64,000 nt of DNA from an alpha proteobacterium U9-1i (GTDB lineage Bacteria; Pseudomonadota; Alphaproteobacteria; Caulobacterales; Aquidulcibacteraceae). The stretch covers positions 496,001 through 560,000 of the forward strand of contig BBSY01000002.1 of the NCBI GenBank assembly GCA_000974665.1, read 5' to 3'. Both the position numbers and the translations under genes were made by a program. Below the pieces are notes generated by a model. It made no database searches. It had not been told where the DNA came from and saw nothing but the letters and a program-made list of their open reading frames with translations. Positions within the stretch are counted from its first letter, which is position 1, and each line of letters begins with the position of its first letter. Below are positions 1 to 64,000 of the stretch, in pieces.

Positions 1-331
1 AGCGGATCAACACGCCGCGCCCATCCTGTGTCACCCGCGCCCAGAGCGGGTTGAGCACCCAATGCACGCTTTCGCCATTGGGCTCACGCCGCTCGCAGTA
101 GACTTGGCCGGCCGCCACCTGAACGCGCTCCAGAGCGCGGCCAGCGCGATAATTGACGCGAAACGCGATCCACAACGCGAGGACATCGAGCCCCAGGAAA
201 CCCGCTACCGGAAATGCGCCCTGCGCCAAGAACACGGCCGCGAGGATCGCATTCACTGCGATCACGGCGATCAGCATCAATCTGAAGGCGGACGCGCTGA
301 GGCTGCGGTGGGGCCTCAGTTCCGCATCCAT
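1..331 (-). CDS. DUF2244 family membrane protein (partial, C-terminus off the window)
   Basis: The reverse strand translates from an ATG at 331 as MDAELRPHRSLSASAFRLML and continues through two hydrophobic stretches into an AFRVNYRAGRALERV segment and a WVLNPLWARV segment. These match the pattern of DUF2244, small two-helix inner-membrane proteins common in alphaproteobacteria. A GGGAGAGA Shine-Dalgarno lies just upstream of the ATG. The gene runs off the left edge, so the stop is not seen. Function is unknown. It is divergent from nth. Family assignment is from sequence pattern only. Confidence 0.75.
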   Translation of the reverse strand, partial: MDAELRPHRSLSASAFRLMLIAVIAVNAILAAVFLAQGAFPVAGFLGLDVLALWIAFRVNYRAGRALERVQVAAGQVYCERREPNGESVHWVLNPLWARVTQDGRGVLIR

Positions 332-444
332 AAACAACGTCTCTCCCTCGAACGAGGGCGGGGCGGGGCGGTGATGCGTTCCCAGCGGGGTGGCATGGCG
401 GCTAGACTATCGCGCCGCGCCGCCGCGCCAAGGACCACCAGCAC

Positions 445-1116
445 GTGTCACGCGCCCGCAAACTTACAAAGGACGTCGCTGCGACGCTTTATGCGCGCCT
501 GGCCACCTCGCGCCCCGATCCGAAAACCGAACTCGACTACGTCAACCCGTTCACCCTGCTCGTCGCGGTGGTGCTGTCGGCTCAATCCACCGACAAGGGG
601 GTGAACAAGGCAACGAAGGATTTGTTCGCGCGCGCGGACACGCCAGAGAGGATGGTTGCACTCGGCGAAGCCGAGGTTGGGAAACACATTCAGACCATTG
701 GCCTTTGGCGCAACAAAGCCAAGAATGTGATCGCGCTCTCACAGGCGCTGATTGCGCGACATGAAAGCAATGTGCCGCATGATCGCGAGGCGCTACAGGC
801 GCTGCCGGGCGTCGGACGCAAAACGGCGAACGTCGTTCTGTCGGAAGCGTTTGGCGAGCATACGATCGCGGTGGATACTCACGTTTTCCGGGTCTCGAAC
901 CGCACCGGTCTCGCGCCTGGCAAGACGCCCGATCACGTCGAAACCGCCTTGATGAAGATTACGCCGGCGGAATACCGGCACGGCGCGCACCACTGGCTCA
1001 TTCTGCACGGACGCTACGTCTGCATCGCGCGCAAGCCCGCCTGCCCGCGCTGCGTGATCGCCGACATCTGCCTCTATCGCGACAAGACCAAGCCCGCCGA
1101 CAATCCGCAGCGTTAG
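445..1116 (+). CDS. nth: Endonuclease III
   Basis: Base-excision-repair DNA glycosylase/AP lyase that removes oxidised pyrimidines. The 223-residue protein has the helix-hairpin-helix LPGVGRKTANVVL with the catalytic Lys, the VDTHV motif with the catalytic Asp, and a C-terminal Cys cluster (C-x6-C-x2-C-x5-C, from CIARKPAC to IADIC) that binds the [4Fe-4S] cluster. Start is a GTG at 445, which gives the usual length for the family. Its stop shares the tetranucleotide TTAG at 1113-1116 with the convergent lipoprotein gene. Confidence 0.96.
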   Translation: MSRARKLTKDVAATLYARLATSRPDPKTELDYVNPFTLLVAVVLSAQSTDKGVNKATKDLFARADTPERMVALGEAEVGKHIQTIGLWRNKAKNVIALSQALIARHESNVPHDREALQALPGVGRKTANVVLSEAFGEHTIAVDTHVFRVSNRTGLAPGKTPDHVETALMKITPAEYRHGAHHWLILHGRYVCIARKPACPRCVIADICLYRDKTKPADNPQR

Positions 1117-1508
1117 GATCCAGCGCGCGCGTCCGCTTCAGCGGCGCATTGGTCAAGTGTTGGCGCTGATGCGCCAGCCCGACGGGGCCCAGGCGCAGCC
1201 TCGGCCAAGCGCATCGTGTTGCGCCCATCGGCCGTGAACAACAGCAGCAGCGCGCAATCCTGGTAGCGATAGGTCACCGCCGCGCCAGCGCCTTCTTGGC
1301 GTACAAGATCGGGCGCGCCCATCAAGCGCTCCACAGCATCCCGCGTCGGCGCACTCGCCCCGCCCGCTTGACGCAACAAAGCCGCAACTCGGGACGGCGC
1401 AGGCGCCGCCGCATTCGTAGGTTGGGTGGTGGCGACCGGCGTCGTTGGCGCTGTCGTCGCAGCACATGCGGCCAAGAATGCTACGCCGATCAAGCTGAAG
1501 AATCGCAT
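1113..1508 (-). CDS. Small predicted lipoprotein
   Basis: A 131-residue protein starting MRFFSLIGVAFLAACA, a lipoprotein signal with lipobox LAAC. A Thr/Pro/Ala-rich linker follows, then a globular part with RDAVERLMGAPDLVRQEG and YQDCALLLLF segments, which resembles small SmpA/BamE-like exported domains only loosely. The start at 1508 was chosen because it places the signal peptide at the N-terminus; upstream in-frame ATGs would bury it. It is convergent with nth, overlapping by four bases. No function is assigned. Confidence 0.7.
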   Translation of the reverse strand: MRFFSLIGVAFLAACAATTAPTTPVATTQPTNAAAPAPSRVAALLRQAGGASAPTRDAVERLMGAPDLVRQEGAGAAVTYRYQDCALLLLFTADGRNTMRLAEAAPGPRRAGASAPTLDQCAAEADARAGS

Positions 1509-1601
1509 GCGTCGAACATGCCGCCCAATCGCCGCACCTGCAATGCTGGACAGCCGCGTGGCCAAGCGCTTAAAGGCGTCTTCCCTTACAGGACGGATGG
1601 A

Positions 1602-2600
1602 ATGAGCAAAGCGCGCTATGACGTGGCCGGTATCGGCAACGCAATCATCGACATCATCCAGCCGGTGCCGGATTCGTTCCTTGTAAACGAAGGCATCGAG
1701 AAGGACTCGATGACTTTGATCGAGGAATCGCGCGCGGACTATCTAACCAGCAAGTTCACCAGCGCCACGGTCGCGCCTGGTGGCTCGGCCGCGAACACCA
1801 TGACGGGGATCGCCAGCTTCGGCGGCCGCGCCGCGTACATGGGCAAAGTCGCCGACGATGAGCTTGGCGCGCAATATCGCCGCGAGTTTGTGGCGTCGGG
1901 GGTCGATTTCCGGACGCCTCCCTATTCCGCACCTCCCGGCACGGCGCGTTCGTTGATCGCCGTGACGCCCGATGCGCATCGCTCGATGAACACATTCCTC
2001 GGCGCATCGTCCTTGCTGAGCATCGTTGATGTGGACGACCAGCTCGTACGAGATTCAAGCGTGCTGTTCCTTGAAGGTTATTTGTTCGACCGGGAAGCGG
2101 CGAAAATGGCGTTCGTGCATGCCGCAGAAATTGCCAGGGCCGCCGGACGTAAGGTTTCGCTCACGCTATCGGATCTGTTCTGTGTGGACCGGCACCACCA
2201 AAGTTTCCTACATCTCGTCGATGGACACGTAGACATACTGTTTGCGAACGAGCGTGAGATCCTGCGCCTTTACGAGACGGACAGCCTTGCCGCCGCTATC
2301 GAAGCGGCGCGCGCCCACGCGCCGATCACCGCCATTACCCGCTCGGAGCATGGCTCCATCGTCGTCGCGCGGGACGAGACCATTGAGATCAAGGCCGCTC
2401 CCGTCGCGCAACTCGTCGACACTACCGGCGCGGGAGACCAGTACGCGGCCGGCTTTCTGTTTGGACTCTCGCGCGAGCGTGGCTTAGCCGAATGCGGTGC
2501 GCTCGCTTCGTTGGCCGCAGCAGAGGTGATCTCGCACATGGGGCCGCGGCCGGACGTGAACTTGCGCGGCCTCGCGCTGCAGCACGGTATGAGCGTCTAG
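1602..2600 (+). CDS. PfkB-family kinase, adenosine kinase-like
   Basis: 332-residue ribokinase/PfkB fold kinase. The N-terminal GIGNAIIDI strand, the PGGSAANT substrate-binding motif and the C-terminal [13 protein letters not shown] anion-hole motif with catalytic Asp are all visible. This subgroup is commonly annotated as adenosine kinase in alphaproteobacteria; the actual substrate (adenosine or a sugar) cannot be read from sequence. Start ATG at 1602 follows a GGACGG ribosome site; earlier in-frame starts run antisense to the lipoprotein gene. It is convergent with hslU, sharing CTAG at 2597-2600. Confidence 0.85.
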
Positions 2601-3901
2601 AGGATAAACCGGCTCAAATCCGCGTTCTTCGCGAGGTCGCCAACGTGCTGGCGCACGTAATCAGCGTCAATCGCCAGGCTTTCTCCGCCACGGTCAGGTG
2701 CGGAAAAGCTGATTTCGTCCAGCAGGCGCTCCATCACGGTTTGAAGCCGACGCGCGCCTATGTTCTCAACGGATGCGTTCACATCGGCGGCGGTCTCTGC
2801 AATCGCCTCGACGCCATCTTCCGTGAACGCCAAGCTTACGCCTTCGGTTTTCAACAACGCGACGTATTGCGTCACCAGGCTTGCTTCAGGCTCGGTCAAG
2901 ATGCGGCGGAAATCGTCACGGGTAAGCGCCTTGAGCTCGACTCTGATCGGCAACCGGCCCTGCAGTTCCGGCAACAGGTCGGATGGCTTGGCGACGTGGA
3001 ACGCTCCTGAGGCAATGAACAAGATGTGGTCCGTCTTCACCGGACCATGCTTGGTGGCGACGATCGTGCCCTCGATCAGAGGCAGCAGATCACGCTGCAC
3101 GCCTTCGCGCGACACATCGCCCCCGCCAATTCGTTCGGAACGCGAGGCGATCTTGTCGATCTCGTCGAGGAATACGATGCCGTCTTCCTCGGTGAGCTTG
3201 AGCGCTTCCTTTATCAGAGCATCCTGATCCACAAGCTTGTCGCTCTCCTCGCGGATCAGCGGCTCGTATGCTTCGTCGACAGTCATCCGCACACGCTTCG
3301 TCCGGCCACCGAAGGCTTTGCCGAAAATCTCGCTTAAGTTGACGACACCGACATTGGATTGGCCGGGAATGTCCAAGTTCGGCATTGCGGGGCCGGCGTC
3401 CGTCACTTCCAATTCAACCGCGCTGGCGCCAAGCTCGCCCGCGCGCAAGCGCTTGCGAAAGCTCTCGCGAGTCGCAGGCGAAGCGCCCTGCCCCACCAAC
3501 GCGTCCAGCACACGTTCCTCGGCAGCAGATTCTGCGCGCGCGCGGACTTCGCGGCGCCGCCGTTCGCGCGCCATGTTCAACGCCACTTCAACCAGGTCGC
3601 GGATGATCTGCTCGACGTCGCGGCCGACATAGCCGACCTCGGTGAACTTAGTTGCCTCCACCTTGAGAAATGGAGCGGCGGCGAGCTTCGCCAGCCGTCG
3701 CGCAATCTCGGTTTTGCCGACGCCCGTCGGGCCGATCATCAGGATGTTCTTCGGCGTGACCTCTTCACGGAGCCCCTCGGGCAATTGCTTGCGCCGCCAG
3801 CGATTGCGCAACGCGATGGCGACGGCGCGTTTGGCATCGTTCTGGCCAACGATATAGCGGTCAAGCTCGGAAACGATTTCCCGTGGCGAGAAACTGGTCA
3901 T
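2597..3901 (-). CDS. hslU: ATP-dependent protease ATPase subunit HslU
   Basis: AAA+ unfoldase of the HslUV (ClpYQ) protease; it forms a hexamer that feeds substrates into HslV. The 434-residue protein has the ClpX-type Walker [10 protein letters not shown] (about residues 57-65), Walker [11 protein letters not shown], the family-specific I domain between them, and the C-terminal LSRFIL tail that inserts into HslV to activate it. It overlaps the hslV stop by four bases (3898-3901, ATGA type), so the two are translationally coupled in one operon. Confidence 0.97.
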
Positions 3902-4440
3902 GCGAGCGTCTCTACCGTCAGATTGCGGTTGGTGTAGACGCAGATGTCAGCAGCGATATCCATCGCCCTGCGCGCCACGATTTCGGCATCCGCTTCATAT
4001 TCATAAAGCGCACGCGCAGCGGCGAGCGCGAAGTTTCCGCCCGATCCGACTGCGATCACCGGGAATTCCGGATCCAGCACATCGCCCGAACCCGTAAGGA
4101 GGAGCGTCTCGCTCTTATCGGCGACAATCAACATCGCCTCCAGCCGCCGCAGTGCGCGATCAGTGCGCCAGTCCTTGGCAAGCTCCACGCACGCGCGCTG
4201 GAGTTGATGCGGAAAGCGTTCAAGCTTCTGCTCCAGCCGCTCAAAGAGCGCGAACGCATCTGCCGTGGCGCCGGCAAAACCGGCGATCACGCCGCCGCCA
4301 GCGAGTGGTCGCACCTTCCGCGCATTGCCTTTGAGAATTGTCGCCCCGGCCGACACTTGACCGTCACCGGCGAGCACGACTTTGCCATTTTTGCGCACGC
4401 ACAGGATCGTCGTGCCGTGCCAGTTTTCGTGATTGCTCAT
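3898..4440 (-). CDS. hslV: ATP-dependent protease peptidase subunit HslV
   Basis: Proteasome-beta-like N-terminal-nucleophile threonine protease, the dodecameric core of HslUV. The N-terminus [15 protein letters not shown] shows a short propeptide cleaved after Gly9 so that Thr10 becomes the catalytic nucleophile. GDGQVS and the [14 protein letters not shown] segment are typical. Length 180 is normal. It is the first gene of the hslVU pair; the next gene upstream on this strand is the GGDEF/EAL gene, whose stop is 32 bp away. Confidence 0.97.
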
Positions 4441-4472
4441 GGTCTCTGATGTGGCGGAGCGCCCGCCTCAGA

Positions 4473-6587
4473 TCAAGCGGCCGCGTCGTCGGCCAGCACA
4501 TCCTCGCCTGCCTGACGGCAAAGCATCTCGGAGAACTCCGGCGCCGATACCGCCGCGCCGTAGAGAAACCCCTGAATCCAGTGACAACCGCGCTCAGCCA
4601 TGAACTCGGCCTCCACGCGCCGCTCCACGCCCTCGGCGACAACTTCGAGATCGAGCGCCCGGGCCAGCGCCAAGATCATCTCAACAATGGCTGTCGCCTG
4701 GGCGTCGCCACGCTCCAAGGCGCGCACGAACTGCTGGTCGATTTTAATCACGTCGAATGGCAGCTTTGACAGCGCCGCCAAACTTGAATGCCCGCACCCG
4801 AAATCGTCGATCGCCAGTCGCACGCCGGCCGCGCGCAGCGGTTCGATCAAGCGTTGGGCGCGATCGGGATCTTCCATGACTACTGATTCGGTGATTTCGA
4901 GCTCAAGTTGGCTCGGGCACAGGCCGGCGTGGCGTACAATGCCGAGCACATGCTCGGCGAACTTCTCACTGCGAAACTGCAACGCCGAGACGTTGACCGC
5001 CACTTTCGCCGGCGTGCCCGCTCGGGCCCACGCTGCCGCCTTCCAGCAAGCCTCGCGCATAATGGCGTCGGACAACGGCCCGATGAGCCCGCTTTCCTCG
5101 GCCACTGGAATGAATCGGCCCGGGCTCACGATCGTACGGTCCGGCCGCACCCAGCGCGCCAACGCCTCGCAGGCCTCAATCCGGCCTGTCGCGAGATTGA
5201 TTTTCGGTTGGAAATAGGCGCGGAACTCGTTGCGTTCTATGGCCCCACGCATTTCCTTCTCAAGCATCAGCCGCGCTGACGCTTCGCGATCAAGCGATTG
5301 AGTGAACACCTTTAAGCGCGCCGGCGCTGTATGCGCGGCGCCAAGCGCCATACGCGCATGACGGATCACCGCGTCGGCGTCGCGCCCGTCGCGTGGGGCC
5401 AGCGCCACGCCGCAATGCGCTGCCAGCGACAATTTATGCGAACGCCATTCAAACGGCTGATTTAGCGCCGCGTTGAGGTGCTGTGCGTAACGCGCGGCGT
5501 CCGCAGGAGAGGCGATGTTCGCCGCGAAAACAGCGAAATCCTGAGCGCCGATGCGGGCGGCGATCATGCCCTCTCCCTGCGGTCGCATACGCACGAGGCG
5601 ATCGACAGTGCGCACGGCGTTCAAAAAGCGCTCCGCTACCAAGCGGACGAGTTCACGGGCAGCCTCTGGATCGAGCGTTTGCAGCAGTTTCGGCAGGCGC
5701 TGGAATTCAAACACTAACACCGCGCCGGCATCCTCTGGCGCCTTTGCCTGGAGAATGAAGGAATCCACGTCCCGCTGAAATCGATCTTGGTTTGGCAATT
5801 GCGTGATCGGGTCAACGAACGCCACTTGCTGGATGTGCCGCATTGATGCGTCGAGCTTCGACAGCATGTGGTTGAAGGCATTGGCGAGGGTCTCGAACTC
5901 ATCGCCCGTCTTGAGATCGATCGGCGCCGCCTGGCCGCTGGCGGCAATTTTTTTGGCGAACTGAGTGAGCGTGTCCAAAGGCGCAATCGAGCGATGCACG
6001 ACGATGATGGCCACAGGTATCGTCACCAACAGCAGCGCACCGAGGAAGAGGAAAAACGGTGTGAGCGCCAGCAAAACGCTAAAGCGATACGTTTCTCGGG
6101 CCCACGCAATCACAGTCACGCCGAGCATGCGTCCTTCGTGCATGATCGGCATCGCCACGGCTAACGCGCCGTCATGGCCAGTCGGCCGGATCAGCGTGCG
6201 GCGACGTTCCAGCGCCTGTTCGGCAAGGCGTGTGGCAAACGCCGTGTCGGCGTCGCTCTTCGCACCTTCGCCGAGTACGCGCCCTTGCGCGTCCATAACC
6301 CGAATGAAGCGCAGATCGTCGCGCGTGCCGAGCACCTGATCAATCGTCGGATCAATCGACGTCATCCCCGCGGAACTCTCGCCGGTCAGGACCTGTCGCA
6401 TCGATTCGACCCAGACCCGCGCAGAATTTTGCGCCAGGGTTTGTTGGTGGCGCGTGCGCTCGCGTTCCGCACCGAACCATACCGACGCCGTCGCCACGAG
6501 CGTAACGAGCAGCACAAGCCCAACCGTGAACGCCACGGCGCGCGTCGCCAGCCCCATCGGGCGGCGGTCGTGCGCGGCGTTCATCAT
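4473..6587 (-). CDS. Membrane GGDEF/EAL protein, probable c-di-GMP phosphodiesterase
   Basis: 704-residue cyclic-di-GMP signalling protein. Order: transmembrane helix about 14-36, periplasmic sensor region about 40-168, second helix about 170-197, HAMP-like linker to about 250, GGDEF domain, EAL domain. The GGDEF signature is degenerate (GAQDF at 346-350), so cyclase activity is unlikely. The EAL domain keeps EALARW (473-), the Asn in VAVNVS, ELEITES, DDFG, the Lys in DVIKID and EGVE, so it is probably an active phosphodiesterase. The start at 6587 (ATGATG) follows GGAGG; a longer reading frame upstream is antisense to hisB and is rejected. Confidence 0.88.
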   Translation of the reverse strand: MMNAAHDRRPMGLATRAVAFTVGLVLLVTLVATASVWFGAERERTRHQQTLAQNSARVWVESMRQVLTGESSAGMTSIDPTIDQVLGTRDDLRFIRVMDAQGRVLGEGAKSDADTAFATRLAEQALERRRTLIRPTGHDGALAVAMPIMHEGRMLGVTVIAWARETYRFSVLLALTPFFLFLGALLLVTIPVAIIVVHRSIAPLDTLTQFAKKIAASGQAAPIDLKTGDEFETLANAFNHMLSKLDASMRHIQQVAFVDPITQLPNQDRFQRDVDSFILQAKAPEDAGAVLVFEFQRLPKLLQTLDPEAARELVRLVAERFLNAVRTVDRLVRMRPQGEGMIAARIGAQDFAVFAANIASPADAARYAQHLNAALNQPFEWRSHKLSLAAHCGVALAPRDGRDADAVIRHARMALGAAHTAPARLKVFTQSLDREASARLMLEKEMRGAIERNEFRAYFQPKINLATGRIEACEALARWVRPDRTIVSPGRFIPVAEESGLIGPLSDAIMREACWKAAAWARAGTPAKVAVNVSALQFRSEKFAEHVLGIVRHAGLCPSQLELEITESVVMEDPDRAQRLIEPLRAAGVRLAIDDFGCGHSSLAALSKLPFDVIKIDQQFVRALERGDAQATAIVEMILALARALDLEVVAEGVERRVEAEFMAERGCHWIQGFLYGAAVSAPEFSEMLCRQAGEDVLADDAAA

Positions 6588-6746
6588 CGGGCCTCCACTT
6601 CCGCGCGTACATGTGCGCGAGGGAGCACCCTTGCCGTTATTGGTTAGAAGTGCATAAAAGCCGCTGTCTTCTGCTTGCAAATGCTTGGGTCGCGGGCGCT
6701 CAATACTTTGTTCAAGCAGATTAGCAGTGTGTTGCCGGAGGCAAGA

Positions 6747-7328
6747 GTGCGTCAGGGCCGCGTCGAGCGCGCAACCAAGGAAACAAGCGTCGTCGTCGAG
6801 ATCGATCTCGATGGCGCCGGCAAGTCGCAAATCAGCACTGGCATCGGCTTTTTCGATCATATGCTGGAGTCCTTCTCCAAGCACTCGGCCATCGATTTGA
6901 AGGTCGAAGCCAATGGCGATCTGCACGTCGACATGCACCACACCGTTGAGGACGTGGGCATCTGCATGGGCCTCGCCGTCAAGGAAGCGTTAGGAGACTT
7001 CGCTGGCGTGCGACGTTTTGGCCATGCGTACATTCCGATGGACGAAGCGATGTCGCGCGCCGCGGTCGATTTTTCGAATCGACCGTATCTGATTTGGCGC
7101 GTCGCCCTGCCCCGCCCGAAGCTGGGCGAGATGGACACCGAGCTGTTCAAGGAATGGTTCCAGGCGTTTGCCATGAATTCGGGCGCCTGCGTTCACGTCG
7201 AAAATCTGTACGGCGAGAACACACACCACATCATCGAGAGCTGCTACAAAGCGCTGGCGAGGGCGACACGTGCGGCGGTCGAGCCCGACCCACGCATCAA
7301 GCTCGCTTCCACCAAGGGATCGCTCTAG
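6747..7328 (+). CDS. hisB: Imidazoleglycerol-phosphate dehydratase
   Basis: Sixth step of histidine synthesis: dehydration of imidazole glycerol phosphate to imidazole acetol phosphate, using Mn. The 193-residue protein has the metal-binding GFFDHML and [11 protein letters not shown] motifs in the first half and [13 protein letters not shown] in the second. The start is a GTG at 6747 because GGAGG at 6737-6741 sits five bases before it and the protein then has the standard length; an ATG at 6675 would add 24 unconserved residues. It heads hisB-hisH-hisA-hisF-hisE. Confidence 0.95.
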
Positions 7329-7334
7329 GCGCTT

Positions 7335-7955
7335 ATGGCGCGCATTGCCCTCATCGATTACGGCGCAGGCAATATTCGCTCCGCCGAGCGCGCGCTGATG
7401 CAAGCGGGCGGCGATGTTGTCGTGACCGATGATCCCGCGATCATCGCCAACGCCGAGCGCATCGTGTTGCCGGGCCAAGGCGCATTTGACGATTGCATGG
7501 CGGGCCTACGGTCCCGCGCGGGATTGATCGAAGCGTTGAACGACAAAGTGCTAAAGCATGGCGCGCCCTTCCTGGGCATTTGCGTGGGCATGCAGCTTCT
7601 CGCCGAGATTGGCCTTGAGCACGGCGAGCATAATGGCCTGGGCTGGATCGGCGGCGTCTGCCGCGCACTTGAGGTTGGCCCGACCAATCGGCGTCCGCAC
7701 ATGGGCTGGAACGAGGTTGCGCCGACGCGCGCCCACCCGGTGTTCGATGGCCTCGCCCCTACCCGGCACTGCTATTTCGCGCACTCTTACATCCTAGACC
7801 CGCCGGCTGCCGCGCGCGCTGCCACCACCGAGTACGGCGAGACGTTCGCGTCCGCTGTCGCGCGCGACAATATTGTCGGCGTTCAGTTCCACCCCGAGAA
7901 AAGCCAGCAGGCCGGACTTGACCTTCTGGCCCGCTTCATCGCGTGGTCTCCCTGA
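7335..7955 (+). CDS. hisH: Imidazole glycerol phosphate synthase, glutamine amidotransferase subunit
   Basis: Class I glutaminase that supplies ammonia to HisF. The 206-residue protein has the nucleophile motif FLGICVGMQLL with the catalytic Cys, the LPGQGAFDDC oxyanion strand, and the C-terminal VQFHPEKSQ with catalytic His and Glu. It follows hisB by six bases and its TGA overlaps the hisA ATG by one base, so the genes are co-translated. Confidence 0.96.
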   Translation: MARIALIDYGAGNIRSAERALMQAGGDVVVTDDPAIIANAERIVLPGQGAFDDCMAGLRSRAGLIEALNDKVLKHGAPFLGICVGMQLLAEIGLEHGEHNGLGWIGGVCRALEVGPTNRRPHMGWNEVAPTRAHPVFDGLAPTRHCYFAHSYILDPPAAARAATTEYGETFASAVARDNIVGVQFHPEKSQQAGLDLLARFIAWSP

Positions 7956-8680
7956 TGCTTCTATACCCCGCCATCGATCTGAAGGACGGCCGCTGCGTGC
8001 GCCTCGCCGAAGGCCGCATGGAAGACGCCACCATCTTCAATGAAGACCCGGTCGCGCAGGCGACGTTGTTCCAAACCGCTGGCTTCGAGTGGCTGCACGT
8101 CGTCGATCTCGACGGAGCCTTTGCTGGTGAGCCCAAAAACGCCGGCGCCGTGATCGGCATTCTCGATCGCCTGCACATTCCTGTGCAGATCGGCGGTGGC
8201 GTACGCTCGATGGAGAGCGTGACGTTCTGGATCAATGCCGGCGCATCGCGGGTGATCCTCGGCACTTCAGCCGTGCGCAACCCGGACCTAGTGCGCCACG
8301 CCGCGCGCGAGTTCCCGCAGCAAATCGCCGTGGCGCTCGACACGCGCGACGGCAAAGTCGCGGTCGCCGGCTGGGCAGAGCAAACCGAGATCGACGCCGC
8401 CGACATGGCGCGGAAATTCGAAGACGCTGGCGTCGCGGCGTTGATCGTCACGGACATTTCGCGCGATGGCTTGAAGACTGGCGTGAACGTCGGCCTGACG
8501 GGCGCGCTAGCGGACGCTGTGACGATCCCTGTGATCGCGTCAGGCGGCGTGAAATCCGTTGCGGACATCGCCGCGCTCAAGGCGCGCCCTGGCCGCGCCA
8601 TTCACGGCTGCATCCTCGGCCGCGCGCTGTACGACGGCGACATCGAACCGACAGCGGCGCTTTCCGCCGCACGCGACTGA
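7955..8680 (+). CDS. hisA: Phosphoribosylformimino-5-aminoimidazole carboxamide ribotide isomerase
   Basis: TIM-barrel isomerase (ProFAR to PRFAR) of histidine synthesis, 241 residues. N-terminal [15 protein letters not shown] carries the first catalytic Asp; [11 protein letters not shown]-type and [12 protein letters not shown] motifs carry the second half, with phosphate-binding loops near IASGGVKS and [11 protein letters not shown]. Start ATG at 7955 overlaps the hisH stop (TGATG); a GTG at 7943 would give an unnecessary extension. It overlaps hisF by one base. Confidence 0.95.
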
Positions 8681-9441
8681 TGCTCGCGGCGCGCATCATT
8701 CCGTGCCTCGACGTGAAAGATGGCCGCGTCGTCAAAGGCGTGAACTTCGTCAATCTGCGCGACGCCGGCGATCCGGCGGAGCTTGCCGCCTTCTATGACG
8801 CCCAGGGCGCGGACGAGATTTGCTTTCTGGACATTTCCGCCAGCCACGAAGGCCGCGGCACGCTACTCGACGCGGTGCGCCGCACCGCGGAGCGCTGTTT
8901 CACGCCGCTTACAGTTGGCGGCGGCGTGCGGAGCGTTGAGGACGTGCGTGCCCTCCTTCTCGCTGGCGCAGACAAAGCCGCGATCAACACGGCAGCCGTG
9001 ACCAATCCTCACTTGATCGACGAAGCGTCACGCAAATTTGGCGCCCAATGCATTGTTGTCGCTGTTGACGCAAAGCAAGTCGCACCGGAGCGCTGGGAGG
9101 TGTTCACCCACGGCGGCCGCACTCCGACTGGCAAGGACGCCATCGCCTTCGCGGCAGAGGCCGCCGATCGCGGCGCGGGGGAGTTGCTGGTCACCTCCAT
9201 GGACCGCGACGGCGCAAAGACCGGCTACGACGTCGCGTTGCTGCAGGCGATCAGTTCGCGTGTCCGCGTTCCTTTGATCGCGTCGGGCGGCGCGGGGAAA
9301 CTCGACGATCTCGTTTCAGCGATCCGCGATGGCGGCGCCTCCGCGGCGCTCGCCGCCTCGATCTTCCACTTCGGAACGCATACGCTGGCGGAAGCGCGCG
9401 ATGCATTGCGCGATGCAGGCGCGCCTGTGAGGACGATATGA
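8680..9441 (+). CDS. hisF: Imidazole glycerol phosphate synthase, cyclase subunit
   Basis: TIM-barrel cyclase partner of HisH that makes imidazole glycerol phosphate and AICAR from PRFAR. The 253-residue protein has the N-terminal [16 protein letters not shown] with catalytic Asp, [14 protein letters not shown], the VDAKQV strand, and [13 protein letters not shown] with the second catalytic Asp. Start overlaps the hisA stop by one base and its end overlaps hisE by four bases (ATGA). Confidence 0.97.
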
Positions 9442-9758
9442 CAACACTCGGCCAAGCCCTCGATACGCTCGCCTCAACGATTGCGTCACGCGTCGGCGCC
9501 GATCCCGCGACCAGCTATACCGCTTCCCTGCTCGCGGGCGGGCCGGCGAAATGCGCGAAAAAGCTGGGAGAAGAGGCCGTTGAAGCCGCGATTGCGGCTG
9601 TGAGCGGTGACAAGGCGAACCTCGCGCACGAAGCGGCAGACGTGCTGTTCCACCTCATGGCGACGCTGCAGGCGAGCGGTGTTTCGCCGGCTGAAGTCGC
9701 CGCGGCACTGGAGAAACGCAAGGGCGTCTCAGGCCACGACGAAAAGGCCGCGCGCTAA
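9438..9758 (+). CDS. hisE: Phosphoribosyl-ATP pyrophosphohydrolase
   Basis: Second step of histidine synthesis. The 106-residue all-alpha MazG-like protein shows the metal-binding [13 protein letters not shown] and [12 protein letters not shown] helices. It is a stand-alone HisE with no HisI (cyclohydrolase) domain fused, as is usual in alphaproteobacteria; hisI is not in this window. Last gene of the his cluster. Confidence 0.94.
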
Positions 9759-9874
9759 GCCCGCGCGATTCGCCGCATTGCGGAAAACCGCTGAAAATAA
9801 GCGTTTTCGTTGCGGTTCACGTATGGCTTTTCTGCATTTAAGCGCGAAAACCAGCGAAAAATGCGGCTTTTTGA

Positions 9875-9898
9875 CGTTTCGGAAATTTCTCCGAAACG
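9875..9898. other. Stem-loop in the hisE-HU intergenic region
   Basis: A near-perfect hairpin with arms CGTTTCGGA and TCCGAAACG around a short AT-rich loop, 117 bases after the hisE stop. No clear T tract follows, so it is not a convincing intrinsic terminator. It could be an mRNA 3' end stabiliser for the his transcript or part of the control region of the downstream HU gene. The rest of 9759-10020 is rich in GCGAAA-type repeats and holds no gene I can support. Confidence 0.4.
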
Positions 9899-10020
9899 CT
9901 CTCTCAAGAAATCACGTGCATTTCTAGCATGTTCGCGAAATCAGCGCGCCCAACAGAGGCAAGCAATTCCGCGGATCGTAGAGCGAAACCCACGACAACC
10001 CTTGAGAAGGAACACACAAA

Positions 10021-10410
10021 ATGGCCCGTAAAGTAGCGAAAAAAGCAAAGAAGGCGCCGGCGAAGAAAGCGAAAGCCGCTGCCCCGGCTGCGAAGCCCGT
10101 GAAGGTGACCGCGGTCGCCGGCAAGACCGTGACGGCGAGCGCGCTGCTACAGTCCGTCGCCGATCACCTCGGCATCAAGAAGTCCGAAGCCAAGACTTTG
10201 GTCGAAGGCTACACCGACGTTGTGAAGGCCTACGTGCTGAAAGGCTCGAAGGTGAAGATCGGCGACATCGGCATGGTGATGGTCCGCGCCCGCAAGGCCC
10301 GCATGGGCCGCAACCCGCAAACGGGTGAGCCGGTGAAGATCAAGGCATCGAAGAAGCTCGCCTTCCGCCAATCGGCGGTGATGAAGGCGCAAGTGATGGG
10401 CGGCCGCTAA
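10021..10410 (+). CDS. HU-family DNA-binding protein with lysine/alanine-rich N-terminal tail
   Basis: Nucleoid-associated protein, 129 residues. Residues about 1-38 are a basic, low-complexity Lys/Ala/Pro tail (several AKKAKKAPAKKA-type blocks), followed by the HU/IHF fold: TVTASALLQSVADHLGIKKS, a VKIGDIG turn, and the DNA-binding arm region RKARMGRNPQTGEPVKI. The tail resembles histone-H1-like extensions known on some bacterial HU proteins. The ATG follows GAGAAGGA. It is a monocistronic unit, with a strong terminator 55 bases after the stop. Confidence 0.9.
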   Translation: MARKVAKKAKKAPAKKAKAAAPAAKPVKVTAVAGKTVTASALLQSVADHLGIKKSEAKTLVEGYTDVVKAYVLKGSKVKIGDIGMVMVRARKARMGRNPQTGEPVKIKASKKLAFRQSAVMKAQVMGGR

Positions 10411-10465
10411 CACGCAGCGCCCGTTCACGACGCTGAACGGAACATACCTTTCGAGGTTGTCGGAG

Positions 10466-10497
10466 ACGGCCGGTGCTGTGCAAGCGCCGGCCGTTTT
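10466..10497 (+). terminator. Rho-independent terminator of the HU gene
   Basis: An 11-bp GC-rich stem (ACGGCCGGTGC paired with GCGCCGGCCGT, one G-T pair) with a seven-base loop is followed by a TTTT run. It lies just after the HU coding region and before the convergent gene at 10507. Confidence 0.88.
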
Positions 10498-10506
10498 CGT
10501 TCGACC

Positions 10507-10971
10507 TCAAACCAGCAAACCCTCTTCGCTTGGGTCGCCGCGCATTTCCAGCGCGGCGGTGCGTCGAACCTGTATGGGCTGGCGCCCCGACAGGCGAACT
10601 AACCAGCGTGAATATTCATCCGTCTCGTATTCATGCAGCCCAAGCCAGAGCGCGCCTTCTCGATCAATCCGCGCCTCAACGATCGACCACGCCTCCACAA
10701 CCGGGCCGGCGCGCCAGTTGAGCCGTGCCTCGCGCGCCGCGCACACCGCATTGACGGCAGTCGCTTTGATCGCATCGATGTCACGCATGAGGTGTTCAAG
10801 CGCGGCGAAAGCCTCTGCTGTCGGCAGCGGCGGATCGTCAAACGCATCGACGCTGCTTGGAAACATGATCACCAGGTCGAAGAAGTCCGGGCCGGGATCA
10901 CTGCGGCCAATCCAGCCCATCTCGTAATGCAGCTTCAAAAGGCCGAGCGCTGGATGTTCGAGTTCGTCCAT
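10507..10971 (-). CDS. Conserved hypothetical protein
   Basis: 154-residue acidic soluble protein starting MDELEHPALGLLKLHYEMGW. I do not recognise a family. It has no signal peptide or membrane helix; it contains helical segments (AEAFAALEHLMRDIDAIKATA) and a Trp-rich ALWLGLHEYETDEYSRWLV stretch. The start at 10971 was chosen because it lies five bases after the Smr stop, implying a two-gene operon with smr; a longer frame would overlap smr by about 100 bases. Confidence 0.6.
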   Translation of the reverse strand: MDELEHPALGLLKLHYEMGWIGRSDPGPDFFDLVIMFPSSVDAFDDPPLPTAEAFAALEHLMRDIDAIKATAVNAVCAAREARLNWRAGPVVEAWSIVEARIDREGALWLGLHEYETDEYSRWLVRLSGRQPIQVRRTAALEMRGDPSEEGLLV

Positions 10972-10976
10972 CGCGG

Positions 10977-11495
10977 TCAGCCCCGCCGCTTCAGGAAAAC
11001 GTAGAACGCGCCGGCGCCACCGTGCTGGCGATGGGCTTGGGCATAGCCGGCGATGATCGGCTTCAGCTCCGCGAGCCAAGCCGGCAGCCGTTGCTTCAGC
11101 ACCCCCTGCCCAGCCCGACCCGCGCCGGTGATGACGATCAGCGTGCGATCGCCGCGCGCATGGGCGGACTGGATGAACCTAAGGAGCGCTGTGCGGCCCG
11201 TTTCCTGTGTGTGCCCGTGCAAATCGATCGAGCCGTCGATCTCCAGCTTGCCACGACGAATGCGCTTCTCCCCGCCGCGATCGGCGGGAGGCGGCGCAGC
11301 TTTGGCGACTGTCGGCTTTGCCGGCTTTGGCTCGGCGCCCGTCAAGGGTCGCGCGACGGCGAGCGTGGGCACACCGGGCGTCGCGCTTTTGGGTGCGAAT
11401 GCTTTCGAAGGCTTGCGGCGCGGCTTCACCGTTGCGGCGACGCGGCGCCACAATGAGTGCTCTTCATCCGTGAGGTCGCGTTTCTTTCGGCTCAC
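10977..11495 (-). CDS. Smr/MutS2-domain endonuclease-like protein
   Basis: 172 residues. The N-terminal half is basic and Pro/Ala-rich (linker), and the C-terminal half is a Smr domain with IDLHGHTQETG, the VITGAGRAGQGVLK strand-loop and HGGAGAFYVFLKR. Smr domains nick or bind branched nucleic acids. The start overlaps the stop of the Tim44-like gene by four bases. In many related genomes a lytic transglycosylase gene (mltA) lies between these two; it is absent here. Confidence 0.88.
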   Translation of the reverse strand: MSRKKRDLTDEEHSLWRRVAATVKPRRKPSKAFAPKSATPGVPTLAVARPLTGAEPKPAKPTVAKAAPPPADRGGEKRIRRGKLEIDGSIDLHGHTQETGRTALLRFIQSAHARGDRTLIVITGAGRAGQGVLKQRLPAWLAELKPIIAGYAQAHRQHGGAGAFYVFLKRRG

Positions 11496-12088
11496 GCCGC
11501 GGTGACACGCGCCAGCCGCCAGTTCGGATCGTGCGAGCGCACATCGCGTTCAAACGTCCACTTCTCGCGCGCGTCGCGGACACCGTGTGCGCCCTGCGCC
11601 AACTCCGCTTCAAACTTCATCGTCACGCGCGCGACCGAGCCGTTCAGATCGGCATCTATGATTTCGCCGCTCTTCAACCGCACCAATTCCGGTCCAGCTT
11701 CGCCCTTGGCCTCGCGCGCCGCTATCGCGGTCACGTAAGATTCGAACACGCGCGGCGTCAGCAGGTTCTTCAGCGCATCGCGATCGCCCTTGGCGAAGGC
11801 GCCAATGATGATTTCGTACGCGGAGCGCGCGCCGGACACGAATTGCTCGACATCGAAGCTTGGATCGGCGCGGACTATGGCCATGAGGCCCTCTCCCGCC
11901 GGACCACTGGGCTGTGTGGTTTGACGTGGCGTCATGCCGACATCTTCACGCGGAAGTTCACCCTGCGCCGGTTGCGGGCGCGGCTCAGCTGGACGCTCGC
12001 TGCGCTTACCCAATGTTGAATAAAGCCGGAACAGCACGAAGCCAGCGATGAGCGCCAGCACGGCGATTTCGATAAGGCCCTGGTCCAA
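11492..12088 (-). CDS. Tim44-like domain membrane-anchored protein
   Basis: 198 residues: one N-terminal membrane helix (about 5-25, IEIAVLALIAGFVLFRLYS), a Pro-rich linker, and a C-terminal Tim44-like domain from about residue 75 (FDVEQFVSGARSAYEIIIGAFAKGD, LTPRVFESY, WTFERDVRSHDPNWRLARV). Bacterial Tim44-like proteins (TimA) are inner-membrane proteins of uncertain role related to the mitochondrial import motor subunit. It is divergent from secB, a conserved neighbourhood in alphaproteobacteria. Confidence 0.88.
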   Translation of the reverse strand: MDQGLIEIAVLALIAGFVLFRLYSTLGKRSERPAEPRPQPAQGELPREDVGMTPRQTTQPSGPAGEGLMAIVRADPSFDVEQFVSGARSAYEIIIGAFAKGDRDALKNLLTPRVFESYVTAIAAREAKGEAGPELVRLKSGEIIDADLNGSVARVTMKFEAELAQGAHGVRDAREKWTFERDVRSHDPNWRLARVTAA

Positions 12089-12233
12089 CGAGAAACTCCT
12101 GCCGCGCCGCTCTGAACGCGTTCCGTTAACATAGTGCCAAGCGGGGGATTACGCCACCTTGGCTGATTGCGGCGGGTGGGCGCGCGTGATAGCGGGCCCT
12201 ACCCTGCCTCCCGACAAGCAAAAGAGCTGCCGA

Positions 12234-12755
12234 ATGAGCATGCAATCGCCCGAAGGCGGACCTCCACCAGCGGATTCCCCGCACCTGCGGGTCATTGCGC
12301 AATATGTGAAGGAACTTTCATTCCGCAACCCGATGGCCGCCACCTCGGCGCGCGCCGCCGACGCGCAGCCCACAATCGACATGGGCGTGGAGGTCAAATC
12401 GCGCCCGATCGGCGACGCGGGCGACGCCTACGAAGTGGACCTCCACATCAGCGTCGACGCCAAGCGCGACGACCAGGCGATGTTTTCGGTCGACCTCACC
12501 TATTCTGGCCTGTTCCAATTCATGAACGTGCAGCAGAGCGACGTCGAGCCTCTGCTTTGGATCGAGTGCCCGCGCCTCTTGTTTCCGTTTAGCCGACAAA
12601 TTCTGGCGGAAATCACACGCGAAGGCGGCTATCCGCCGCTTCTCATCAACCCGATCGATTTCACGCCGCTCTATTGGGCCGAGCTTCGCGAACGCGAGGC
12701 CAAGGGCGCGCCGGTCGACTTCCAGCAGCCCAATCCGTTCGGCGAACCGCGCTAG
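12234..12755 (+). CDS. secB: Protein-export chaperone SecB
   Basis: Tetrameric export chaperone that holds preproteins unfolded and passes them to SecA. The 173-residue protein has the core KELSFRNPMA, VDLTYSGLFQ, ECPRLLFPFSRQILAEIT and the INPIDFTPLYW C-terminal segment. The start at 12234 gives MSMQSPEGG; a second in-frame ATG at 12240 is possible, and the upstream frame beyond 12234 is unconserved. Convergent with dnaQ, sharing CTAG at 12752-12755. Confidence 0.95.
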   Translation: MSMQSPEGGPPPADSPHLRVIAQYVKELSFRNPMAATSARAADAQPTIDMGVEVKSRPIGDAGDAYEVDLHISVDAKRDDQAMFSVDLTYSGLFQFMNVQQSDVEPLLWIECPRLLFPFSRQILAEITREGGYPPLLINPIDFTPLYWAELREREAKGAPVDFQQPNPFGEPR

Positions 12756-13480
12756 GTCCCGTACTTCAGCCACAAGGCTTTTTCGCCCAGCTTCTCAATG
12801 AAGCTTGCGTGTGCGCGCGCCTCCTCCTCGCTGCCACGCGGGGGCAATGGCGTGGGACGCTGCAGACGCGGCGCGTATATGACAGGCGCATCCCCGCGCA
12901 GTGCTTCGGTCGCCGTTTCGGACTCGAACACCAGCTTTTGCTCGCGTCCTCCCCGCAGCTGCAAATACACTTCCGCCAAGATGCGCGCATCGACGAGCGC
13001 GCCGTGGCCGCCGGCCGCTTTCCGGGTGCTCAGATCGAAACCATAGCGATCAAGTTGGAAGCGCTTCGCCAAGGCATCGAGCGAACATGATGCGCCCGGG
13101 AAGCGCTTGCGCGCGATCGGCATGGTGTCGATGAAATTCGACAAAGGATCGCGCTTAAGCCGCGCGAGTTCAGCGTTGACGAAGCCCTGGTCGAATGAGG
13201 CATTGTGCGCGACCAAGGGCGCATCGCCGACAAAATCGAGGAATTGCTCGGCCACCTCGGCGAACTTAGGGTGCTTTAGCAGGAAGTCTCGTGTCAGCCC
13301 GTGCACGCGCACCACTTCATCCGGAACATCCCGTTCAGGGTTGACGTATAGATGGAGTTCGCGCCCAGTGCGCTCCAGGCCGAAGAGCTCAACACAGCCG
13401 ATTTCCACAAGCCGGTCCGGCGCCTCTGCCGCCAATGGATTGAGGCCAGTCGTTTCTGTGTCGAAGACGATTTCCCGCAT
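12752..13480 (-). CDS. dnaQ: DNA polymerase III epsilon subunit (proofreading exonuclease)
   Basis: 3'-5' exonuclease of the replicase. The 242-residue DnaQ/DEDDh protein has ExoI VFDTETTGLNP (Asp7, Glu9), ExoII HNASFDQGFVNAEL and ExoIII HGALVDARILAEVY. A Pro-rich C-terminal tail after residue about 205 would contact the alpha subunit. First gene downstream of coaE on this strand with a 15-bp gap, in the coaE-dnaQ arrangement common in alphaproteobacteria. Confidence 0.95.
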   Translation of the reverse strand: MREIVFDTETTGLNPLAAEAPDRLVEIGCVELFGLERTGRELHLYVNPERDVPDEVVRVHGLTRDFLLKHPKFAEVAEQFLDFVGDAPLVAHNASFDQGFVNAELARLKRDPLSNFIDTMPIARKRFPGASCSLDALAKRFQLDRYGFDLSTRKAAGGHGALVDARILAEVYLQLRGGREQKLVFESETATEALRGDAPVIYAPRLQRPTPLPPRGSEEEARAHASFIEKLGEKALWLKYGT

Positions 13481-13495
13481 GAATCGGGGCTAATC

Positions 13496-14083
13496 CTATT
13501 CGCGGAGCGCGTCCAGCACGGCCCGGACTTGCGCGCGCGTCTCGTCAAAGGAGCCGCCCGTATCGATGACGAAATCCGCCCGTTTGCGCTTTTCCGCATC
13601 CGGCATTTGCTTGGCCAAAAGGCTGTCGAACTTTTCTATCGTCATGCCGGGTCGCGTAAGCACGCGCGCGCGCTGCACATCGGCCGGCGCCGACACGACG
13701 ACGATGCAGTCGAACAAGTCGCTGCCGCCGCCCTCGAGCAAGAGCGGAATGTCGAACACCACCCATCGCGCGCCCTTCGCCCGTTGTTCCTCCGCAAACT
13801 CGACCTGCGCTTCACGAACGAATGGATGGACGATTTGCTCAAGACGCTTGAAGGCGGCCGGGTTGTCGATCACGCGAGGGCTAAGCAGTGTGCGATCGAC
13901 GGCCCCGTCGCGCGTCACGCCTGGAAACTCCGCCTCCACGGCGGCGACAGCCTTTCCGCCCTTGGCGTACAAAGCATGGACGTTGTCGTCCGAGTTGAAC
14001 GCCGGCGCTCCTGCCTCTGCGAACATTTTCGCGACTGTGGATTTGCCCATGCCGATCGAGCCAGTGAGGCCGATGATGATCAT
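13496..14083 (-). CDS. coaE: Dephospho-CoA kinase
   Basis: Last step of coenzyme A synthesis. The 195-residue P-loop kinase has GLTGSIGMGKST near the N-terminus, a DD pair (NSDDNVHALY) and the LLLEGGGSDLFD lid region. Start overlaps the aroE stop by four bases, so it is in the PPSR-maf-aroE-coaE-dnaQ operon. Confidence 0.95.
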   Translation of the reverse strand: MIIIGLTGSIGMGKSTVAKMFAEAGAPAFNSDDNVHALYAKGGKAVAAVEAEFPGVTRDGAVDRTLLSPRVIDNPAAFKRLEQIVHPFVREAQVEFAEEQRAKGARWVVFDIPLLLEGGGSDLFDCIVVVSAPADVQRARVLTRPGMTIEKFDSLLAKQMPDAEKRKRADFVIDTGGSFDETRAQVRAVLDALRE

Positions 14084-14883
14084 TGCGCCAACGCCTCAAG
14101 CAAGCGCGCACGTGCCTTGGCGACGCTTGGTTTCACGCCAAACCATATCTCGAATGCACGCGCGCCCTGGTGAATGAGCATGCCGAGGCCGTCCATTGTC
14201 GCGAGGCCGCGAGCGCGCGAGGCCATCAGCAACGGCGTTTCGAGCGGACGATACACAATGTCGGCAACAATCGCGCCCGGCTTCGCGTGGGCGACGGGCC
14301 AGTCCGGGCTCGGTGCGCCGCTCATCCCAAGCGTCGTGGCGTTGACGATGAGATCGGCGTCGGCAAACGATTGGGCGAGTGCGTCCCACGAAACGGCGCG
14401 CGCCTTCGGCACGGAGCGCGAAAGCACTTCGGCGCGATCACGGCTTCTGTTTGCAATGATGAGGTCGCGATCGGCCAACGCCTCGGCAACGCCGCGCGCC
14501 GCGCCGCCAGCGCCGAGGATCAAGACGCTTCCAACGCGCGCGCTCCAGTCCGCTGCGGTCTCGGTCAGCGCGTCGAGAAAGCCATCGCCATCCGTGTTGA
14601 AGGCTGAAATCCGTCCATCGGACTCCCAGCGCAACGTGTTGGCGACAGCGCCCGTATAGCCATCAGCCGCACGCGCGGCCGCCTCCTTGTGCGGTACGGT
14701 GACGTTGGCTCCGGCAAATCCCTGGAGTTCCCGGAACGCCGTCACCGCATCGGGCGCGCGGAGCAACCGCGCCTCATAAGTCGCGTTCAAACCATGATCC
14801 GCGATCCAGCCATTGTGCATGAGCGGTGAGAGCGAATGGCTCACCGGGTCGCCAATCACCGCGTAGCGCGCCGGCTGGGTCAT
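14080..14883 (-). CDS. aroE: Shikimate dehydrogenase
   Basis: NADPH-dependent reduction of 3-dehydroshikimate in aromatic amino-acid synthesis. The 267-residue protein has the substrate-binding SHSLSPLMHN, the catalytic Lys in VTVPHKEAA, NTDGDGFLDAL, the nucleotide-binding GAGGAARGVAEAL and the C-terminal GMLIHQGARAFEIW. Overlaps coaE and maf by four bases each. Confidence 0.96.
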   Translation of the reverse strand: MTQPARYAVIGDPVSHSLSPLMHNGWIADHGLNATYEARLLRAPDAVTAFRELQGFAGANVTVPHKEAAARAADGYTGAVANTLRWESDGRISAFNTDGDGFLDALTETAADWSARVGSVLILGAGGAARGVAEALADRDLIIANRSRDRAEVLSRSVPKARAVSWDALAQSFADADLIVNATTLGMSGAPSPDWPVAHAKPGAIVADIVYRPLETPLLMASRARGLATMDGLGMLIHQGARAFEIWFGVKPSVAKARARLLEALAQ

Positions 14884-15470
14884 CGTGGCGCCGCCCCCTG
14901 CTCCCGCAAAAATGCGAGCAGCGGCAGCAGCGGCAAGCCCAGCACGGAAAAGTAGTCGCCATCCACGCGCTCGAACAAGTGCGCGCCAAGGCCTTCAAGC
15001 TGATAGGCGCCAACCGATGACAACAAGGCTTCTCCGCCCCGGTCGAGATAGTCGTCCAAAAACGCGTCCGAGAACTGGCGCATCCGCAGGCGCGGCGTCT
15101 CGACGTGGCGCCACAGCACCTCTCCGCCGCGGGCAACAACCGCCGCGCACAGCAATTCGTGCGACTTGCCGCGCAGGCGCATCAAGTGTGAGCGCGCTTC
15201 TGCGCGGATCTTCGGCTTGTCGAGTGTCTCGCCTTCGATGGCGAGCATCTGGTCAGCGCCGATCACCAAGCCTTCGCGCCGTTGTGAAACAGAGAGCGCT
15301 TTCAGAGCCGCCAGCGCGTCGGCTTGGTCGCGCGGCTTCAGCCCGTCTCGCCTCAAGCTGGCCTTCGCCGCCTCTTCATCCACGCGCGGCACATCAACCT
15401 CGAATGCAACACCGGCCGCTTCGAGCACCTTGCGCCGGATGGCGCTCCCGGAGGCGAGGATCAAGTTCAT
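14880..15470 (-). CDS. Maf-like nucleoside-triphosphate pyrophosphatase
   Basis: 196-residue Maf/Ham1-type housekeeping pyrophosphatase that hydrolyses non-canonical or modified NTPs. LASGSAIRRKVLE at the N-terminus, GADQMLAIEG and the SSVGAYQLEGLGAHLFERVDGD-type C-terminal segment (with catalytic Glu/Asp) are visible. In this family the alphaproteobacterial copy next to PPSR is usually a YceF/7-methyl-GTP type; the exact substrate is inference. Overlaps aroE and PPSR by four bases each. Confidence 0.92.
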   Translation of the reverse strand: MNLILASGSAIRRKVLEAAGVAFEVDVPRVDEEAAKASLRRDGLKPRDQADALAALKALSVSQRREGLVIGADQMLAIEGETLDKPKIRAEARSHLMRLRGKSHELLCAAVVARGGEVLWRHVETPRLRMRQFSDAFLDDYLDRGGEALLSSVGAYQLEGLGAHLFERVDGDYFSVLGLPLLPLLAFLREQGAAPR

Positions 15471-16297
15471 GGCTTGTCGCGATACTCGGCGAAGAGATTG
15501 AGGACGGCGGCCGCCGTTTCCTCAACCGAGCGGCGCGAAACGTCGATGGTCGGCCACTTCTGGCGCTCAAACAGACGTTGCGCATCCATCACTTCACGGC
15601 GGACGGATTCCTCGTCGGTGTAATCCCCCGCTCGGGTTTCCTTCATCGCGGCCAGGCGGTTGCGGCGAATGTGGATCAGGCGGTCGGCCGAGATGGTGAG
15701 CCCCACCACCAACGGCCGCTTTTCGGCGAACAATTCCGCCGGCAGATCGGCGCCGGGCACAAGCGGCACATTGGCGGCCTTCACGCCGCGGTGCGCCAGA
15801 TACACACAGGTCGGCGTTTTCGAGGTCCGGCTAACGCCAACAAGCACGACATCCGCGTCACGCAGCTCGATCGCCTGCTGGCCGTCGTCGTGGTACATAG
15901 CGAAGTCGAGCGCATCGATGCGCTTGAAGTACTCCGCGTTCAGGCTGCGCGCCGCGCCAACGCGATGGTTGGTCTCCTGCCCCAGATAGCGCGACATGAA
16001 GTCGAGCACCGGATCGAGAACCGCGACGGCCGGGAACCCTAACGCCTTACAGCGTTCCTCCAGCATGGAGCGGTGCTCCATGTTCGAGAGCGTAAACATT
16101 ACCACGCCCGGCGCGGCCTCGATCTCACGCAGCACCCGCTCGAGCTGGCGTGTCGAGCGGACCATAAAGTAGGAATGTTCGACGGGCTGAATGCGGTCGA
16201 ATTGCGCGCAAGTGGCCCGTAACACGCCGGCCAGGGTTTCCCCGGTCGAATCCGACACCAAGTGGACATTGCAGATGATGGCTAGGCGTTCACGCAT
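15467..16297 (-). CDS. PPSR: pyruvate, phosphate dikinase/PEP synthetase regulatory protein (DUF299)
   Basis: Bifunctional ADP-dependent kinase/phosphorylase that controls pyruvate phosphate dikinase. The 276-residue protein has the N-terminal LVSDSTGETL and the P-loop-like GVSRTSKTPTCVYLA, plus LTISADRLIHIRRNRL near the C-terminus, all typical of DUF299. Start ATG at 16297 fits the family; a longer in-frame reading would extend into the origin region. It is the first gene of the leftward operon and diverges from hemE, the same arrangement that flanks the Caulobacter origin. Confidence 0.94.
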   Translation of the reverse strand: MRERLAIICNVHLVSDSTGETLAGVLRATCAQFDRIQPVEHSYFMVRSTRQLERVLREIEAAPGVVMFTLSNMEHRSMLEERCKALGFPAVAVLDPVLDFMSRYLGQETNHRVGAARSLNAEYFKRIDALDFAMYHDDGQQAIELRDADVVLVGVSRTSKTPTCVYLAHRGVKAANVPLVPGADLPAELFAEKRPLVVGLTISADRLIHIRRNRLAAMKETRAGDYTDEESVRREVMDAQRLFERQKWPTIDVSRRSVEETAAAVLNLFAEYRDKP

Positions 16298-16640
16298 GGA
16301 GACCAATTCATATCGTGCATGCCGCGCCTGTGAGCAAGCTGTGGGCAATGATGTGAGGAAAGGCGCGTTTGGGGCGAAAGCGCCTTTAGAGGCGTCGTTT
16401 GGTTTCCCCTCCTCCGCGATTCCCTCAGTCCTTCTCCACATCGGCTCGCGCGTGCTGTTCAGGAATCAGCGGCGTGTGAAAAACCAACCCAAGCACCTCT
16501 CCGTAAAGCACTTTCGCCACATTGCGCACGAGGAGCAAATCTGGGGATAGCCTGTGGGCAATTGACTTGTCCCGTTACGGGGGGCCCTACAACAAGAGTC
16601 CCTATTAATCTCCGATTAGATTCAAGTTTAGAAGAAGGGC
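16298..16640. other. oriC: Putative chromosomal replication origin (Cori-like)
   Basis: A 343-bp non-coding gap between PPSR and hemE. In Caulobacter crescentus the origin lies between the same two genes. DnaA-box-like 9-mers (consensus TTATCCACA or TGTGGATAA) occur at 16340-16348 (TGTGGGCAA, 7/9), 16432-16440 (TTCTCCACA, 8/9), 16475-16483 (TGTGAAAAA, 7/9), 16542-16550 (TGGGGATAG, 7/9) and 16553-16561 (TGTGGGCAA, 7/9). Four GANTC methylation sites lie at 16418, 16463, 16596 and 16619. An AT-rich stretch at 16601-16632 could be the unwinding element. Flanking genes point away on both sides, as expected at an origin. Location is by analogy; activity is not shown. Confidence 0.78.
16605..16619. 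promoter_or_regulatory. CtrA-like binding site upstream of hemE
   Basis: TTAATCTCCGATTAG matches the CtrA consensus TTAA-N7-TTAA at 7 of 8 fixed bases. It sits 22 bases before the hemE start codon, inside the proposed origin. In Caulobacter, CtrA sites overlap the hemE promoters and repress replication initiation; the same role is inferred here. Confidence 0.5.
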
Positions 16641-17705
16641 ATGGCCGAACTGAAAACCCTCGATCGAGAGAAGAGCAAGGAGCGAGCGAAACTGCTTCGT
16701 GTTCTCGATGGCGAGACGACGGCGACGCCTCCGGTTTGGATCATGCGTCAGGCTGGGCGCTACCTGCCCGAGTACCGGGAGCTCCGCACACGAGCGAAGA
16801 ACTTCCTCGATTTCTGCTATTCCCCGGCGTTGGCGACCGAAGCCGTGATGCAGCCTTTGCGGCGCTTCCCGCTCGATGCGGCCATTCTGTTCTCTGACAT
16901 CTTGGTGATCCCTGACGCGCTAGGGCGGGCTGTTTCGTTCATTGAGGGCGAAGGCCCACGATTGCGGCCACTGATCGAAGAAGAGTCCTGGCGCTTCGAC
17001 GATCCCGAACGCGCGCTGCAGAGACTGTCCGCCGTCTACGAAACCGTGGAGCGCATCAAACGCGGCTTATCCAAGGATGTTGCGCTGATCGGTTTCTGCG
17101 GTGGTCCATGGACTGTCGCCACCTACATGCTTCAGGGCCAAGGCGGCGACAAAGACCGCTGCCGCCGCGCCTATTATGAGCGACCGGCGGATGTTTTGGC
17201 GCTGATCGATGTGCTCGTTGAAATGAGTGCTCAGCATTTGGCCAAGCAGGTCGCCGCCGGCGCTGACTGCGTCCAAATCTTTGAAAGCTGGGCGGAGGGC
17301 CTTCCGGAGCCTCTCTTTCGCATTCTGATCGTCGAGCCGACACGAAAGCTCGTGGCGCGCCTCCGCGAACTGGGAGTCACAGCCCCGATCATCGGTTTTC
17401 CGCGTGGCGCTGGGCCTTTGATGGTGCCTTACGTTCAGGAAACTGGAATCAACGCGGTGGGGGTCGATACGCAAACGCCAGCGGTGTTCGCGCGCGGCGT
17501 TTCGCCGAAGGGCATGGCGTTGCAAGGCAATCTTGACCCGCAAACGCTGGTCGCTGGTGGTGAAGCCTTGGCGCGCGCCGTACGTGAAACAGTCGAAGCG
17601 TTTCGCGGCGGCCCACACATCTTCAATCTTGGGCACGGCATAACGCCCGACGCTTCGCCCGATAATGTCGCGCAGCTGGTGCGTCTGGTGAAGGACGACG
17701 CGTGA
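16641..17705 (+). CDS. hemE: Uroporphyrinogen decarboxylase
   Basis: Converts uroporphyrinogen III to coproporphyrinogen III in haem synthesis. The 354-residue TIM-barrel protein has PPVWIMRQAGRYLPEYRE with the conserved Arg residues, FSDILVIPDALG with the catalytic Asp, GFCGGPWTVATYM and the C-terminal FNLGHGI. The ATG follows AGAAGGG. It starts the rightward hemE-hemH-hemJ-rho run immediately beside the origin and overlaps hemH by four bases. Confidence 0.97.
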   Translation: MAELKTLDREKSKERAKLLRVLDGETTATPPVWIMRQAGRYLPEYRELRTRAKNFLDFCYSPALATEAVMQPLRRFPLDAAILFSDILVIPDALGRAVSFIEGEGPRLRPLIEEESWRFDDPERALQRLSAVYETVERIKRGLSKDVALIGFCGGPWTVATYMLQGQGGDKDRCRRAYYERPADVLALIDVLVEMSAQHLAKQVAAGADCVQIFESWAEGLPEPLFRILIVEPTRKLVARLRELGVTAPIIGFPRGAGPLMVPYVQETGINAVGVDTQTPAVFARGVSPKGMALQGNLDPQTLVAGGEALARAVRETVEAFRGGPHIFNLGHGITPDASPDNVAQLVRLVKDDA

Positions 17706-18799
17706 GCGCCGAACCGGTTGAGGATCGCACGCCCTCCCCCGAACGCAACGATGGCGTCGGGCTCCGGGTGATGACGTCGCGTCGCGTCGCGGTGATCCTT
17801 TTCAATCTTGGCGGTCCGGATGATCCCAAAGCCGTGCGCCCGTTCCTGTTCAACCTTTTCAGCGATCCCGCGATCATCGCCGCGCCGCAGCCATTTCGCT
17901 TTCTGCTCGCGCAACTGATCTCGCGTTCGCGTGAGAAATCGGCGCAGGCGAATTACGCGCACATGGGTGGGGGTTCGCCGCTCGTGCCGGAGACGCAAAA
18001 ACAGGCCGACGCGTTGGAGCGTGAGCTGTCGCAGCGCGTACCGAACGTGACGTTCAAATGCTTCTTGGCGATGCGCTACTGGCGCCCCTTCGTGAAGCAA
18101 GCGGCAAAAGCGGCGAAAGATTGGGGCGCGACGGATGCGATCCTGCTGCCGCTCTATCCGCAATTCTCAACCACCACGACGGCCTCATCGCTGAAGGAAT
18201 GGCGCAAGCATTCTGACCTGCCCGTCGCGACATTGTGCTGCTATCCCGCCGGCGGCGCCTTTGCTGAGGCCCACGCCGAGGCCGTCATGCAAGCGTGGAG
18301 AGACGCCGGCGCGCCTGCGAACCCGCGCGTGCTCTTCTCCGCGCACGGATTGCCGCAGCGGGTTGTCGATGCTGGCGATCCGTACCAGTGGCAGGTGGAG
18401 CAGACCGTGGCCGCGGTGCGCGCAAAGCTTCCGGCCGCCTGGGAGACGCGTATCTCCTACCAATCCCGCGTCGGTCCATTGAAGTGGATCGGCCCTGCGA
18501 CCGATGACGAAGTCCGGGCTGCCGGCCGCGACAAGCGCGGGCTGATTGTCTCGCCGATCGCCTTTGTTTCCGATCACATCGAAACACTCGTCGAGCTCGA
18601 CATTGAGTACGCGCAATTGGCCCGCGATGCCGGCGTGCCATTCTATTTGCGGGCGCCGGCGCTTGGGGCGGCCCCGCGCTTCATCGCCGCGCTTGGCGAT
18701 TTAGCTGAGCGCGCGCTTGAAGCGCCGGGTAAGATGCAATCGGAAACCGGCGCGCGGCTCTGCCCTGCCCGGTTCGGCAAGTGTCCGCACGCGGCCTAA
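17702..18799 (+). CDS. hemH: Ferrochelatase
   Basis: Inserts Fe2+ into protoporphyrin IX. The 365-residue protein has ILFNLGGPDDPKAVRPFLFN, the metal-site His in VLFSAHGLPQRVV and SPIAFVSDHIETLVELD. The C-terminus has two cysteines (LCPARFGKCP) resembling the [2Fe-2S]-binding tail described for Caulobacter ferrochelatase; this is inference. The GTG at 17702 overlaps the hemE stop and is preceded by AAGGA, which supports it, but the protein proper seems to begin 23 residues later at an ATG at 17771; the extension is not conserved-looking. Confidence 0.94.
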   Translation: MSAEPVEDRTPSPERNDGVGLRVMTSRRVAVILFNLGGPDDPKAVRPFLFNLFSDPAIIAAPQPFRFLLAQLISRSREKSAQANYAHMGGGSPLVPETQKQADALERELSQRVPNVTFKCFLAMRYWRPFVKQAAKAAKDWGATDAILLPLYPQFSTTTTASSLKEWRKHSDLPVATLCCYPAGGAFAEAHAEAVMQAWRDAGAPANPRVLFSAHGLPQRVVDAGDPYQWQVEQTVAAVRAKLPAAWETRISYQSRVGPLKWIGPATDDEVRAAGRDKRGLIVSPIAFVSDHIETLVELDIEYAQLARDAGVPFYLRAPALGAAPRFIAALGDLAERALEAPGKMQSETGARLCPARFGKCPHAA

Positions 18800-18812
18800 A
18801 GGGGGAGCTGCC

Positions 18813-19295
18813 ATGGAGCACGTGATCAGCTACGACCTGGCCCGTGGGCTGCACATCATTGCGGTGATCGCCTGGATCGCCGGTCTGCTGATGTTGCCGC
18901 GCTTCTACGCTTACATCACCGCCTCCACGCCGGGCGGCGAGCTGGAAGCGACAATGCTCAAGGCGGCGCGGAATCTGCGCCTGATCATTCTCGGCCCCTC
19001 AATCGTCTTGGCATGGGCGTTCGGCGTGTTCCTGCTGGCGACGTACGTCGTGGGCGATTTCAGCCGCCCGTTTGGCGTGGTTCTTTCAGCCGTGCCGCAT
19101 TGGTTTTGGGCGAAGCTGCTCTTGGTCGTGGGCTTGTCTGGCTATCACGGCTTCCTATCTTCGGCGGGACGCCGGCTTGCTGCGGGTGAGCGACGCCACA
19201 CCGAGAAGTTTTGGCGGCTGATGAGCGAAATTCCCTTCCTGGTGGCGATCGGGGCAGTTTTGCTCGCGACGCTTGAGCCGGGCCCCCGAGGCTAG
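18813..19295 (+). CDS. hemJ: HemJ-type protoporphyrinogen IX oxidase
   Basis: Membrane enzyme that oxidises protoporphyrinogen IX in bacteria lacking HemG or HemY. The 160-residue protein (UPF0093) has four hydrophobic helices, the conserved His14 in [18 protein letters not shown], and [15 protein letters not shown] with the second conserved Lys/His region. ATG at 18813 follows GGGGGAG. Context between hemH and rho is the standard alphaproteobacterial one and supports the assignment. Confidence 0.92.
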
Positions 19296-19533
19296 TCTCA
19301 GGACTAATCCCAAGAATTGCTGTCCTAAAACATCGGTTCGGCAACCATATCTTGACCTCTGCGCCGGCTTATGGCGTACATCGGCTCGCGCTACCTGCCC
19401 CTCGGGCGGGAGGCGCTCGCGACGGCGGCGCCGCAGACCAATCCCTCCTAACCGCCGATTTCTCTTCCCAACCTTAGGCCCTGCCCCGCCCGAAGTGCGC
19501 GTGGGTTCCGGCCGCAAACACACACGAAATTCC

Positions 19534-20826
19534 ATGACTGAAGAACAAGCCATCGAAGGGCTCACCCAGCTCACGCTGCAGGAGCTCAAGCGCAAACCGG
19601 CCGCCGAAATTCTCGCTCTGGCGGAATCGCTTGAGATCGAGGGCGCCAACTCACTCCGCACCCAGGACATGCTGTTCGCCATTCTGAAGGCGAGCGCCGA
19701 CCGCGGAGTCGATATCGGCGGCGGCGGCGTGGTCGAAATCCTGTCCGACGGATTCGCCTTCCTGCGCTCACCCCAATCCAACTATTTGCCGGGCCCGGAC
19801 GACATTTACGTGTCGCCGCAGCAGATCAGAAAATTCGGTCTGCGCACAGGCGACACCGTCGAAGGCCAGATCCGCGCGCCGAAAGACGGCGAGCGCTATT
19901 TCGCGCTCACCAAAGTCAGCGCCGTCAATTTTGAGGACCCCGACAAGGTCCGCCACAAAGTCCACTTCGACAACCTGACGCCGCTCTACCCGACCGAGCG
20001 GCTGAAGATGGAAATCGACGATCCGACGCTCAAGGACAAAACCGGCCGCATCATCGACATCGTCGCGCCGATCGGGAAAGGCCAGCGCTCACTCATCGTG
20101 GCCCAACCGCGGACGGGCAAAACCGTCATCATGCAGAACATCGCCAAAGCGATCGAGGCCAACCATCCGGAAGTGTTTCTGATCGTTCTGCTGATTGATG
20201 AACGCCCGGAAGAAGTGACCGACATGTCGCGAACGGTGAAGGGCGAAGTGGTCGCCTCGACGTTCGACGAACCGGCGACGCGCCACGTCGCTGTCGCGGA
20301 AATGGTGATCGAAAAGGCCAAGCGCCTTGCTGAAGGCGGCAAGGACGTGGTGATCCTTCTCGACAGCGTCACGCGCCTCGGCCGAGCCTACAACACGGTT
20401 GTACCCTCCTCCGGCAAGGTGCTGACCGGCGGTGTCGACGCCAACGCCCTGCAGCGTCCAAAGCGCTTCTTCGGCGCCGCGCGCAATCTCGAGGAAGGCG
20501 GCTCGCTGACGATCATCGCAACGGCCCTCATCGACACCGGCTCGCGGATGGACGAAGTCATCTTCGAAGAATTCAAGGGCACCGGTAACAGCGAACTCCA
20601 GCTCGACCGCAAAGTCGCCGACCGCCGCATCTTCCCGGCTATCGATGTGCTCAAGTCTGGCACGCGGAAAGACGAACTCATCACGCCGAAGGAGCATCTG
20701 CAGAAGATGTACGTGCTCCGCCGCATCCTCTCGCCGATGGGCACGCAGGACGCGATCGAGTTTCTTTTGGATAAGCTCCGGCAGTCGAAAAACAACGACG
20801 ACTTCTTCCAGTCGATGAACACGTAA
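19534..20826 (+). CDS. rho: Transcription termination factor Rho
   Basis: Hexameric RNA helicase for factor-dependent termination, 430 residues. N-terminal Rho domain ([20 protein letters not shown]), RNA-binding cold-shock fold with [22 protein letters not shown], then the ATPase with P-loop QPRTGKT, Walker [17 protein letters not shown], and the Q/R-loop region. The start ATG at 19534 gives the normal N-terminus; a longer frame is possible but unconserved. The 238-bp leader before it is long and may host Rho autoregulation; no clear promoter is called. Confidence 0.97.
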
Positions 20827-20840
20827 CGTACCGCTCCTCT

Positions 20841-20941
20841 CGTCATCCGGGGCGTGCGCAGCACGAACCCGGGACCCAGGAGCTACAAGCTCGTCATTTG
20901 CCCCTGGGTCCCGGATCACGCTTCGCGTGTCCGGGATGACG
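20841..20941. repeat. Palindromic intergenic repeat (copy 1)
   Basis: A 101-bp inverted repeat just after rho. The left arm starts CGTCATCCGGGGCGTGCGC and the right arm ends GCGTGTCCGGGATGACG, with inner arms sharing GGGACCCAGG and CCTGGGTCCC. Small hairpins (CGTG...CACG, ACGCTTCGCGT) sit in each arm. It resembles copy 2 at 26616-26757 in its GGGTCCCGGA core and CCGGGA outer arms. Likely a REP/BIME-like mobile palindrome; it may also act as a transcript end for rho. Confidence 0.8.
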
Positions 20942-20987
20942 ATGCTCATTTCCGGTGTTACGTCGTCCGCCAAACGGAGGAACACCC

Positions 20988-21593
20988 ATGCTCAAAATCT
21001 ACCACTCGCAAGGCGCGCGATCGTTGCGCGTGCTATGGTTGTGCGAGGAAATGGGCGTGCCGTACGAAACGGCGGAAGCCTCCTTCATCAAGCCCAGCGA
21101 GGAGTTCAAAGCCGTAAACCCGCTGCGCACCGTGCCCGCCATGACCGATGGCGACGTGTCGATGATCGAGTCCGTTGCGATGATGATCTACATCATGGCC
21201 AAACACGGTCCGACGGATCTTGAGGTGAAGCCCCATGAGGCGGGCTACGCCGACTATTTGCAGTATCTGCTGTTCGGTGAAGCGGGTCTCGCGGCGTATG
21301 GCAACCCCCTTGTCGGCACGCGTTACAGGGCGCCGGACGACCAAAAGCAAAATTGGACGGCGACGTACCTAAAAACCGCGATCCTCAAGCGCCTCGAATT
21401 CATCGCCAGCAAGCTCGGCGGCAAACCTTATGTCGCCGCCAACCGCTTCACCGCGGCTGACATATCGGTCGCCTACATCGTCGACGCCGCGAAGTTCGCC
21501 GGCATCGAGAAAGAGCTGCCGCCTGCCTTCCGCGCCTATTTCGACAACCTCGCCCAGCGCCCCGCTTTCCAACGCGCCGCAGCGGTAAAGTGA
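20988..21593 (+). CDS. Glutathione S-transferase family protein
   Basis: 201 residues. N-terminal thioredoxin-like domain MLKIYHSQGARSLRVLWLCEEMG with the Ser of SLRVLW in the catalytic position, NPLRTVPAM with cis-Pro, ESVAMMIYI, then an all-helical C-terminal domain with the FTAADISVAYIV N-capping motif. Substrate unknown. ATG at 20988 follows GGAGG. It stands alone between the repeat and the convergent gene at 21603. Confidence 0.9.
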   Translation: MLKIYHSQGARSLRVLWLCEEMGVPYETAEASFIKPSEEFKAVNPLRTVPAMTDGDVSMIESVAMMIYIMAKHGPTDLEVKPHEAGYADYLQYLLFGEAGLAAYGNPLVGTRYRAPDDQKQNWTATYLKTAILKRLEFIASKLGGKPYVAANRFTAADISVAYIVDAAKFAGIEKELPPAFRAYFDNLAQRPAFQRAAAVK

Positions 21594-21602
21594 CGCTGAG
21601 CG

Positions 21603-22193
21603 TCAGCCGAAATAGAGGTACACGGCGAGCCGCTGTTCGGGGATAAGATAGATCAACCCCTCGCCGCCGTTGAACGACGTGTAGTACGCGCCCGGACCTT
21701 CAACAGCCCTTTGGGCTTCCTCGAACTGATCTGGTGCGTCGGCGTCGGTGCAGGACCAGCTCATGCCCGCGTACATCGGACCTCCGCTTGCGGTGATTTG
21801 CTCGAACCGCGTCGGATCGCCCGGACTCGCGCGAACGGCTATTGGCGTCTCGCGCCAAGCCTCCAGAGCCTCACCGTCTCTCCCGCGACGCATCGGCGAG
21901 AGGTAACCAAGTCCACCGCGCGTAATTTCGGCCGCCTCGTCGTTCGTAAGTTCGATGACCGCGAAGCCGCAGCCCTCGCGCACGCCAGCAGTTGCCTGCT
22001 CGCTTACGACCACGCGGCCAAGCTCAATGGCCAAGAGAAACGGCCCGCGTTCCCAACCAAACGGCGCTGGCAAACTTGTGAAAATCCACCAGCCGACGAG
22101 CGCAACGATCGGCAAGATGACCGGGATAGCGAGACACCCGGTAAGCGCGCCGAGTGCTCCAAGCTTCGCTGTCTCGTCGTCGCTGACGCTCAA
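21603..22193 (-). CDS. Hypothetical membrane-anchored protein
   Basis: 196 residues. A single strong hydrophobic stretch at about 10-40 (LTGCLAIPVILPIVALVGWW) is followed by a soluble region with no motif I recognise (AVIELTNDEAAEI, YYTSFNGGEGLIYLIPEQR). The soluble domain is probably periplasmic. The start overlaps the stop of the quinone oxidoreductase gene by four bases, so it is the last gene of the operon 24790-21603 (leftward). Confidence 0.65.
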   Translation of the reverse strand: MSVSDDETAKLGALGALTGCLAIPVILPIVALVGWWIFTSLPAPFGWERGPFLLAIELGRVVVSEQATAGVREGCGFAVIELTNDEAAEITRGGLGYLSPMRRGRDGEALEAWRETPIAVRASPGDPTRFEQITASGGPMYAGMSWSCTDADAPDQFEEAQRAVEGPGAYYTSFNGGEGLIYLIPEQRLAVYLYFG

Positions 22194-23158
22194 GGCACGA
22201 GCACCAGGCTTCCTGTCGTCTTGCGCGATTCCAGATCGCGGTGCGCTTGCGCGGCGTCGGCCAAGGCGTAGCGCGTCGGCGGCGCGATCTTCACGGCGCC
22301 CTTGCCGATCACATCGAACAAGTCCGCCGCGGTTTCGTCGAGCTGCTCTGTGGTCGCCGTGTAGTGGAACAAGGTCGGCCGCGTGAGAAACAGCGAGCCC
22401 TTCTGCGACAACACCAACGGGCTGAACGGCGGCGCGGCGCCCGACGCGTTGCCATAGGTCACCATCGTGCCGAGCGGCCGCAGACTATCGAGCGACGCGT
22501 CCCACGTATCCTTGCCAACGCCATCGTACACAACGTGCACGCCCGCCGGCTCGATCTCGCGCACGCGCTTAGCGATGTCCTCGCGCGTCGAGACGATCAC
22601 ATGATCGGCGCCGAGGTCTTTCGCGATCGCGACCTTTGCATCGCTGCCAACGGTGGCGATCACCGTCGCGCCGAGGTGCTTCGCCCATTGCGTGGCGATC
22701 TGACCAACACCGCCAGCGGCTGCGTGGATCAGCACGACGTGGCCACGTTCCACGCGAAACGTCTTTCTCAGAAGATAACGCGCGGTCATGCCTTTGAGCG
22801 ATGCAGCGGCGGCGATGTCGAACGAGATGCTCGCCGGCAGCTTCACCGCGCGCGCCGCGGGCGCGACATGCGCTTCGCTGTATGCGCCGAGCGGACCAGT
22901 GCAATACGCAACGCGATCGCCGACAGCAAAGCGCGCCACGCCTTCGCCGATCGCATCGACAATTCCCGCCGCCTCTTGCCCGAGGCCTGTTGGCAGCGGC
23001 AACGGATAGAGCCCGCCGCGATGGTACGTGTCGATGAAGTTCACGCCGATCGCGTGATGCCTGACGCGCACCTCGCCCTTGCCTGGCGACGGCATGTCAA
23101 CGTCCACGAACTTCATCACGCTGGTGTCGCCGGGCGTTTCAACGCGGAACGCTTTCAT
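22190..23158 (-). CDS. NADPH:quinone oxidoreductase (zinc-independent MDR family)
   Basis: 322-residue medium-chain dehydrogenase/reductase. It has GVNFIDTYHRGGLYPLPLPTG-type N-terminal segments, GQEAAGIVDAIGEGV, and the NADPH-binding HAAAGGVGQIATQWAKHLGA (AxxGxxG). No structural or catalytic Zn cysteines are present, which fits the quinone reductase (Qor) branch. ATG at 23158; four bases separate it from the phosphodiesterase stop upstream. Confidence 0.9.
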   Translation of the reverse strand: MKAFRVETPGDTSVMKFVDVDMPSPGKGEVRVRHHAIGVNFIDTYHRGGLYPLPLPTGLGQEAAGIVDAIGEGVARFAVGDRVAYCTGPLGAYSEAHVAPAARAVKLPASISFDIAAAASLKGMTARYLLRKTFRVERGHVVLIHAAAGGVGQIATQWAKHLGATVIATVGSDAKVAIAKDLGADHVIVSTREDIAKRVREIEPAGVHVVYDGVGKDTWDASLDSLRPLGTMVTYGNASGAAPPFSPLVLSQKGSLFLTRPTLFHYTATTEQLDETAADLFDVIGKGAVKIAPPTRYALADAAQAHRDLESRKTTGSLVLVP

Positions 23159-23162
23159 CGAA

Positions 23163-24104
23163 CTACCTCGTCGCCAAGCACTGCAAAGCGGCGTTGGCTT
23201 CGTCGCCGTCATTGTCATCGAGATTGCGCGCCGCTTCGATCGGTCGATCCGTGGCGATGAGCTGCAAACCCGTATCCGCGAACGCGGCGTATTGATCGAG
23301 GCCATCGCGCGCGAAGCGCTTGTCCCACGAATTCTCGCCGCCCAGCGTGCCGAACATCGCTTCGACGCCGCGCTGCGAGAGCGCGATGTTGAGCGCGGAG
23401 TTCGGTTCCTCGGTGCCCGTCCACGCCAGCACTTTGGTGAGATCGATCCCGCGCGCGGCCAACGCACCGATGTCGGCCGGATCGTCCATCGACACCGACA
23501 GCATCATCTCCGGCGCGAGGTTGTGCACGCGCACCGCCGCGTCGTCGCTGTAGGTGATGAAGATCACCCGGTTGATGGCGTTGGCCTCGCGCACGACCGC
23601 GAGCACGTCCTCGTACGAGACGCCGCGCTTCACATCGAGTTCGAGGATCGTCTTGCCGTTGGCCCAATCGAGCGCCTGGCGCAACGTCGGCGGATGCGCG
23701 TTGAGCGCCGTGCCCGCTTCGTCTTCGAGCTGCAGCGCCTGGATCTCCTCCAGCGTATGCGCGCGCACCTCGCCTGTGCCAGTGGTCGTGCGGTCGAGCG
23801 TGTCGTCGTGCATCAGCACGAGCTGGCCGTCGCTGGTGCGGGCGATATCGATTTCGAGCAACGCCGGAACCTGGCTTGTCGTGTGCTCGAACGTCTCGAT
23901 CGCGTTCTCTGCGTAGCCGGGCGCGGGGCCGCCGCGATGCGCCGCGACGATCGCGTGGCTGCCCGTGCGCAGGCAATCGAAGAACGCGCCGACGTCGGCC
24001 GGCGCCAGCGCCGTCGATTGCGCGACGGACGGCGCTTCGGTTTGCGACGCCGGCGGCGAACAGGCGGCGAGCGCGATCAGGGATGCGGCAAGCAAACGCT
24101 TCAC
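23163..24104 (-). CDS. Glycerophosphodiester phosphodiesterase family lipoprotein
   Basis: 313 residues: lipoprotein signal with lipobox LAAC (Cys15), then a GDPD TIM barrel. The catalytic first His is in AAHRGGPAPGYAENAIETFE (His56), metal ligands in LLEIDIARTSDGQLVLMHDD and the LDVKRG strand. Probably periplasmic, releasing glycerol-3-phosphate from phosphodiesters; exact substrate not determined. Its start overlaps the dienelactone hydrolase stop by four bases. Confidence 0.88.
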   Translation of the reverse strand: MKRLLAASLIALAACSPPASQTEAPSVAQSTALAPADVGAFFDCLRTGSHAIVAAHRGGPAPGYAENAIETFEHTTSQVPALLEIDIARTSDGQLVLMHDDTLDRTTTGTGEVRAHTLEEIQALQLEDEAGTALNAHPPTLRQALDWANGKTILELDVKRGVSYEDVLAVVREANAINRVIFITYSDDAAVRVHNLAPEMMLSVSMDDPADIGALAARGIDLTKVLAWTGTEEPNSALNIALSQRGVEAMFGTLGGENSWDKRFARDGLDQYAAFADTGLQLIATDRPIEAARNLDDNDGDEANAALQCLATR

Positions 24105-24790
24105 GAGAGGTGCTCCTTCAGGAACGCGATGGTCCGTCCATCGGCAAGTTGTTTGGCGGCTTCGTCGTAGTGCGCGCCGCCTTCGCGGGTGAATGCGTGA
24201 TCCTGCTCGGCATACTCATGCACGATTGCGAGCGGATTGCTCTTCAGAGTTTCGCGGATCGTGTTCAGCGCTTCTACCGGGATGAAGGCGTCCTTCATCG
24301 GGTTATGGAGCATCACCGGCTTCTTGATAGCGCCAGCCTCGCCGAGCGCGGTGTGGATGCCGCCGCCATGATACGCGACGCTGGCGTCGGTATCGGTGCG
24401 CGCGGCCGCCAGGAACGCGATGTAGCCGCCCATGCAATAGCCGATCACGCCCGCCTTCGCCGCGCCCATCGAGCGCGCATGCGTGAGCGTGGCCTGGATG
24501 TCTTTGACGCTCGCATTCTTGTCGAGCTGGTTCATGAGATCGATCGCCTGCTTCCACTCGGCCTCGGTTTGGTCCGTCAGCTCGATGCCCGGCTTGATCC
24601 GCCAAAACAGGTCCGGCGCGATTGCGAGAAACCCCTCGCGCGCCAGCCAGTCGGCCTTGCCGCGCATCACCGCGTTGACGCCGAATATCTCCTGGATCGC
24701 CACCACAGCGCCGCGCGCCGCGCCTGCTGGGCGGGCCACATAGGCTTTGAATGCGCCATCCGGGCCGTTGACCTCTACCCATTCACCCAT
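24101..24790 (-). CDS. Dienelactone hydrolase family protein
   Basis: 229-residue alpha/beta-hydrolase. The nucleophile is Cys119 in GVIGYCMGGYIAF, typical of dienelactone hydrolases, with the catalytic His in the YAEQDHAFTREGG segment and an N-terminal VVAIQEIFGVN oxyanion strand. Cytosolic, no signal peptide. It is first in an operon with the phosphodiesterase, quinone reductase and membrane protein, and divergent from the DUF6489 gene; physiological substrate unknown. Confidence 0.9.
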   Translation of the reverse strand: MGEWVEVNGPDGAFKAYVARPAGAARGAVVAIQEIFGVNAVMRGKADWLAREGFLAIAPDLFWRIKPGIELTDQTEAEWKQAIDLMNQLDKNASVKDIQATLTHARSMGAAKAGVIGYCMGGYIAFLAAARTDTDASVAYHGGGIHTALGEAGAIKKPVMLHNPMKDAFIPVEALNTIRETLKSNPLAIVHEYAEQDHAFTREGGAHYDEAAKQLADGRTIAFLKEHLS

Positions 24791-24876
24791 CGTCGTCTCC
24801 TTGGCTGTCGGCCCGCGCCTACTCGGGTTATAGACAACTCACGACAGCGGCGCGAAGCCGAACCGAGGACAACGCC

Positions 24877-25137
24877 ATGAAGTTCACCGTCAACGTTGAA
24901 TGCTCGCCCGAAGAGGCCCGCCGCTTCATGGGCCTGCCGGATGTCACGCCCATCAACGAAGCTCTTGTCTCCGAGATGGGCAAGCGCATGGAAAAGAACC
25001 TGGCGCTCATGAGCCCGGACACGATGGTCAGTTCGTGGATGAGCGTCGGCACACAAGCGCAGGACGCGTTCCTGAAGCTCATGACCAGCGGCGCGGCTGC
25101 TGCAATGAGCGGCGCTGCTCCACGTGAAAAGCCCTAA
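24877..25137 (+). CDS. DUF6489 family small protein
   Basis: 86 residues: MKFTVNVECSPEEARRFMG, GLPDVTPIN, then an amphipathic helical half and an Ala-rich tail. This matches the DUF6489 family found in alphaproteobacteria, often near mnmE. Function is unknown. A parS-like sequence (25116-25131) is embedded in its last codons. Confidence 0.75.
   Translation: MKFTVNVECSPEEARRFMGLPDVTPINEALVSEMGKRMEKNLALMSPDTMVSSWMSVGTQAQDAFLKLMTSGAAAAMSGAAPREKP
25116..25131. promoter_or_regulatory. parS-like site 1 (within end of DUF6489 gene)
   Basis: TGCTCCACGTGAAAAG matches the common ParB-binding palindrome TGTTTCACGTGAAACA at 12 of 16 bases and keeps the central CACGTG. A 12/16 match alone is not significant in 64 kb; the claim rests on clustering with the other sites near parAB. 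Confidence 0.4.
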
Positions 25138-25150
25138 GCGGCATTTAGCG

Positions 25151-25166
25151 ATTTTCACATGAAACC
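25151..25166. promoter_or_regulatory. parS-like site 2 (overlaps mnmE start codon)
   Basis: ATTTTCACATGAAACC matches the parS palindrome at 12 of 16 bases, including TTTCAC and TGAAAC half-sites. It contains the mnmE ATG (25159-25161), so ParB binding here could affect mnmE expression. Confidence 0.45.
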
Positions 25167-26487
25167 GGGCGCGCCAGAGGCGACCATCGTTGCTCTCGCA
25201 TCCGGGGCTGGGCGCGCAGGCGTGGCGGTGCTTCGCCTGTCGGGACCGCAAGCCGCCGTAGCGCTCGAAGCGCTCACGGATCGCCCGCCGCCACCACCGC
25301 GCATCGCCGCGCGCCGCGCGTTCTGTGCGCCTGAAAGCGGGCTCTCGCTGGACGATGGATTGGCGCTCTGGTTTCCGAGGCCCGCGAGCTTCACCGGCGA
25401 AGATGTGGCTGAGTTGCACGTCCATGGAGGACCGGCCGTCGTCGCGGCGATGGTCGACGCGTGCTTGGCCGTCCCGGGCGTGCGGCTCGCCGAGCCTGGC
25501 GAGTTCACCCGCCGTGCCTTCGAGAACGGCAAACTGGACCTGGCCGAAGCCGAAGGGCTTGCGGACCTCGTGGACGCAGAAACCGAGGGACAGCGCCGCC
25601 AGGCGCTCCGCCAGCGCCGAGGCGCTCTGAGCGCCGTCTACGAAGGCTGGCGGGCCCGTCTAATCGAGGCGGCGGCTCTGATCGAGGCCGAGATCGATTT
25701 CCCGGACGAAGACCTGCCGGGCGAGCTCTCACGCCGCGCTGGGCCGATCCTGCAGGCGCTGGCTGACGACCTGGCCCGCCACCTCAACGATTCCCACCGC
25801 GGTGAGCGCATCCGCGACGGCTTCCGCATCGCCATCATCGGCCCGCCCAACGCAGGCAAATCGAGTCTGCTAAACGCGCTGGCCCAGCGGCAGGCGGCGA
25901 TCGTCTCCGATATCCCGGGCACAACGCGCGACGTCGTCGAGACCCGCCAAATCATGGCCGGCTTCCCGGTCTGGATCGCCGACACCGCAGGGCTGCGCGA
26001 AGCGGCGGACGCCATCGAAGCCGAAGGTGTCCGCCGTGCGCTTGAGCGCGCCGAAGAGGCCGATCTAAGGCTCGGGCTCATCGAAGCTGGTGTAGAGCCA
26101 CCCGAAGCCCTGACGGCGGCGCTGAAACCGGGCGACCTACTGGTTCGCACCAAGACCGACCTTGGCACGCCAACGGCGCCGAGTGACCTGTCCGTCTCCG
26201 CGCTGACCGGCCAGGGCATGGTTGAACTAGCGGCGCTGTTGTCGGAGCGCGTCCGCGATGCGCTTGGCCGCGAGGAGGCGCCGGTGCTCACGCGGGCGCG
26301 GCATCGGCGGCTGGTGGAGGCGGCGCGCGATGCGCTGCTGCGGGCGATCTCGGCGCTTGATGCTGGCCCCGAATTGGCGGCTGAAGACGTGCGCGTCGCC
26401 GCCGATCAGATCGGCCGTTTGACGGGCCGCATCGATGTCGAAGATTTGCTCAGCGAGATCTTCTCAAGCTTCTGCATCGGCAAATAG
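25159..26487 (+). CDS. mnmE: tRNA uridine-5-carboxymethylaminomethyl modification GTPase MnmE
   Basis: GTPase partner of MnmG that modifies wobble U34 of tRNAs. The 442-residue protein has the N-terminal folate-binding domain (IVALASGAGRAGVAVLRLSG, ELHVHGGPAVV), the helical domain, the GTPase domain with GPPNAGKSSLLNAL, DIPGTTRD and DTAGLRE, and the C-terminal catalytic CIGK motif. A parS-like sequence overlaps the start codon, and no good Shine-Dalgarno is visible. Confidence 0.97.
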   Translation: MKPGAPEATIVALASGAGRAGVAVLRLSGPQAAVALEALTDRPPPPPRIAARRAFCAPESGLSLDDGLALWFPRPASFTGEDVAELHVHGGPAVVAAMVDACLAVPGVRLAEPGEFTRRAFENGKLDLAEAEGLADLVDAETEGQRRQALRQRRGALSAVYEGWRARLIEAAALIEAEIDFPDEDLPGELSRRAGPILQALADDLARHLNDSHRGERIRDGFRIAIIGPPNAGKSSLLNALAQRQAAIVSDIPGTTRDVVETRQIMAGFPVWIADTAGLREAADAIEAEGVRRALERAEEADLRLGLIEAGVEPPEALTAALKPGDLLVRTKTDLGTPTAPSDLSVSALTGQGMVELAALLSERVRDALGREEAPVLTRARHRRLVEAARDALLRAISALDAGPELAAEDVRVAADQIGRLTGRIDVEDLLSEIFSSFCIGK

Positions 26488-26517
26488 CGAACGCGCGAAA
26501 ACCCGCATGGAATGCAG

Positions 26518-26533
26518 CGTTTCACGCGAAACT
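26518..26533. promoter_or_regulatory. parS-like site 3
   Basis: CGTTTCACGCGAAACT matches TGTTTCACGTGAAACA at 13 of 16 bases, with both half-sites GTTTCAC and GAAAC intact. It lies in the mnmE-mnmG gap, 35 bp from site 4. This is one of the two best matches in the window. Confidence 0.6.
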
Positions 26534-26552
26534 GGTGAAAGGGCCGTTCATA

Positions 26553-26568
26553 GGTTTCGCGTGAAAAC
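26553..26568. promoter_or_regulatory. parS-like site 4
   Basis: GGTTTCGCGTGAAAAC matches the parS palindrome at 12 of 16 bases and is close to the reverse complement of site 3. The two sites in one non-coding gap look like a genuine ParB-binding pair. Confidence 0.5.
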
Positions 26569-26615
26569 GCGCGCGCGTTTGCGTGAGCGTTGCGCTCAAC
26601 CTCATCGAACGCGCT

Positions 26616-26757
26616 CACCCATTCCCGGAGCTTCGCGCAGCGAAGAGTCCGGGACCCATAACCCAAGACAGATGCAAGTCCACGCGGTTCGCGCGCGATC
26701 TTTTGCGGGCTGAGTTTATGGGTCCCGGACGGCGCTTCGGGCATCCGGGAATGGGTG
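26616..26757. repeat. Palindromic intergenic repeat (copy 2)
   Basis: A 142-bp inverted repeat between the parS-like pair and mnmG. The left arm begins CACCCATTCCCGGAGCTTCG and ends GTCCGGGACCCATAA; the right arm is TTATGGGTCCCGGAC to CCGGGAATGGGTG. The core GGGTCCCGGA is shared with copy 1. With the parS-like sites it fills the gap 26488-26811, in which no gene is supported. Confidence 0.8.
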
Positions 26758-26811
26758 CGCGCAGTGCATGTCCGTGACGCCGGCGCGCGCGTCCTATATG
26801 AAGCCCGCGAG

Positions 26812-28689
26812 ATGAGTTCTGAGCGCTCCTTCGATGTGATCGTCATCGGCGGCGGCCATGCCGGCTGCGAGGCCGCGGCGGCGGCCGCGCGCCTGGGCGC
26901 GCGCACGCTGCTGCTGACGCACAAGCTCGAGACCATCGGCGAGATGAGCTGCAACCCGGCCATTGGCGGGCTCGGGAAGGGCCATTTGGTCCGCGAGATC
27001 GATGCGCTCGACGGCGTCATGGGCCGGGTGGCCGACGCGGCGGGCATCCAGTTCCGGCTGCTCAATCGCTCCAAGGGCCCAGCCGTGCGCGGGCCGCGCG
27101 CCCAGTCCGACCGCAAGCTCTATCGCCAGGCCATGCAGGCGGCGCTGGCGGGGCAGGCGAACCTGACCATTGAGGCGGCGGCAGTCGAGGACTTGGTTCT
27201 GGCCGACGGCGCCGTGGTGGGCGTTACGACGGCCGACGGCCGCCAGTTCAACGCGCCCCGCGTCGTGCTCACCACCGGCACGTTCCTGAAGGGCGTCATC
27301 CATATCGGCGACAAGCGCATTCCGGCGGGCCGCCATGGCGAGGCGCCGGCGATCGGGCTCTCGGACCGCTTGTACGGCGCGGGTTTCGCGATGGGGCGGC
27401 TGAAGACCGGCACCCCGGCGCGGCTGCAATCCAGCTCCATCGATTGGGCGTCGCTGGAGCTGCAACACGGCGACGAGGAGCCATACCCATTCTCGTTCCT
27501 GACGGAGCGGATCACCAATACCCAAGTGCCCTGTGGCGTCACGTACACGACGACGGAAACGCACGCGATCATCGAGCAATCGCTCTCGAAGAGCGCCGTC
27601 TATTCCGGCGCGATCAGCGGTCGAGGGCCGCGCTATTGCCCGTCGATTGAAGACAAGGTCGTGCGCTTCGCGGAGAAGAATGCGCACCAGATTTTCCTCG
27701 AACCCGAGGGCCTCGACGACGACACCGCCTACCCCAACGGCATCAGCACCTCCTTGCCGGAAGACGTGCAGGATCGCTTCATCCGCACCATCCCGGGGCT
27801 CGAGAACGTCGTCATCAAACGCCACGCCTACGCGATCGAGTACGACTACGTCGATCCGCGCGAGCTGATGCCGACGCTTGAGACCAAGCGCATCGCCGGC
27901 CTCTATCTCGCCGGCCAGATCAACGGCACGACGGGTTACGAAGAAGCGGCCGCGCAAGGCTTGGTCGCGGGCCTCAACGCGGCGCGCGCCGCGAGCGGGG
28001 CGGGGCCGTTCGAGGTGACGCGCGCTGAAGGTTATATCGGCGTGATGATCGATGATCTCGTGACGCGCGGCGTCACCGAGCCGTATCGCATGTTCACCTC
28101 GCGCGCCGAGTATCGTCTCTCGCTGCGCGCCGACAACGCCGACCAACGCCTGACGCCGAAGGGTGTTGGGCTAGGCTGCGTGGGCAGCGAGCGATCGCGC
28201 AAATTCGCTGATAAAATGCGGGAAATCGAAGCCGCGCGCGCGCTGGCGAAATCGCTGGCGCTGACGCCGGTGCAAGCGACGCGCGCCGGTTTGCAGGTGA
28301 ACCAAGACGGCCAGCGCCGCGATGCTCTGCAGCTGCTGGCGTATCCCACCATCGACTTCGAAAAGCTGCGGGGCGTGTGGCCCGAGCTTGGCGCGCTCTC
28401 AAAGCAAGCGCGCGAGCAGCTTGAGATCGATGCGCTCTATTCGGGCTATCTCGAACGCCAGGCGCTCGACGTCGAAGCCTTCAAGCGCGATGAAAATCTG
28501 CGTCTCGATCCGGCGCTCGATTATGCGAGCGTCGGCGGTTTGTCGGCGGAGGTGCGCGAGAAGCTGACGCGCGCGAAGCCGGTTACGCTTGGCCAAGCCG
28601 CGCGCATTGAAGGCGTGACGCCGGGCGCGCTGACGGCGCTGCTGGCGCATGTGAAGCGCCCAAAGAGCAAAGACCAGAAGAGGGCGTGA
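26812..28689 (+). CDS. mnmG: tRNA uridine-5-carboxymethylaminomethyl modification enzyme MnmG (GidA)
   Basis: FAD/NADH-dependent partner of MnmE. The 625-residue protein has the FAD-binding [21 protein letters not shown] at the N-terminus, [23 protein letters not shown], the conserved cysteines region, [21 protein letters not shown] and a C-terminal helical domain. Start at 26812 gives the usual length. The stop overlaps the DUF3088 start by one base. Confidence 0.97.
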
Positions 28690-29030
28690 TGCAGCGCGAT
28701 ATTTTGTTCCTGCTGTCGGCGCCGTTCGAGGACAAAGGCGAGCCGTGGTTCTGCGCGTCGTGCGCGATGCTGGAGGGCGCGCTGTTCGCCAACCCGCATT
28801 GGAGCGAACTGATCGACGTGCGCCGTGTCGCGTACCCGCGACCGCGCGACGAGGTGATCGCGCTGATCGGCGTCGAGAACCAAAGCCTGCCGGTCTTGGT
28901 GCTGCCAGAAGGCGCCCCGGTCCCGGCTGAGGCAAAAATCGCCGCCAACGGCCGGGCGTTCCTGGACGACCCGAAAGCTATTTCCCGCCACCTGGTCGCC
29001 ATTTACGGCGGGGCGGGGCCGCATCCGTGA
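28689..29030 (+). CDS. DUF3088 domain protein
   Basis: 113 residues: DILFLLSAPFEDKGEPWFCASCAMLEG-type N-terminus with a CxxC (Cys-Ala-Ser-Cys), RVAYPRPRDEVIALIGVENQ and SLPVLVLPEG. This matches DUF3088, a thioredoxin-like small protein of unknown function. It is inserted between mnmG and rsmG with overlaps of one and four bases, so it is part of that operon. Confidence 0.8.
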   Translation: MQRDILFLLSAPFEDKGEPWFCASCAMLEGALFANPHWSELIDVRRVAYPRPRDEVIALIGVENQSLPVLVLPEGAPVPAEAKIAANGRAFLDDPKAISRHLVAIYGGAGPHP

Positions 29031-29665
29031 GTGTGGCATCCAGTTACGGCAAGGACGATCTCCAGCGCGACCTCAACGTTTCACAAGAAACAATCGCCCG
29101 CCTGGAGAGCCATCGTCGCCTGCTTGGGGAATGGTCCCAGCAGATGAATTTGGTCGGTCCGAAGGAGCTTGAGCTCTATTGGGGCCGTCACGCCCTCGAT
29201 TGCGCCCAACTGGCCCGCATGGCCCCGGCGGCGAAACGCTGGGTCGATCTGGGTGCGGGGGCAGGGTTTCCGGGGATAATCCTGGCGTGCCTGTTGGCGG
29301 AGACACCCGGCGCGTCGGTCCACCTCGTGGAATCCACCGGCAAGAAGGCCCGGTTTCTGGAAGAAGCCATCAGAGTCATTGGATTACCGGCTAAGGTATT
29401 CGGTGACCGCATTGAGGTTTTCGGCGCCGGCGAGGGGCCGTACGACGTTGTGACAGCCCGTGCGCTGGCTCCCTTGCCGCGACTCATGGGCTATGCGAAG
29501 CCGATTCTGGATCGCGGCGCGCAGGGCTTGTTCCTGAAGGGCGCAGACCTAGACGCCGAACTGGCCGCGACCAACGCTCTCAATGGTGGGGCGTACCAAG
29601 TGGACGTGCTGGAGAGCATCAGCGATCCGCGCGGCCGCGTGCTTCGCATCACGAAGGCCCGCTGA
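29027..29665 (+). CDS. rsmG: 16S rRNA (guanine527-N7)-methyltransferase
   Basis: Methylates G527 of 16S rRNA (GidB). The 212-residue Rossmann methyltransferase has WVDLGAGAGFPGIILACL (AdoMet motif I), HLVESTGKKARFLEEA and VVTARALAPLPRLMGYA. It starts at a GTG overlapping the previous stop by four bases. A parS-like sequence lies in its 5' coding part (29077-29092). Confidence 0.96.
   Translation: MSVASSYGKDDLQRDLNVSQETIARLESHRRLLGEWSQQMNLVGPKELELYWGRHALDCAQLARMAPAAKRWVDLGAGAGFPGIILACLLAETPGASVHLVESTGKKARFLEEAIRVIGLPAKVFGDRIEVFGAGEGPYDVVTARALAPLPRLMGYAKPILDRGAQGLFLKGADLDAELAATNALNGGAYQVDVLESISDPRGRVLRITKAR
29077..29092. promoter_or_regulatory. parS-like site 5 (inside rsmG)
   Basis: CGTTTCACAAGAAACA matches the parS consensus at 13 of 16 bases with perfect GTTTCAC and GAAACA half-sites. 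parS sites inside coding sequence near parAB are common in bacteria. Confidence 0.55.
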
Positions 29666-29696
29666 TCCTTTTGCCTCCTTGATTGGAGACGGGGAC

Positions 29697-30488
29697 ATGC
29701 GCGTTTTGGCGATCGCGAACCAGAAGGGCGGGGTGGGGAAGACGACCACCGCGATCAATCTCGGCACGGCTCTGGCCGCAGCCGGTTCGCGCGTCCTCAT
29801 CTTTGACACCGATCCGCAAGGCAACGCCTCGACCGGTTTGGACATCCACCCCGGCGACCGCCACGTCACATCCTATGACGTGCTCATCGCTCACCATCCG
29901 ATGGCGAAAGCCATCCTGCCGACGAAGGTGCCGAACCTCTTCATCACGCCGGGCGATGCGCGTTTGTCAGGCGTTGAAGGCGAGTTGCTCGGCGAAATGC
30001 GCCCGCAGTTTTTCCTGCGCAACGCTGTCGATCAATTCCGCTCCGAGAGCGACCTTTCGATCGACTACATCCTCATCGATTGCCCGCCGTCCTTGAACGC
30101 TTTGACGGTGAACGCGCTAACCGCCGCGGACGCGATTTTGGTGCCATTGCAAACGGAATTCTTCGCGCTGGAAGGTCTCGCGCAGCTGCTCGATACGATC
30201 CGCGCGGTGAAAGAAAATCTGAATCCGACGCTCGAGATCCAAGGTGTCGTGCTCACGATGTACGACAAGCGCACCACGCTCTCGGAGCAGGTCGCGACCG
30301 AGGTACGCAATCACTTCCCGGACAAGGTCTATGAGACGGTGATCCCGAGAAACGTGCGCGTGAGCGAAGCGCCGTCACATGGGTTGCCGGCAATCATCTA
30401 CGACCAGAAGGCGCCTGGTTCGGTTGCGTACATCAACCTTGCCCGCGAGTTGCTCGAACGGGAGCGGGCGAGGGCGGCGGCGGCCTAA
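29697..30488 (+). CDS. parA: Chromosome partitioning ATPase ParA (Soj)
   Basis: Deviant Walker ATPase that drives origin segregation with ParB. The 263-residue protein has the ParA-type P-loop NQKGGVGKTTTAINL (Lys10 signature, Lys15), FDTDPQGNASTGL, IDYILIDCPPSLN and VPLQTEFFALEGL. ATG at 29697 follows GGAGACGGGG. Conserved mnmG-rsmG-parA-parB order identifies it as the chromosomal, not plasmid, copy. Confidence 0.97.
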   Translation: MRVLAIANQKGGVGKTTTAINLGTALAAAGSRVLIFDTDPQGNASTGLDIHPGDRHVTSYDVLIAHHPMAKAILPTKVPNLFITPGDARLSGVEGELLGEMRPQFFLRNAVDQFRSESDLSIDYILIDCPPSLNALTVNALTAADAILVPLQTEFFALEGLAQLLDTIRAVKENLNPTLEIQGVVLTMYDKRTTLSEQVATEVRNHFPDKVYETVIPRNVRVSEAPSHGLPAIIYDQKAPGSVAYINLARELLERERARAAAA

Positions 30489-30584
30489 ACGCTCGGAAAT
30501 TTTTACCGGTGGGCAAGGAATTCCCACCAACTTGTTAAGCACGAGAGCGAATCAGGTTCGCACCTTGGGGCAGGAGCAGACGAC

Positions 30585-31658
30585 ATGAGCGATTTTCCGA
30601 GACCGCGCGGACTGGGCCGCGGACTATCGGCGCTGCTCGGCGAACCGGTGAAGGCTGACCTCACGCCGACGCCGCCGAAGCAAGCGCCTTGGGCTCCGCC
30701 TGTCGCGCCGATTGAGAACCGTGCGCCAGAAGCGCCGCCTGTCATGCAGCCGCCGATCGAGGTTGAGGCGCCGCGCCCGTCCGTCACGAACGTGTTCGAA
30801 CTTCCGGTTACGCACACGCCCGCGCCTCTGCCGCAACCCGAAGCGTCCGCGCCGACGCAGGCGGCAGGCGAGGGTGGGCCGCGCGGCATTCCGATTGATC
30901 TGGTGCAGCGCAACCCGGGCCAACCGCGCAAACATTTCGATGAGGGCGATCTCACCGATCTCGCAAACTCGATCAAAACCCACGGTGTGCTGCAACCGAT
31001 CTTGGTGCGCCCCATCGCCGGCGGACGATATGAAATCGTCGCGGGTGAACGCCGTTGGCGTGCTGCGCAGCGCGCAGGTTTGCACTCGATTCCGGCAGTC
31101 GTGCGCGATCTCGACGAAGTCGAAGTGGTCGAGATCGCGATCGTTGAGAACGTGCAGCGCACGGACCTCAACCCGATTGAAGAAGCGCAAGGCTTCCAAA
31201 CGCTCATCGATCGCTTCAATCGTACGCAGCAAGAGATTGCCGACGCGGTTGGCAAATCGCGCCCGCACATCGCCAACATGCTGCGCCTGTTGGCGCTACC
31301 CGACGATCTGCAAGAGATGGTGCGTGACGGCCGTTTGTCGTCCGGTCACGCGCGCGCGATCCTCACAGCGCCCGATCAACGCGCGCTTGCGCAACGCGCG
31401 CTGTCCGAAGGACTGAACGTTCGCGAGGTGGAGCGACTGGCTCAACTCGCGAAGGACGAAAAACACGGCCCCCGCGTGTCATCCGTCGCCGCGCCATCGA
31501 AGGATGCGGACACCGTGGCGCTCGAGCGGAGCTTGGGCGAAGCGCTTGGGCTGACGGTCATGATCGCTGACAAAGGCGGGGCGGGGGAGCTCAAGATTTC
31601 CTACCGCACGCTCGAACAACTCGACGATCTGGTGCGTCGACTCCGCGGCGGCGCGTAA
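30585..31658 (+). CDS. parB: Chromosome partitioning protein ParB (Spo0J)
   Basis: CTP-dependent parS-binding clamp. The 357-residue protein has an N-terminal GLGRGLSALLGE segment (ParA-stimulating region), a Pro-rich linker to about residue 95, the ParB/Srx CTPase domain with QPRKHF and GERRWRAAQRAGL, NVQRTDLNPIEEAQGFQ, the helix-turn-helix (TQQEIADAVGKSRPHIANMLRLL), and a C-terminal dimer helix. A 6-bp hairpin at 30508-30528 lies in the short parA-parB gap. Confidence 0.97.
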   Translation: MSDFPRPRGLGRGLSALLGEPVKADLTPTPPKQAPWAPPVAPIENRAPEAPPVMQPPIEVEAPRPSVTNVFELPVTHTPAPLPQPEASAPTQAAGEGGPRGIPIDLVQRNPGQPRKHFDEGDLTDLANSIKTHGVLQPILVRPIAGGRYEIVAGERRWRAAQRAGLHSIPAVVRDLDEVEVVEIAIVENVQRTDLNPIEEAQGFQTLIDRFNRTQQEIADAVGKSRPHIANMLRLLALPDDLQEMVRDGRLSSGHARAILTAPDQRALAQRALSEGLNVREVERLAQLAKDEKHGPRVSSVAAPSKDADTVALERSLGEALGLTVMIADKGGAGELKISYRTLEQLDDLVRRLRGGA

Positions 31659-31661
31659 GCG

Positions 31662-31850
31662 TCAGTTTAGCAAGCGCGCGAAGAACACGATCAACAAGCC
31701 GGCGAGGCCCCCCAGGGTCGAGCCGGCCCAGCGCCTTCGCTTCCACGCGAGCGCACCGATGGCGACGCCAACCAGCAAACCCGGCCAGCCAATCACAAAC
31801 GCCAGCATGATCCATTCGAACCACGTGAATTGGATGGAGATGTCGGACAT
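31662..31850 (-). CDS. Small two-helix membrane protein
   Basis: 62 residues: an N-terminal helix (WFEWIMLAFVIGWPGLLVGV, extending into AIGALAW), a basic KRRRW turn, and a second helix (AGSTLGGLAGLLIVFFARLL). The charge pattern fits two transmembrane segments. No family is recognised. It is convergent with parB and only three bases from its stop. Confidence 0.55.
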   Translation of the reverse strand: MSDISIQFTWFEWIMLAFVIGWPGLLVGVAIGALAWKRRRWAGSTLGGLAGLLIVFFARLLN

Positions 31851-31941
31851 GCCGCGAGGCTCCGTGCTCAGATCAAGGCTTGATCCGCCGCGCGCTCGGG
31901 CGGAAGCTCATTGCGAGGGACGCTAGCCAAGGATTTCGCCG

Positions 31942-32514
31942 ATGTCGCCGATTGCGCGCTTCGTGAGTTGCCTCGTCGCTGCTTCAGCTTTTGCCGGCGC
32001 CGCCTGGGCCGCGCCAGACTTAACCCCGGAAACGCACGGCCGTTCGGATCGCCTCGGCGGCGACACCTATTTCATCGGCGAGCAGATCCTTATCGACTTT
32101 GACGTCATCAACAACGGCGACGCACCCGCGCGTGGCACCAACGAAGGCGGAGCGTCGGGCTACATGGTCGATGTGATCATCTCGCGCGACAATACCGCGC
32201 CGGTGCGCTTCGCGGTGTATTCGCCAGCCTTTGTCGAAGACGCGTTGCTGCGCGGCGGCCGGATGAGCCGGACCGCGACCGTCGCGGCCGGCGCACGCGT
32301 TCAGTTCCGGGGGCCGCGTCTGATGCTCGGGACGCCGCCATTCCCGTATGACAAATACCAATTGGCGCTGCCGACCGGCATGACGCCGGGAAACTATTTC
32401 GTCTGCGTCCAAGTTGATCCAGGCGCGCGCATCGCTGAGAGCAACGAGTTGAACAACACCGCTTGCCACGCGATTCGGCTCCGCCTGCGCCCCGTTCTCA
32501 CGCATCGGCCCTGA
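31942..32514 (+). CDS. Exported CARDB-like domain protein
   Basis: 190 residues with a Sec signal peptide (cleavage after GAAWAA, about residue 23) and a single immunoglobulin-like CARDB-type domain: FDVINNGDAPA near the start and VDPGARIAESNELNNTACHA near the end, a signature pair of this family. CARDB domains are surface or periplasmic binding modules; the partner is unknown. A strong hairpin terminator follows. Confidence 0.75.
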   Translation: MSPIARFVSCLVAASAFAGAAWAAPDLTPETHGRSDRLGGDTYFIGEQILIDFDVINNGDAPARGTNEGGASGYMVDVIISRDNTAPVRFAVYSPAFVEDALLRGGRMSRTATVAAGARVQFRGPRLMLGTPPFPYDKYQLALPTGMTPGNYFVCVQVDPGARIAESNELNNTACHAIRLRLRPVLTHRP

Positions 32515-32530
32515 TCACGCAGGACAGAAA

Positions 32531-32561
32531 AAGGGCGCGGAGGGGAGATCTCCGCGCCCTT
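32531..32561. terminator. Bidirectional intrinsic terminator
   Basis: A 12-bp stem (AAGGGCGCGGAG paired with CTCCGCGCCCTT) with a seven-base loop. On the minus strand a T5 run follows, which makes it the terminator of the 30-codon gene at 32590-32682; on the plus strand it ends the CARDB gene. Confidence 0.85.
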
Positions 32562-32589
32562 TGGCATGCCGCACGTCGCTTGCGGGGCG

Positions 32590-32682
32590 CTACGCGACGA
32601 TCTGCGCGGCTTGGGAAAGGGTGGCCATCGCCATTGGTGCGAACACGGCGCAGGCGGCGATCAGGGTGTAAAACTTGGTCAT
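32590..32682 (-). CDS. 30-residue hydrophobic microprotein (family copy 1)
   Basis: A 30-codon gene on the minus strand, ATG at 32682, TAG at 32592-32590. The peptide begins MTKFYTLIAACAVFAPMAMA and ends TLSQAAQIVA. It is identical at 22 of 30 positions to the peptide at 45935-46027. The Shine-Dalgarno GGGGAGCA (plus-strand 32688-32695) is well placed, a small hairpin (32703-32717) precedes it, and a terminator (32531-32561) follows. The N-terminal part looks like a signal peptide or membrane helix, with an AMA cleavage motif possible after residue 20. The function is unknown. Confidence 0.8.
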   Translation of the reverse strand: MTKFYTLIAACAVFAPMAMATLSQAAQIVA

Positions 32683-32773
32683 CTCGGTGCTCCCCAGAAG
32701 CGTCATCGCTTCGATGAGCAAACCTAGGCCGCCTCAGGCCGTGCCGATGTGACCGGCGGCACAATAACAAAGC

Positions 32774-32801
32774 GGGCGGCGCTCCGGTCGAAGCGCCGCC
32801 C
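32774..32801 (-). terminator. Intrinsic terminator of katG
   Basis: A 10-bp GC-rich stem (GGGCGGCGCT paired with AGCGCCGCCC), eight-base loop, 24 bases after the katG stop on the minus strand, followed on that strand by a T-rich stretch (GCTTTGTTATTG). Confidence 0.8.
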
Positions 32802-32824
32802 CAATGTTAGCTAATGATGCAAGA

Positions 32825-35101
<2,277 letters not shown>

Positions 35102-36127
35102 TCAGGCGCCGACAAGTTTCGCGACGTTGCGAAACGCATCCGCGGCGATCAGCTCCTGCGGTGCGCCCGCTGTTTTCGCCCGCAACTCAGCGGCCCAGAG
35201 CACATCAAACGCGGCATTGAGCTTCTTGCCAGTCCACAGCCGCGCTTGAGCGGCGACGGCGTCGCGCTCCTTCCAAAACACCGGCGGACGCAGCTTCGCC
35301 ACGGCGTCGCTGGGGCTCGCGCCGTCGTCCATCTGCGCGCGCACGTCGCGCAATTGCAGCATGCGTCGGCCAAGCGCACGCAAAGCCGAAACGCCGGAGA
35401 GCGCGTCGATGCGCGCCAACGCCTCCACCGTGTCGGCGACACGGCCCGCCGCGGCGTAGAGGCTTGCCGCGTCGAGCGCGCTTTCGTTCTCGGTCGCCAT
35501 CAATTGCGCGAGGTCGTCGCTGTTGATCTTGCGGCCGAGGCCGTGGGCGAAGAGCGCGAGCTTTTCGATTTCCTTGCGCGCTAGACCACGATCGGCGGGC
35601 AGGCCGCCGAGGAAAATGTCTTGCGCGTCGCGCTCGAATTCGACGCCAAGCTCAGTCGCTAGCGTGCGCGCGAACTGAAAGCGGTCCGCTTCGCTCTCTT
35701 CATAGAAGGGGAGGCAGGCGGCGCGCTTGGCGTCGTTAAACTTTTTCACGAGCTCTGCGGTGGAGGCGAAGTCGCCGCCTTCGATGATCAGAAACCCAGA
35801 CGGCCTTCCCGCCTCGATGTCCTTCAGCGCGTCCAGTAACGCGGCGTCAGCGCGTTTGCCATCAACGCGCGCCCATACGATTGTCGGTCCGCCCAGCAAG
35901 CTTTGTGCGGCAAGCGCATCGGCCAAGCGCGCGCTGTCCTTGGCGATCTCATCCTCGCCAAGCTTGGTGATGGCGTAGGGGTCGTCGGACTTGCCCAAGC
36001 CCCACGCAGCCAAACGCTGAGCGGCCTCATGCACAAAGCTCGCATTGGGCCCGTACAACAAAACCGCGCGCGCGTTTTTGTCCGGCGCTTCAAGGAAACG
36101 CCGAACGCCGGCGCTGGCGATTTTCAA
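35102..36127 (-). CDS. holA: DNA polymerase III delta subunit
   Basis: Clamp-loader subunit that opens the beta ring. The 341-residue protein has the three-domain delta architecture: N-terminal RFLEAPDKNARAVLLYGPN without a functional P-loop, FLIIEGGDF, GRKINSDDLAQLM and a C-terminal helical collar. Overlaps lptE by four bases; the leuS-lptE-holA order is conserved in alphaproteobacteria. Confidence 0.93.
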   Translation of the reverse strand: MKIASAGVRRFLEAPDKNARAVLLYGPNASFVHEAAQRLAAWGLGKSDDPYAITKLGEDEIAKDSARLADALAAQSLLGGPTIVWARVDGKRADAALLDALKDIEAGRPSGFLIIEGGDFASTAELVKKFNDAKRAACLPFYEESEADRFQFARTLATELGVEFERDAQDIFLGGLPADRGLARKEIEKLALFAHGLGRKINSDDLAQLMATENESALDAASLYAAAGRVADTVEALARIDALSGVSALRALGRRMLQLRDVRAQMDDGASPSDAVAKLRPPVFWKERDAVAAQARLWTGKKLNAAFDVLWAAELRAKTAGAPQELIAADAFRNVAKLVGA

Positions 36128-36633
36128 TTCTGCGCCGTCCGCTGTTGCGCCATGCGTAGCGCAAGCTCGGCGCGGAAGCGTTGCGCCAGCACTTCGGCTG
36201 CCCGCTCACGTGCGTCGTCCTGTGCGGCGATTTCGCCGAACGCGGAGAAGGGGATGTCGTAATTGGTCACGGCGGTGACCGACCCACGCATCACCTGCGC
36301 GCCGCGTCCGGGTGGCGGCGTCAGGACATAGTTGGCGACCAGGCGCAATTCGGTACGAGAGGCCGATTCGTCGAGACGGATGCCGACGCCAGATACAGAT
36401 TCCGCGATCGAAATCTCAAGCTGCATAGGCTCGCCGCCCGTATTGGCTTCAACCGCGAGCAGCCGGTCGAGTTCGGTCTTCAACACATGACCGGCTTTCC
36501 CGTCGATCTGTGCGACGTTAACCGGGCCAATCGCAGCGCCGCCGCCGGCGGGGGCGTACATGGGCTGAAAGCCGCAGGCCGACAGCAACAATGTCAAGGA
36601 CGCCAGCAATGCGCGCATAAGGCTTCTCCTCAC
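36124..36633 (-). CDS. lptE: LPS-assembly lipoprotein LptE
   Basis: Outer-membrane lipoprotein that plugs and assembles LptD for LPS export. The 169-residue protein has a lipobox LSAC ([14 protein letters not shown]), the typical FQPMY segment after the Cys, and a beta-rich body ([27 protein letters not shown]). Start overlaps the leuS stop by four bases; an internal ATG at 36618 is an alternative. Confidence 0.9.
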
Positions 36634-39350
36634 CCGGCGACGATATTCACGATCCGGTCGGGAACGACAATGATCTTACGGACCGACTGGCCTTCGAGGA
36701 AGCGTTTCACGTCCTCATTGGCGAGCGCGGCGGCTTCGACCGCCTCGGAGGCGAGGCCCTTGTCCACGACGATCTCGCCGCGACGCTTGCCGTTCACCTG
36801 GATCGGCAGCGTGACGGTGTTGGACGCCGCGAGCGCCGCGTCCGCCACCGGCCAAGCCGCGGTGGCGACGAAAGGTGCAAAGCCCAGCCGCTCCCAGCAC
36901 TCTTCCGCCAGGTGCGGCATGAAAGGGGAGACGAGCTGGGTGAGGATGCGCAGCGCTTCGCCGCGCGCGTACACGCTGCCCGGATCGTCGCCCTTCAGTT
37001 TGGCGATTGCGTTAACCAGCTCGTAGCAGCGCGCGACGGCGCTGTTGAAGCGGAAGCCTTCGATCGCATCGGTGACGTGGCCAATGGCGCGGTGCGCAGT
37101 TTGGCGGAGCGTGTGCGCGTCGCCCTCGATAACCGGCGCAGCTTCGCCGGCCTTCGGGGCCGCCTGGCCGTGACCATCAACAAGCGCCCAAACGCGTTGC
37201 ACAAACCGCCACGCGCCTTCGACGCCGCCGGCCGTCCATTCCACATCGCGCTCAGGCGGTGAATCGCTCAGCACAAACCAACGCGCAACGTCAGCGCCGA
37301 ACTCGCTGACGAACGCGTCGAGATCGACGACGTTCTTCTTCGACTTCGACATTTTCTCGATCGCGCCGACATCGACTGGCGCGCCGGTTTTCAGCTCGAC
37401 GCGCTTGCCGTCGCGAACGTCAGTTTCTTCGGGCAACAACCATGCCCCGGCGGCAGATTTGTACGTCTCGTGAACCACCATGCCTTGCGTGAACAGGCTC
37501 GCGAATGGCTCGCCGTTCGGGACGCCTTCCAGGAACCCGCAATCGCGCATCGCGCGGGTGAAAAAGCGCGCGTAGAGCAGGTGAAGCACTGCGTGCTCGA
37601 CGCCGCCGACATATTGATCGACCGGCAGCCAATAGGCGGCAGTTTTCTTGTCGAAAGGCTCGGCTTCGTTGTTGGCGTCTGTGAAACGGGCGAAATACCA
37701 ACTCGAATCCACGAACGTATCGAGTGTGTCGGTTTCGCGCAGACCTTTGCCGCCGCATTTGGGGCAGGTGGTGTTGCGCCAGGTTGGATGGCGATCGAGC
37801 GGATTGCCGGGATGGTTCTTGTCGAACGTGACGTCCTCGGGGAGCGTGATCGGCAGGCTCTCCTTCGGCGCCGGCACGACGCCGCAGCTTTCGCAATGGA
37901 TCGCTGGAATTGGGCAGCCCCAATAACGCTGACGTGAAACGCCCCAATCGCGCAGGCGATACTGCGTCGTCGCTTCGCCAGCGCCGAGCTTCACGAGTTC
38001 TTCGATGGCGCGTGTGATCGCGTCGCGCGTTGAGAGGCCATCAAGGAATTTCGAGTTGTAGATCACGCCATCGTCGGTGAACGCTTCGGTCGTGATCGTG
38101 TGCGTGGCCGCGTCCGCGCCAGGCGGCAGCACCACCGGCTTGAACGGCAATTTGTATTTGTTCGCGAAGTCTAGATCGCGCTGGTCGCCGGCGGGCGAGC
38201 CGAAGATCGCACCCGTGCCGTAGCTCGACAGCACGAAATTCGCCGCCCAAACCGGCAATTCCCAGTTCGGGTCGAACGGATGTTTCACGCGAATGCCGAG
38301 ATCGATGCCGAATTTCTCGGCCTTCTCGATGTCGGCTTCCGAGGTGCCCAATTGACCAGCGCGCGCGACGAAATCGGCGACCGCCGGATTGTGCGCGGCG
38401 ATCGCTTTCGTCAGCGGATGATCGGGCGCCAACGCCAAGAAGCTCGCGCCAAACAACGTGTCCGGCCTCGTGGTGTAGACCTCGATCGGATCGCGCGCGT
38501 GGTTCGGTTCGTGTTTTCCTCCCCCGCTTGCGGGGGAGGTGGCTGAGCGGAGCGAAGCCGGAGGGGGGATGGACGTTGCTTCCCCCTCCGTCGCCTTCGG
38601 CGATACCTCCCCCGCAAGCGGGGGAGGAAAGGAGGCGATCTCCCACCAAATCTTCGCGCCTTGGCTTTTGCCGATCCAGTTCGACTGCATCAGCCGCACT
38701 TTGTCCGGCCATTTGTCGAGCTTGCCGATCGCGTCCAGCAAATCGTCGCCATAGGCGGTAACCTTGAACATCCATTGTTCAAGCTCACGCGTTTCGACCG
38801 GCGCGCCGGAGCGCCAGCCTTTGCCGTCCACGACCTGCTCGTTGGCGAGCACGGTCATGTCGACAGGATCCCAATTCACCTTCTGCTTCTTGCGATAGAC
38901 GAGGCCCTTCTCCCAGAAGGCCAAGAACATCGCTTGCTGGTGCTTGTAGTAAGAAGGGTCGCAGGTCGCGAGTTCGCGTGACCAATCGATCGCCAAGCCC
39001 AGCAGCTTCAGCTGCTCGCGCATCGCGGCGATGTTGTCGTAGGTCCAGCCCTTCGGATGGATGCCGCGCTCCATCGCCGCGTTTTCCGCCGGCAAACCGA
39101 ACGCGTCCCAACCCATCGGGTGAAGAACGTTGTAGCCGTTCGAGCGGCGAAACCGCGCGATGACATCGCCCATCGTGTAATTGCGCGAATGGCCGACATG
39201 GATGCGCCCCGACGGATAGGGGAACATCTCAAGGACGTACGCCTTCTTCTTCCCTTTGGCTTCGTCAGGCGAAAGCGCGCGATGCACGTCGGCTTTCGCC
39301 CACGCGTCGCGCCATTTCGGCTCTACGTCTCGATGATTGTACCGGCTCAT
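36630..39350 (-). CDS. leuS: Leucyl-tRNA synthetase with palindrome-derived insertion
   Basis: Class Ia synthetase, 906 residues, longer than the usual 860-870. HIGH-type HVGHSRN at 51-57, editing domain with [18 protein letters not shown], Zn-type CxxC segments (CESCG, CPKCG), KMSKSKKN and a C-terminal anticodon-binding and tail domain ending in [14 protein letters not shown]. Between WWEIASF and the editing-domain strand there is an in-frame insert of about 38 residues (about 242-280) rich in Pro, Ser and Gly, encoded by the palindromic element at 38518-38627. The active-site and editing motifs are intact, so the enzyme should work. Confidence 0.96.
38518..38627. repeat. Palindromic element inserted in frame in leuS
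   Basis: A 110-bp inverted repeat whose two ends are the mini-palindromes CCTCCCCCGCTTGCGGGGGA (38518-) and CCTCCCCCGCAAGCGGGGGA (38606-), each followed by GG. The inner arms (GGAGCGAAGCCGGAGGGGG and CCCCCTCCGTCGCCTTCGG) also pair. On the leuS strand it encodes peptide pieces PPPLAGE and SPASGGG, which are typical translations of alphaproteobacterial intergenic palindromes. It behaves like a Rickettsia-type palindromic element tolerated in a protein. Confidence 0.85.
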
Positions 39351-39397
39351 CCATCACGCCCTTGCCGGGCGTACGTGACCGCAAACCCGGCTTAAGT

Positions 39398-39907
39398 CTA
39401 GTTCCCGATCTGCGCGAGGCGAAGCTGACGTGCGCGTTGCAGGATCGCGTTTTCGATCTGAATCTCCGTTTCCGGATCGACCGAAGCGTCTGTCCAGCCG
39501 CCGCCGCTTTGCTGTTGGCGGAAGATCGAGACGTTGAGCGCGTCGGCGCGCAGGCGCGTGTCGAGAATGTACACCGTCGCCTTGAAACGCTCGGTCGGCG
39601 TCGTTGGGTCGGAATACCAATCGGTGATGATGATGCCGCCAAACGGATCGGCCGAAGCCAGCGGCATGAAGTTCAATGTGTCGAGAGACGCGCGCCAGAG
39701 GTACGAGTTGACGCCAATGCCGCCGGTTTCTTGCTCGCTCCGGTCGCCTCCGCCGAACAGCGAGATGCCGCCACGGCGATTGTCGTCCGCGCGCGAATCG
39801 CCCGTCTGGCGCTCATCGTCGCCACGGAACATTGAGCAGGCCGAAAGCGCCAGCACCGCGGAAAGCATAATCGCGGCTTTCACCAGCGAGCGCCCAGCCA
39901 AAACCAT
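39398..39907 (-). CDS. DUF3576 lipoprotein
   Basis: 169 residues with lipobox LSAC (VLALSACSMF). The body matches DUF3576: GIGVNSYLWRASLDTLNFMP, ASADPFGGIIITDWYSDP, ERFKATVYILDTRLRADALN and a C-terminal IQIENAILQRARQLRLAQ. Function is unknown; it is an envelope protein widely conserved in alphaproteobacteria and usually next to leuS, as here. Confidence 0.88.
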   Translation of the reverse strand: MVLAGRSLVKAAIMLSAVLALSACSMFRGDDERQTGDSRADDNRRGGISLFGGGDRSEQETGGIGVNSYLWRASLDTLNFMPLASADPFGGIIITDWYSDPTTPTERFKATVYILDTRLRADALNVSIFRQQQSGGGWTDASVDPETEIQIENAILQRARQLRLAQIGN

Positions 39908-40066
39908 CAGAGTCCTCCGCCAAATCTGTCCGCTGCGTCATCCCCCGACGCCGGCGCCCGCTCATATATCATGCGCGTTGCGCGGGCCAGGGGTCCACTG
40001 CGAAGCCGGCGATGTTGTGGCGACGCTCGAAAGGCGGTTGGTTTTGCGACCGAAATATTAAGGTGG

Positions 40067-40093
40067 AAAACTTGGGGTGAGCACCCCAGTTTT
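40067..40093. other. Strong hairpin upstream of the NtrZ-like gene
   Basis: Arms AAAAC.TTGGGGTG and CACCCCA.GTTTT pair over 12 bp with a one-base bulge and a two-base loop. T-rich flanks on both strands make it terminator-like in either direction. It lies 100 bases before the NtrZ-like start and 160 bases before the DUF3576 start, in the otherwise empty gap 39908-40194. A GGCTATATTAG (40149-40159) closer to the gene resembles the Caulobacter -10 element GCTANAWC. Confidence 0.5.
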
Positions 40094-40194
40094 GACGAAA
40101 TATTCGGCCACCTGTGGCCTAAAGTTCACGCCTAAACGCGAGGGACTCGGCTATATTAGGGTCGTACGTCTCGGTGACGTGGAAGGGGATTGGG

Positions 40195-40656
40195 TTGTTT
40201 AAGCCGGCCGTCATACTGGCGATCGCGGGCGCTGTGCTAGCCACAGCGGGTACCGCGCACGCCCAGTCTGCGTCGGTCGCAGCGCCTGGCGTCAGCGCGG
40301 GTGCAGCCGGGGAAGTGCCCTGGTATCAACGCTTTACCACCTCCCATGGCCTCAGTGAGTCAATCACAGGCGCCCAAGAGAACGACCGTCTGCTGCCGCC
40401 GGCTTGGACGTTGAGCCAGCGGTGGGGCGTCACCGTGGATGTCCGTGAAGCGGCGCGCATTGAGCGCGACCCGCAAGGCAGCCGCGGCGACGAGACGTCG
40501 GTTGGCGCCTTCTACCAATTTACCCCCGCCGTGCGGGTTGGCGGCCAAGTGAGCGTTGAAACGGCTCCGGCGCCTGGCGTCGCGGCGCCCGCACGTCGTC
40601 GCGAAGAGGATGGCCCGGCCGCGGGTGTCCGCCTCGAATCCGCGTTCCGCTTCTAA
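40195..40656 (+). CDS. NtrZ-like periplasmic regulatory protein
   Basis: Exported protein of 153 residues. The Sec signal (FKPAVILAIAGAVLATAG, then TAHA) is followed by VPWYQRFTTSHGLSES, WTLSQRWGVTVDV, ETSVGAFYQFTPAVRVGGQV and the C-terminal AGVRLESAFRF, a pattern I associate with the NtrZ family, which inhibits the NtrY sensor kinase from the periplasm in Caulobacter. Start chosen as TTG at 40195, because GGAAGGGG lies six bases before it; a GTG at 40174 in frame is the alternative. Convergent with the ThiE-like gene, sharing CTAA at 40653-40656. Confidence 0.65.
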   Translation: MFKPAVILAIAGAVLATAGTAHAQSASVAAPGVSAGAAGEVPWYQRFTTSHGLSESITGAQENDRLLPPAWTLSQRWGVTVDVREAARIERDPQGSRGDETSVGAFYQFTPAVRVGGQVSVETAPAPGVAAPARRREEDGPAAGVRLESAFRF

Positions 40657-41240
40657 GCTAAAGCTTCGATCGCCGCGCAGCCCGCAAACCCGCGCCCCAC
40701 AAGCGTGCGCGCTGTTTTCGCGCTGACGCCGCCCAGGGCGATGACGGGAGGCCCCGCGGACCGCGCGATCTGGCTCGCGTGGAACGCGCCAAGCGGACGC
40801 TTTGCGGATGGGCTTCGACTTGGAAAGACCGGCCCGAGAATGATGGCATCGACACCGAGCGCCGCCGCGCGCGCAGCGGCGGCCGGTGAATGCGCAGAGG
40901 CCGTGGTGAGACCGAAGCGTAACGGCGACGCCAAGCGCTTTTCCGGCCAATGCACGCCGTCCGCGCCAACACGGCGCGCTAAAGCAGGGTCCGCCGCAAT
41001 CAGCAACGTCAGGCCACGTTTGCGTGCGACACGGGCAAGCGCGCGGGCCGTGCGCACCCGATCGGTCGCGCCAAAATGTCGAAACACGATCGCTGCGCCG
41101 CGCGGGAGTTGGCCGGCGATCGCGACCGGATCAGGCGTGCGAGCAGGGTCGGTGAAGAAAAACAGCGGCGGAATCGCCGGCGCGCCCGCATCCCGGTTGA
41201 GCCGCTGCGCCAGTCTCGCTAGTGCCTGACGATCTCCCAT
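40653..41240 (-). CDS. Thiamine-phosphate synthase/TenI-like protein
   Basis: 195-residue TIM-barrel protein with PPLFFFTDPARTPDP at the N-terminus, GADGVHWPEKRL, GVDAIILGPVFPSRSPS and the phosphate-binding PVIALGGVSAKTA. These fit the ThiE/TenI superfamily, but the pyrophosphate-binding residues of true ThiE are not clearly all present, so a regulatory or isomerase (TenI) role is possible. Its ATG (41240-41238) shares the CATG at 41238-41241 with the divergent YggS gene. Confidence 0.75.
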   Translation of the reverse strand: MGDRQALARLAQRLNRDAGAPAIPPLFFFTDPARTPDPVAIAGQLPRGAAIVFRHFGATDRVRTARALARVARKRGLTLLIAADPALARRVGADGVHWPEKRLASPLRFGLTTASAHSPAAAARAAALGVDAIILGPVFPSRSPSAKRPLGAFHASQIARSAGPPVIALGGVSAKTARTLVGRGFAGCAAIEALA

Positions 41241-41919
41241 GGACGAACAAATCCCTTTCGACGCCAGCGCCGCTCGCGCCTCCATACTGGACCGGATCGC
41301 CGGAGCAGCCAAAGTGGCGGGACGCGGCGCCGCTGACGTGGCCTTGGTGGCCGTTTCGAAGATGCAGCCCGATGACCGCGTCGAGGCGATGCTCTCGGCC
41401 GGGCAGCGCGTGTTCGGTGAGAACCGCGTGCAGGAAGCGCAGGCGCGATGGAGCGCGCGCCGCGCGCTGTTTCCCGACTTGCGCGTGCGCCTGATCGGCC
41501 CGCTGCAAAGCAACAAGGCCGCGGATGCCTTCGCCTTGTTCGACGCGATTGAAACGCTTGATCGGCCGAAATTGGCTGCGGTCTTGGCTGATCTCGCCCA
41601 GCAGCGAGGCCGCTGTCCTGAGCTCCTCGTTCAGGTGAATACCGGCGAGGAGCCGCAGAAGGCCGGCGTGCCGCCGCGTGATGCGGACGCCTTCATCAAA
41701 TCCGCGCGCGAAGAATTCGGCCTGCCGATCGCTGGGCTGATGTGCATTCCGCCCGCCGACGAACCGCCAGCGATGCACTTCGCGTTGCTGGCGAAGATCG
41801 CGGCTCGCAATGGCTTGTCGGCGCTGTCGATGGGCATGAGCGAGGACTTCGAAACCGCCATTCGGTTTGGCGCGACACACGTACGGGTCGGCTCGGCGCT
41901 TTTCGGAGCGCGGAACTAG
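41239..41919 (+). CDS. YggS-family pyridoxal-phosphate homeostasis protein
   Basis: 226-residue PLP-binding alanine-racemase-fold protein (PLPBP). PLP attaches to Lys41 in LVAVSKMQP; FGENRVQEAQ, RLIGPLQSNKA, LLVQVNTGEEPQKAG and LSMGMSEDFETAIRFG are all family signatures. It buffers free PLP and affects amino-acid and keto-acid pools. Its start codon overlaps that of the divergent ThiE-like gene, so it may be leaderless or use a Shine-Dalgarno inside the other gene. Confidence 0.95.
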   Translation: MDEQIPFDASAARASILDRIAGAAKVAGRGAADVALVAVSKMQPDDRVEAMLSAGQRVFGENRVQEAQARWSARRALFPDLRVRLIGPLQSNKAADAFALFDAIETLDRPKLAAVLADLAQQRGRCPELLVQVNTGEEPQKAGVPPRDADAFIKSAREEFGLPIAGLMCIPPADEPPAMHFALLAKIAARNGLSALSMGMSEDFETAIRFGATHVRVGSALFGARN

Positions 41920-42033
41920 CCGTCCAAGCGGGCGGTGATCACGTCCTCGTCATTGCGTTCGCTTAAGGGTTTTCACTTGTTGCAAACCTTCTGAACCGCA
42001 GCATCATCTGCATGTGAACAATGCGAGTGTCCC

Positions 42034-42726
42034 ATGGCGTCGCGCGATACGATCATTCTTGTCATCGATGACGACCGCGATCTGCGGGAAACATTGGTTG
42101 AGCAATTCGACATGGAAGAGGGCTTCGCCGCGGTCGGCGCCGCTGACGCTGGGCAGGGCCTGATCCTCGCCAATGACGCGCGGCCGGCGGCGATCGTTTT
42201 GGACGTCGGCCTGCCAGACATGGATGGCATCGAAGCCTGTCGGCGTCTGCGCGAACAGGGCGTGCGCGCACCGATTATCTTGCTTACAGGCGCGGCGCGC
42301 GAGGAAAAGGATCAGGTCGACGGTCTCGACGCGGGCGCGAACGACTACGTTCTAAAGCCATTCAAGTTCTCGGTTTTGCTCGCCCGTATACGTGCTCATC
42401 TGCGCAGTCATGAAGCCAGCGAGGACGCGGTGTTCTCGCTTGGCCCATACGAGTTCCGTCCGGCGATGCGCGTGCTGGTTGACACCGCACAGAAGAAGAT
42501 CCGCCTCACTGACAAGGAAACCTCGATCCTCCGCTACCTCTATCGCTCAGGCGAAAAGCCGGTTGGGCGCGAAGAATTGTTGCGGGAGGTGTGGGGCTAC
42601 AACGCCAACGTCACCACTCACACGCTCGAAACGCACATCTACCGCTTGCGCCAGAAGATCGAGCCAGACGTGCAAAGCCCGAAGCTTCTGATCACCGAAA
42701 CGGGCGGCTATCGCCTGCAAGGCTAA
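42034..42726 (+). CDS. OmpR-family response regulator, CenR-like
   Basis: 230 residues: receiver domain with acidic pocket IDDDRD, phospho-acceptor Asp57 in IVLDVGLPDMDG, Thr in LLTGAA and Lys in DYVLKPFKF, then an OmpR/PhoB winged helix (LTDKETSILRYLYRSGEKPVGREEL, THTLETHIYRLRQKIEPD). The DMEEGF, LDAGANDYVLKPFKFSVLL and EVWGYNANVTTHTLETH segments resemble CenR, the essential Caulobacter envelope regulator. No partner kinase gene is adjacent. Convergent with the WYL regulator, sharing CTAA at 42723-42726. Confidence 0.85.
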   Translation: MASRDTIILVIDDDRDLRETLVEQFDMEEGFAAVGAADAGQGLILANDARPAAIVLDVGLPDMDGIEACRRLREQGVRAPIILLTGAAREEKDQVDGLDAGANDYVLKPFKFSVLLARIRAHLRSHEASEDAVFSLGPYEFRPAMRVLVDTAQKKIRLTDKETSILRYLYRSGEKPVGREELLREVWGYNANVTTHTLETHIYRLRQKIEPDVQSPKLLITETGGYRLQG

Positions 42727-43703
42727 GCACGCGTGCGCTTAGAATAGAGGCGCACCACGCTCGCTGACTCTCGCGCAATCGCTGCCCGCAGCGCAGGCGG
42801 TTTAAGAACTTCTATGTCCGCACCAAGCCTGAGCAAATGCCGCGCGGAGTAGTCGATGTTCTCGACTGGGATTTCTGCCTTCACCCAGCCCTTCGGCGTC
42901 GTCGGCGTGTGCGCGCTGTCTACCGCGTGCGCAGACGCTGGGCTGATGTCACGCAGCAATTTGAGGCCGACGGGCGAGAGCTTCACCAGCGCGCGCTCGC
43001 TGATCTGGCGTGCCTCGAAGTCTCTCACCCAAGCCTTCCAATGCCGCGCAAGGTCAAAGCGTGTGGGTCGCTTGAAGCACGTATCGAGTGACTCAAGCGC
43101 CTGCACGTTCGACACGCGATAGGTGCGCGGCGCACCGGTCCCGGCTCCGGCGACAAGATACCAAAGCCCAGCTTTCAGCACCAAGCCGAGCGGCTCAAGG
43201 TCGCGCTCCACCAGCTCCTTCCAGCTCTCGTAGCGCACGCGAATGCGTGTTTCCCGCCAAACTGCGGCAGCGAGTGCTGGGAGAATGTCCGGCGGTTCGG
43301 CGCGGCTGTACCAGGCGACCGTATCGAGATGAAAGCGCGCCGACACACGTTGCGCGCTCGCGCCTGAATCCGGGGGCAAGCTTGCGAGCAGTTTGAGCTG
43401 CGCCATCGCCAATTCTTGGCCGAGCCCAAGGTCGGCGGCCGCCCCAGCGGCGCCGGCGAGCAACAACGCATCGGCCTCGCCAGCCGTGAAGCCTGTAAGG
43501 CGGGTGCGATATCCGTCATGGAGTGCGAAACCGCCCGCGCGCCCGCGCTCCGCATATACCGGCACACCGGCCGCGCTGAGGTGATCGATATCGCGATAGA
43601 TTGTGCGAACGGAGACTTCAAACTCGCGCGCTAAGGCGTCGGCGCTCAGGCGCCCGCGCATCTGCAATAGGATCAGCATTTGGAGGAGGCGGCTGGCGCG
43701 CAT
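42723..43703 (-). CDS. WYL-domain helix-turn-helix regulator (YafY type)
   Basis: 326 residues. N-terminal DeoR-like winged helix (LILLQMRGRLSADALAREFE, VSVRTIYRDIDHLSAAG), a linker, a WYL domain (RVRYESWKELVERDLEPLG, LVLKAGLWYLVAGA) and a C-terminal WCX extension ending in VENIDYSARHLLRLG. WYL domains bind ligands, often nucleic acids or nucleotides. Divergently transcribed from the exported DUF1579-like gene 81 bp away, its likely target. Confidence 0.9.
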   Translation of the reverse strand: MRASRLLQMLILLQMRGRLSADALAREFEVSVRTIYRDIDHLSAAGVPVYAERGRAGGFALHDGYRTRLTGFTAGEADALLLAGAAGAAADLGLGQELAMAQLKLLASLPPDSGASAQRVSARFHLDTVAWYSRAEPPDILPALAAAVWRETRIRVRYESWKELVERDLEPLGLVLKAGLWYLVAGAGTGAPRTYRVSNVQALESLDTCFKRPTRFDLARHWKAWVRDFEARQISERALVKLSPVGLKLLRDISPASAHAVDSAHTPTTPKGWVKAEIPVENIDYSARHLLRLGADIEVLKPPALRAAIARESASVVRLYSKRTRA

Positions 43704-43784
43704 TTTTTCAGGCTAGCACAAATACATGACGTTCGTTGTCAGGTATTAGCGGCGAAGCTCGCGGGTCAAAACCTGGAGCTCTCG

Positions 43785-44354
43785 ATGAACGAACAACGCC
43801 GGCTTCTCCTCGCGGGCGCCGCCGCGCTTTTGCCAACGGCCGGGGCGCAGGCCGCTAGCCAAGGCGGGAGCGCCGCGACGCCTCGCCGAATCCCCCCCGG
43901 CAACCCCGGAGAGTTCGACTTTCTCAACGGCGAATGGCGCATCACTCACCGCCGCCTCACCGCACCCGACACGTGGGATACGTTCGAAGGCGAAGCGACA
44001 TGTTTCGGCATATTGGGCGGCGTCGCGAGTGTCGAAGAGCTGCGAATCCCGGCGCGAAACTTCAGCGGGATGGGCCTGCGCATTCTCGACGTGGAGGCCC
44101 GCGTTTGGAGTGATTTTTGGGTCAATGCGAAGAGCGGCGTGCTCACAACACCCGGCACGACCGGAGGCTTTATCGATGGTGCAGGCCTGTTTATGTCCGA
44201 TGACATGGACGGCGACACGCCCATTATCGTGCGCGGCCTGTGGGATCGCATCACGCCAATATCATGCCGATGGAGCCAAGCTGTCTCGCGCGATGGCGGC
44301 GCAAGCTGGCAGGACAATTGGCTGATGGAATGGACGCGCGCGCCAGCCGGCTAG
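43785..44354 (+). CDS. Exported DUF1579-like protein
   Basis: 189 residues with a signal sequence (RRLLLAGAAALLPTAGAQAA, possibly Tat because of the RR). The body has FDFLNGEWRITHRRLTA, EGEATCFGILGGVASVEELR, a NAKSGVLTTPGT segment and a C-terminal WQDNWLMEWTR, close to the DUF1579 or lipocalin-like fold. Probable role: binding small hydrophobic compounds; this is inference. Start at 43785 follows CTGGAG. Divergent from the WYL regulator. Confidence 0.7.
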   Translation: MNEQRRLLLAGAAALLPTAGAQAASQGGSAATPRRIPPGNPGEFDFLNGEWRITHRRLTAPDTWDTFEGEATCFGILGGVASVEELRIPARNFSGMGLRILDVEARVWSDFWVNAKSGVLTTPGTTGGFIDGAGLFMSDDMDGDTPIIVRGLWDRITPISCRWSQAVSRDGGASWQDNWLMEWTRAPAG

Positions 44355-44364
44355 CTGGCGCGCG
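44337..44364. terminator. Bidirectional hairpin terminator
   Basis: An 11-bp stem (CGCGCGCCAGC paired with GCTGGCGCGCG) with a short CGGCTA loop overlaps the stop codon of the DUF1579-like gene and lies nine bases from the stop of the convergent lipoprotein gene. T tracts are weak, so efficiency is uncertain. Confidence 0.5.
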
Positions 44365-44372
44365 GTCTCGCT

Positions 44373-44606
44373 TTACGGGTTGGTGTTCGGGTTGCCGTCG
44401 GTGGCGTCATCAACGGCGTCAGCGGCGTTCTCGCCCGCTTGTTCGATCTCTTCGCCAGCCTGGTCGGCCGCATTTTCAAGATCGTTGCCGGCTTCTTCGA
44501 GCGCGTTTTCGGTCGGGGTGTCGTTGTCGACGGTGGTGGTTTGACCGCACGACGCAAGCGCGAACATGGCGATGGCTGCCGCGGCAGGCGCGATGAATTT
44601 CAGCAT
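44373..44606 (-). CDS. Small acidic lipoprotein with helical repeats
   Basis: 77 residues: MLKFIAPAAAAIAMFALASC signal with lipobox LASC, then an acidic helix-forming tail with repeating EEAGNDLENAADQAG and EEIEQAGENAADAVDDA blocks. Similar entericidin-like or LEA-like small lipoproteins are frequent in alphaproteobacteria, and some are stress-induced. Start at 44606 was chosen because it puts the lipobox at the right distance. Function is not known. Confidence 0.75.
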   Translation of the reverse strand: MLKFIAPAAAAIAMFALASCGQTTTVDNDTPTENALEEAGNDLENAADQAGEEIEQAGENAADAVDDATDGNPNTNP

Positions 44607-44681
44607 GATTTCCCTCCTCGCGCTCGGAAAGCCCGGCGCCGAAGAGAACAACGGCGGTTGAGCTCACTTGGTTCCCGCGTC

Positions 44682-45800
44682 TCAAGCCAAGGCGGCCGCC
44701 ATGTGCTTGTGGAAGTGAACGATCGCGCCTTCGAAACGGCCGAAGGTGAACGCCTCGTTGGCGTCGCCCTGCATGCCATGCTGGATCGCCATCACCATGG
44801 CGCGATCTTCCTCGGCGCCCGTCTGGCTCACGAATGCGCCGTCCTTCTTCGCCGCCGCCAAGGCATCCTCATCGCGGCCTTTATTGGTGAGCAGAAACGC
44901 GTGCGTATTGGTGCTCGCCACGCCATTGGGCTCCAGCACCAACATCACCGTATGGCTCGATAATTGGATGACGAGTGCATTCGGGAATACGTGGTGCACC
45001 TTCGTGAGGTAGCCGCCGACGCGGCGCTCGGCGGGCGGCACGTCGCGGAGCTTTTCTATGCGCTGAAACGGAAAGATGACACGCGAGTTGCGGCCGAAAT
45101 GTTCGACCACGTTGAGATTGTCGAAGCCGTACGGGAGGAAACTTTCGGGATGCGTCGATTTGATGTGATAGCCTTCGAGAAATCCCTCGAGCACGATCTT
45201 CCAGTTTGCCGGGGTCTCGCGCACGCCGCCTGAATAGACGTGTTGGTCGGCGCCGATGAGCACAGGGATGTCCTCGAACACGCTTGCGTCCGGCTCGCCT
45301 TCCTGGGTGATGAAAACCAACCCGCCATGCTCGACGGCATGCACCTGTTTCAGTCCGTGCTTTGATTTGTCGAGCCCGGGAAAGCCTTCCTTCTCATGCG
45401 GCACGAACGCGAGCTTGCCATCGAGGCCGTAGGCCCAGCCGTGATAGGCGCAAACCAGCTTGGTCGCGCAACCTTGCTCGCCAGCGACGCGCATGCCGCG
45501 ATGGCGGCAGACATTCTGAAACGCACGAACCACGCCGTCCTCACCGCGCACCGCCACGATCGGAACGCCGGCGGCGTCTCGCGAAACGTAGGCGCCCGGT
45601 TCGACCAACGATGCGCTTGGGCAGAAGGGGACCGGCATTCGCCGGAGCACGCGCTGAATCTCTGCGCCCAACCGATCAGCGCTTTGGTAATTCGCGACGG
45701 GCTCGCGCCACACCTCGCCACCGAGATCGGTGCCGCGATTGGCCATGTGCGCGAAGATGCGCTCGGTCAGCTCATGATCATTTAGGAGCGCTGTTGTCAT
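44682..45800 (-). CDS. Rieske-type aromatic-ring-hydroxylating oxygenase, alpha subunit
   Basis: 372 residues. The Rieske [2Fe-2S] ligands are Cys98-x-His100 and Cys117-x2-His120 (CRHRG and CAYHGWAYG); the mononuclear iron site is EGYHIKSTHPESF (His-x4-His), with a later Asp ligand likely. It belongs to the broad family that includes carnitine, stachydrine and aromatic oxygenases; the substrate cannot be assigned. No reductase or beta subunit is adjacent. The microprotein gene copy 2 lies upstream on the same strand, separated by a terminator. Confidence 0.9.
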   Translation of the reverse strand: MTTALLNDHELTERIFAHMANRGTDLGGEVWREPVANYQSADRLGAEIQRVLRRMPVPFCPSASLVEPGAYVSRDAAGVPIVAVRGEDGVVRAFQNVCRHRGMRVAGEQGCATKLVCAYHGWAYGLDGKLAFVPHEKEGFPGLDKSKHGLKQVHAVEHGGLVFITQEGEPDASVFEDIPVLIGADQHVYSGGVRETPANWKIVLEGFLEGYHIKSTHPESFLPYGFDNLNVVEHFGRNSRVIFPFQRIEKLRDVPPAERRVGGYLTKVHHVFPNALVIQLSSHTVMLVLEPNGVASTNTHAFLLTNKGRDEDALAAAKKDGAFVSQTGAEEDRAMVMAIQHGMQGDANEAFTFGRFEGAIVHFHKHMAAALA

Positions 45801-45882
45801 GCGCGCTTCCTCCCATTGGTGGAAGGCTAATCCAAGCGTGGCGGGAGCGCGAGATTGTCGCCACGTCAGGCGCCAAAAGCAG

Positions 45883-45908
45883 GAAAGCCCGGATTGCTCC
45901 GGGCTTTC
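45883..45908 (-). terminator. Intrinsic terminator of microprotein gene copy 2
   Basis: An 11-bp perfect stem (GAAAGCCCGGA paired with TCCGGGCTTTC) with a four-base loop begins 26 bases after the stop of the 30-codon gene at 45935-46027. On the minus strand the stem ends in CTTTC; the T tract is short. Confidence 0.8.
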
Positions 45909-45934
45909 AGCTTGCTTGGCCTATCATGATCGGC

Positions 45935-46027
45935 TCAGGCGACGATTTGCGCCGCTTGGGCCATCACCGACCATGCCATTGGGGCGAACACGGCGGCGGC
46001 GGCGATGAGGCTGTACAGTTTGGTCAT
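45935..46027 (-). CDS. 30-residue hydrophobic microprotein (family copy 2)
   Basis: A 30-codon gene, ATG at 46027-46025 and TGA at 45937-45935. The peptide begins MTKLYSLIAAAAVFAPMAW and ends SVMAQAAQIVA. It matches copy 1 (32590-32682) at 22 of 30 residues, including MTK, LIAA, AVFAPMA and the C-terminal QAAQIVA. The Shine-Dalgarno GGGGGAGCA is well placed; a hairpin (46042-46058) lies directly upstream and a terminator downstream, the same layout as copy 1. It is probably exported or membrane-associated; VMA and AQA offer signal-peptidase-like sites. The function is unknown. Confidence 0.82.
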   Translation of the reverse strand: MTKLYSLIAAAAVFAPMAWSVMAQAAQIVA

Positions 46028-46104
46028 TTGCTTTGCTCCCCCGGATCAACCCGATCCGATGAGGGCAAGTTAGTCGGCGGCGCGGCCCATGGATGTGCCG
46101 AGGG

Positions 46105-46692
46105 TCACAAGGCAGCCTCCCTGCGGCGCAGCACGATGCTTACGTCCCCAGACGCCATTGCCCGTGTGTCTGCGGTGTCGAGCCAATGCCGATCATGCAC
46201 ACCCCCGAACAGCGCCTTTCCACCGCCGAGCACCACCGGATGCACGATCAGCCGCAGCTCATCGAGCAAGCCGGCGTTGATCAGCGTTGAGACGAGCGCG
46301 GCGCCGCCAATCGCGTAGATCGGTTTGCCCACGCGCGCCTTTAGCGCCCACACCGACTCGAGATCGCGGACGAAGCTGGTGTTTTTCCACGCCGCCGCAT
46401 TAAGCGATGTTGAAAGAACGATATGTGGCGTGCGCTGGGCAAAGGCGCCCCATTCGATCTCTTCGGGCGAGGGCTTTTTCCCAGAGAAGGGAAGCGCCTC
46501 GTTGGGTCGCGTGATCACTGCCGTCCAGTATTGTTCGTAACCCGGATACATCCCGCCGCCGAGCAGGCATGTATCCACCTCGCTGGCGAGATCGTAAGGA
46601 TCATCCCAGGCCTCGACCCAATCCTGCTCACCATTTGGCCCCTGGATGCAGCCGTCGAGGGAAACGTGCATCCCGCCAATAATCTTGCGCAT
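46105..46692 (-). CDS. Dihydrofolate reductase-family protein (RibD C-terminal type)
   Basis: 195 residues: KIIGGMHVSLDGCIQGPNG at the N-terminus, DTCLLGGGMYPGYEQYW, HIVLSTSLN, YAIGGAALVSTLINAGLLDEL and IVHPVVLGGGKALFGG. These are the motifs of the RibD_C/DHFR-like family, probably an NADPH-dependent reductase of unknown substrate. Start at 46692 was preferred to an upstream ATG because the fold begins at once. Confidence 0.85.
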   Translation of the reverse strand: MRKIIGGMHVSLDGCIQGPNGEQDWVEAWDDPYDLASEVDTCLLGGGMYPGYEQYWTAVITRPNEALPFSGKKPSPEEIEWGAFAQRTPHIVLSTSLNAAAWKNTSFVRDLESVWALKARVGKPIYAIGGAALVSTLINAGLLDELRLIVHPVVLGGGKALFGGVHDRHWLDTADTRAMASGDVSIVLRRREAAL

Positions 46693-46776
46693 TGTACTCA
46701 GGTCCTCACGCGCGCCATCGCGCATGCCCCCGGCTAGCGGACGCACGTCGTGACGAGTGGTTGTTGATGTATTGTC

Positions 46777-47424
46777 CTAGGCGGCGTTCTGCGCGAACAC
46801 CGCCATCTGCGCGCTGAGCGCGCGTTGGAAGGCTGGCCGCGCCTCACAGCGTTGCAGGTACGGGCCGAGCACGGGGTGGCTGGTCACGAGTTGGGTGTGA
46901 CGCAAGATGCGCAAAACTGTCGCCGTCATGAGATCGCCGGCGGTGAATGCGTCGCCCTCAAGGTAGTTCTTATCGCCGATCCAGTCGCCGATCTCATTGA
47001 GACGCATTTTGGTGAATTCTTCCGCGCCTGGGCGTCTGAGTTTCGCCCATTCGTCGTTCGCGTGAAACAAGTCGATGAGCGCCAAATTCGCAACCGCTGG
47101 TTCAAGCGAGTTTAGCGCCGCGAACACCCACGCCTTCGCGCGCTCACGCGCTTCCAAATTGCTCGGCAGCAGCGCGGAACTCTTGTCAGCGATATGCAGC
47201 ACGATTGCGCCCGTTTCAAACAGGGTCAGCGTGCCGTCCTCGATGACAGGCACCTGGCCGAACGGCTGTAGCGCGCGATAAGAAGGCGCCTTGTGATCGC
47301 CCAGCGCCAAGAGGTTTTGCTTATAAGGGAGGCCTGCTTCCTCAAGCGCCCACCGAACACGAAGATCGCGGACGAGGCCTTGAACGAATGGCGGCACACT
47401 GCGGAATGCGGTGAGCGTGATCAT
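46777..47424 (-). CDS. Glutathione S-transferase family protein
   Basis: 215 residues: VRWALEEAGLPYKQNLLALG, RALQPFGQVPVIEDG with cis-Pro, TLFETGAIVLHIADK, and a C-terminal helical domain with FTAGDLMTATVLRILRH. Its start overlaps the stop of the SRPBCC gene by four bases, so it is the third gene of an arsR-SRPBCC-gst operon. Such operons often respond to organic toxicants; the substrate is not known. Confidence 0.9.
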   Translation of the reverse strand: MITLTAFRSVPPFVQGLVRDLRVRWALEEAGLPYKQNLLALGDHKAPSYRALQPFGQVPVIEDGTLTLFETGAIVLHIADKSSALLPSNLEARERAKAWVFAALNSLEPAVANLALIDLFHANDEWAKLRRPGAEEFTKMRLNEIGDWIGDKNYLEGDAFTAGDLMTATVLRILRHTQLVTSHPVLGPYLQRCEARPAFQRALSAQMAVFAQNAA

Positions 47425-47897
47425 GCGATGTCTCCTTTGGCGAGGCGCTCGACATAGGCCTGCTCTTTTTCAATGAAGCTCGTCCAGCCGCCGATGTGGC
47501 TGTCGCGGCTTTCGACGTTGAGAAACGGCGTCTGATGGAACGTCTGTGTGGTCTTTCCGTCCTGTTCGCTGAACGTGACGGTAATCAGCGTTTCGACGCC
47601 GGCGGCATCGTCTTGGCGATCCCATTTGAACGTCATCACGATGCGTTCGTTCGGGACAAGCTCGACGAAGTGTCCGCTCATCCAATTCTCGCCGCCGTAA
47701 TTGTCGTTGTAGATGCAAGCGCGGTAGGCGCCGCCGACTCGGAAATCGACATCAAGGTGCGTCGTGTCGAAATCCTTCGGCCCCCACCAACGGATCATGT
47801 GCTCGCGCTTGGCCCAGATCTCCCACACGGCCGAAGCCGGCGCGTTGAAGGTGCGCGTGATCGAGAGCTCCAAGCGCTCATTAGTTTGCGTCGTCAT
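47421..47897 (-). CDS. SRPBCC (AHSA1-like) domain protein
   Basis: 158 residues. LSITRTFNAPASAVWEIWAKREHMIRWWGP at the N-terminus (in two blocks), FVELVPNERIVMTFKW, and a C-terminal GGWTSFIEKEQAYVERLAK helix are typical of the AHSA1/START-like SRPBCC fold with a hydrophobic ligand pocket. It is co-transcribed with an upstream ArsR-type repressor (17-bp overlap), a very common pairing in bacteria. Confidence 0.9.
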   Translation of the reverse strand: MTTQTNERLELSITRTFNAPASAVWEIWAKREHMIRWWGPKDFDTTHLDVDFRVGGAYRACIYNDNYGGENWMSGHFVELVPNERIVMTFKWDRQDDAAGVETLITVTFSEQDGKTTQTFHQTPFLNVESRDSHIGGWTSFIEKEQAYVERLAKGDIA

Positions 47898-48240
47898 CGT
47901 TCGGTTCTTTCTTCGTGGTCGCGAGTTCGGCGAGGTAGGATTCCATCTTGTCGAAGCTGCCCTCCCAGTGGCGGCGATAGCGGCCGAGCCAGTCGTCCAC
48001 GTCCTTCAGCGCCTTTGCCTCAAGCCGGCACGGCCGCCATTGGGCGTCGCGGCCACGCGAGATGAGGCCGGCGCCTTCGAGCACTTTGAGGTGCTTGGAG
48101 ACGCTCGGGAGGCTGATGGGGATGGGGGCGGCAATGTCGTTCACCGTGGCGTCGCCGAGCGCCAGCCGGGCGAGGATCGCCCGGCGCGTGGGGTCGGCGA
48201 GCGCCGCGAAGACACGATCGAGTTGAGCTTCGGTCTGCAT
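47881..48240 (-). CDS. ArsR-family transcriptional regulator
   Basis: 119 residues with a winged helix: FAALADPTRRAILARLALG, TVNDIAAPIPISLPSVSKHLKVLE, AGLISRGRDAQWRPCRLEA. No metal-binding CxC motif is visible, which fits the SRPBCC-linked, non-metal subgroup. Start at 48240 was chosen over 48276 because the latter includes an unconserved N-terminus. A perfect 14-bp palindrome lies 14 bases upstream and is the likely operator. Confidence 0.9.
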   Translation of the reverse strand: MQTEAQLDRVFAALADPTRRAILARLALGDATVNDIAAPIPISLPSVSKHLKVLEGAGLISRGRDAQWRPCRLEAKALKDVDDWLGRYRRHWEGSFDKMESYLAELATTKKEPNDDDAN

Positions 48241-48253
48241 GTATTTGCATGTA

Positions 48254-48267
48254 CGGCTAATTAGCCG
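48254..48267. promoter_or_regulatory. Perfect palindrome, candidate ArsR operator
   Basis: CGGCTAATTAGCCG is a perfect 14-bp palindrome between the ArsR gene start and the P450 gene end. TTGCATG/TGCAAG repeats flank it. The position suits autoregulation of the arsR-SRPBCC-gst operon. Confidence 0.55.
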
Positions 48268-48285
48268 ATTGTGCAAGTATAAAAA

Positions 48286-49485
48286 TCACGCTTTGAAGGC
48301 AACGCTCATTTGGCCAACTTGCCGTATGGCTCCCGGTGTCAGGCGCGGGAAATCGCCAACCAATTCTGTGTTGGGAGCGAGCCGAGCGATGGCGGCCAAC
48401 ACCTCCTCCATTTCAGCCCGCGCGAGCGCCTCGCCGACGCAGCGATGCGCGCCGGCGCCAAAGATCGGATGCCACCGTGGATGGTCGGTTCGGCGTACGT
48501 CGAAACGGTCCGGCTCCGAATAGACGTCCGGGTCGCGGAGCGCCGACAGAATCGACACAGCGACCGGCGTGCCCGCCGGCACACGATAGCCATCGATCTC
48601 CATATCGACGAGGGGAATGCGCGGGATCGCCGAGATCACCGGATCGAACCGCAGGCCCTCGTTGACCAGGTCCTTTTTTAGACCCTCGGGATCGGCGCAG
48701 AAATCTTGCCACTGGTCTGGATTGCGCAGTGCGTGTGCGAGCATCATGCACAACGATCCGCGCGTGGTGTCGGAGCCCGCGAGGATCAGGCCCAGCACCT
48801 GGGTGCGGATTTCGGCCTCGCTGAGTTCGCCGTCTCGCGCCGTCGCTTGCACGTATTCGGTGATGAAATCGCCGCGCGGCGCCGCGCGGCGATCGTTCAG
48901 GAGGCCTTCGACGTATTCATTGAATGCGATCAAGCTTTGCTCGATCTGCTCGCGACGGCTTGGATCGATGAAGCCAAGAGACTCCGCAGTGTCGGCGATC
49001 CATTTCATGAAGACGGGCAAATCCGAGCGTGGAATGCCCAGGATGTCGGCGATGATCCGCGCAGGGATCTGCGCTGCGAACGCGCTTACATAGTCGAACG
49101 GGCCATTGTTGAGGCGTTCGCGGATCAACTCTTCTGCGATGGCCGTCGCCTTTGGACGCATCGCATCCATCAGCTTGAACGCAAACGTTCGCTGCACCGG
49201 CGCCCGCCGCCGCCTATGCACGTCGCCATTGGCGAACAACATGCCACTCGACGTCAGATCGAAGATCGGTCCGGACGTGATCCCTTGCAGAAGCTTGGTC
49301 TCGGTTTCGATCTGCCGCGTTGCGTCGCTGGTGATGAGGTCCAGATGCCGGTGGCGCAATGCCAGGACGATGCCCATCGGTGCGCGCGCGAACGGCGCGA
49401 TGGCGCGCAGCTCCTTCAGGATGGCGTGCGGGTCTCCCAGGGCGTCGAACGGAATTTCCGGAACGTCAGCCAGCGACAGCGCCAT
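48286..49485 (-). CDS. Cytochrome P450
   Basis: 399-residue soluble bacterial P450. I-helix LAGSDTTRGSL with the acid-Thr pair, ExxR motif in NEGLRFDP, and the haem-binding loop FGAGAHRCVGEALAR with Cys349 as thiolate ligand. No ferredoxin or reductase gene is adjacent. Substrate unknown; the neighbourhood (Rieske oxygenase, GST, SRPBCC) suggests xenobiotic or secondary metabolism, by inference. Confidence 0.95.
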   Translation of the reverse strand: MALSLADVPEIPFDALGDPHAILKELRAIAPFARAPMGIVLALRHRHLDLITSDATRQIETETKLLQGITSGPIFDLTSSGMLFANGDVHRRRRAPVQRTFAFKLMDAMRPKATAIAEELIRERLNNGPFDYVSAFAAQIPARIIADILGIPRSDLPVFMKWIADTAESLGFIDPSRREQIEQSLIAFNEYVEGLLNDRRAAPRGDFITEYVQATARDGELSEAEIRTQVLGLILAGSDTTRGSLCMMLAHALRNPDQWQDFCADPEGLKKDLVNEGLRFDPVISAIPRIPLVDMEIDGYRVPAGTPVAVSILSALRDPDVYSEPDRFDVRRTDHPRWHPIFGAGAHRCVGEALARAEMEEVLAAIARLAPNTELVGDFPRLTPGAIRQVGQMSVAFKA

Positions 49486-49547
49486 GGCGTATCCTCGCGC
49501 GGCAAATTGCCGGCGCGAGGATAACCCGCTTAGGCGTCTTTAGAAAC

Positions 49548-51377
49548 TTACTCCGCCGCCATCGCTGCGCGTGCGGCTTCGAGGCGTTGGCCGAGAGCGG
49601 CGTGCTGGTCCCACAATTTCTTCGGCAGTCTATCGCCGAAGCGCGTGTAGAAGGCCGGGATCAGCGACGCTTCTTCGCTCCACACATCCAGGTCGACGCT
49701 GGTCAACAACTTCAATGCATCAGCGCTGAGATCGAGGCCGGAGGTGTCCAGCGCCTCCGGAGTCGGCACGTATCCGATCGGCGTTTGTCGCGCTTCGGCG
49801 GTCCCATCGATGCGTTCGGAAACCCACTTCAAAACGCGGCTGTTGTGGCCAAACCCGGGCCAAACGAATTTTCCGTCCGGCCCTTTGCGGAACCAGTTCA
49901 CGAAGAAAATCTTCGGCAGCTTCGATTGGTCGGCCTTTTCGCCGACGGCCAGCCAATGCGCGAAATAATCGCCCATGTTGTAGCCGCAGAACGGAAGCAT
50001 CGCGAACGGATCGCGGCGCAATTCGCCAACCTTGTTTTCTGCCGCGGCGGTGCCTTCGCTCGCCACGTTCGAGGCGAGGAACACGCCGTGCTCCCAATCA
50101 AACGATTGAGTCACCAGCGGCACGGCGCTGGCGCGGCGGCCGCCAAACAGGATCGCATCGATCGGCACGCCTTTGGGGTCCTCCCATTCCGGCGCGATCA
50201 CCGGGCATTGCGACGCCGGCGCGGCGAAGCGCGCGTTCGGGTGCGCGGCCGGGAATTTCGAATCCGGCAGCCAAGCATTGCCCTGCCAATCGGTCAGGTT
50301 CGGAGGGGGCGGATCGGAGAGGCCTTCCCACCACACATCGCCGTCCCCCGTCAGCGCCACGTTCGTATAAACGACGTTGGCTTTCAGTGTGTCGACGGCG
50401 CTCTTGTTGGTCTTCGCGCCCGTGCCCGGCGCGACGCCGAAGAAACCTGCTTCCGGATTGATCGCATACAAGCGGCCATCGTCGCCGAAGCGCATCCAGG
50501 CGATGTCATCGCCAATCGTCTCGGCTTTCCAGCCCGGCATTGTCGGCTGCAGCATCGCCAGATTGGTTTTGCCGCACGCGCTTGGGAACGCGGCCGCAAC
50601 GTACTTCACGCGGTTTTCAGGCGAGGTGAGCTTGAGGATCAGCATGTGCTCGGCCAGCCAACCCTCATCGCGCGCCATGACCGACGCGATGCGCAGCGCC
50701 AAGCACTTCTTGCCAAGCAGCGCGTTGCCGCCGTAGCCGGACCCGTAGCTCCAAATTTCGCGCGTTTCCGGGAAGTGGACGATCCACTTGTCGTCGTTGC
50801 ACGGCCAGGCGACGTCCTTTTGGCCTTTCTCGAGCGGCGCGCCGAGCGTGTGCACAGCCGGCACGAAGAAGCCGTCATCGCCCAGCATGTCGAGCGCCGG
50901 CTTGCCCATGCGCGTCATCACGCGCATCGAAATGGCAACGTAGGCGCTGTCGGTGATCTCGACGCCGAGCTGGGAAATGTGCGAGCCGATCGGGCCCATG
51001 CAGAACGGCACCACATACATCGTTCGGCCGCGCATCGCGCCCTTGAACAAGCCGCCGAGACGTTCGCGCATTTCGACCGGGTCTTGCCAATTGTTCGTTG
51101 GGCCAGCCTCCGCTTCGGTCTGCGAGCAGATGAAGGTGCGGCTCTCAACGCGCGCCACATCGCGCGGATCGGAAGCGGCATAGAAGGAGTTCGGACGCTT
51201 AGCGGGGTTGAGACGCTTCAGCGTGCCTGTCGCCTCAAGCTCGCGCGTGAGCCGCTCCCACTCCAGATCGGATCCGTCACACCAATAGACGCGGTCCGGC
51301 TGCGTCAGTTCAGCGATCTCGTTTACCCAAGCAATAAGCTTCGCGTGGCGCGTGGGCGCCTGAGAATTGGTGTTCAC
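49548..51377 (-). CDS. pckG: Phosphoenolpyruvate carboxykinase (GTP)
   Basis: Gluconeogenic enzyme that converts oxaloacetate to PEP with GTP. The 609-residue protein has the kinase loop [13 protein letters not shown] with the reactive Cys, the PEP/OAA-binding [19 protein letters not shown]-type region and the guanine-binding [11 protein letters not shown] and [13 protein letters not shown] segments. Start is GTG at 51377, five bases after GGAGG; that Shine-Dalgarno is also part of a hairpin (51384-51399), suggesting translational control. Upstream gene is divergent. Confidence 0.96.
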
Positions 51378-51383
51378 CGAATC

Positions 51384-51399
51384 CCTCCGATTGCGGAGG
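51384..51399 (-). promoter_or_regulatory. Hairpin covering the pckG Shine-Dalgarno
   Basis: On the minus strand CCTCCG and CGGAGG pair around a four-base loop; the 3' arm contains the GGAGG ribosome-binding site of pckG, seven bases before its GTG. The remaining 51400-51678 between pckG and the next gene holds no further feature I can support. Confidence 0.5.
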
Positions 51400-51678
51400 C
51401 CGCCACCAGAGCGCCGCCGCACCGATTGTCATGTCTATTTTTGCGGCAACCCGCGTACGCCTGTCCCAATTCCTGCGGAAGGCGCCTACGAGTCAAACGC
51501 AATTTGCCAATCACCTGCATTGCCTGGGCCAATGACACCGGTAGCATAATGTTTCGCGGTTCTGCTTTGCAGGTTCACGGGGGCACACGCAGAAACTGGC
51601 GCCCTCGCAGCCACCGGACAGGTGCTTACGGCGCCGAATGGTCTGGGGTATCGATCATGCTGTGGCCTGGGTGTTGGA

Positions 51679-52392
51679 ATGAGATTGGATTGGATCATTG
51701 CGCTTCTCTTGGCCGGCTGCGCCGGCGCCCAAGCGGCCGACCCACCGCCGAGCGCGTCCCAGGTGTTCGACGCCTATCTCGCCGCCCGCGGCGGGCAGGC
51801 GGCGCTTGAGAGCCTGGGTGTGATCGAGCGTGAAGGCTGGATTAGCGTCGACACTGGGCCGAACGGCTTGCTCGCGGGGAGCTACCACACCTGTATTCGC
51901 TACCCAGACCGGGTGACCATCGAAATCGATGCCGGCCAGTGGCAGGTCGCGCAAACCTTGCGGGGTGACGGCGCGTTCGAATGCGAAGCTCGGTTCGAAA
52001 ATTGCCGGGTCGCGAGCGATGCCGTGCGCGAAGAGCTCACGTCCACGGCCAGTCAGGCCAACAAGGATATGCTCGACCGTGCCGCTGAGTGGCGTGCGGC
52101 GGCCGTCAGTTTAAGCATTGATGGCCGCGCGTGGCGTCTAACGCTCAAGGACGGTTGGTGGGCCGAAGTGGCGCGCGATGATGGTCGCCTCCGCGGGCTC
52201 GGCGTAAGCGAGCGCATGCGCAGGCTCGGGCAATGGCGCGCCATTTCAGGAATGACTTTCCCCCACCGCCTCGAGGACTACCTGATCCAGCCCAACGGCG
52301 ACTTCGAGTGGCGCAACACGGTCCACCTCCGCGACATTCGCGTGAGTGAAACGCCTTCGGCTTGGTGTACCGCGCGCTTCGGCGCCGATTAG
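51679..52392 (+). CDS. Predicted lipoprotein, unknown function
   Basis: 237 residues with signal MRLDWIIALLLAGCAGAQAA (lipobox LAGC, Cys14). The body contains SQVFDAYLAARGGQAALESL, a segment common in exported LolA-like or DUF proteins, then GYREGWISV-type beta segments and a C-terminal MTFPHRLEDYLIQPNG. This resembles lipoproteins of the LolA/LppX-like superfamily only at pattern level. Convergent with the DUF885 gene, sharing TTAG at 52389-52392. Confidence 0.65.
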   Translation: MRLDWIIALLLAGCAGAQAADPPPSASQVFDAYLAARGGQAALESLGVIEREGWISVDTGPNGLLAGSYHTCIRYPDRVTIEIDAGQWQVAQTLRGDGAFECEARFENCRVASDAVREELTSTASQANKDMLDRAAEWRAAAVSLSIDGRAWRLTLKDGWWAEVARDDGRLRGLGVSERMRRLGQWRAISGMTFPHRLEDYLIQPNGDFEWRNTVHLRDIRVSETPSAWCTARFGAD

Positions 52393-54218
52393 CTCGCTTG
52401 CGCCGCCGACCATTGCGTGACGAGGCTTTCCATCACGGACAGCGGCACTGAGCCGTTCGTCAGCACCGTGTCGTGGAAGCCTTTGATGTCGAACCGGTCG
52501 CCCATCGCCGCGCGGGCGGCTTCACGGGCGCGGAGGATCGCTACCTTGCCAACCATGTAGCTGCACGCTTGGCCCGGCCAGCAGGCATAACGCTCGATCT
52601 CCGTCGTCACGGCGCTCACTTGGTCTCCGGTCGCCTCCGCCATCGATTGGATCGCTTGTTCGCGACTCCAGCGTTTGGCGTGCATGCCGGTGTCGACGAC
52701 CAGGCGCGAAGCGCGGAACGTCGCCGATTGCAGGTAACCCAAACGTCCAAGCGGATCGTCGGCGTACACGCCCATCTCGTCGGCGAGTTGTTCGGAATAG
52801 AGGCCCCAGCCTTCGCCGTAGGCGCCGAAGCCAAGCAACGCACTGCGGATGAACGGCAGTTCGCCTGCTTCTTGTTGGATCGAGCCCTGCCAATGATGGC
52901 CCGGGATGCCCTCATGATAGCTAAGCGTGGGCAGAGAGAACTTCGGCCATTCCGCCGTATCGCGGAGGTTAATGTAATATGTGCCGGGCCGCGAGCCATC
53001 GATCGAGGCGCGCTGGTAATAGCCTCCAGGTGAGCCGGCCTCGGTGAAAACCGGGACGCGCTTGATCTCCAGCGGCGCGCGCGCAAGCACGCCGCAGACT
53101 TCCGGCATACGCGCCGTAATCGCCGCGCATTGTGCGTTGAGGTCACGCAACAATTGTTCGCGGCCGGCATCGGTGTTCGCGTAAAGCTGATCGGGGCGGC
53201 GCGACACTTGCGTCACGCGCTGCGCGACGGTGCCGCTGGTGAGCCCTTGCGCGCGCAGGATCGCATCCATCTCGCTTTGCAGCTGGGCGATCAGCTCGAG
53301 GCCCAGATTGTGGATCTCGTCCGGCGTCATGTTGGTGGTGGTGCGTTGGCGCAGCGCAACCGCGTACATTTCCTCGCCATTCGGCAACCGCCAGCAGCCG
53401 GCATCGTGCACCGCTTGCGGGCGTACGGCGGCGATCGCATCGATTTGGCGTTGATATGCCGGCAACACTTCGTCGCGCACGATTGTCTCAGCGCGCGACA
53501 CAAATCCCGCGCGATCGGCCTCTGGAATCTCGGCGATGTCCGGCAAGCGGCGCACCAGCGATTGCATCAGCACCGTTTGCGCGGGGGCGTTCGAAGCGAA
53601 CTGGCGCAATTGCGCCGTCGCGCCGTCGAGCGCGAAGTCCGGCGGGATGACGCCGGCGGCCGCATCCTCTGCGATGACGGCGCTTTCCTGATCCAGTTGG
53701 CGCGCATAGCCAGAGAGGCGTGAGAGATACGCTTCCGCTTCATCGCGCGTCGTCATCGGATGGCGGCTGTCGAGGAAGTCTGGCCCTTGCGTATATGCGC
53801 CATAGAGCTGGGTGACCGTGTAAGGCGTCGTCGCGCCGCCGCCCGCTTCAAAATTCAGGTTCGCCAGCGAGTTTTCAAACGACGTCTTCACAACGTCGTA
53901 CGTGACTTGATCGCGAGCTTCCAATTGCTCGCGATTGATAGCGTTCAATCCGGCGATGGCGGCCTCAGTGATTTCTTTCGTGCGAGCCTTGCCCGCTTTC
54001 GAATTGTCGGACACGCGATCGACGTACCGGCCGCCAGCTTGTTCTTCGCTGACGCCGAGGCTCGTGCAACGCTCCGGGGATTCACGCAGAATGTCGGTCG
54101 AGAGCTGCGTCAGGAGCTCATTAAGCCTGCCTGCCGGCGGATCGTTCTGGCAGCCAGCGGCGGCAAGCGCGAGCGTGGCGGCACCAGCGCCCAGAGCGGC
54201 GCGTCGTGTCATCTGCAT
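52389..54218 (-). CDS. DUF885 family exported metallopeptidase-like protein
   Basis: 609 residues. The N-terminus MQMTRRAALGAGAATLALAA is Tat/lipoprotein-like with a Cys at AAGCQ. The central and C-terminal part matches DUF885: LGVSEEQAGGRYVDR, the zinc-site motif SYHEGIPGHHWQ, FGAYGEGWGLYSEQLADEMG, and WPGQACSYMVGKVAILR. DUF885 proteins are gluzincin-like peptidases of poorly known substrate. Start at 54218 follows GAGGGG; a longer frame runs antisense to the next gene and is rejected. Confidence 0.88.
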   Translation of the reverse strand: MQMTRRAALGAGAATLALAAAGCQNDPPAGRLNELLTQLSTDILRESPERCTSLGVSEEQAGGRYVDRVSDNSKAGKARTKEITEAAIAGLNAINREQLEARDQVTYDVVKTSFENSLANLNFEAGGGATTPYTVTQLYGAYTQGPDFLDSRHPMTTRDEAEAYLSRLSGYARQLDQESAVIAEDAAAGVIPPDFALDGATAQLRQFASNAPAQTVLMQSLVRRLPDIAEIPEADRAGFVSRAETIVRDEVLPAYQRQIDAIAAVRPQAVHDAGCWRLPNGEEMYAVALRQRTTTNMTPDEIHNLGLELIAQLQSEMDAILRAQGLTSGTVAQRVTQVSRRPDQLYANTDAGREQLLRDLNAQCAAITARMPEVCGVLARAPLEIKRVPVFTEAGSPGGYYQRASIDGSRPGTYYINLRDTAEWPKFSLPTLSYHEGIPGHHWQGSIQQEAGELPFIRSALLGFGAYGEGWGLYSEQLADEMGVYADDPLGRLGYLQSATFRASRLVVDTGMHAKRWSREQAIQSMAEATGDQVSAVTTEIERYACWPGQACSYMVGKVAILRAREAARAAMGDRFDIKGFHDTVLTNGSVPLSVMESLVTQWSAAQAS

Positions 54219-54354
54219 GTGATTTCCCCTCACGAAGGTGCGGCGGCCATTTAAGCCCGCGCGCTTTGCGCGGCAATCGTCGCACGACGAACGCCGGACG
54301 CCGCAATCGACTGGGCGATGGCTCGGATCGCGCCAAAATAGCCTTGGAGGCCCC

Positions 54355-54810
54355 ATGCTCGCGGCAATCTTGTTTTCTCTCGCTGTCCCGACTGCGTCCT
54401 GCGACAAGCCGACGGCGCTCCAAGAGTTGCGAGCGATGCATGCGGCGGTGATCGCCCGGCACCTGGACGATGACGTGGATGCGTGGATGGCGACGGAAGC
54501 GGAGACCATGATCGTCGGTTCGCGCGGTGTATTGGCGGAGAGTGGCCCAGAACGCGCCACTGGCAGGCGCGCCTATCTCGGCGCAACGGAGTTTGAAGTT
54601 TACCGGGACATGGTCGAGCCCATCGTGCGGGTGTCAGACGATTGCACTTTGGGCTGGGTGATGGTTCAGGTTGAGGCGCAAGGCGCGCGGCGTGATGAAC
54701 GCGGCGTCGCAACGCCCTTCGGCTTTCAGTCGTCGTGGGTGGAATTGTACGAGCGCCACGACGGCGCCTGGCGTGCGGTCGGAAACGTTTCCAACTTCGC
54801 CGAGCGTTAG
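54355..54810 (+). CDS. Exported SnoaL/NTF2-like protein
   Basis: 151 residues: signal sequence MLAAILFSLAVPTASC, then LQELRAMHAAVIARHLDDDVDAW, GWVMVQVEAQGARRDE and a C-terminal FQSSWVELYERHDGAWRAVGN, the helix-sheet pattern of the NTF2/SnoaL fold (DUF4440 type). Probably periplasmic; role unknown. The ATG at 54355 follows GGAGG. Convergent with xth, sharing TTAG at 54807-54810. Confidence 0.7.
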   Translation: MLAAILFSLAVPTASCDKPTALQELRAMHAAVIARHLDDDVDAWMATEAETMIVGSRGVLAESGPERATGRRAYLGATEFEVYRDMVEPIVRVSDDCTLGWVMVQVEAQGARRDERGVATPFGFQSSWVELYERHDGAWRAVGNVSNFAER

Positions 54811-55601
54811 AGCTTCAACCCTGCGACGACGGGCACGTGATCGCTGGGCCGCTCCCAAGAGCGGCAGGGCACATGGATTTCAAACGCTTCAGCGCGCGAG
54901 GCGGGCGCGAGATCGTCACTGGCCCAAATGTGATCGAGCCGCCGGCCGCGGTTGTTCTTGGTCCAATCCGGGCTGCGATAGCTCCACCATGTAAATAGGC
55001 GCTCCGGCTCCGGGCGATGCGTGCGCGCCAAATCGATGAACCCGCCGTCCTCGCGGATGGCGTTCAAGCGATCTGTTTCCATTGGCGTGTGCGAGACCAC
55101 GTCCAGCAATTGCTTGTGGCTCCAGACATCGTTTTCGCCCGGCGCGACGTTGAAATCGCCAGCGATCACAAGTGGCCCCTTGCCGCGGCGCTTCTTGTAA
55201 ATGCGCCGCATGCGATCGAGCACGTCGAGCTTGTGCTTGAATTTTTCGTTGTTCACCGGATCAGGCACGTCGGCGCCGGCGGGCACGTACAGCGAATGCA
55301 CTTCAACGCCGTCGATCAAAGCCGCCGCAGAGCGCGCTTCTTTCTTCGGGCAAAGCGTGGTGACGTCGAGCGGCTCAAGCTTCAGCTTCGAGACGATGGC
55401 GACGCCGTGCCAGCCCTTCTGCCCAACCACATGCATGTGCTTGTAGCCGGCCTCCTTGAACGCCTTCTCCGGAAACTCCCCGTTCCGGCACTTGATCTCC
55501 TGCAAGCACAGCACGTGCGGCTGCGCCTCCTTGAGGAAGCGCGTCACCTGCCCAATGCGCAGGCGCACGGAATTGATGTTCCAAGTGGCGATCTTGAGCA
55601 T
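54807..55601 (-). CDS. xth: Exodeoxyribonuclease III
   Basis: AP endonuclease/3'-repair exonuclease of base-excision repair. The 264-residue protein has KIATWNINSVRLR, the metal-binding Glu in LCLQEIKCR, the Tyr region SLYVPAGADV, GDFNVAPGENDVW with catalytic Asp/Asn, and the C-terminal RPSDHVPVVAGL with catalytic His. Start at 55601 gives the standard N-terminus. The sRNA candidate lies just upstream on the same strand. Confidence 0.96.
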   Translation of the reverse strand: MLKIATWNINSVRLRIGQVTRFLKEAQPHVLCLQEIKCRNGEFPEKAFKEAGYKHMHVVGQKGWHGVAIVSKLKLEPLDVTTLCPKKEARSAAALIDGVEVHSLYVPAGADVPDPVNNEKFKHKLDVLDRMRRIYKKRRGKGPLVIAGDFNVAPGENDVWSHKQLLDVVSHTPMETDRLNAIREDGGFIDLARTHRPEPERLFTWWSYRSPDWTKNNRGRRLDHIWASDDLAPASRAEAFEIHVPCRSWERPSDHVPVVAGLKL

Positions 55602-55640
55602 GGGGGAGAGATGGCCTGAGCGAGGCGGATTCGCGAGAGC

Positions 55641-55798
55641 AAAAACAGCGGAGCCCCGATCGTGTTCACGACCGGGGCTCGCGCGTTGCGCCATGAGGGG
55701 AGGCGCAAATTAGCCGGCAGGGGAATACCGGCAAGGCCACCACGCTGGATCCGTCAGCGGGGGGACGACGCAAATCCAGGGGGATAGCGGCGACCTAC
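55641..55798 (-). ncRNA. Candidate small RNA with three C-rich hairpin loops
   Basis: About 158 nt between lolA and xth. Predicted start is near 55798, seven bases after a TATATG -10. Hairpins in order on the minus strand: 55745-55779 (outer stem CTGGAT/ATCCAG, inner CGTC/GACG, loop with CCCCCC); 55713-55732 (stem GCCGG/CCGGC, loop TATTCCCCTG); 55686-55708 (stem TTGCGCC/GGCGCAA, loop TCCCCTCAT); then a long terminator stem (55651-55680) followed by TTTTT at 55645-55641. Repeated C-rich loops able to pair with Shine-Dalgarno sequences are a known design of alphaproteobacterial trans-acting sRNAs. No matching named family was confirmed. Confidence 0.75.
55651..55680 (-). terminator. Terminator of the small RNA
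   Basis: GAGCCCCG pairs with CGGGGCTC and, after one mismatch, TCGTG pairs with CACGA around a TT loop. On the minus strand a T5 run follows after a few bases. It precedes xth, so xth is transcribed separately or by read-through. Confidence 0.85.
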
Positions 55799-55804
55799 CC
55801 GTTG

Positions 55805-55833
55805 CATATACGCCACAAGGGCGAAAAAATCAA
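55805..55833 (-). promoter_or_regulatory. Sigma70-type promoter of the small RNA
   Basis: On the minus strand TTGATT (55833-55828) and TATATG (55810-55805) are separated by exactly 17 bases. No gene between here and xth could use it, so it supports a separate transcript. Confidence 0.7.
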
Positions 55834-55891
55834 GGGACGGTTAACGAAACAACTTGCGTGTTGCGGCAAAATTTTCTTGCCGCGCGCGAGT

Positions 55892-56578
55892 TTACGGGCG
55901 TCCGCGCCGGCGGCTGTCCAGCATGTCCTCCAGCCGGAACAGCGATCGATCGAGGCTCGCAGGGCGGCTGATGTCGGAGAGCGCGATACGCGTGCGCGCG
56001 CCGGTCATGTCCACCACATCCCATGAACGCAGCTCATTGCCGGCGCCGTAGAAATGCATCGTGATTGCGCCATCGGTTTGCCCCGAACGATCGCGCGCGG
56101 TGACCAGCGTCCACTCGCCTTGGCGGGACACGCGCACGATGCGCGCATCGCGGGCAAGATTGACTTGGCTACGCAGCACCAAGTTCAACGGCGTTGAACG
56201 CAGCGGCGTGCGATCCGTTGTACGCAGCGCCGAATCACGCAGTGCGACGACGCTGCCGTCAGACACAATCAACAACGACGACGGTGGATCGTATTCGAAG
56301 CGTAGCTTGCCGGGTCGCTGCAGATAGAACGCGCCTTGCGCCCGGCTTCCGTCCGGCGACACCTGCACGAACCTACCCTGCATCGCGGCGACGCCGTTCA
56401 ATGCGTTGTTGGCGGCGGCGATCGCTGCGTCGCGTTCCGCACCCTCAAGCGTTTGCAGCCCGGCGATGGCGGAGGGCGGCGTACGTGGACGTAGGTCCGC
56501 GCCAGGCGCCTGGGCGGCGGCGGGCAGGGCGAGCGAGATCGCGGCGAGGCCAGCGAAAAGGGCGGTCCGTCTGTTCAT
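55892..56578 (-). CDS. lolA: Outer-membrane lipoprotein carrier LolA
   Basis: Periplasmic chaperone that carries lipoproteins from LolCDE to the outer membrane. The 228-residue protein has a signal (RRTALFAGLAAISLALPAAA, cleaved after AQA), then MQGRFVQVSPDGSRAQGAFYLQRPG (in two blocks), KLRFEYDPPSSLLIVSDGS, and SWDVVDMTGARTRIALSD. Start at 56578 is preferred; ATG at 56587 is also possible. In related genomes it lies directly next to ftsK; here about 3 kb separates them. Confidence 0.92.
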   Translation of the reverse strand: MNRRTALFAGLAAISLALPAAAQAPGADLRPRTPPSAIAGLQTLEGAERDAAIAAANNALNGVAAMQGRFVQVSPDGSRAQGAFYLQRPGKLRFEYDPPSSLLIVSDGSVVALRDSALRTTDRTPLRSTPLNLVLRSQVNLARDARIVRVSRQGEWTLVTARDRSGQTDGAITMHFYGAGNELRSWDVVDMTGARTRIALSDISRPASLDRSLFRLEDMLDSRRRGRP

Positions 56579-56658
56579 GAGGGTCATGTGGCCTAAAGCC
56601 ATGGCGGAAAAAAGGGTTCCGCCGGGGCGAGATCGCGGCTTTTTGGTTCAGACGCCGT

Positions 56659-57459
56659 TCAGGCCGCCGCCCGCCAGCGGCTGGGTGTGGCGCCGAACGC
56701 CACTTTGAAGCTGGCGTTGAAATGGGACAGGTCGCTGAAGCCTGAGCCATAGGCGATCTGCGCGACAGGTGCGCTGGTCTCAACCAACATACGAGCGGCA
56801 GCGGCGAGCCGTGTGTGCAGCACGTACTGCGCCGGCGATTCGCCCGTCACCGTTTTGAACAGGCGCGCGAAGTGAAAGCGGCTGAGGCCAGCAACCGAGG
56901 CCAAGGTATCAAGCGCACAGCAGCCAGCGAAGTTCGCCTGCACGTGTCGCACGGCGTTCAGCACGCGGCGCGTGTCGGCGGTGGAGACGCTGCGCGTCGG
57001 CCCGCTCGTGGTGGCGAAGGCGGCGCTGGCGACATCGAACGCTGCAAGCACATCGCCCCGCGCCGCGGCGCGGAGCAGCGGCGCGAATGCCGATGCGGGG
57101 CGCGACGGCGGCAGCGCACTCAACGCGAACTCCGCGCGGTCACGCCCGTGCGCGTCAGCGATTTCGTCGAGCAATTCCGAGCCGAAGAAGAGCGCGAGGC
57201 GCTTGTTGCTTGCCGCACCTGCGTCTGTGCAGGAAAACGATTCGCCGCGATTGGCGAAGATCACGGCGCCCGGCAGCGCCAGCGCCGCGCCATGGGCGCC
57301 GCGATATTCAAACGCGCCGTCGAGCACGAGGGCGATGCCGGCTTCACCGTAGACGCCGTCGCCGGCGCCATGCGGCGTGCAGCGCAATTCGCTGACGCGG
57401 AAGCTGTCGGGCGCTGCGCCGAGGCCGTAGCGGTCGCGTGGCGGGAGGGGGTCGAGCAT
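56659..57459 (-). CDS. AraC-family transcriptional regulator
   Basis: 266 residues. The N-terminal cupin-like part (FRVSELRCTPHGAGDG, GAFEYRGAHGAALALPGAV) is followed by the C-terminal double helix-turn-helix: LDTLASVAGLSRFHFARLFK and IAYGSGFSDLSHFNASFKVA ending FGATPSRWR. The start at 57459 has a weak ribosome site; an in-frame ATG at 57531 exists. Target unknown; it belongs to the accessory block between lolA and ftsK. Confidence 0.88.
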   Translation of the reverse strand: MLDPLPPRDRYGLGAAPDSFRVSELRCTPHGAGDGVYGEAGIALVLDGAFEYRGAHGAALALPGAVIFANRGESFSCTDAGAASNKRLALFFGSELLDEIADAHGRDRAEFALSALPPSRPASAFAPLLRAAARGDVLAAFDVASAAFATTSGPTRSVSTADTRRVLNAVRHVQANFAGCCALDTLASVAGLSRFHFARLFKTVTGESPAQYVLHTRLAAAARMLVETSAPVAQIAYGSGFSDLSHFNASFKVAFGATPSRWRAAA

Positions 57460-58256
57460 CGTCACGCCGCAAGTTTCGCAGCGACAACGCTTGCAAGCAA
57501 GGCGATGTCGCGCTTGTGAACGCGAGAGCAAGATTCCCTTAGGCGATAGGCGCGCGAGCGCGCATGCGGCGAACGAAATTGTTCGCTACTCGCTATTTCC
57601 TACGCGCTCCCAATGAGCCCGCCTTCGCAGCTTTGCTGCTTCGGCGCGGGCCGAGGAGCCGGGGCGCGTTGGACGCGCCGGGTAGTCCGAATGGCGCCGC
57701 CTCTTGCGAGACAGGCGCGCGCGTTCAACGCGCCCCGTCGCGATCGTTTTTCCTGGCGGGTCCGTCAAACAGGGCCGTGTTTCAAGCTCACGGACGGTCC
57801 CCGACGCGTGCGAGCCTCCGCCGTGGAAGCTCGGTCTCCTCCCGTGGTTAGCGCTTACGCTGCTCTCCCACGGGCTTCGGCGTTCTCTGCTCGCCGTCTC
57901 GCGACGGAATTGCGTTGTCTCGCGTCGGGACGCCCCCCTTCGCAAAACGCCGCTCTTGACCGGTAGTGATCAAGATACGGAACAGCGCCTTCACGCTCGA
58001 TCACGTCCCTCGCGTTCGGGTCGCTCGGCTAGCAACGAGAACCTCCTCTACGAGGGATGCGTGCAGTATCGCTCAGGTTTGGGAGGGGGCGGATAGATTT
58101 TTTGTGGGGCGAGGGGAAACAAAGGCTTGGGGGATTTGGGGCGGGGATAGTGGCGTTTGCGCGGAACAGAGGAGCCGTACAGGAGCGACTCGCAGTGAGC
58201 GCGCGCTCGAAATTTCGGAATCGGTATATGCTCACAGACGATCAAAGGTGTCGCGT
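57460..58256. other. Gene-poor accessory region with inverted repeats
   Basis: About 800 bp with no gene I can support. It contains a small hairpin GCGAAC...GTTCGC (57569-57586) and a long inverted repeat GGGGCGCGTTGGACGCGC (57661-57678) with GCGCGTTCAACGCGCCCC (57719-57736), 17 of 18 matching. A minus-strand open frame (57586-57945, 119 codons) and several plus-strand frames look like high-GC artefacts or a degraded repeat. The part after 58000 is more AT-rich and Gly/Trp-rich when read forward. Confidence 0.45.
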
Positions 58257-59531
58257 ATGCAAAATCCGCAGTTTCTTTTCACTTCGCACAGGCAAGATTT
58301 CACCACCCGCTTGACGCAGGTACTGAGCCCTTCGAGCGAAGTAACATCCCCAGAACATCTCAAAGGCCGTAAGGACGACTACGAAGGTGCATTGCAGGCA
58401 CTGGAAATGCCAGGGCGACACCTGGTCATTTCAGGTCTGCGGGGAGTTGGAAAATCATCGCTGGCGCTGACAACCGCAATGACTTTGTCGCGAGCAAAGT
58501 CGCGAAGGGACCTACCTTACGTTCAGTGTGATCAAGATGCGACGTTTGCCGTCGTCATTCGCGATCTCTGCAATCAAGCGAACGGATCGAATGCTTTGCG
58601 CCGCCAGCGGTCCGAGACGGTCGGTGGCGGGGCAAGTTTGCCGGGCTTTCTCAATACTCAAGCAAAGAGTGCCACGACGACGAGGGAGGCCTATCCGGCG
58701 CCCAGCTCCTTGAACGAAGCAGCGATGTTTATCCAGCAGGTCGCGGAACGAACGGGAAAGCGTGTTTTCGTCGTTGATGAACTCGACTTGATCCAGGACG
58801 AAGACACAAAACGCCAATTCAGTCAGCTTCCGAAGCTCCTTTCGGCGCTTGGAGTCGAAGCGCAGTTCATATTTTGCGGTACAGGAGCCAGCGCCACGGA
58901 ATTGCTTAGTGCGCACCCGTCGGCATTCAGGCAATTCCACCCGATCAGCTTGGAGCGCCTGAAAATCCAGCCCCGCCTAGACATCATCGACGACGCTGCA
59001 AAGGCGATAGGGATCGATATTGGACGCAACTCGCGCATAAGAATTGCCCAAATTTCCGATGGATTCCCCTACTTCATCCATTTGATTTGCGAGAAGCTAC
59101 TTTGGTCTTGGTTCGACGATGCCGACCGCGACCAGCAACGCACCTCTCCGAGACACTATGAGGCTGCTGTGGCGAAGGCGTCGGAGACGGCAGAACCGGA
59201 GTTAAAGGAGCCGTACGAGCGAGTTGTTCAGAAACAAAAGCTCGACGGCGAAATCATCGTTTGGGCGATGGCGGATGGAAGTTCGCTAGAAAAAAACGTT
59301 GAGGGGGCGTTCCGCGACTATCAGGCGTTGGCTCTCGCTCACGGCGACGAAGTTCTGACGCGCGAGCAGCTGAATTCGAGGCTGAACAACTTCAAACGAG
59401 ACTCGTACGGGCGCATTCTGAAGAGTGACAAGCGCGCTTGGTATGAATTTACCGAGAAGCGAATGCGTGGATACGCTCGCTTGCGGGCAGCGCGCCGAAA
59501 CGTAATGCTAAAGGGCGACCATCCTGGGTAG
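58257..59531 (+). CDS. Orphan AAA-type ATPase with C-terminal unknown domain
   Basis: 424 residues. P-loop HLVISGLRGVGKSSLALTTA (Walker A at about 60-68), Walker B RVFVVDELDLIQ (169-180), sensor-like QFIFCGTGAS (203-), and a later SDGFPYFIHLICEKLL helix typical of AAA_16/Orc-like or STAND-type ATPases. The region after about residue 300 is helical and basic, with no family recognised. Start at 58257 follows AAAGG; the longer frame upstream reads through low-quality sequence. Codon use is less GC-biased than its neighbours, suggesting recent acquisition. Functions from DNA transactions to defence are possible. Confidence 0.75.
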   Translation: MQNPQFLFTSHRQDFTTRLTQVLSPSSEVTSPEHLKGRKDDYEGALQALEMPGRHLVISGLRGVGKSSLALTTAMTLSRAKSRRDLPYVQCDQDATFAVVIRDLCNQANGSNALRRQRSETVGGGASLPGFLNTQAKSATTTREAYPAPSSLNEAAMFIQQVAERTGKRVFVVDELDLIQDEDTKRQFSQLPKLLSALGVEAQFIFCGTGASATELLSAHPSAFRQFHPISLERLKIQPRLDIIDDAAKAIGIDIGRNSRIRIAQISDGFPYFIHLICEKLLWSWFDDADRDQQRTSPRHYEAAVAKASETAEPELKEPYERVVQKQKLDGEIIVWAMADGSSLEKNVEGAFRDYQALALAHGDEVLTREQLNSRLNNFKRDSYGRILKSDKRAWYEFTEKRMRGYARLRAARRNVMLKGDHPG

Positions 59532-59534
59532 CCC

Positions 59535-61964
59535 CTAATCCTCGCCCCGCACGTCCAGCAGAATCTCGCGCTTTCCGGCGGCGTTGGCCATCGAGATGAT
59601 GCCTTCTTTTTCCATCTGCTCGATCAACGTGGCGGCACGGTTGTAGCCGATTGATAGCCTACGTTGCAGGTAGGACGTGCTGGCTTTGCGGTCGCGGCGG
59701 ACGATCTCGACGGCGCGGTCGAACATGTCGCCTTCGCCGCCTTCGCCGTCGAACAATTCCGGTTCGCCGTCGGCGCCGTTTTCGTTCGGCTCCTCGGTGA
59801 CGTCCTGGCGATATTGCGGCGCGCCTTGCGCTTTCAGCATGTCGACGACGCGTTCGACTTCGGCGTCGGTCACGTAGGGGCCGTGCAGACGGCGGATGCG
59901 TCCGCCGCCGGCCATGAACAGCAAATCGCCCATGCCGAGGAGTTGTTCGGCGCCTTGCTCACCCAAGATGGTGCGTGAGTCGATCTTGCTGGTGACCTGG
60001 TAGGAGATGCGGGTCGGGAAGTTGGCCTTGATCGTGCCGGTGATGACATCGACCGAGGGGCGTTGCGTCGCCATGATGACGTGGATGCCGGCGGCGCGCG
60101 CCATTTGCGCGAGACGCTGCACGGCGGCTTCGATTTCCTTGCCCGCCGTGATCATCAGATCGGCCATCTCGTCGATGACGACGACGATGTAGGGCATTTG
60201 CTCGAGCGGCAGCTCGCGGGTTTCGTAGATCGGCTCGCCGCTGGTTGGGTCGAAGCCCGCGTGCACGGTGCGCTCCAGCTTTTCGCCGCGCTCAAGCGCT
60301 TCGCGCACACGTTCGTTGTAGCCGTTGATGTTGCGCACGCCGAGCTTGGACATGCGGCGATAGCGGTCCTCCATCTCGCGCACGGTCCATTTGAGCGCGA
60401 CGACGGCTTTCTTCGGATCGGTGACGACCGGGTGCAAGAGGTGCGGGATGCCCTCATAGACGCTGAGCTCCAGCATCTTGGGGTCGATCATGATGAAGCG
60501 GCACTCGTCCGGCGTGTGCTTGTACAAGAGCGACAAGATCATCGCGTTGATGCCGACGGATTTGCCCGAGCCGGTGGTGCCGGCGATGAGCAAGTGCGGC
60601 ATCTTCGTGAGATCGGCGGCGAAGGGATCGCCTTCGATCGTCTCGCCAAGCGCGAGCGGCAGATCGCCCTGCGTGCCGACGAAGCTGGTGCTGTTCAGAA
60701 GCGAGCGCAGATACACGGTTTCGCGCTTGCCGTTCGGCAGCTCGATGCCGATGGCGTTGCGGCCGGGGATCACGGCGACGCGCGCGGCGGTGGCGGACAT
60801 GGAGCGGGCGATGTCGTCGCTGAGGCCGATGACGCGTGAGGATTTGACGCCGGCGGCGGGCTCGAACTCGAACAGGGTGACGACCGGGCCGGGGCGTGCG
60901 GAGAGCACTTCGCCTTGAACGCCGAAGTCCGCCAGCACGCCTTCGAGCTGACGGCTCATCGCGTGCAACGTCTGCGCATCGGTTTGGTTCACGCGCTGCT
61001 TGGGCGTCGAGAGCAATTCCGGTTCCGGCAATTCGAAATCGCTGAAGCCAGGATTGCTTGCGTGCGCTTCCTTCCGTGGTTTTTCCGCGCGCGGCTTCTC
61101 TTGGCGGCGCTGCTGGTGGGTTTCCTGTTCGGGCTGCGCCATGCGCGGCGCGCGTTCGGGGCGCGGCTCACGCACCGGCGCTTGCGGGCGCGGGGCGCGC
61201 GGGCGCTCGACGCGCTCCTCGCGCGCGTCGTCCTGGTGTTGTGTCGCGCGCGCGTAGGCGTTGTGCGGATCGACGGCTTCGTCGTCGCGGCGGGTTTTGT
61301 CGGCGGCGTAGGTGATGGCGCGTTGTGCCGCGCCGCCAGCGCCGATCGCCGCGCGACGCGCGAGCGAAGCGGCGTTCTTCACGTCGTCGGGGCGCACCTG
61401 GAACGCCCAGCCAGTGGCGATCACGCCAAGTGCGACGCAAAGAAAACCTGTGAGGATGTGCGGGAACGGCAAGCCCGGCGCGGACATCAGCCCGCTGAGC
61501 AGGCCCGCGAGGCCATCGCCGAACATGCCGCCGAAACCGGCCGCGAGCGGCCAGCCTTCGGGCGTCGGGATCGTCGATGCGGCGGCGGCCAGCAAAAACA
61601 CGCCAAAGCCGCCAGCCATAAGACGGTGAATATCGATGCGCGCAACGAGGCGGCGACGGTAAATGCGCAAAGCGCCTGCAATCATTAATGCGGCGAACGC
61701 CAAAGGTGCTGCCGCGCCAAAAGATTGCACAGCAAGGTCAGCGACGAACGCGCCTGGCCCGCCGAACAGATTGTGCGTCGGCCCGTCGGTGGCGACGTTG
61801 AGACTTGGATCTTCCGGCGAGTAGGTGAGCACGGCCCCCAGGCCGTACGCGCCAAGGGCCGCAGCGCCAACGGACGCAGCCGCCCGCTTCAACGCCAAAC
61901 GCGCCGCAGCGGAGCTGGCGACAGAGGGCATACGCCCCTCGGAGGGATAGGCTTGGTCTGTCAT
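59535..61964 (-). CDS. ftsK: DNA translocase FtsK
   Basis: Divisome-linked DNA pump for chromosome dimer resolution and terminus segregation. 809 residues: four membrane helices in about 30-200, a Pro/Arg/Glu-rich linker about 215-310, the alpha/beta RecA-like motor with Walker [17 protein letters not shown], Walker [24 protein letters not shown], and the gamma winged-helix domain ([19 protein letters not shown]) that reads KOPS sites. ATG at 61964 lacks a good ribosome site; ATG at 61931 follows GAGGGG and may be the true start. Convergent with the AAA ATPase, three bases apart. Confidence 0.96.
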
Positions 61965-62108
61965 TAGGAGGCGCGCGTACCCAGCAGCGAACTAAGGTCC
62001 GGACTGTTGGCCCAGCAGGTAAACGAGCCGTGAAAATGCGCTTCCGAAACGTGATTAAGCCTCGGTAATTAAGGTAAAGTTTCGGGTCGCGATTGAAGCG
62101 CCGCACGC

Positions 62109-62136
62109 AAAAAAGGCGGCCCTCGCGAGCCGCCCT
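62109..62136 (-). terminator. Intrinsic terminator of amt
   Basis: Stem GGCGGC paired with GCCGCC around CTCGCGA, followed on the minus strand by TTTTTT (62114-62109). It lies 25 bases after the amt stop. Confidence 0.85.
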
Positions 62137-62160
62137 TTCCGCTTTCGATACGTTGGAATT

Positions 62161-63690
62161 TTAGGCGTGGTAGGCCGCTTCGCCGTGTTCGGAGATGTCG
62201 AGGCCTTCTTGCTCGACGTCCTTGGACACACGCAGCAGACCCAGCACCCGCAACACGCCCCAGACGATCGCACTGCCGATTCCAGACCAGAGGATGGTGG
62301 TGAGCACGCCCTTGGCCTGCGCCAACACTTGCGTGCCGGCGCTGTAGGCGAGCGCGTCACAGGTCGAGATGTCGCCATCCGCCGCGCAGGTCGTGTAATC
62401 GACAATGCCCGCGCCACCCCAATCGGGATTGACGAGCAGGCCGGTCGCGAGCGCGCCGACGATGCCGCCGACGCCGTGGATGCCGAACACGTCAAGCGCA
62501 TCGTCGTAGCCGAGCGCGTTCTTGATCGCCGAGCAGGCGAGCAAGCTGATGGGCGAGACGACGAGGCCGAGCACGATTGCGCCCATTGGGCCAGCGAAGC
62601 CGGCCGCTGGCGTCACCGCGACAAGGCCCGCGACGATGCCCGAGCACAGACCGAGCAAGCTCGCGCGGCCCTTTGTGATTTGCTCGAACAGCACCCACGA
62701 GAAGCCCGCGGCGGCCGTGGCGAGGAACGTGTTCGCCATGGCGAGCACCGAGTAATAATTGCTCTCAAGGTTGGAGCCGGCGTTGAAACCGAACCAACCG
62801 AACCAGAGCAGACCCGTACCGATCAGCACCATCATCAACGAGTGCGGCGGCATCGGCTCTTTCTTGTAGCCGGCGCGCGGTCCGAGAATGATGGCGCCAA
62901 CAAGTGCGGCGATACCCGAGTTGATGTGGACGACGGTGCCGCCAGCGAAGTCGAGGGCGCCGAAATTCCAGATAAAGCCGCCAACGACGGCGAAATCTGG
63001 ATCGTTCGCGGCGCCGACGGCGACAGCGTCCGGGCCGGGCCACCACCAGACCATGTGCGCCATCGGATAATACACGAGCAACGGCCACAGGATCGCGAAC
63101 ACGACCACGCCTATGAATTTCACGCGCTCAGCCAGACCGCCGAGCACGAGCGCAGCCGTGATGCACGCGAATGTCATCTGGAACACGACGAAGACGAGTT
63201 CCGGCAGATAAACACCGGTCGAGAACGTCGCGACGAGATTGTCGGCGAGATCGGAGCCGTCCGCCCCATCCATCAGGAAGAAGCGCGCCGTGCCGCCGAT
63301 GAATTGATCAAGGAACGCGGTGGGGCCAGTGGTGAAGGCCAGGCTGTAGCCAACAAGCGCGTACATGATCATGCCGATGACGGTGACGATGCCCACCTGC
63401 ATCAGCACCGACAGCGCGTTCTTGGTGCGCACCAAGCCCGAGTAGAAGAGCGCGAGCCCCGGGATGATCATCAGCAGAACGAGGACCGTGGACACCATCA
63501 TCCAAGCCGTGTCTGCCTTATCCACGGTCTGCGCAGGCGCTTCGACGAGCGCCGGGGCGACTTCAGCGACGGCTCCCGCGACCGCCGCGGCGGGCGCTGC
63601 CTCTTGCGCGAACGCCAACGCCGGGACGAGCAAAGCGCCCACCCCCAGCGCGACTGGCGCGGCGCGCCACATGAATTCTCTGAGTTTCAT
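62161..63690 (-). CDS. amt: Ammonium transporter (Amt family)
   Basis: 509-residue Amt/Mep/Rh channel. A cleavable N-terminal signal (ALGVGALLVPALAFAQEAAP) precedes eleven predicted membrane helices; MLMIIPGLALFYSGLVRTKN-type opening, the FAGGTVVHINSGIAALVGA pore helix with the first pore His, and DVFGIHGVGGIVGAL with the second His. No glnK gene is adjacent, unlike the common glnK-amt pair. ATG at 63690 follows GGAGGGG; it has its own terminator. Confidence 0.96.
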   Translation of the reverse strand: MKLREFMWRAAPVALGVGALLVPALAFAQEAAPAAAVAGAVAEVAPALVEAPAQTVDKADTAWMMVSTVLVLLMIIPGLALFYSGLVRTKNALSVLMQVGIVTVIGMIMYALVGYSLAFTTGPTAFLDQFIGGTARFFLMDGADGSDLADNLVATFSTGVYLPELVFVVFQMTFACITAALVLGGLAERVKFIGVVVFAILWPLLVYYPMAHMVWWWPGPDAVAVGAANDPDFAVVGGFIWNFGALDFAGGTVVHINSGIAALVGAIILGPRAGYKKEPMPPHSLMMVLIGTGLLWFGWFGFNAGSNLESNYYSVLAMANTFLATAAAGFSWVLFEQITKGRASLLGLCSGIVAGLVAVTPAAGFAGPMGAIVLGLVVSPISLLACSAIKNALGYDDALDVFGIHGVGGIVGALATGLLVNPDWGGAGIVDYTTCAADGDISTCDALAYSAGTQVLAQAKGVLTTILWSGIGSAIVWGVLRVLGLLRVSKDVEQEGLDISEHGEAAYHA

Positions 63691-63743
63691 TCCATTCCCC
63701 TCCGCATCGGGCCCGTGGTGTTCGAGTGGAAGGGATTGGCAGG

Positions 63744-63778
63744 GCTTGCGCGCGCCCTCGCAAGCAAAGCGGGCGCGC
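63744..63778. other. Two mutually exclusive hairpins between amt and the UbiH-like gene
   Basis: GCTTGCG (63744-63750) can pair with CGCAAGC (63759-63765), or GCGCGCCC (63750-63757) can pair with GGGCGCGC (63771-63778); the stems share bases and exclude each other. They lie about 55-90 bases upstream of amt and about 105-140 upstream of the UbiH-like gene. No T tract follows. Confidence 0.4.
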
Positions 63779-63883
63779 TAATGCTGCACCGCAACGATGC
63801 CGCTCAAAAAAGCGGCGCCCCGCCTAAGACTTGCGCTTGCCCGCCGCATCGACGGCGAAATGTTCCGTGCTTAGAAGGGGTTC

Positions 63884-64000
63884 ATGAGCCTCGCCCAGTT
63901 TGACGCGGATGTCCTGATCGGTGGCGGCAGCCTCGTTGGCCAGACCTTGGCGTTGGCTTTGAACCAGGCCGGCGCTTCGGTGATTGTGGTCGATGCGGCC
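63884..64000 (+). CDS. UbiH/UbiF-like FAD-dependent monooxygenase (partial)
   Basis: The first 39 codons are present. They begin MSLAQFDADVLIGGGSLVGQ and continue LALALNQAGASVIVVDAA, an FAD-binding Rossmann start (GGGSxxG) with the acidic end of strand 2 (VVVDA). This fits ubiquinone-biosynthesis hydroxylases of the UbiH/COQ6 family. ATG at 63884 follows AAGGGG. The gene runs off the right edge. Confidence 0.75.
   Translation, partial: MSLAQFDADVLIGGGSLVGQTLALALNQAGASVIVVDAA

Follow-up and report, generated by a model that had tools for sequence, protein, structure and literature searches.

The window, that is, the whole stretch of 64,000 nucleotides that was analysed, contains a gap between lolA and xth in which a promoter, an RNA of about 155 nt and a terminator can be read directly on the minus strand (55833-55641). 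This stretch is very probably a regulatory RNA gene, a longer relative of RusT of Caulobacter. The features are given below, with row counts for a sequence-only alignment of 29 loci (A2, see next section).

55892..56602 (-), lolA, upstream neighbour (105.5 bits for PF03548, above the cut-off of that model; 59.5 bits for TIGR00547, below the cut-off of the latter)
55853..55863 (-), conserved block CAACACGCAAG upstream of the -35 box, candidate operator
55828..55833 (-), -35 box TTGATT, part of a CTTGA-like block kept in relatives
55805..55810 (-), -10 box TATATG, 17-nt spacer to the -35 box (direct reading; genus-conserved block GTGGCGTAnAT)
55641..55798 (-), predicted sRNA gene, long-form RusT homologue (5' end predicted; homologues in relatives)
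55735..55795 (-), SL1, outer stem GGTCGCCGC / GCGTGGTGGCC enclosing an inner hairpin (predicted fold, covariation)
55779..55786 (-), TATCCCCC, C5 run in the SL1 internal loop (unpaired in the predicted fold)
55753..55769 (-), SL1 apical loop GTCGTCCCCCCGCTGAC with C6 (C6 or more, then GCT, in 29/29 A2 rows)
55713..55732 (-), SL2 GCCGGTATTCCCCTGCCGGC, the RusT seed hairpin (TCCCCT in 29/29 A2 rows)
55686..55708 (-), SL3 TTGCGCCTCCCCTCATGGCGCAA (predicted fold)
55641..55680 (-), SL4, terminator of the Rho-independent type, GCTGTTTTT tail included (stem 55680-55651, covariation)
54807..55601 (-), xth, downstream neighbour, coding for exodeoxyribonuclease III (186.8 bits for TIGR00633, above the cut-off of that model)

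A small RNA within a promoter-terminator frame had been claimed by the first-pass annotation of this DNA, and the promoter, the RNA of about 155 nt (predicted +1 near 55798, minus strand) and the strong terminator bear this out. Since a consensus sigma-70 scan of positions 50000-60000 reported no promoter, TTGATT/TATATG included, and the boxes are weak in comparison to the consensus, it is their conservation that argues for the promoter. The expression ACA(N0-2)[GAC]CAA, picked after inspection of the sequences, is found upstream of the -35 box at 27 of 45 loci of the order, versus a mean of 1.2 in mononucleotide shuffles. Caulobacter shares with the window RNA both the promoter block and, upstream, an ACA-N-GCAA block. 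Further upstream of the promoter, an inverted repeat CGGCAAGAAAATTTTGCCG (55864-55882, minus strand) precedes CAACACGCAAG, and at the matching position the C. vibrioides record L104 carries TTGTGACATTCTCACAACAGGCAAG; judged by the letters, repeat and block could possibly be an operator shared with that record.

Fold and covariation of the predicted RNA

The fold predicted for 55642-55803 has a free energy of -82.1 kcal/mol as compared to -61.2 kcal/mol (sd 3.97) for dinucleotide shuffles (z -5.3), and none of 200 shuffles folded as well. Folding had been proposed as a check on the first-pass annotation, and its outcome, four predicted stem-loops with an energy below all 200 shuffles, is in agreement with it. 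The same annotation had counted three C-rich loops. Those of SL1 (CCCCCC at 55764-55759), SL2 (C4 in the loop TTCCCCTG, 55725-55718) and SL3 (C4 in the loop CTCCCCTC, 55702-55695) stand, but a fourth run, the C5 of the SL1 internal loop, had been overlooked. The motif ATCCCC of this internal loop is present in 27 of the 29 A2 rows, and YCCCTC of SL3 in 26. The SL4 stem (55680-55651) comprises 13 pairs, nine of them GC, followed by GCTGTTTTT; a scan of 10 kb gave 12 terminator-like sites, a number to be read against the 11.7 sites that shuffles yield, and SL4 has the most pairs of all 12.

A blastn search with the region found it in 30 of 61 genomes, 27 of which belong to the 30 genomes of the same genus (own genome counted); the other relatives come from two further genera of the family and from one genus of another family (32-nt core only). 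Three same-genus genomes (G021, G026, G028) gave no blastn match, and five genomes of another genus of the family (g20) gave no match to the covariance model R1 described below, owing to either assembly gaps or true loss in both cases. A2 consists of the 30 blastn loci minus the truncated L020, and a second, model-fitted alignment (A4) contains 45 loci. Compensatory two-sided changes were present at 18 of 41 pairs on A2, where partners slid by one to three columns gave only 4 to 6 such pairs, the test being somewhat favoured as the structure was derived from A2 itself; on A4 they were present at 38 of 41 pairs, a count biased by the model fitting. Neither value was reached by any of 500 shuffles. 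The SL1 outer stem contributed 7 of 10 pairs on A2 and 10 of 10 on A4, and SL4 contributed 8 of 11 and 11 of 11. The compensatory stem changes, whose absence from relatives had been named earlier as a possible refutation, are thus present. The claim of a structured non-coding RNA also holds: the RNA is conserved, its loops are C-rich, its stems covary and it is very probably non-coding.

A search of Rfam 15, which had likewise been proposed, gave no match at the gathering threshold, neither in the window nor at 20 related loci. At a permissive threshold the two best candidates by E-value were rejected as well: P17 reached 21.2 bits against a family threshold of 45 and lies on the opposite strand, and P15 reached 17.7 bits against one of 70.

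Homology with RusT of Caulobacter

The first-pass annotation had listed the RNA as unannotated. It is, however, no orphan but a homologue of RusT (CCNA_R0199), which the accessible parts of PMC11005374 describe as a 118-nt RNA of C. crescentus with four stem-loops, encoded between lolA and xth; PMC5988900 and PMC5172544 mention CCNA_R0199 as well. According to the same parts of PMC11005374, the structure of RusT was probed experimentally, its promoter is functional in a reporter, Hfq binds at SL3 and NtrX represses the promoter. RusT is induced about 5-fold by dipyridyl (iron starvation) and about 9-fold by zinc, and it represses TonB-dependent receptors and ompW in an Hfq-dependent manner, C53 in the SL2 loop taking part in the pairing with the receptor and ompW leaders. 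Deletion of rusT caused no growth defect under the dipyridyl and zinc stresses described there, and homologues are described in Caulobacteraceae (PMC11005374, in excerpt).

The two RNAs resemble each other in their location in the lolA-xth gap on the same strand, in the promoter block, in four stem-loops of which the last is the terminator (predicted for the window RNA) and in the UCCCCU core of the SL2 loop, which is identical. They differ in length (118 nt for RusT versus a predicted 155 nt or so), in SL1, a hairpin that in the window RNA is large, consists of two parts and carries the C5 and C6 runs, unlike that of Caulobacteraceae RusT, and in the sequence of SL3, the hairpin that binds Hfq in Caulobacter. 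The RusT numbering was fitted on the C. vibrioides record L104, not on NA1000: when 118 nt are counted back from its U-run, nt 45-57 fall on the SL2 loop, and position 53 is a C for four of six possible ends.

A covariance model (R1) was built from A2, whose 29 loci come from the genus and family of the source organism plus one other family and include no Caulobacteraceae. In the window itself, a member of the model, R1 matches 55641-55813 with 154.5 bits. It was tried on seven records, labelled C. vibrioides, Phenylobacterium or Brevundimonas. Scores for C. vibrioides were 36.0 bits for L104 (E 2e-8, in 56 kb) and 34.8 bits each for L139 and L159; three Phenylobacterium records gave 33.0 to 38.0 bits, and one Brevundimonas-labelled record only 22.7 bits. 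The modest scores for C. vibrioides gain firmness because the matches sit in the lolA-xth gap. A 30-mer taken from SL2/SL3 of the Caulobacteraceae form identified 88 loci, mostly labelled Caulobacter, Phenylobacterium or Caulobacteraceae, with a few vaguer or odd labels. Within 600 nt, 79 of these lie between lolA and xth, nine beside one of the two genes (eight of them near the end of the available sequence) and none beside neither. Taken together, the window RNA and the Caulobacter RNA appear to be of common descent. We therefore regard it as probable, with good though not full confidence, that a trans-acting sRNA homologous to RusT is encoded here by a gene of its own, the RNA being longer than RusT (about 155 versus 118 nt) and probably representing the ancestral form.

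Proposed mode of action

Homology with RusT means that regulator, chaperone, targets and working loop of such an RNA are already known in one species. By analogy, the C-rich loops of the window RNA would pair, assisted by Hfq, with G-rich ribosome-binding sites; a translational repressor that pairs with Shine-Dalgarno regions had also been supposed in the first-pass annotation. SL2 is likely the working loop because it is homologous to SL2 of RusT, and it may act on the ribosome-binding sites of outer-membrane receptor genes under iron stress; the SL1 loop, and perhaps SL3, could provide further pairing sites for G-rich leaders. The genome encodes hfq (G000:C3:581386) and ntrY (G000:C3:585280) about 4 kb apart, so that the gene for the chaperone of RusT lies close to that for the sensor partner of its regulator NtrX.

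The genome contains 32 matches to the TonB plug domain. The start regions of 30 of these receptors showed stronger loop pairing than those of 53 control genes from the window (SL2 p ~0.001), the starts being chosen by slightly different rules in that the receptor rule adds a signal-peptide term. As large a receptor-control difference was obtained with 3 of 200 shuffled SL2 loops. The receptors also have the stronger Shine-Dalgarno sequences (median -7.05 versus -5.0). When the genes were loosely matched for Shine-Dalgarno strength (25 + 26 genes), SL2 gave p=0.005; in a stricter matched set (17 + 14 genes) SL1 and SL2 gave p=0.137 and SL3 p=0.008, and in a regression that included Shine-Dalgarno strength the SL2 effect was -1.64 +- 0.86 kcal/mol. 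The pairing signal is suggestive only, and much of it is accounted for by Shine-Dalgarno strength. In the leader of the TonB receptor gene L212 (G000:C2:722944), the start codon is immediately preceded by GCGGGGAATAC, which can pair with the SL2 loop by complementarity; its pairing with SL2 (-22.9 kcal/mol) is the best among the 30 receptors, three others lying within 1 kcal/mol.

It is also conceivable, if unlikely, that a stand-alone RNA in the place of RusT acts mainly via SL1, as a protein-binding or structural element and not as an antisense loop. The SL1 loop and its closing bases read GCGUCGUCCCCCCGCUGAC with near invariance in the genus and, similarly, GCGUUGCCCCCCCGCUUGC in many other families, which is more rigid than is usual for a seed with multiple targets. 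Long complementary sites in the own genome, moreover, barely exceed a reversed-pattern control (besides the RNA itself, 13 versus 12 for SL2 and 20 versus 14 for SL1), and no long unique target stands out there for either hairpin. Against such a role of SL1 speak the pairing function already known for the SL2 loop of RusT (PMC11005374, in excerpt) and the C-rich loops of GsrN, CcnA and sX13, which pair with G-rich leaders or are needed against them, as far as the accessible parts of the reports cited below go. We thus prefer a trans-acting RNA that pairs through its C-rich loops.

GsrN of Caulobacter exposes a loop with six tandem C that pairs with G-rich leaders such as that of katG (PMC5869019, in excerpt). 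Its homologues are recognised, according to the same excerpt, by a sigma-EcfG promoter and by their proximity to sigT-phyR. The window RNA lies at another locus, its immediate neighbours being lolA and xth; its promoter boxes read TTGATT/TATATG. CcnA, also of Caulobacter, acts with a CCCC loop on GGGG in the ctrA and gcrA 5' UTRs (PMC8959179, in excerpt). It was a first guess on account of this loop and was dropped because its gene sits in the chromosomal replication origin as stated there; the immediate neighbours of the window RNA are lolA and xth. The gammaproteobacterial sX13 of Xanthomonas has three stems with three C-rich loops, targets mRNAs with G-rich motifs and is thought to be Hfq-independent (PMC3771888, in excerpt). 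Its likeness to the window RNA may be one of mode of action; matches to the family model R2 (see below) outside Alphaproteobacteria stop at 34.4 bits.

Distribution and history of the long form

To our knowledge, few regulatory RNAs have been traced across Alphaproteobacteria. In searches limited to genomes with a completeness of 80 or more and with strict filters, R1 matched 150 of 299 genomes of the order (36 of 51 genera) at E 0.001, the other 149 giving no match under these settings. Neighbours were assessed for 39 loci; these were no random sample but were selected to cover many genera and a range of scores. Six secondary matches, all of them antisense to the main match at their locus, were left out of the count. 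Among loci with E<1e-6, 29 of 31 have one or both of lolA and xth as same-strand neighbours: lolA upstream at 73-175 nt in 22, xth alone, downstream at 44-755 nt, in seven. At E of 1e-6 or more, one of eight (L099) lies beside lolA; the other seven, which have neither gene beside them, are probably false. The position between lolA and xth, suspected earlier to be conserved, is indeed kept in relatives.

Beyond the order, R1 matched 23 of 387 genomes of the class at E 0.001, five of which belong to the order. R2, a covariance model built from A4, matched 58 of 385 (four from the order) at E 1e-4; under strict filters 327 gave no match at this threshold. In a control search over the phylum, R2 matched 32 of 299 genomes; six were outside the class and the best of these reached 34.4 bits, a noise level close to the R1 scores for C. 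vibrioides (34.8-36.0). Above 41 bits, the class search with R2 left 28 genomes outside the order. Loci of 27 of these and of one further genome from the phylum search were assessed. At 23 of these 28 loci (22 of 27, plus L195), lolA precedes the RNA and/or xth follows it on the same strand, in 12 family handles and at larger distances of up to about 1 kb; at L194, L198, L238, L243 and L249 this is not so. As judged from model scores and gene order, the RusT family is spread, patchily, over many other families of Alphaproteobacteria, with most of the putative members beside lolA and/or xth.

These loci also bear on two further explanations. The RNA lies between two genes of the same strand and its terminator ends it before xth, as would be expected if it acted in cis on xth, as a leader or attenuator, or if it were a 3' end processed from the lolA mRNA. 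However, its own promoter block is kept while the downstream gene varies: a uppP-like gene follows at L067, another gene precedes xth at L061 and L190, about 0.9 kb of other sequence intervenes at L017, and neither lolA nor xth was found near L093 and L094. In Caulobacter, moreover, RusT exists as a distinct RNA of 118 nt whose promoter works in a reporter (PMC11005374, in excerpt). A cis-acting or processed RNA is therefore very unlikely. We give slightly less credit still to convergence, that is, an unrelated C-rich sRNA that came to lie at the place of RusT by chance, and hold it to be highly improbable: the SL1 halves of the window RNA and of Caulobacter RusT are strongly unlike and RusT scores only modestly with the model, but R1 matches C. 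vibrioides without having been trained on Caulobacteraceae, promoter block, SL2 and gene order are common to both, and many intermediate forms exist in other families. A small protein gene such as the 35-codon TTG frame at 55773-55666 hardly merits consideration, since close relatives have anything from 6 to 8 C in the run and loop lengths vary freely, changes that would shift the frame, while the stems covary.

With a stand-alone RusT homologue as the preferred reading, the distribution of SL1 suggests a history. Outside the order, 24 of 28 loci have a run of C5 or longer before G in SL1 (L249, L252, L253 and L254 do not). Of the loci found with the Caulobacteraceae 30-mer, 86 extend far enough upstream to show the SL1 region, and a single one of them has five or more consecutive C there; this count is no census of the family because the 30-mer selects one Caulobacteraceae type. 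On A4, the SL1 C run is present in 32 of 45 rows; of the 13 rows without it, 12 have the 30-mer or the family handle f3, which presumably stands for Caulobacteraceae, and one is L093. Because the loop is present within the order as well as beyond it, the simplest history is one of loss in Caulobacteraceae, and the C-rich SL1 hairpin is probably absent from Caulobacteraceae RusT for this reason. On balance, we lean towards a view in which RusT is the reduced descendant of an old alphaproteobacterial RNA with two modules, whose SL1 C6-8 loop would have read a second set of G-rich leaders or bound a protein, and in which Caulobacteraceae lost SL1. If this holds, the only studied member displays half of the function of the family.

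The results suggest a RusT family of greater age and breadth than has been described, with a second C-rich loop, strongly conserved, that the relatives of Caulobacter no longer have. Its reach beyond Caulobacteraceae and the usual presence of a large SL1 with a near-invariant C6-8 loop appear to be new; searches of open-access articles listed no report of a wider RusT family or of the SL1 module. A characterised iron-stress RNA is hereby linked to putative homologues in many families, tied by gene order, and a covariance model is available for a family without a match in Rfam 15. SL1 represents a conserved module that the model organism Caulobacter cannot reveal.

Two minor observations concern the neighbourhood of individual loci. 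The RNA-like matches L093:2501-2635 and L094:2482-2637 are possible relocated copies; their neighbours, judged by eye from the open reading frames, are presumably phosphoglucosamine-mutase-like and leucyl-aminopeptidase-like genes. Between the RNA and xth, L061:1835-2431 (-) and L190:1821-2444 (+) each encode a protein of some 200 aa that has no match in Pfam or NCBIfam. The two proteins come from distant genomes, are alike by eye and both end in RWPxGxAGxxxNxF.
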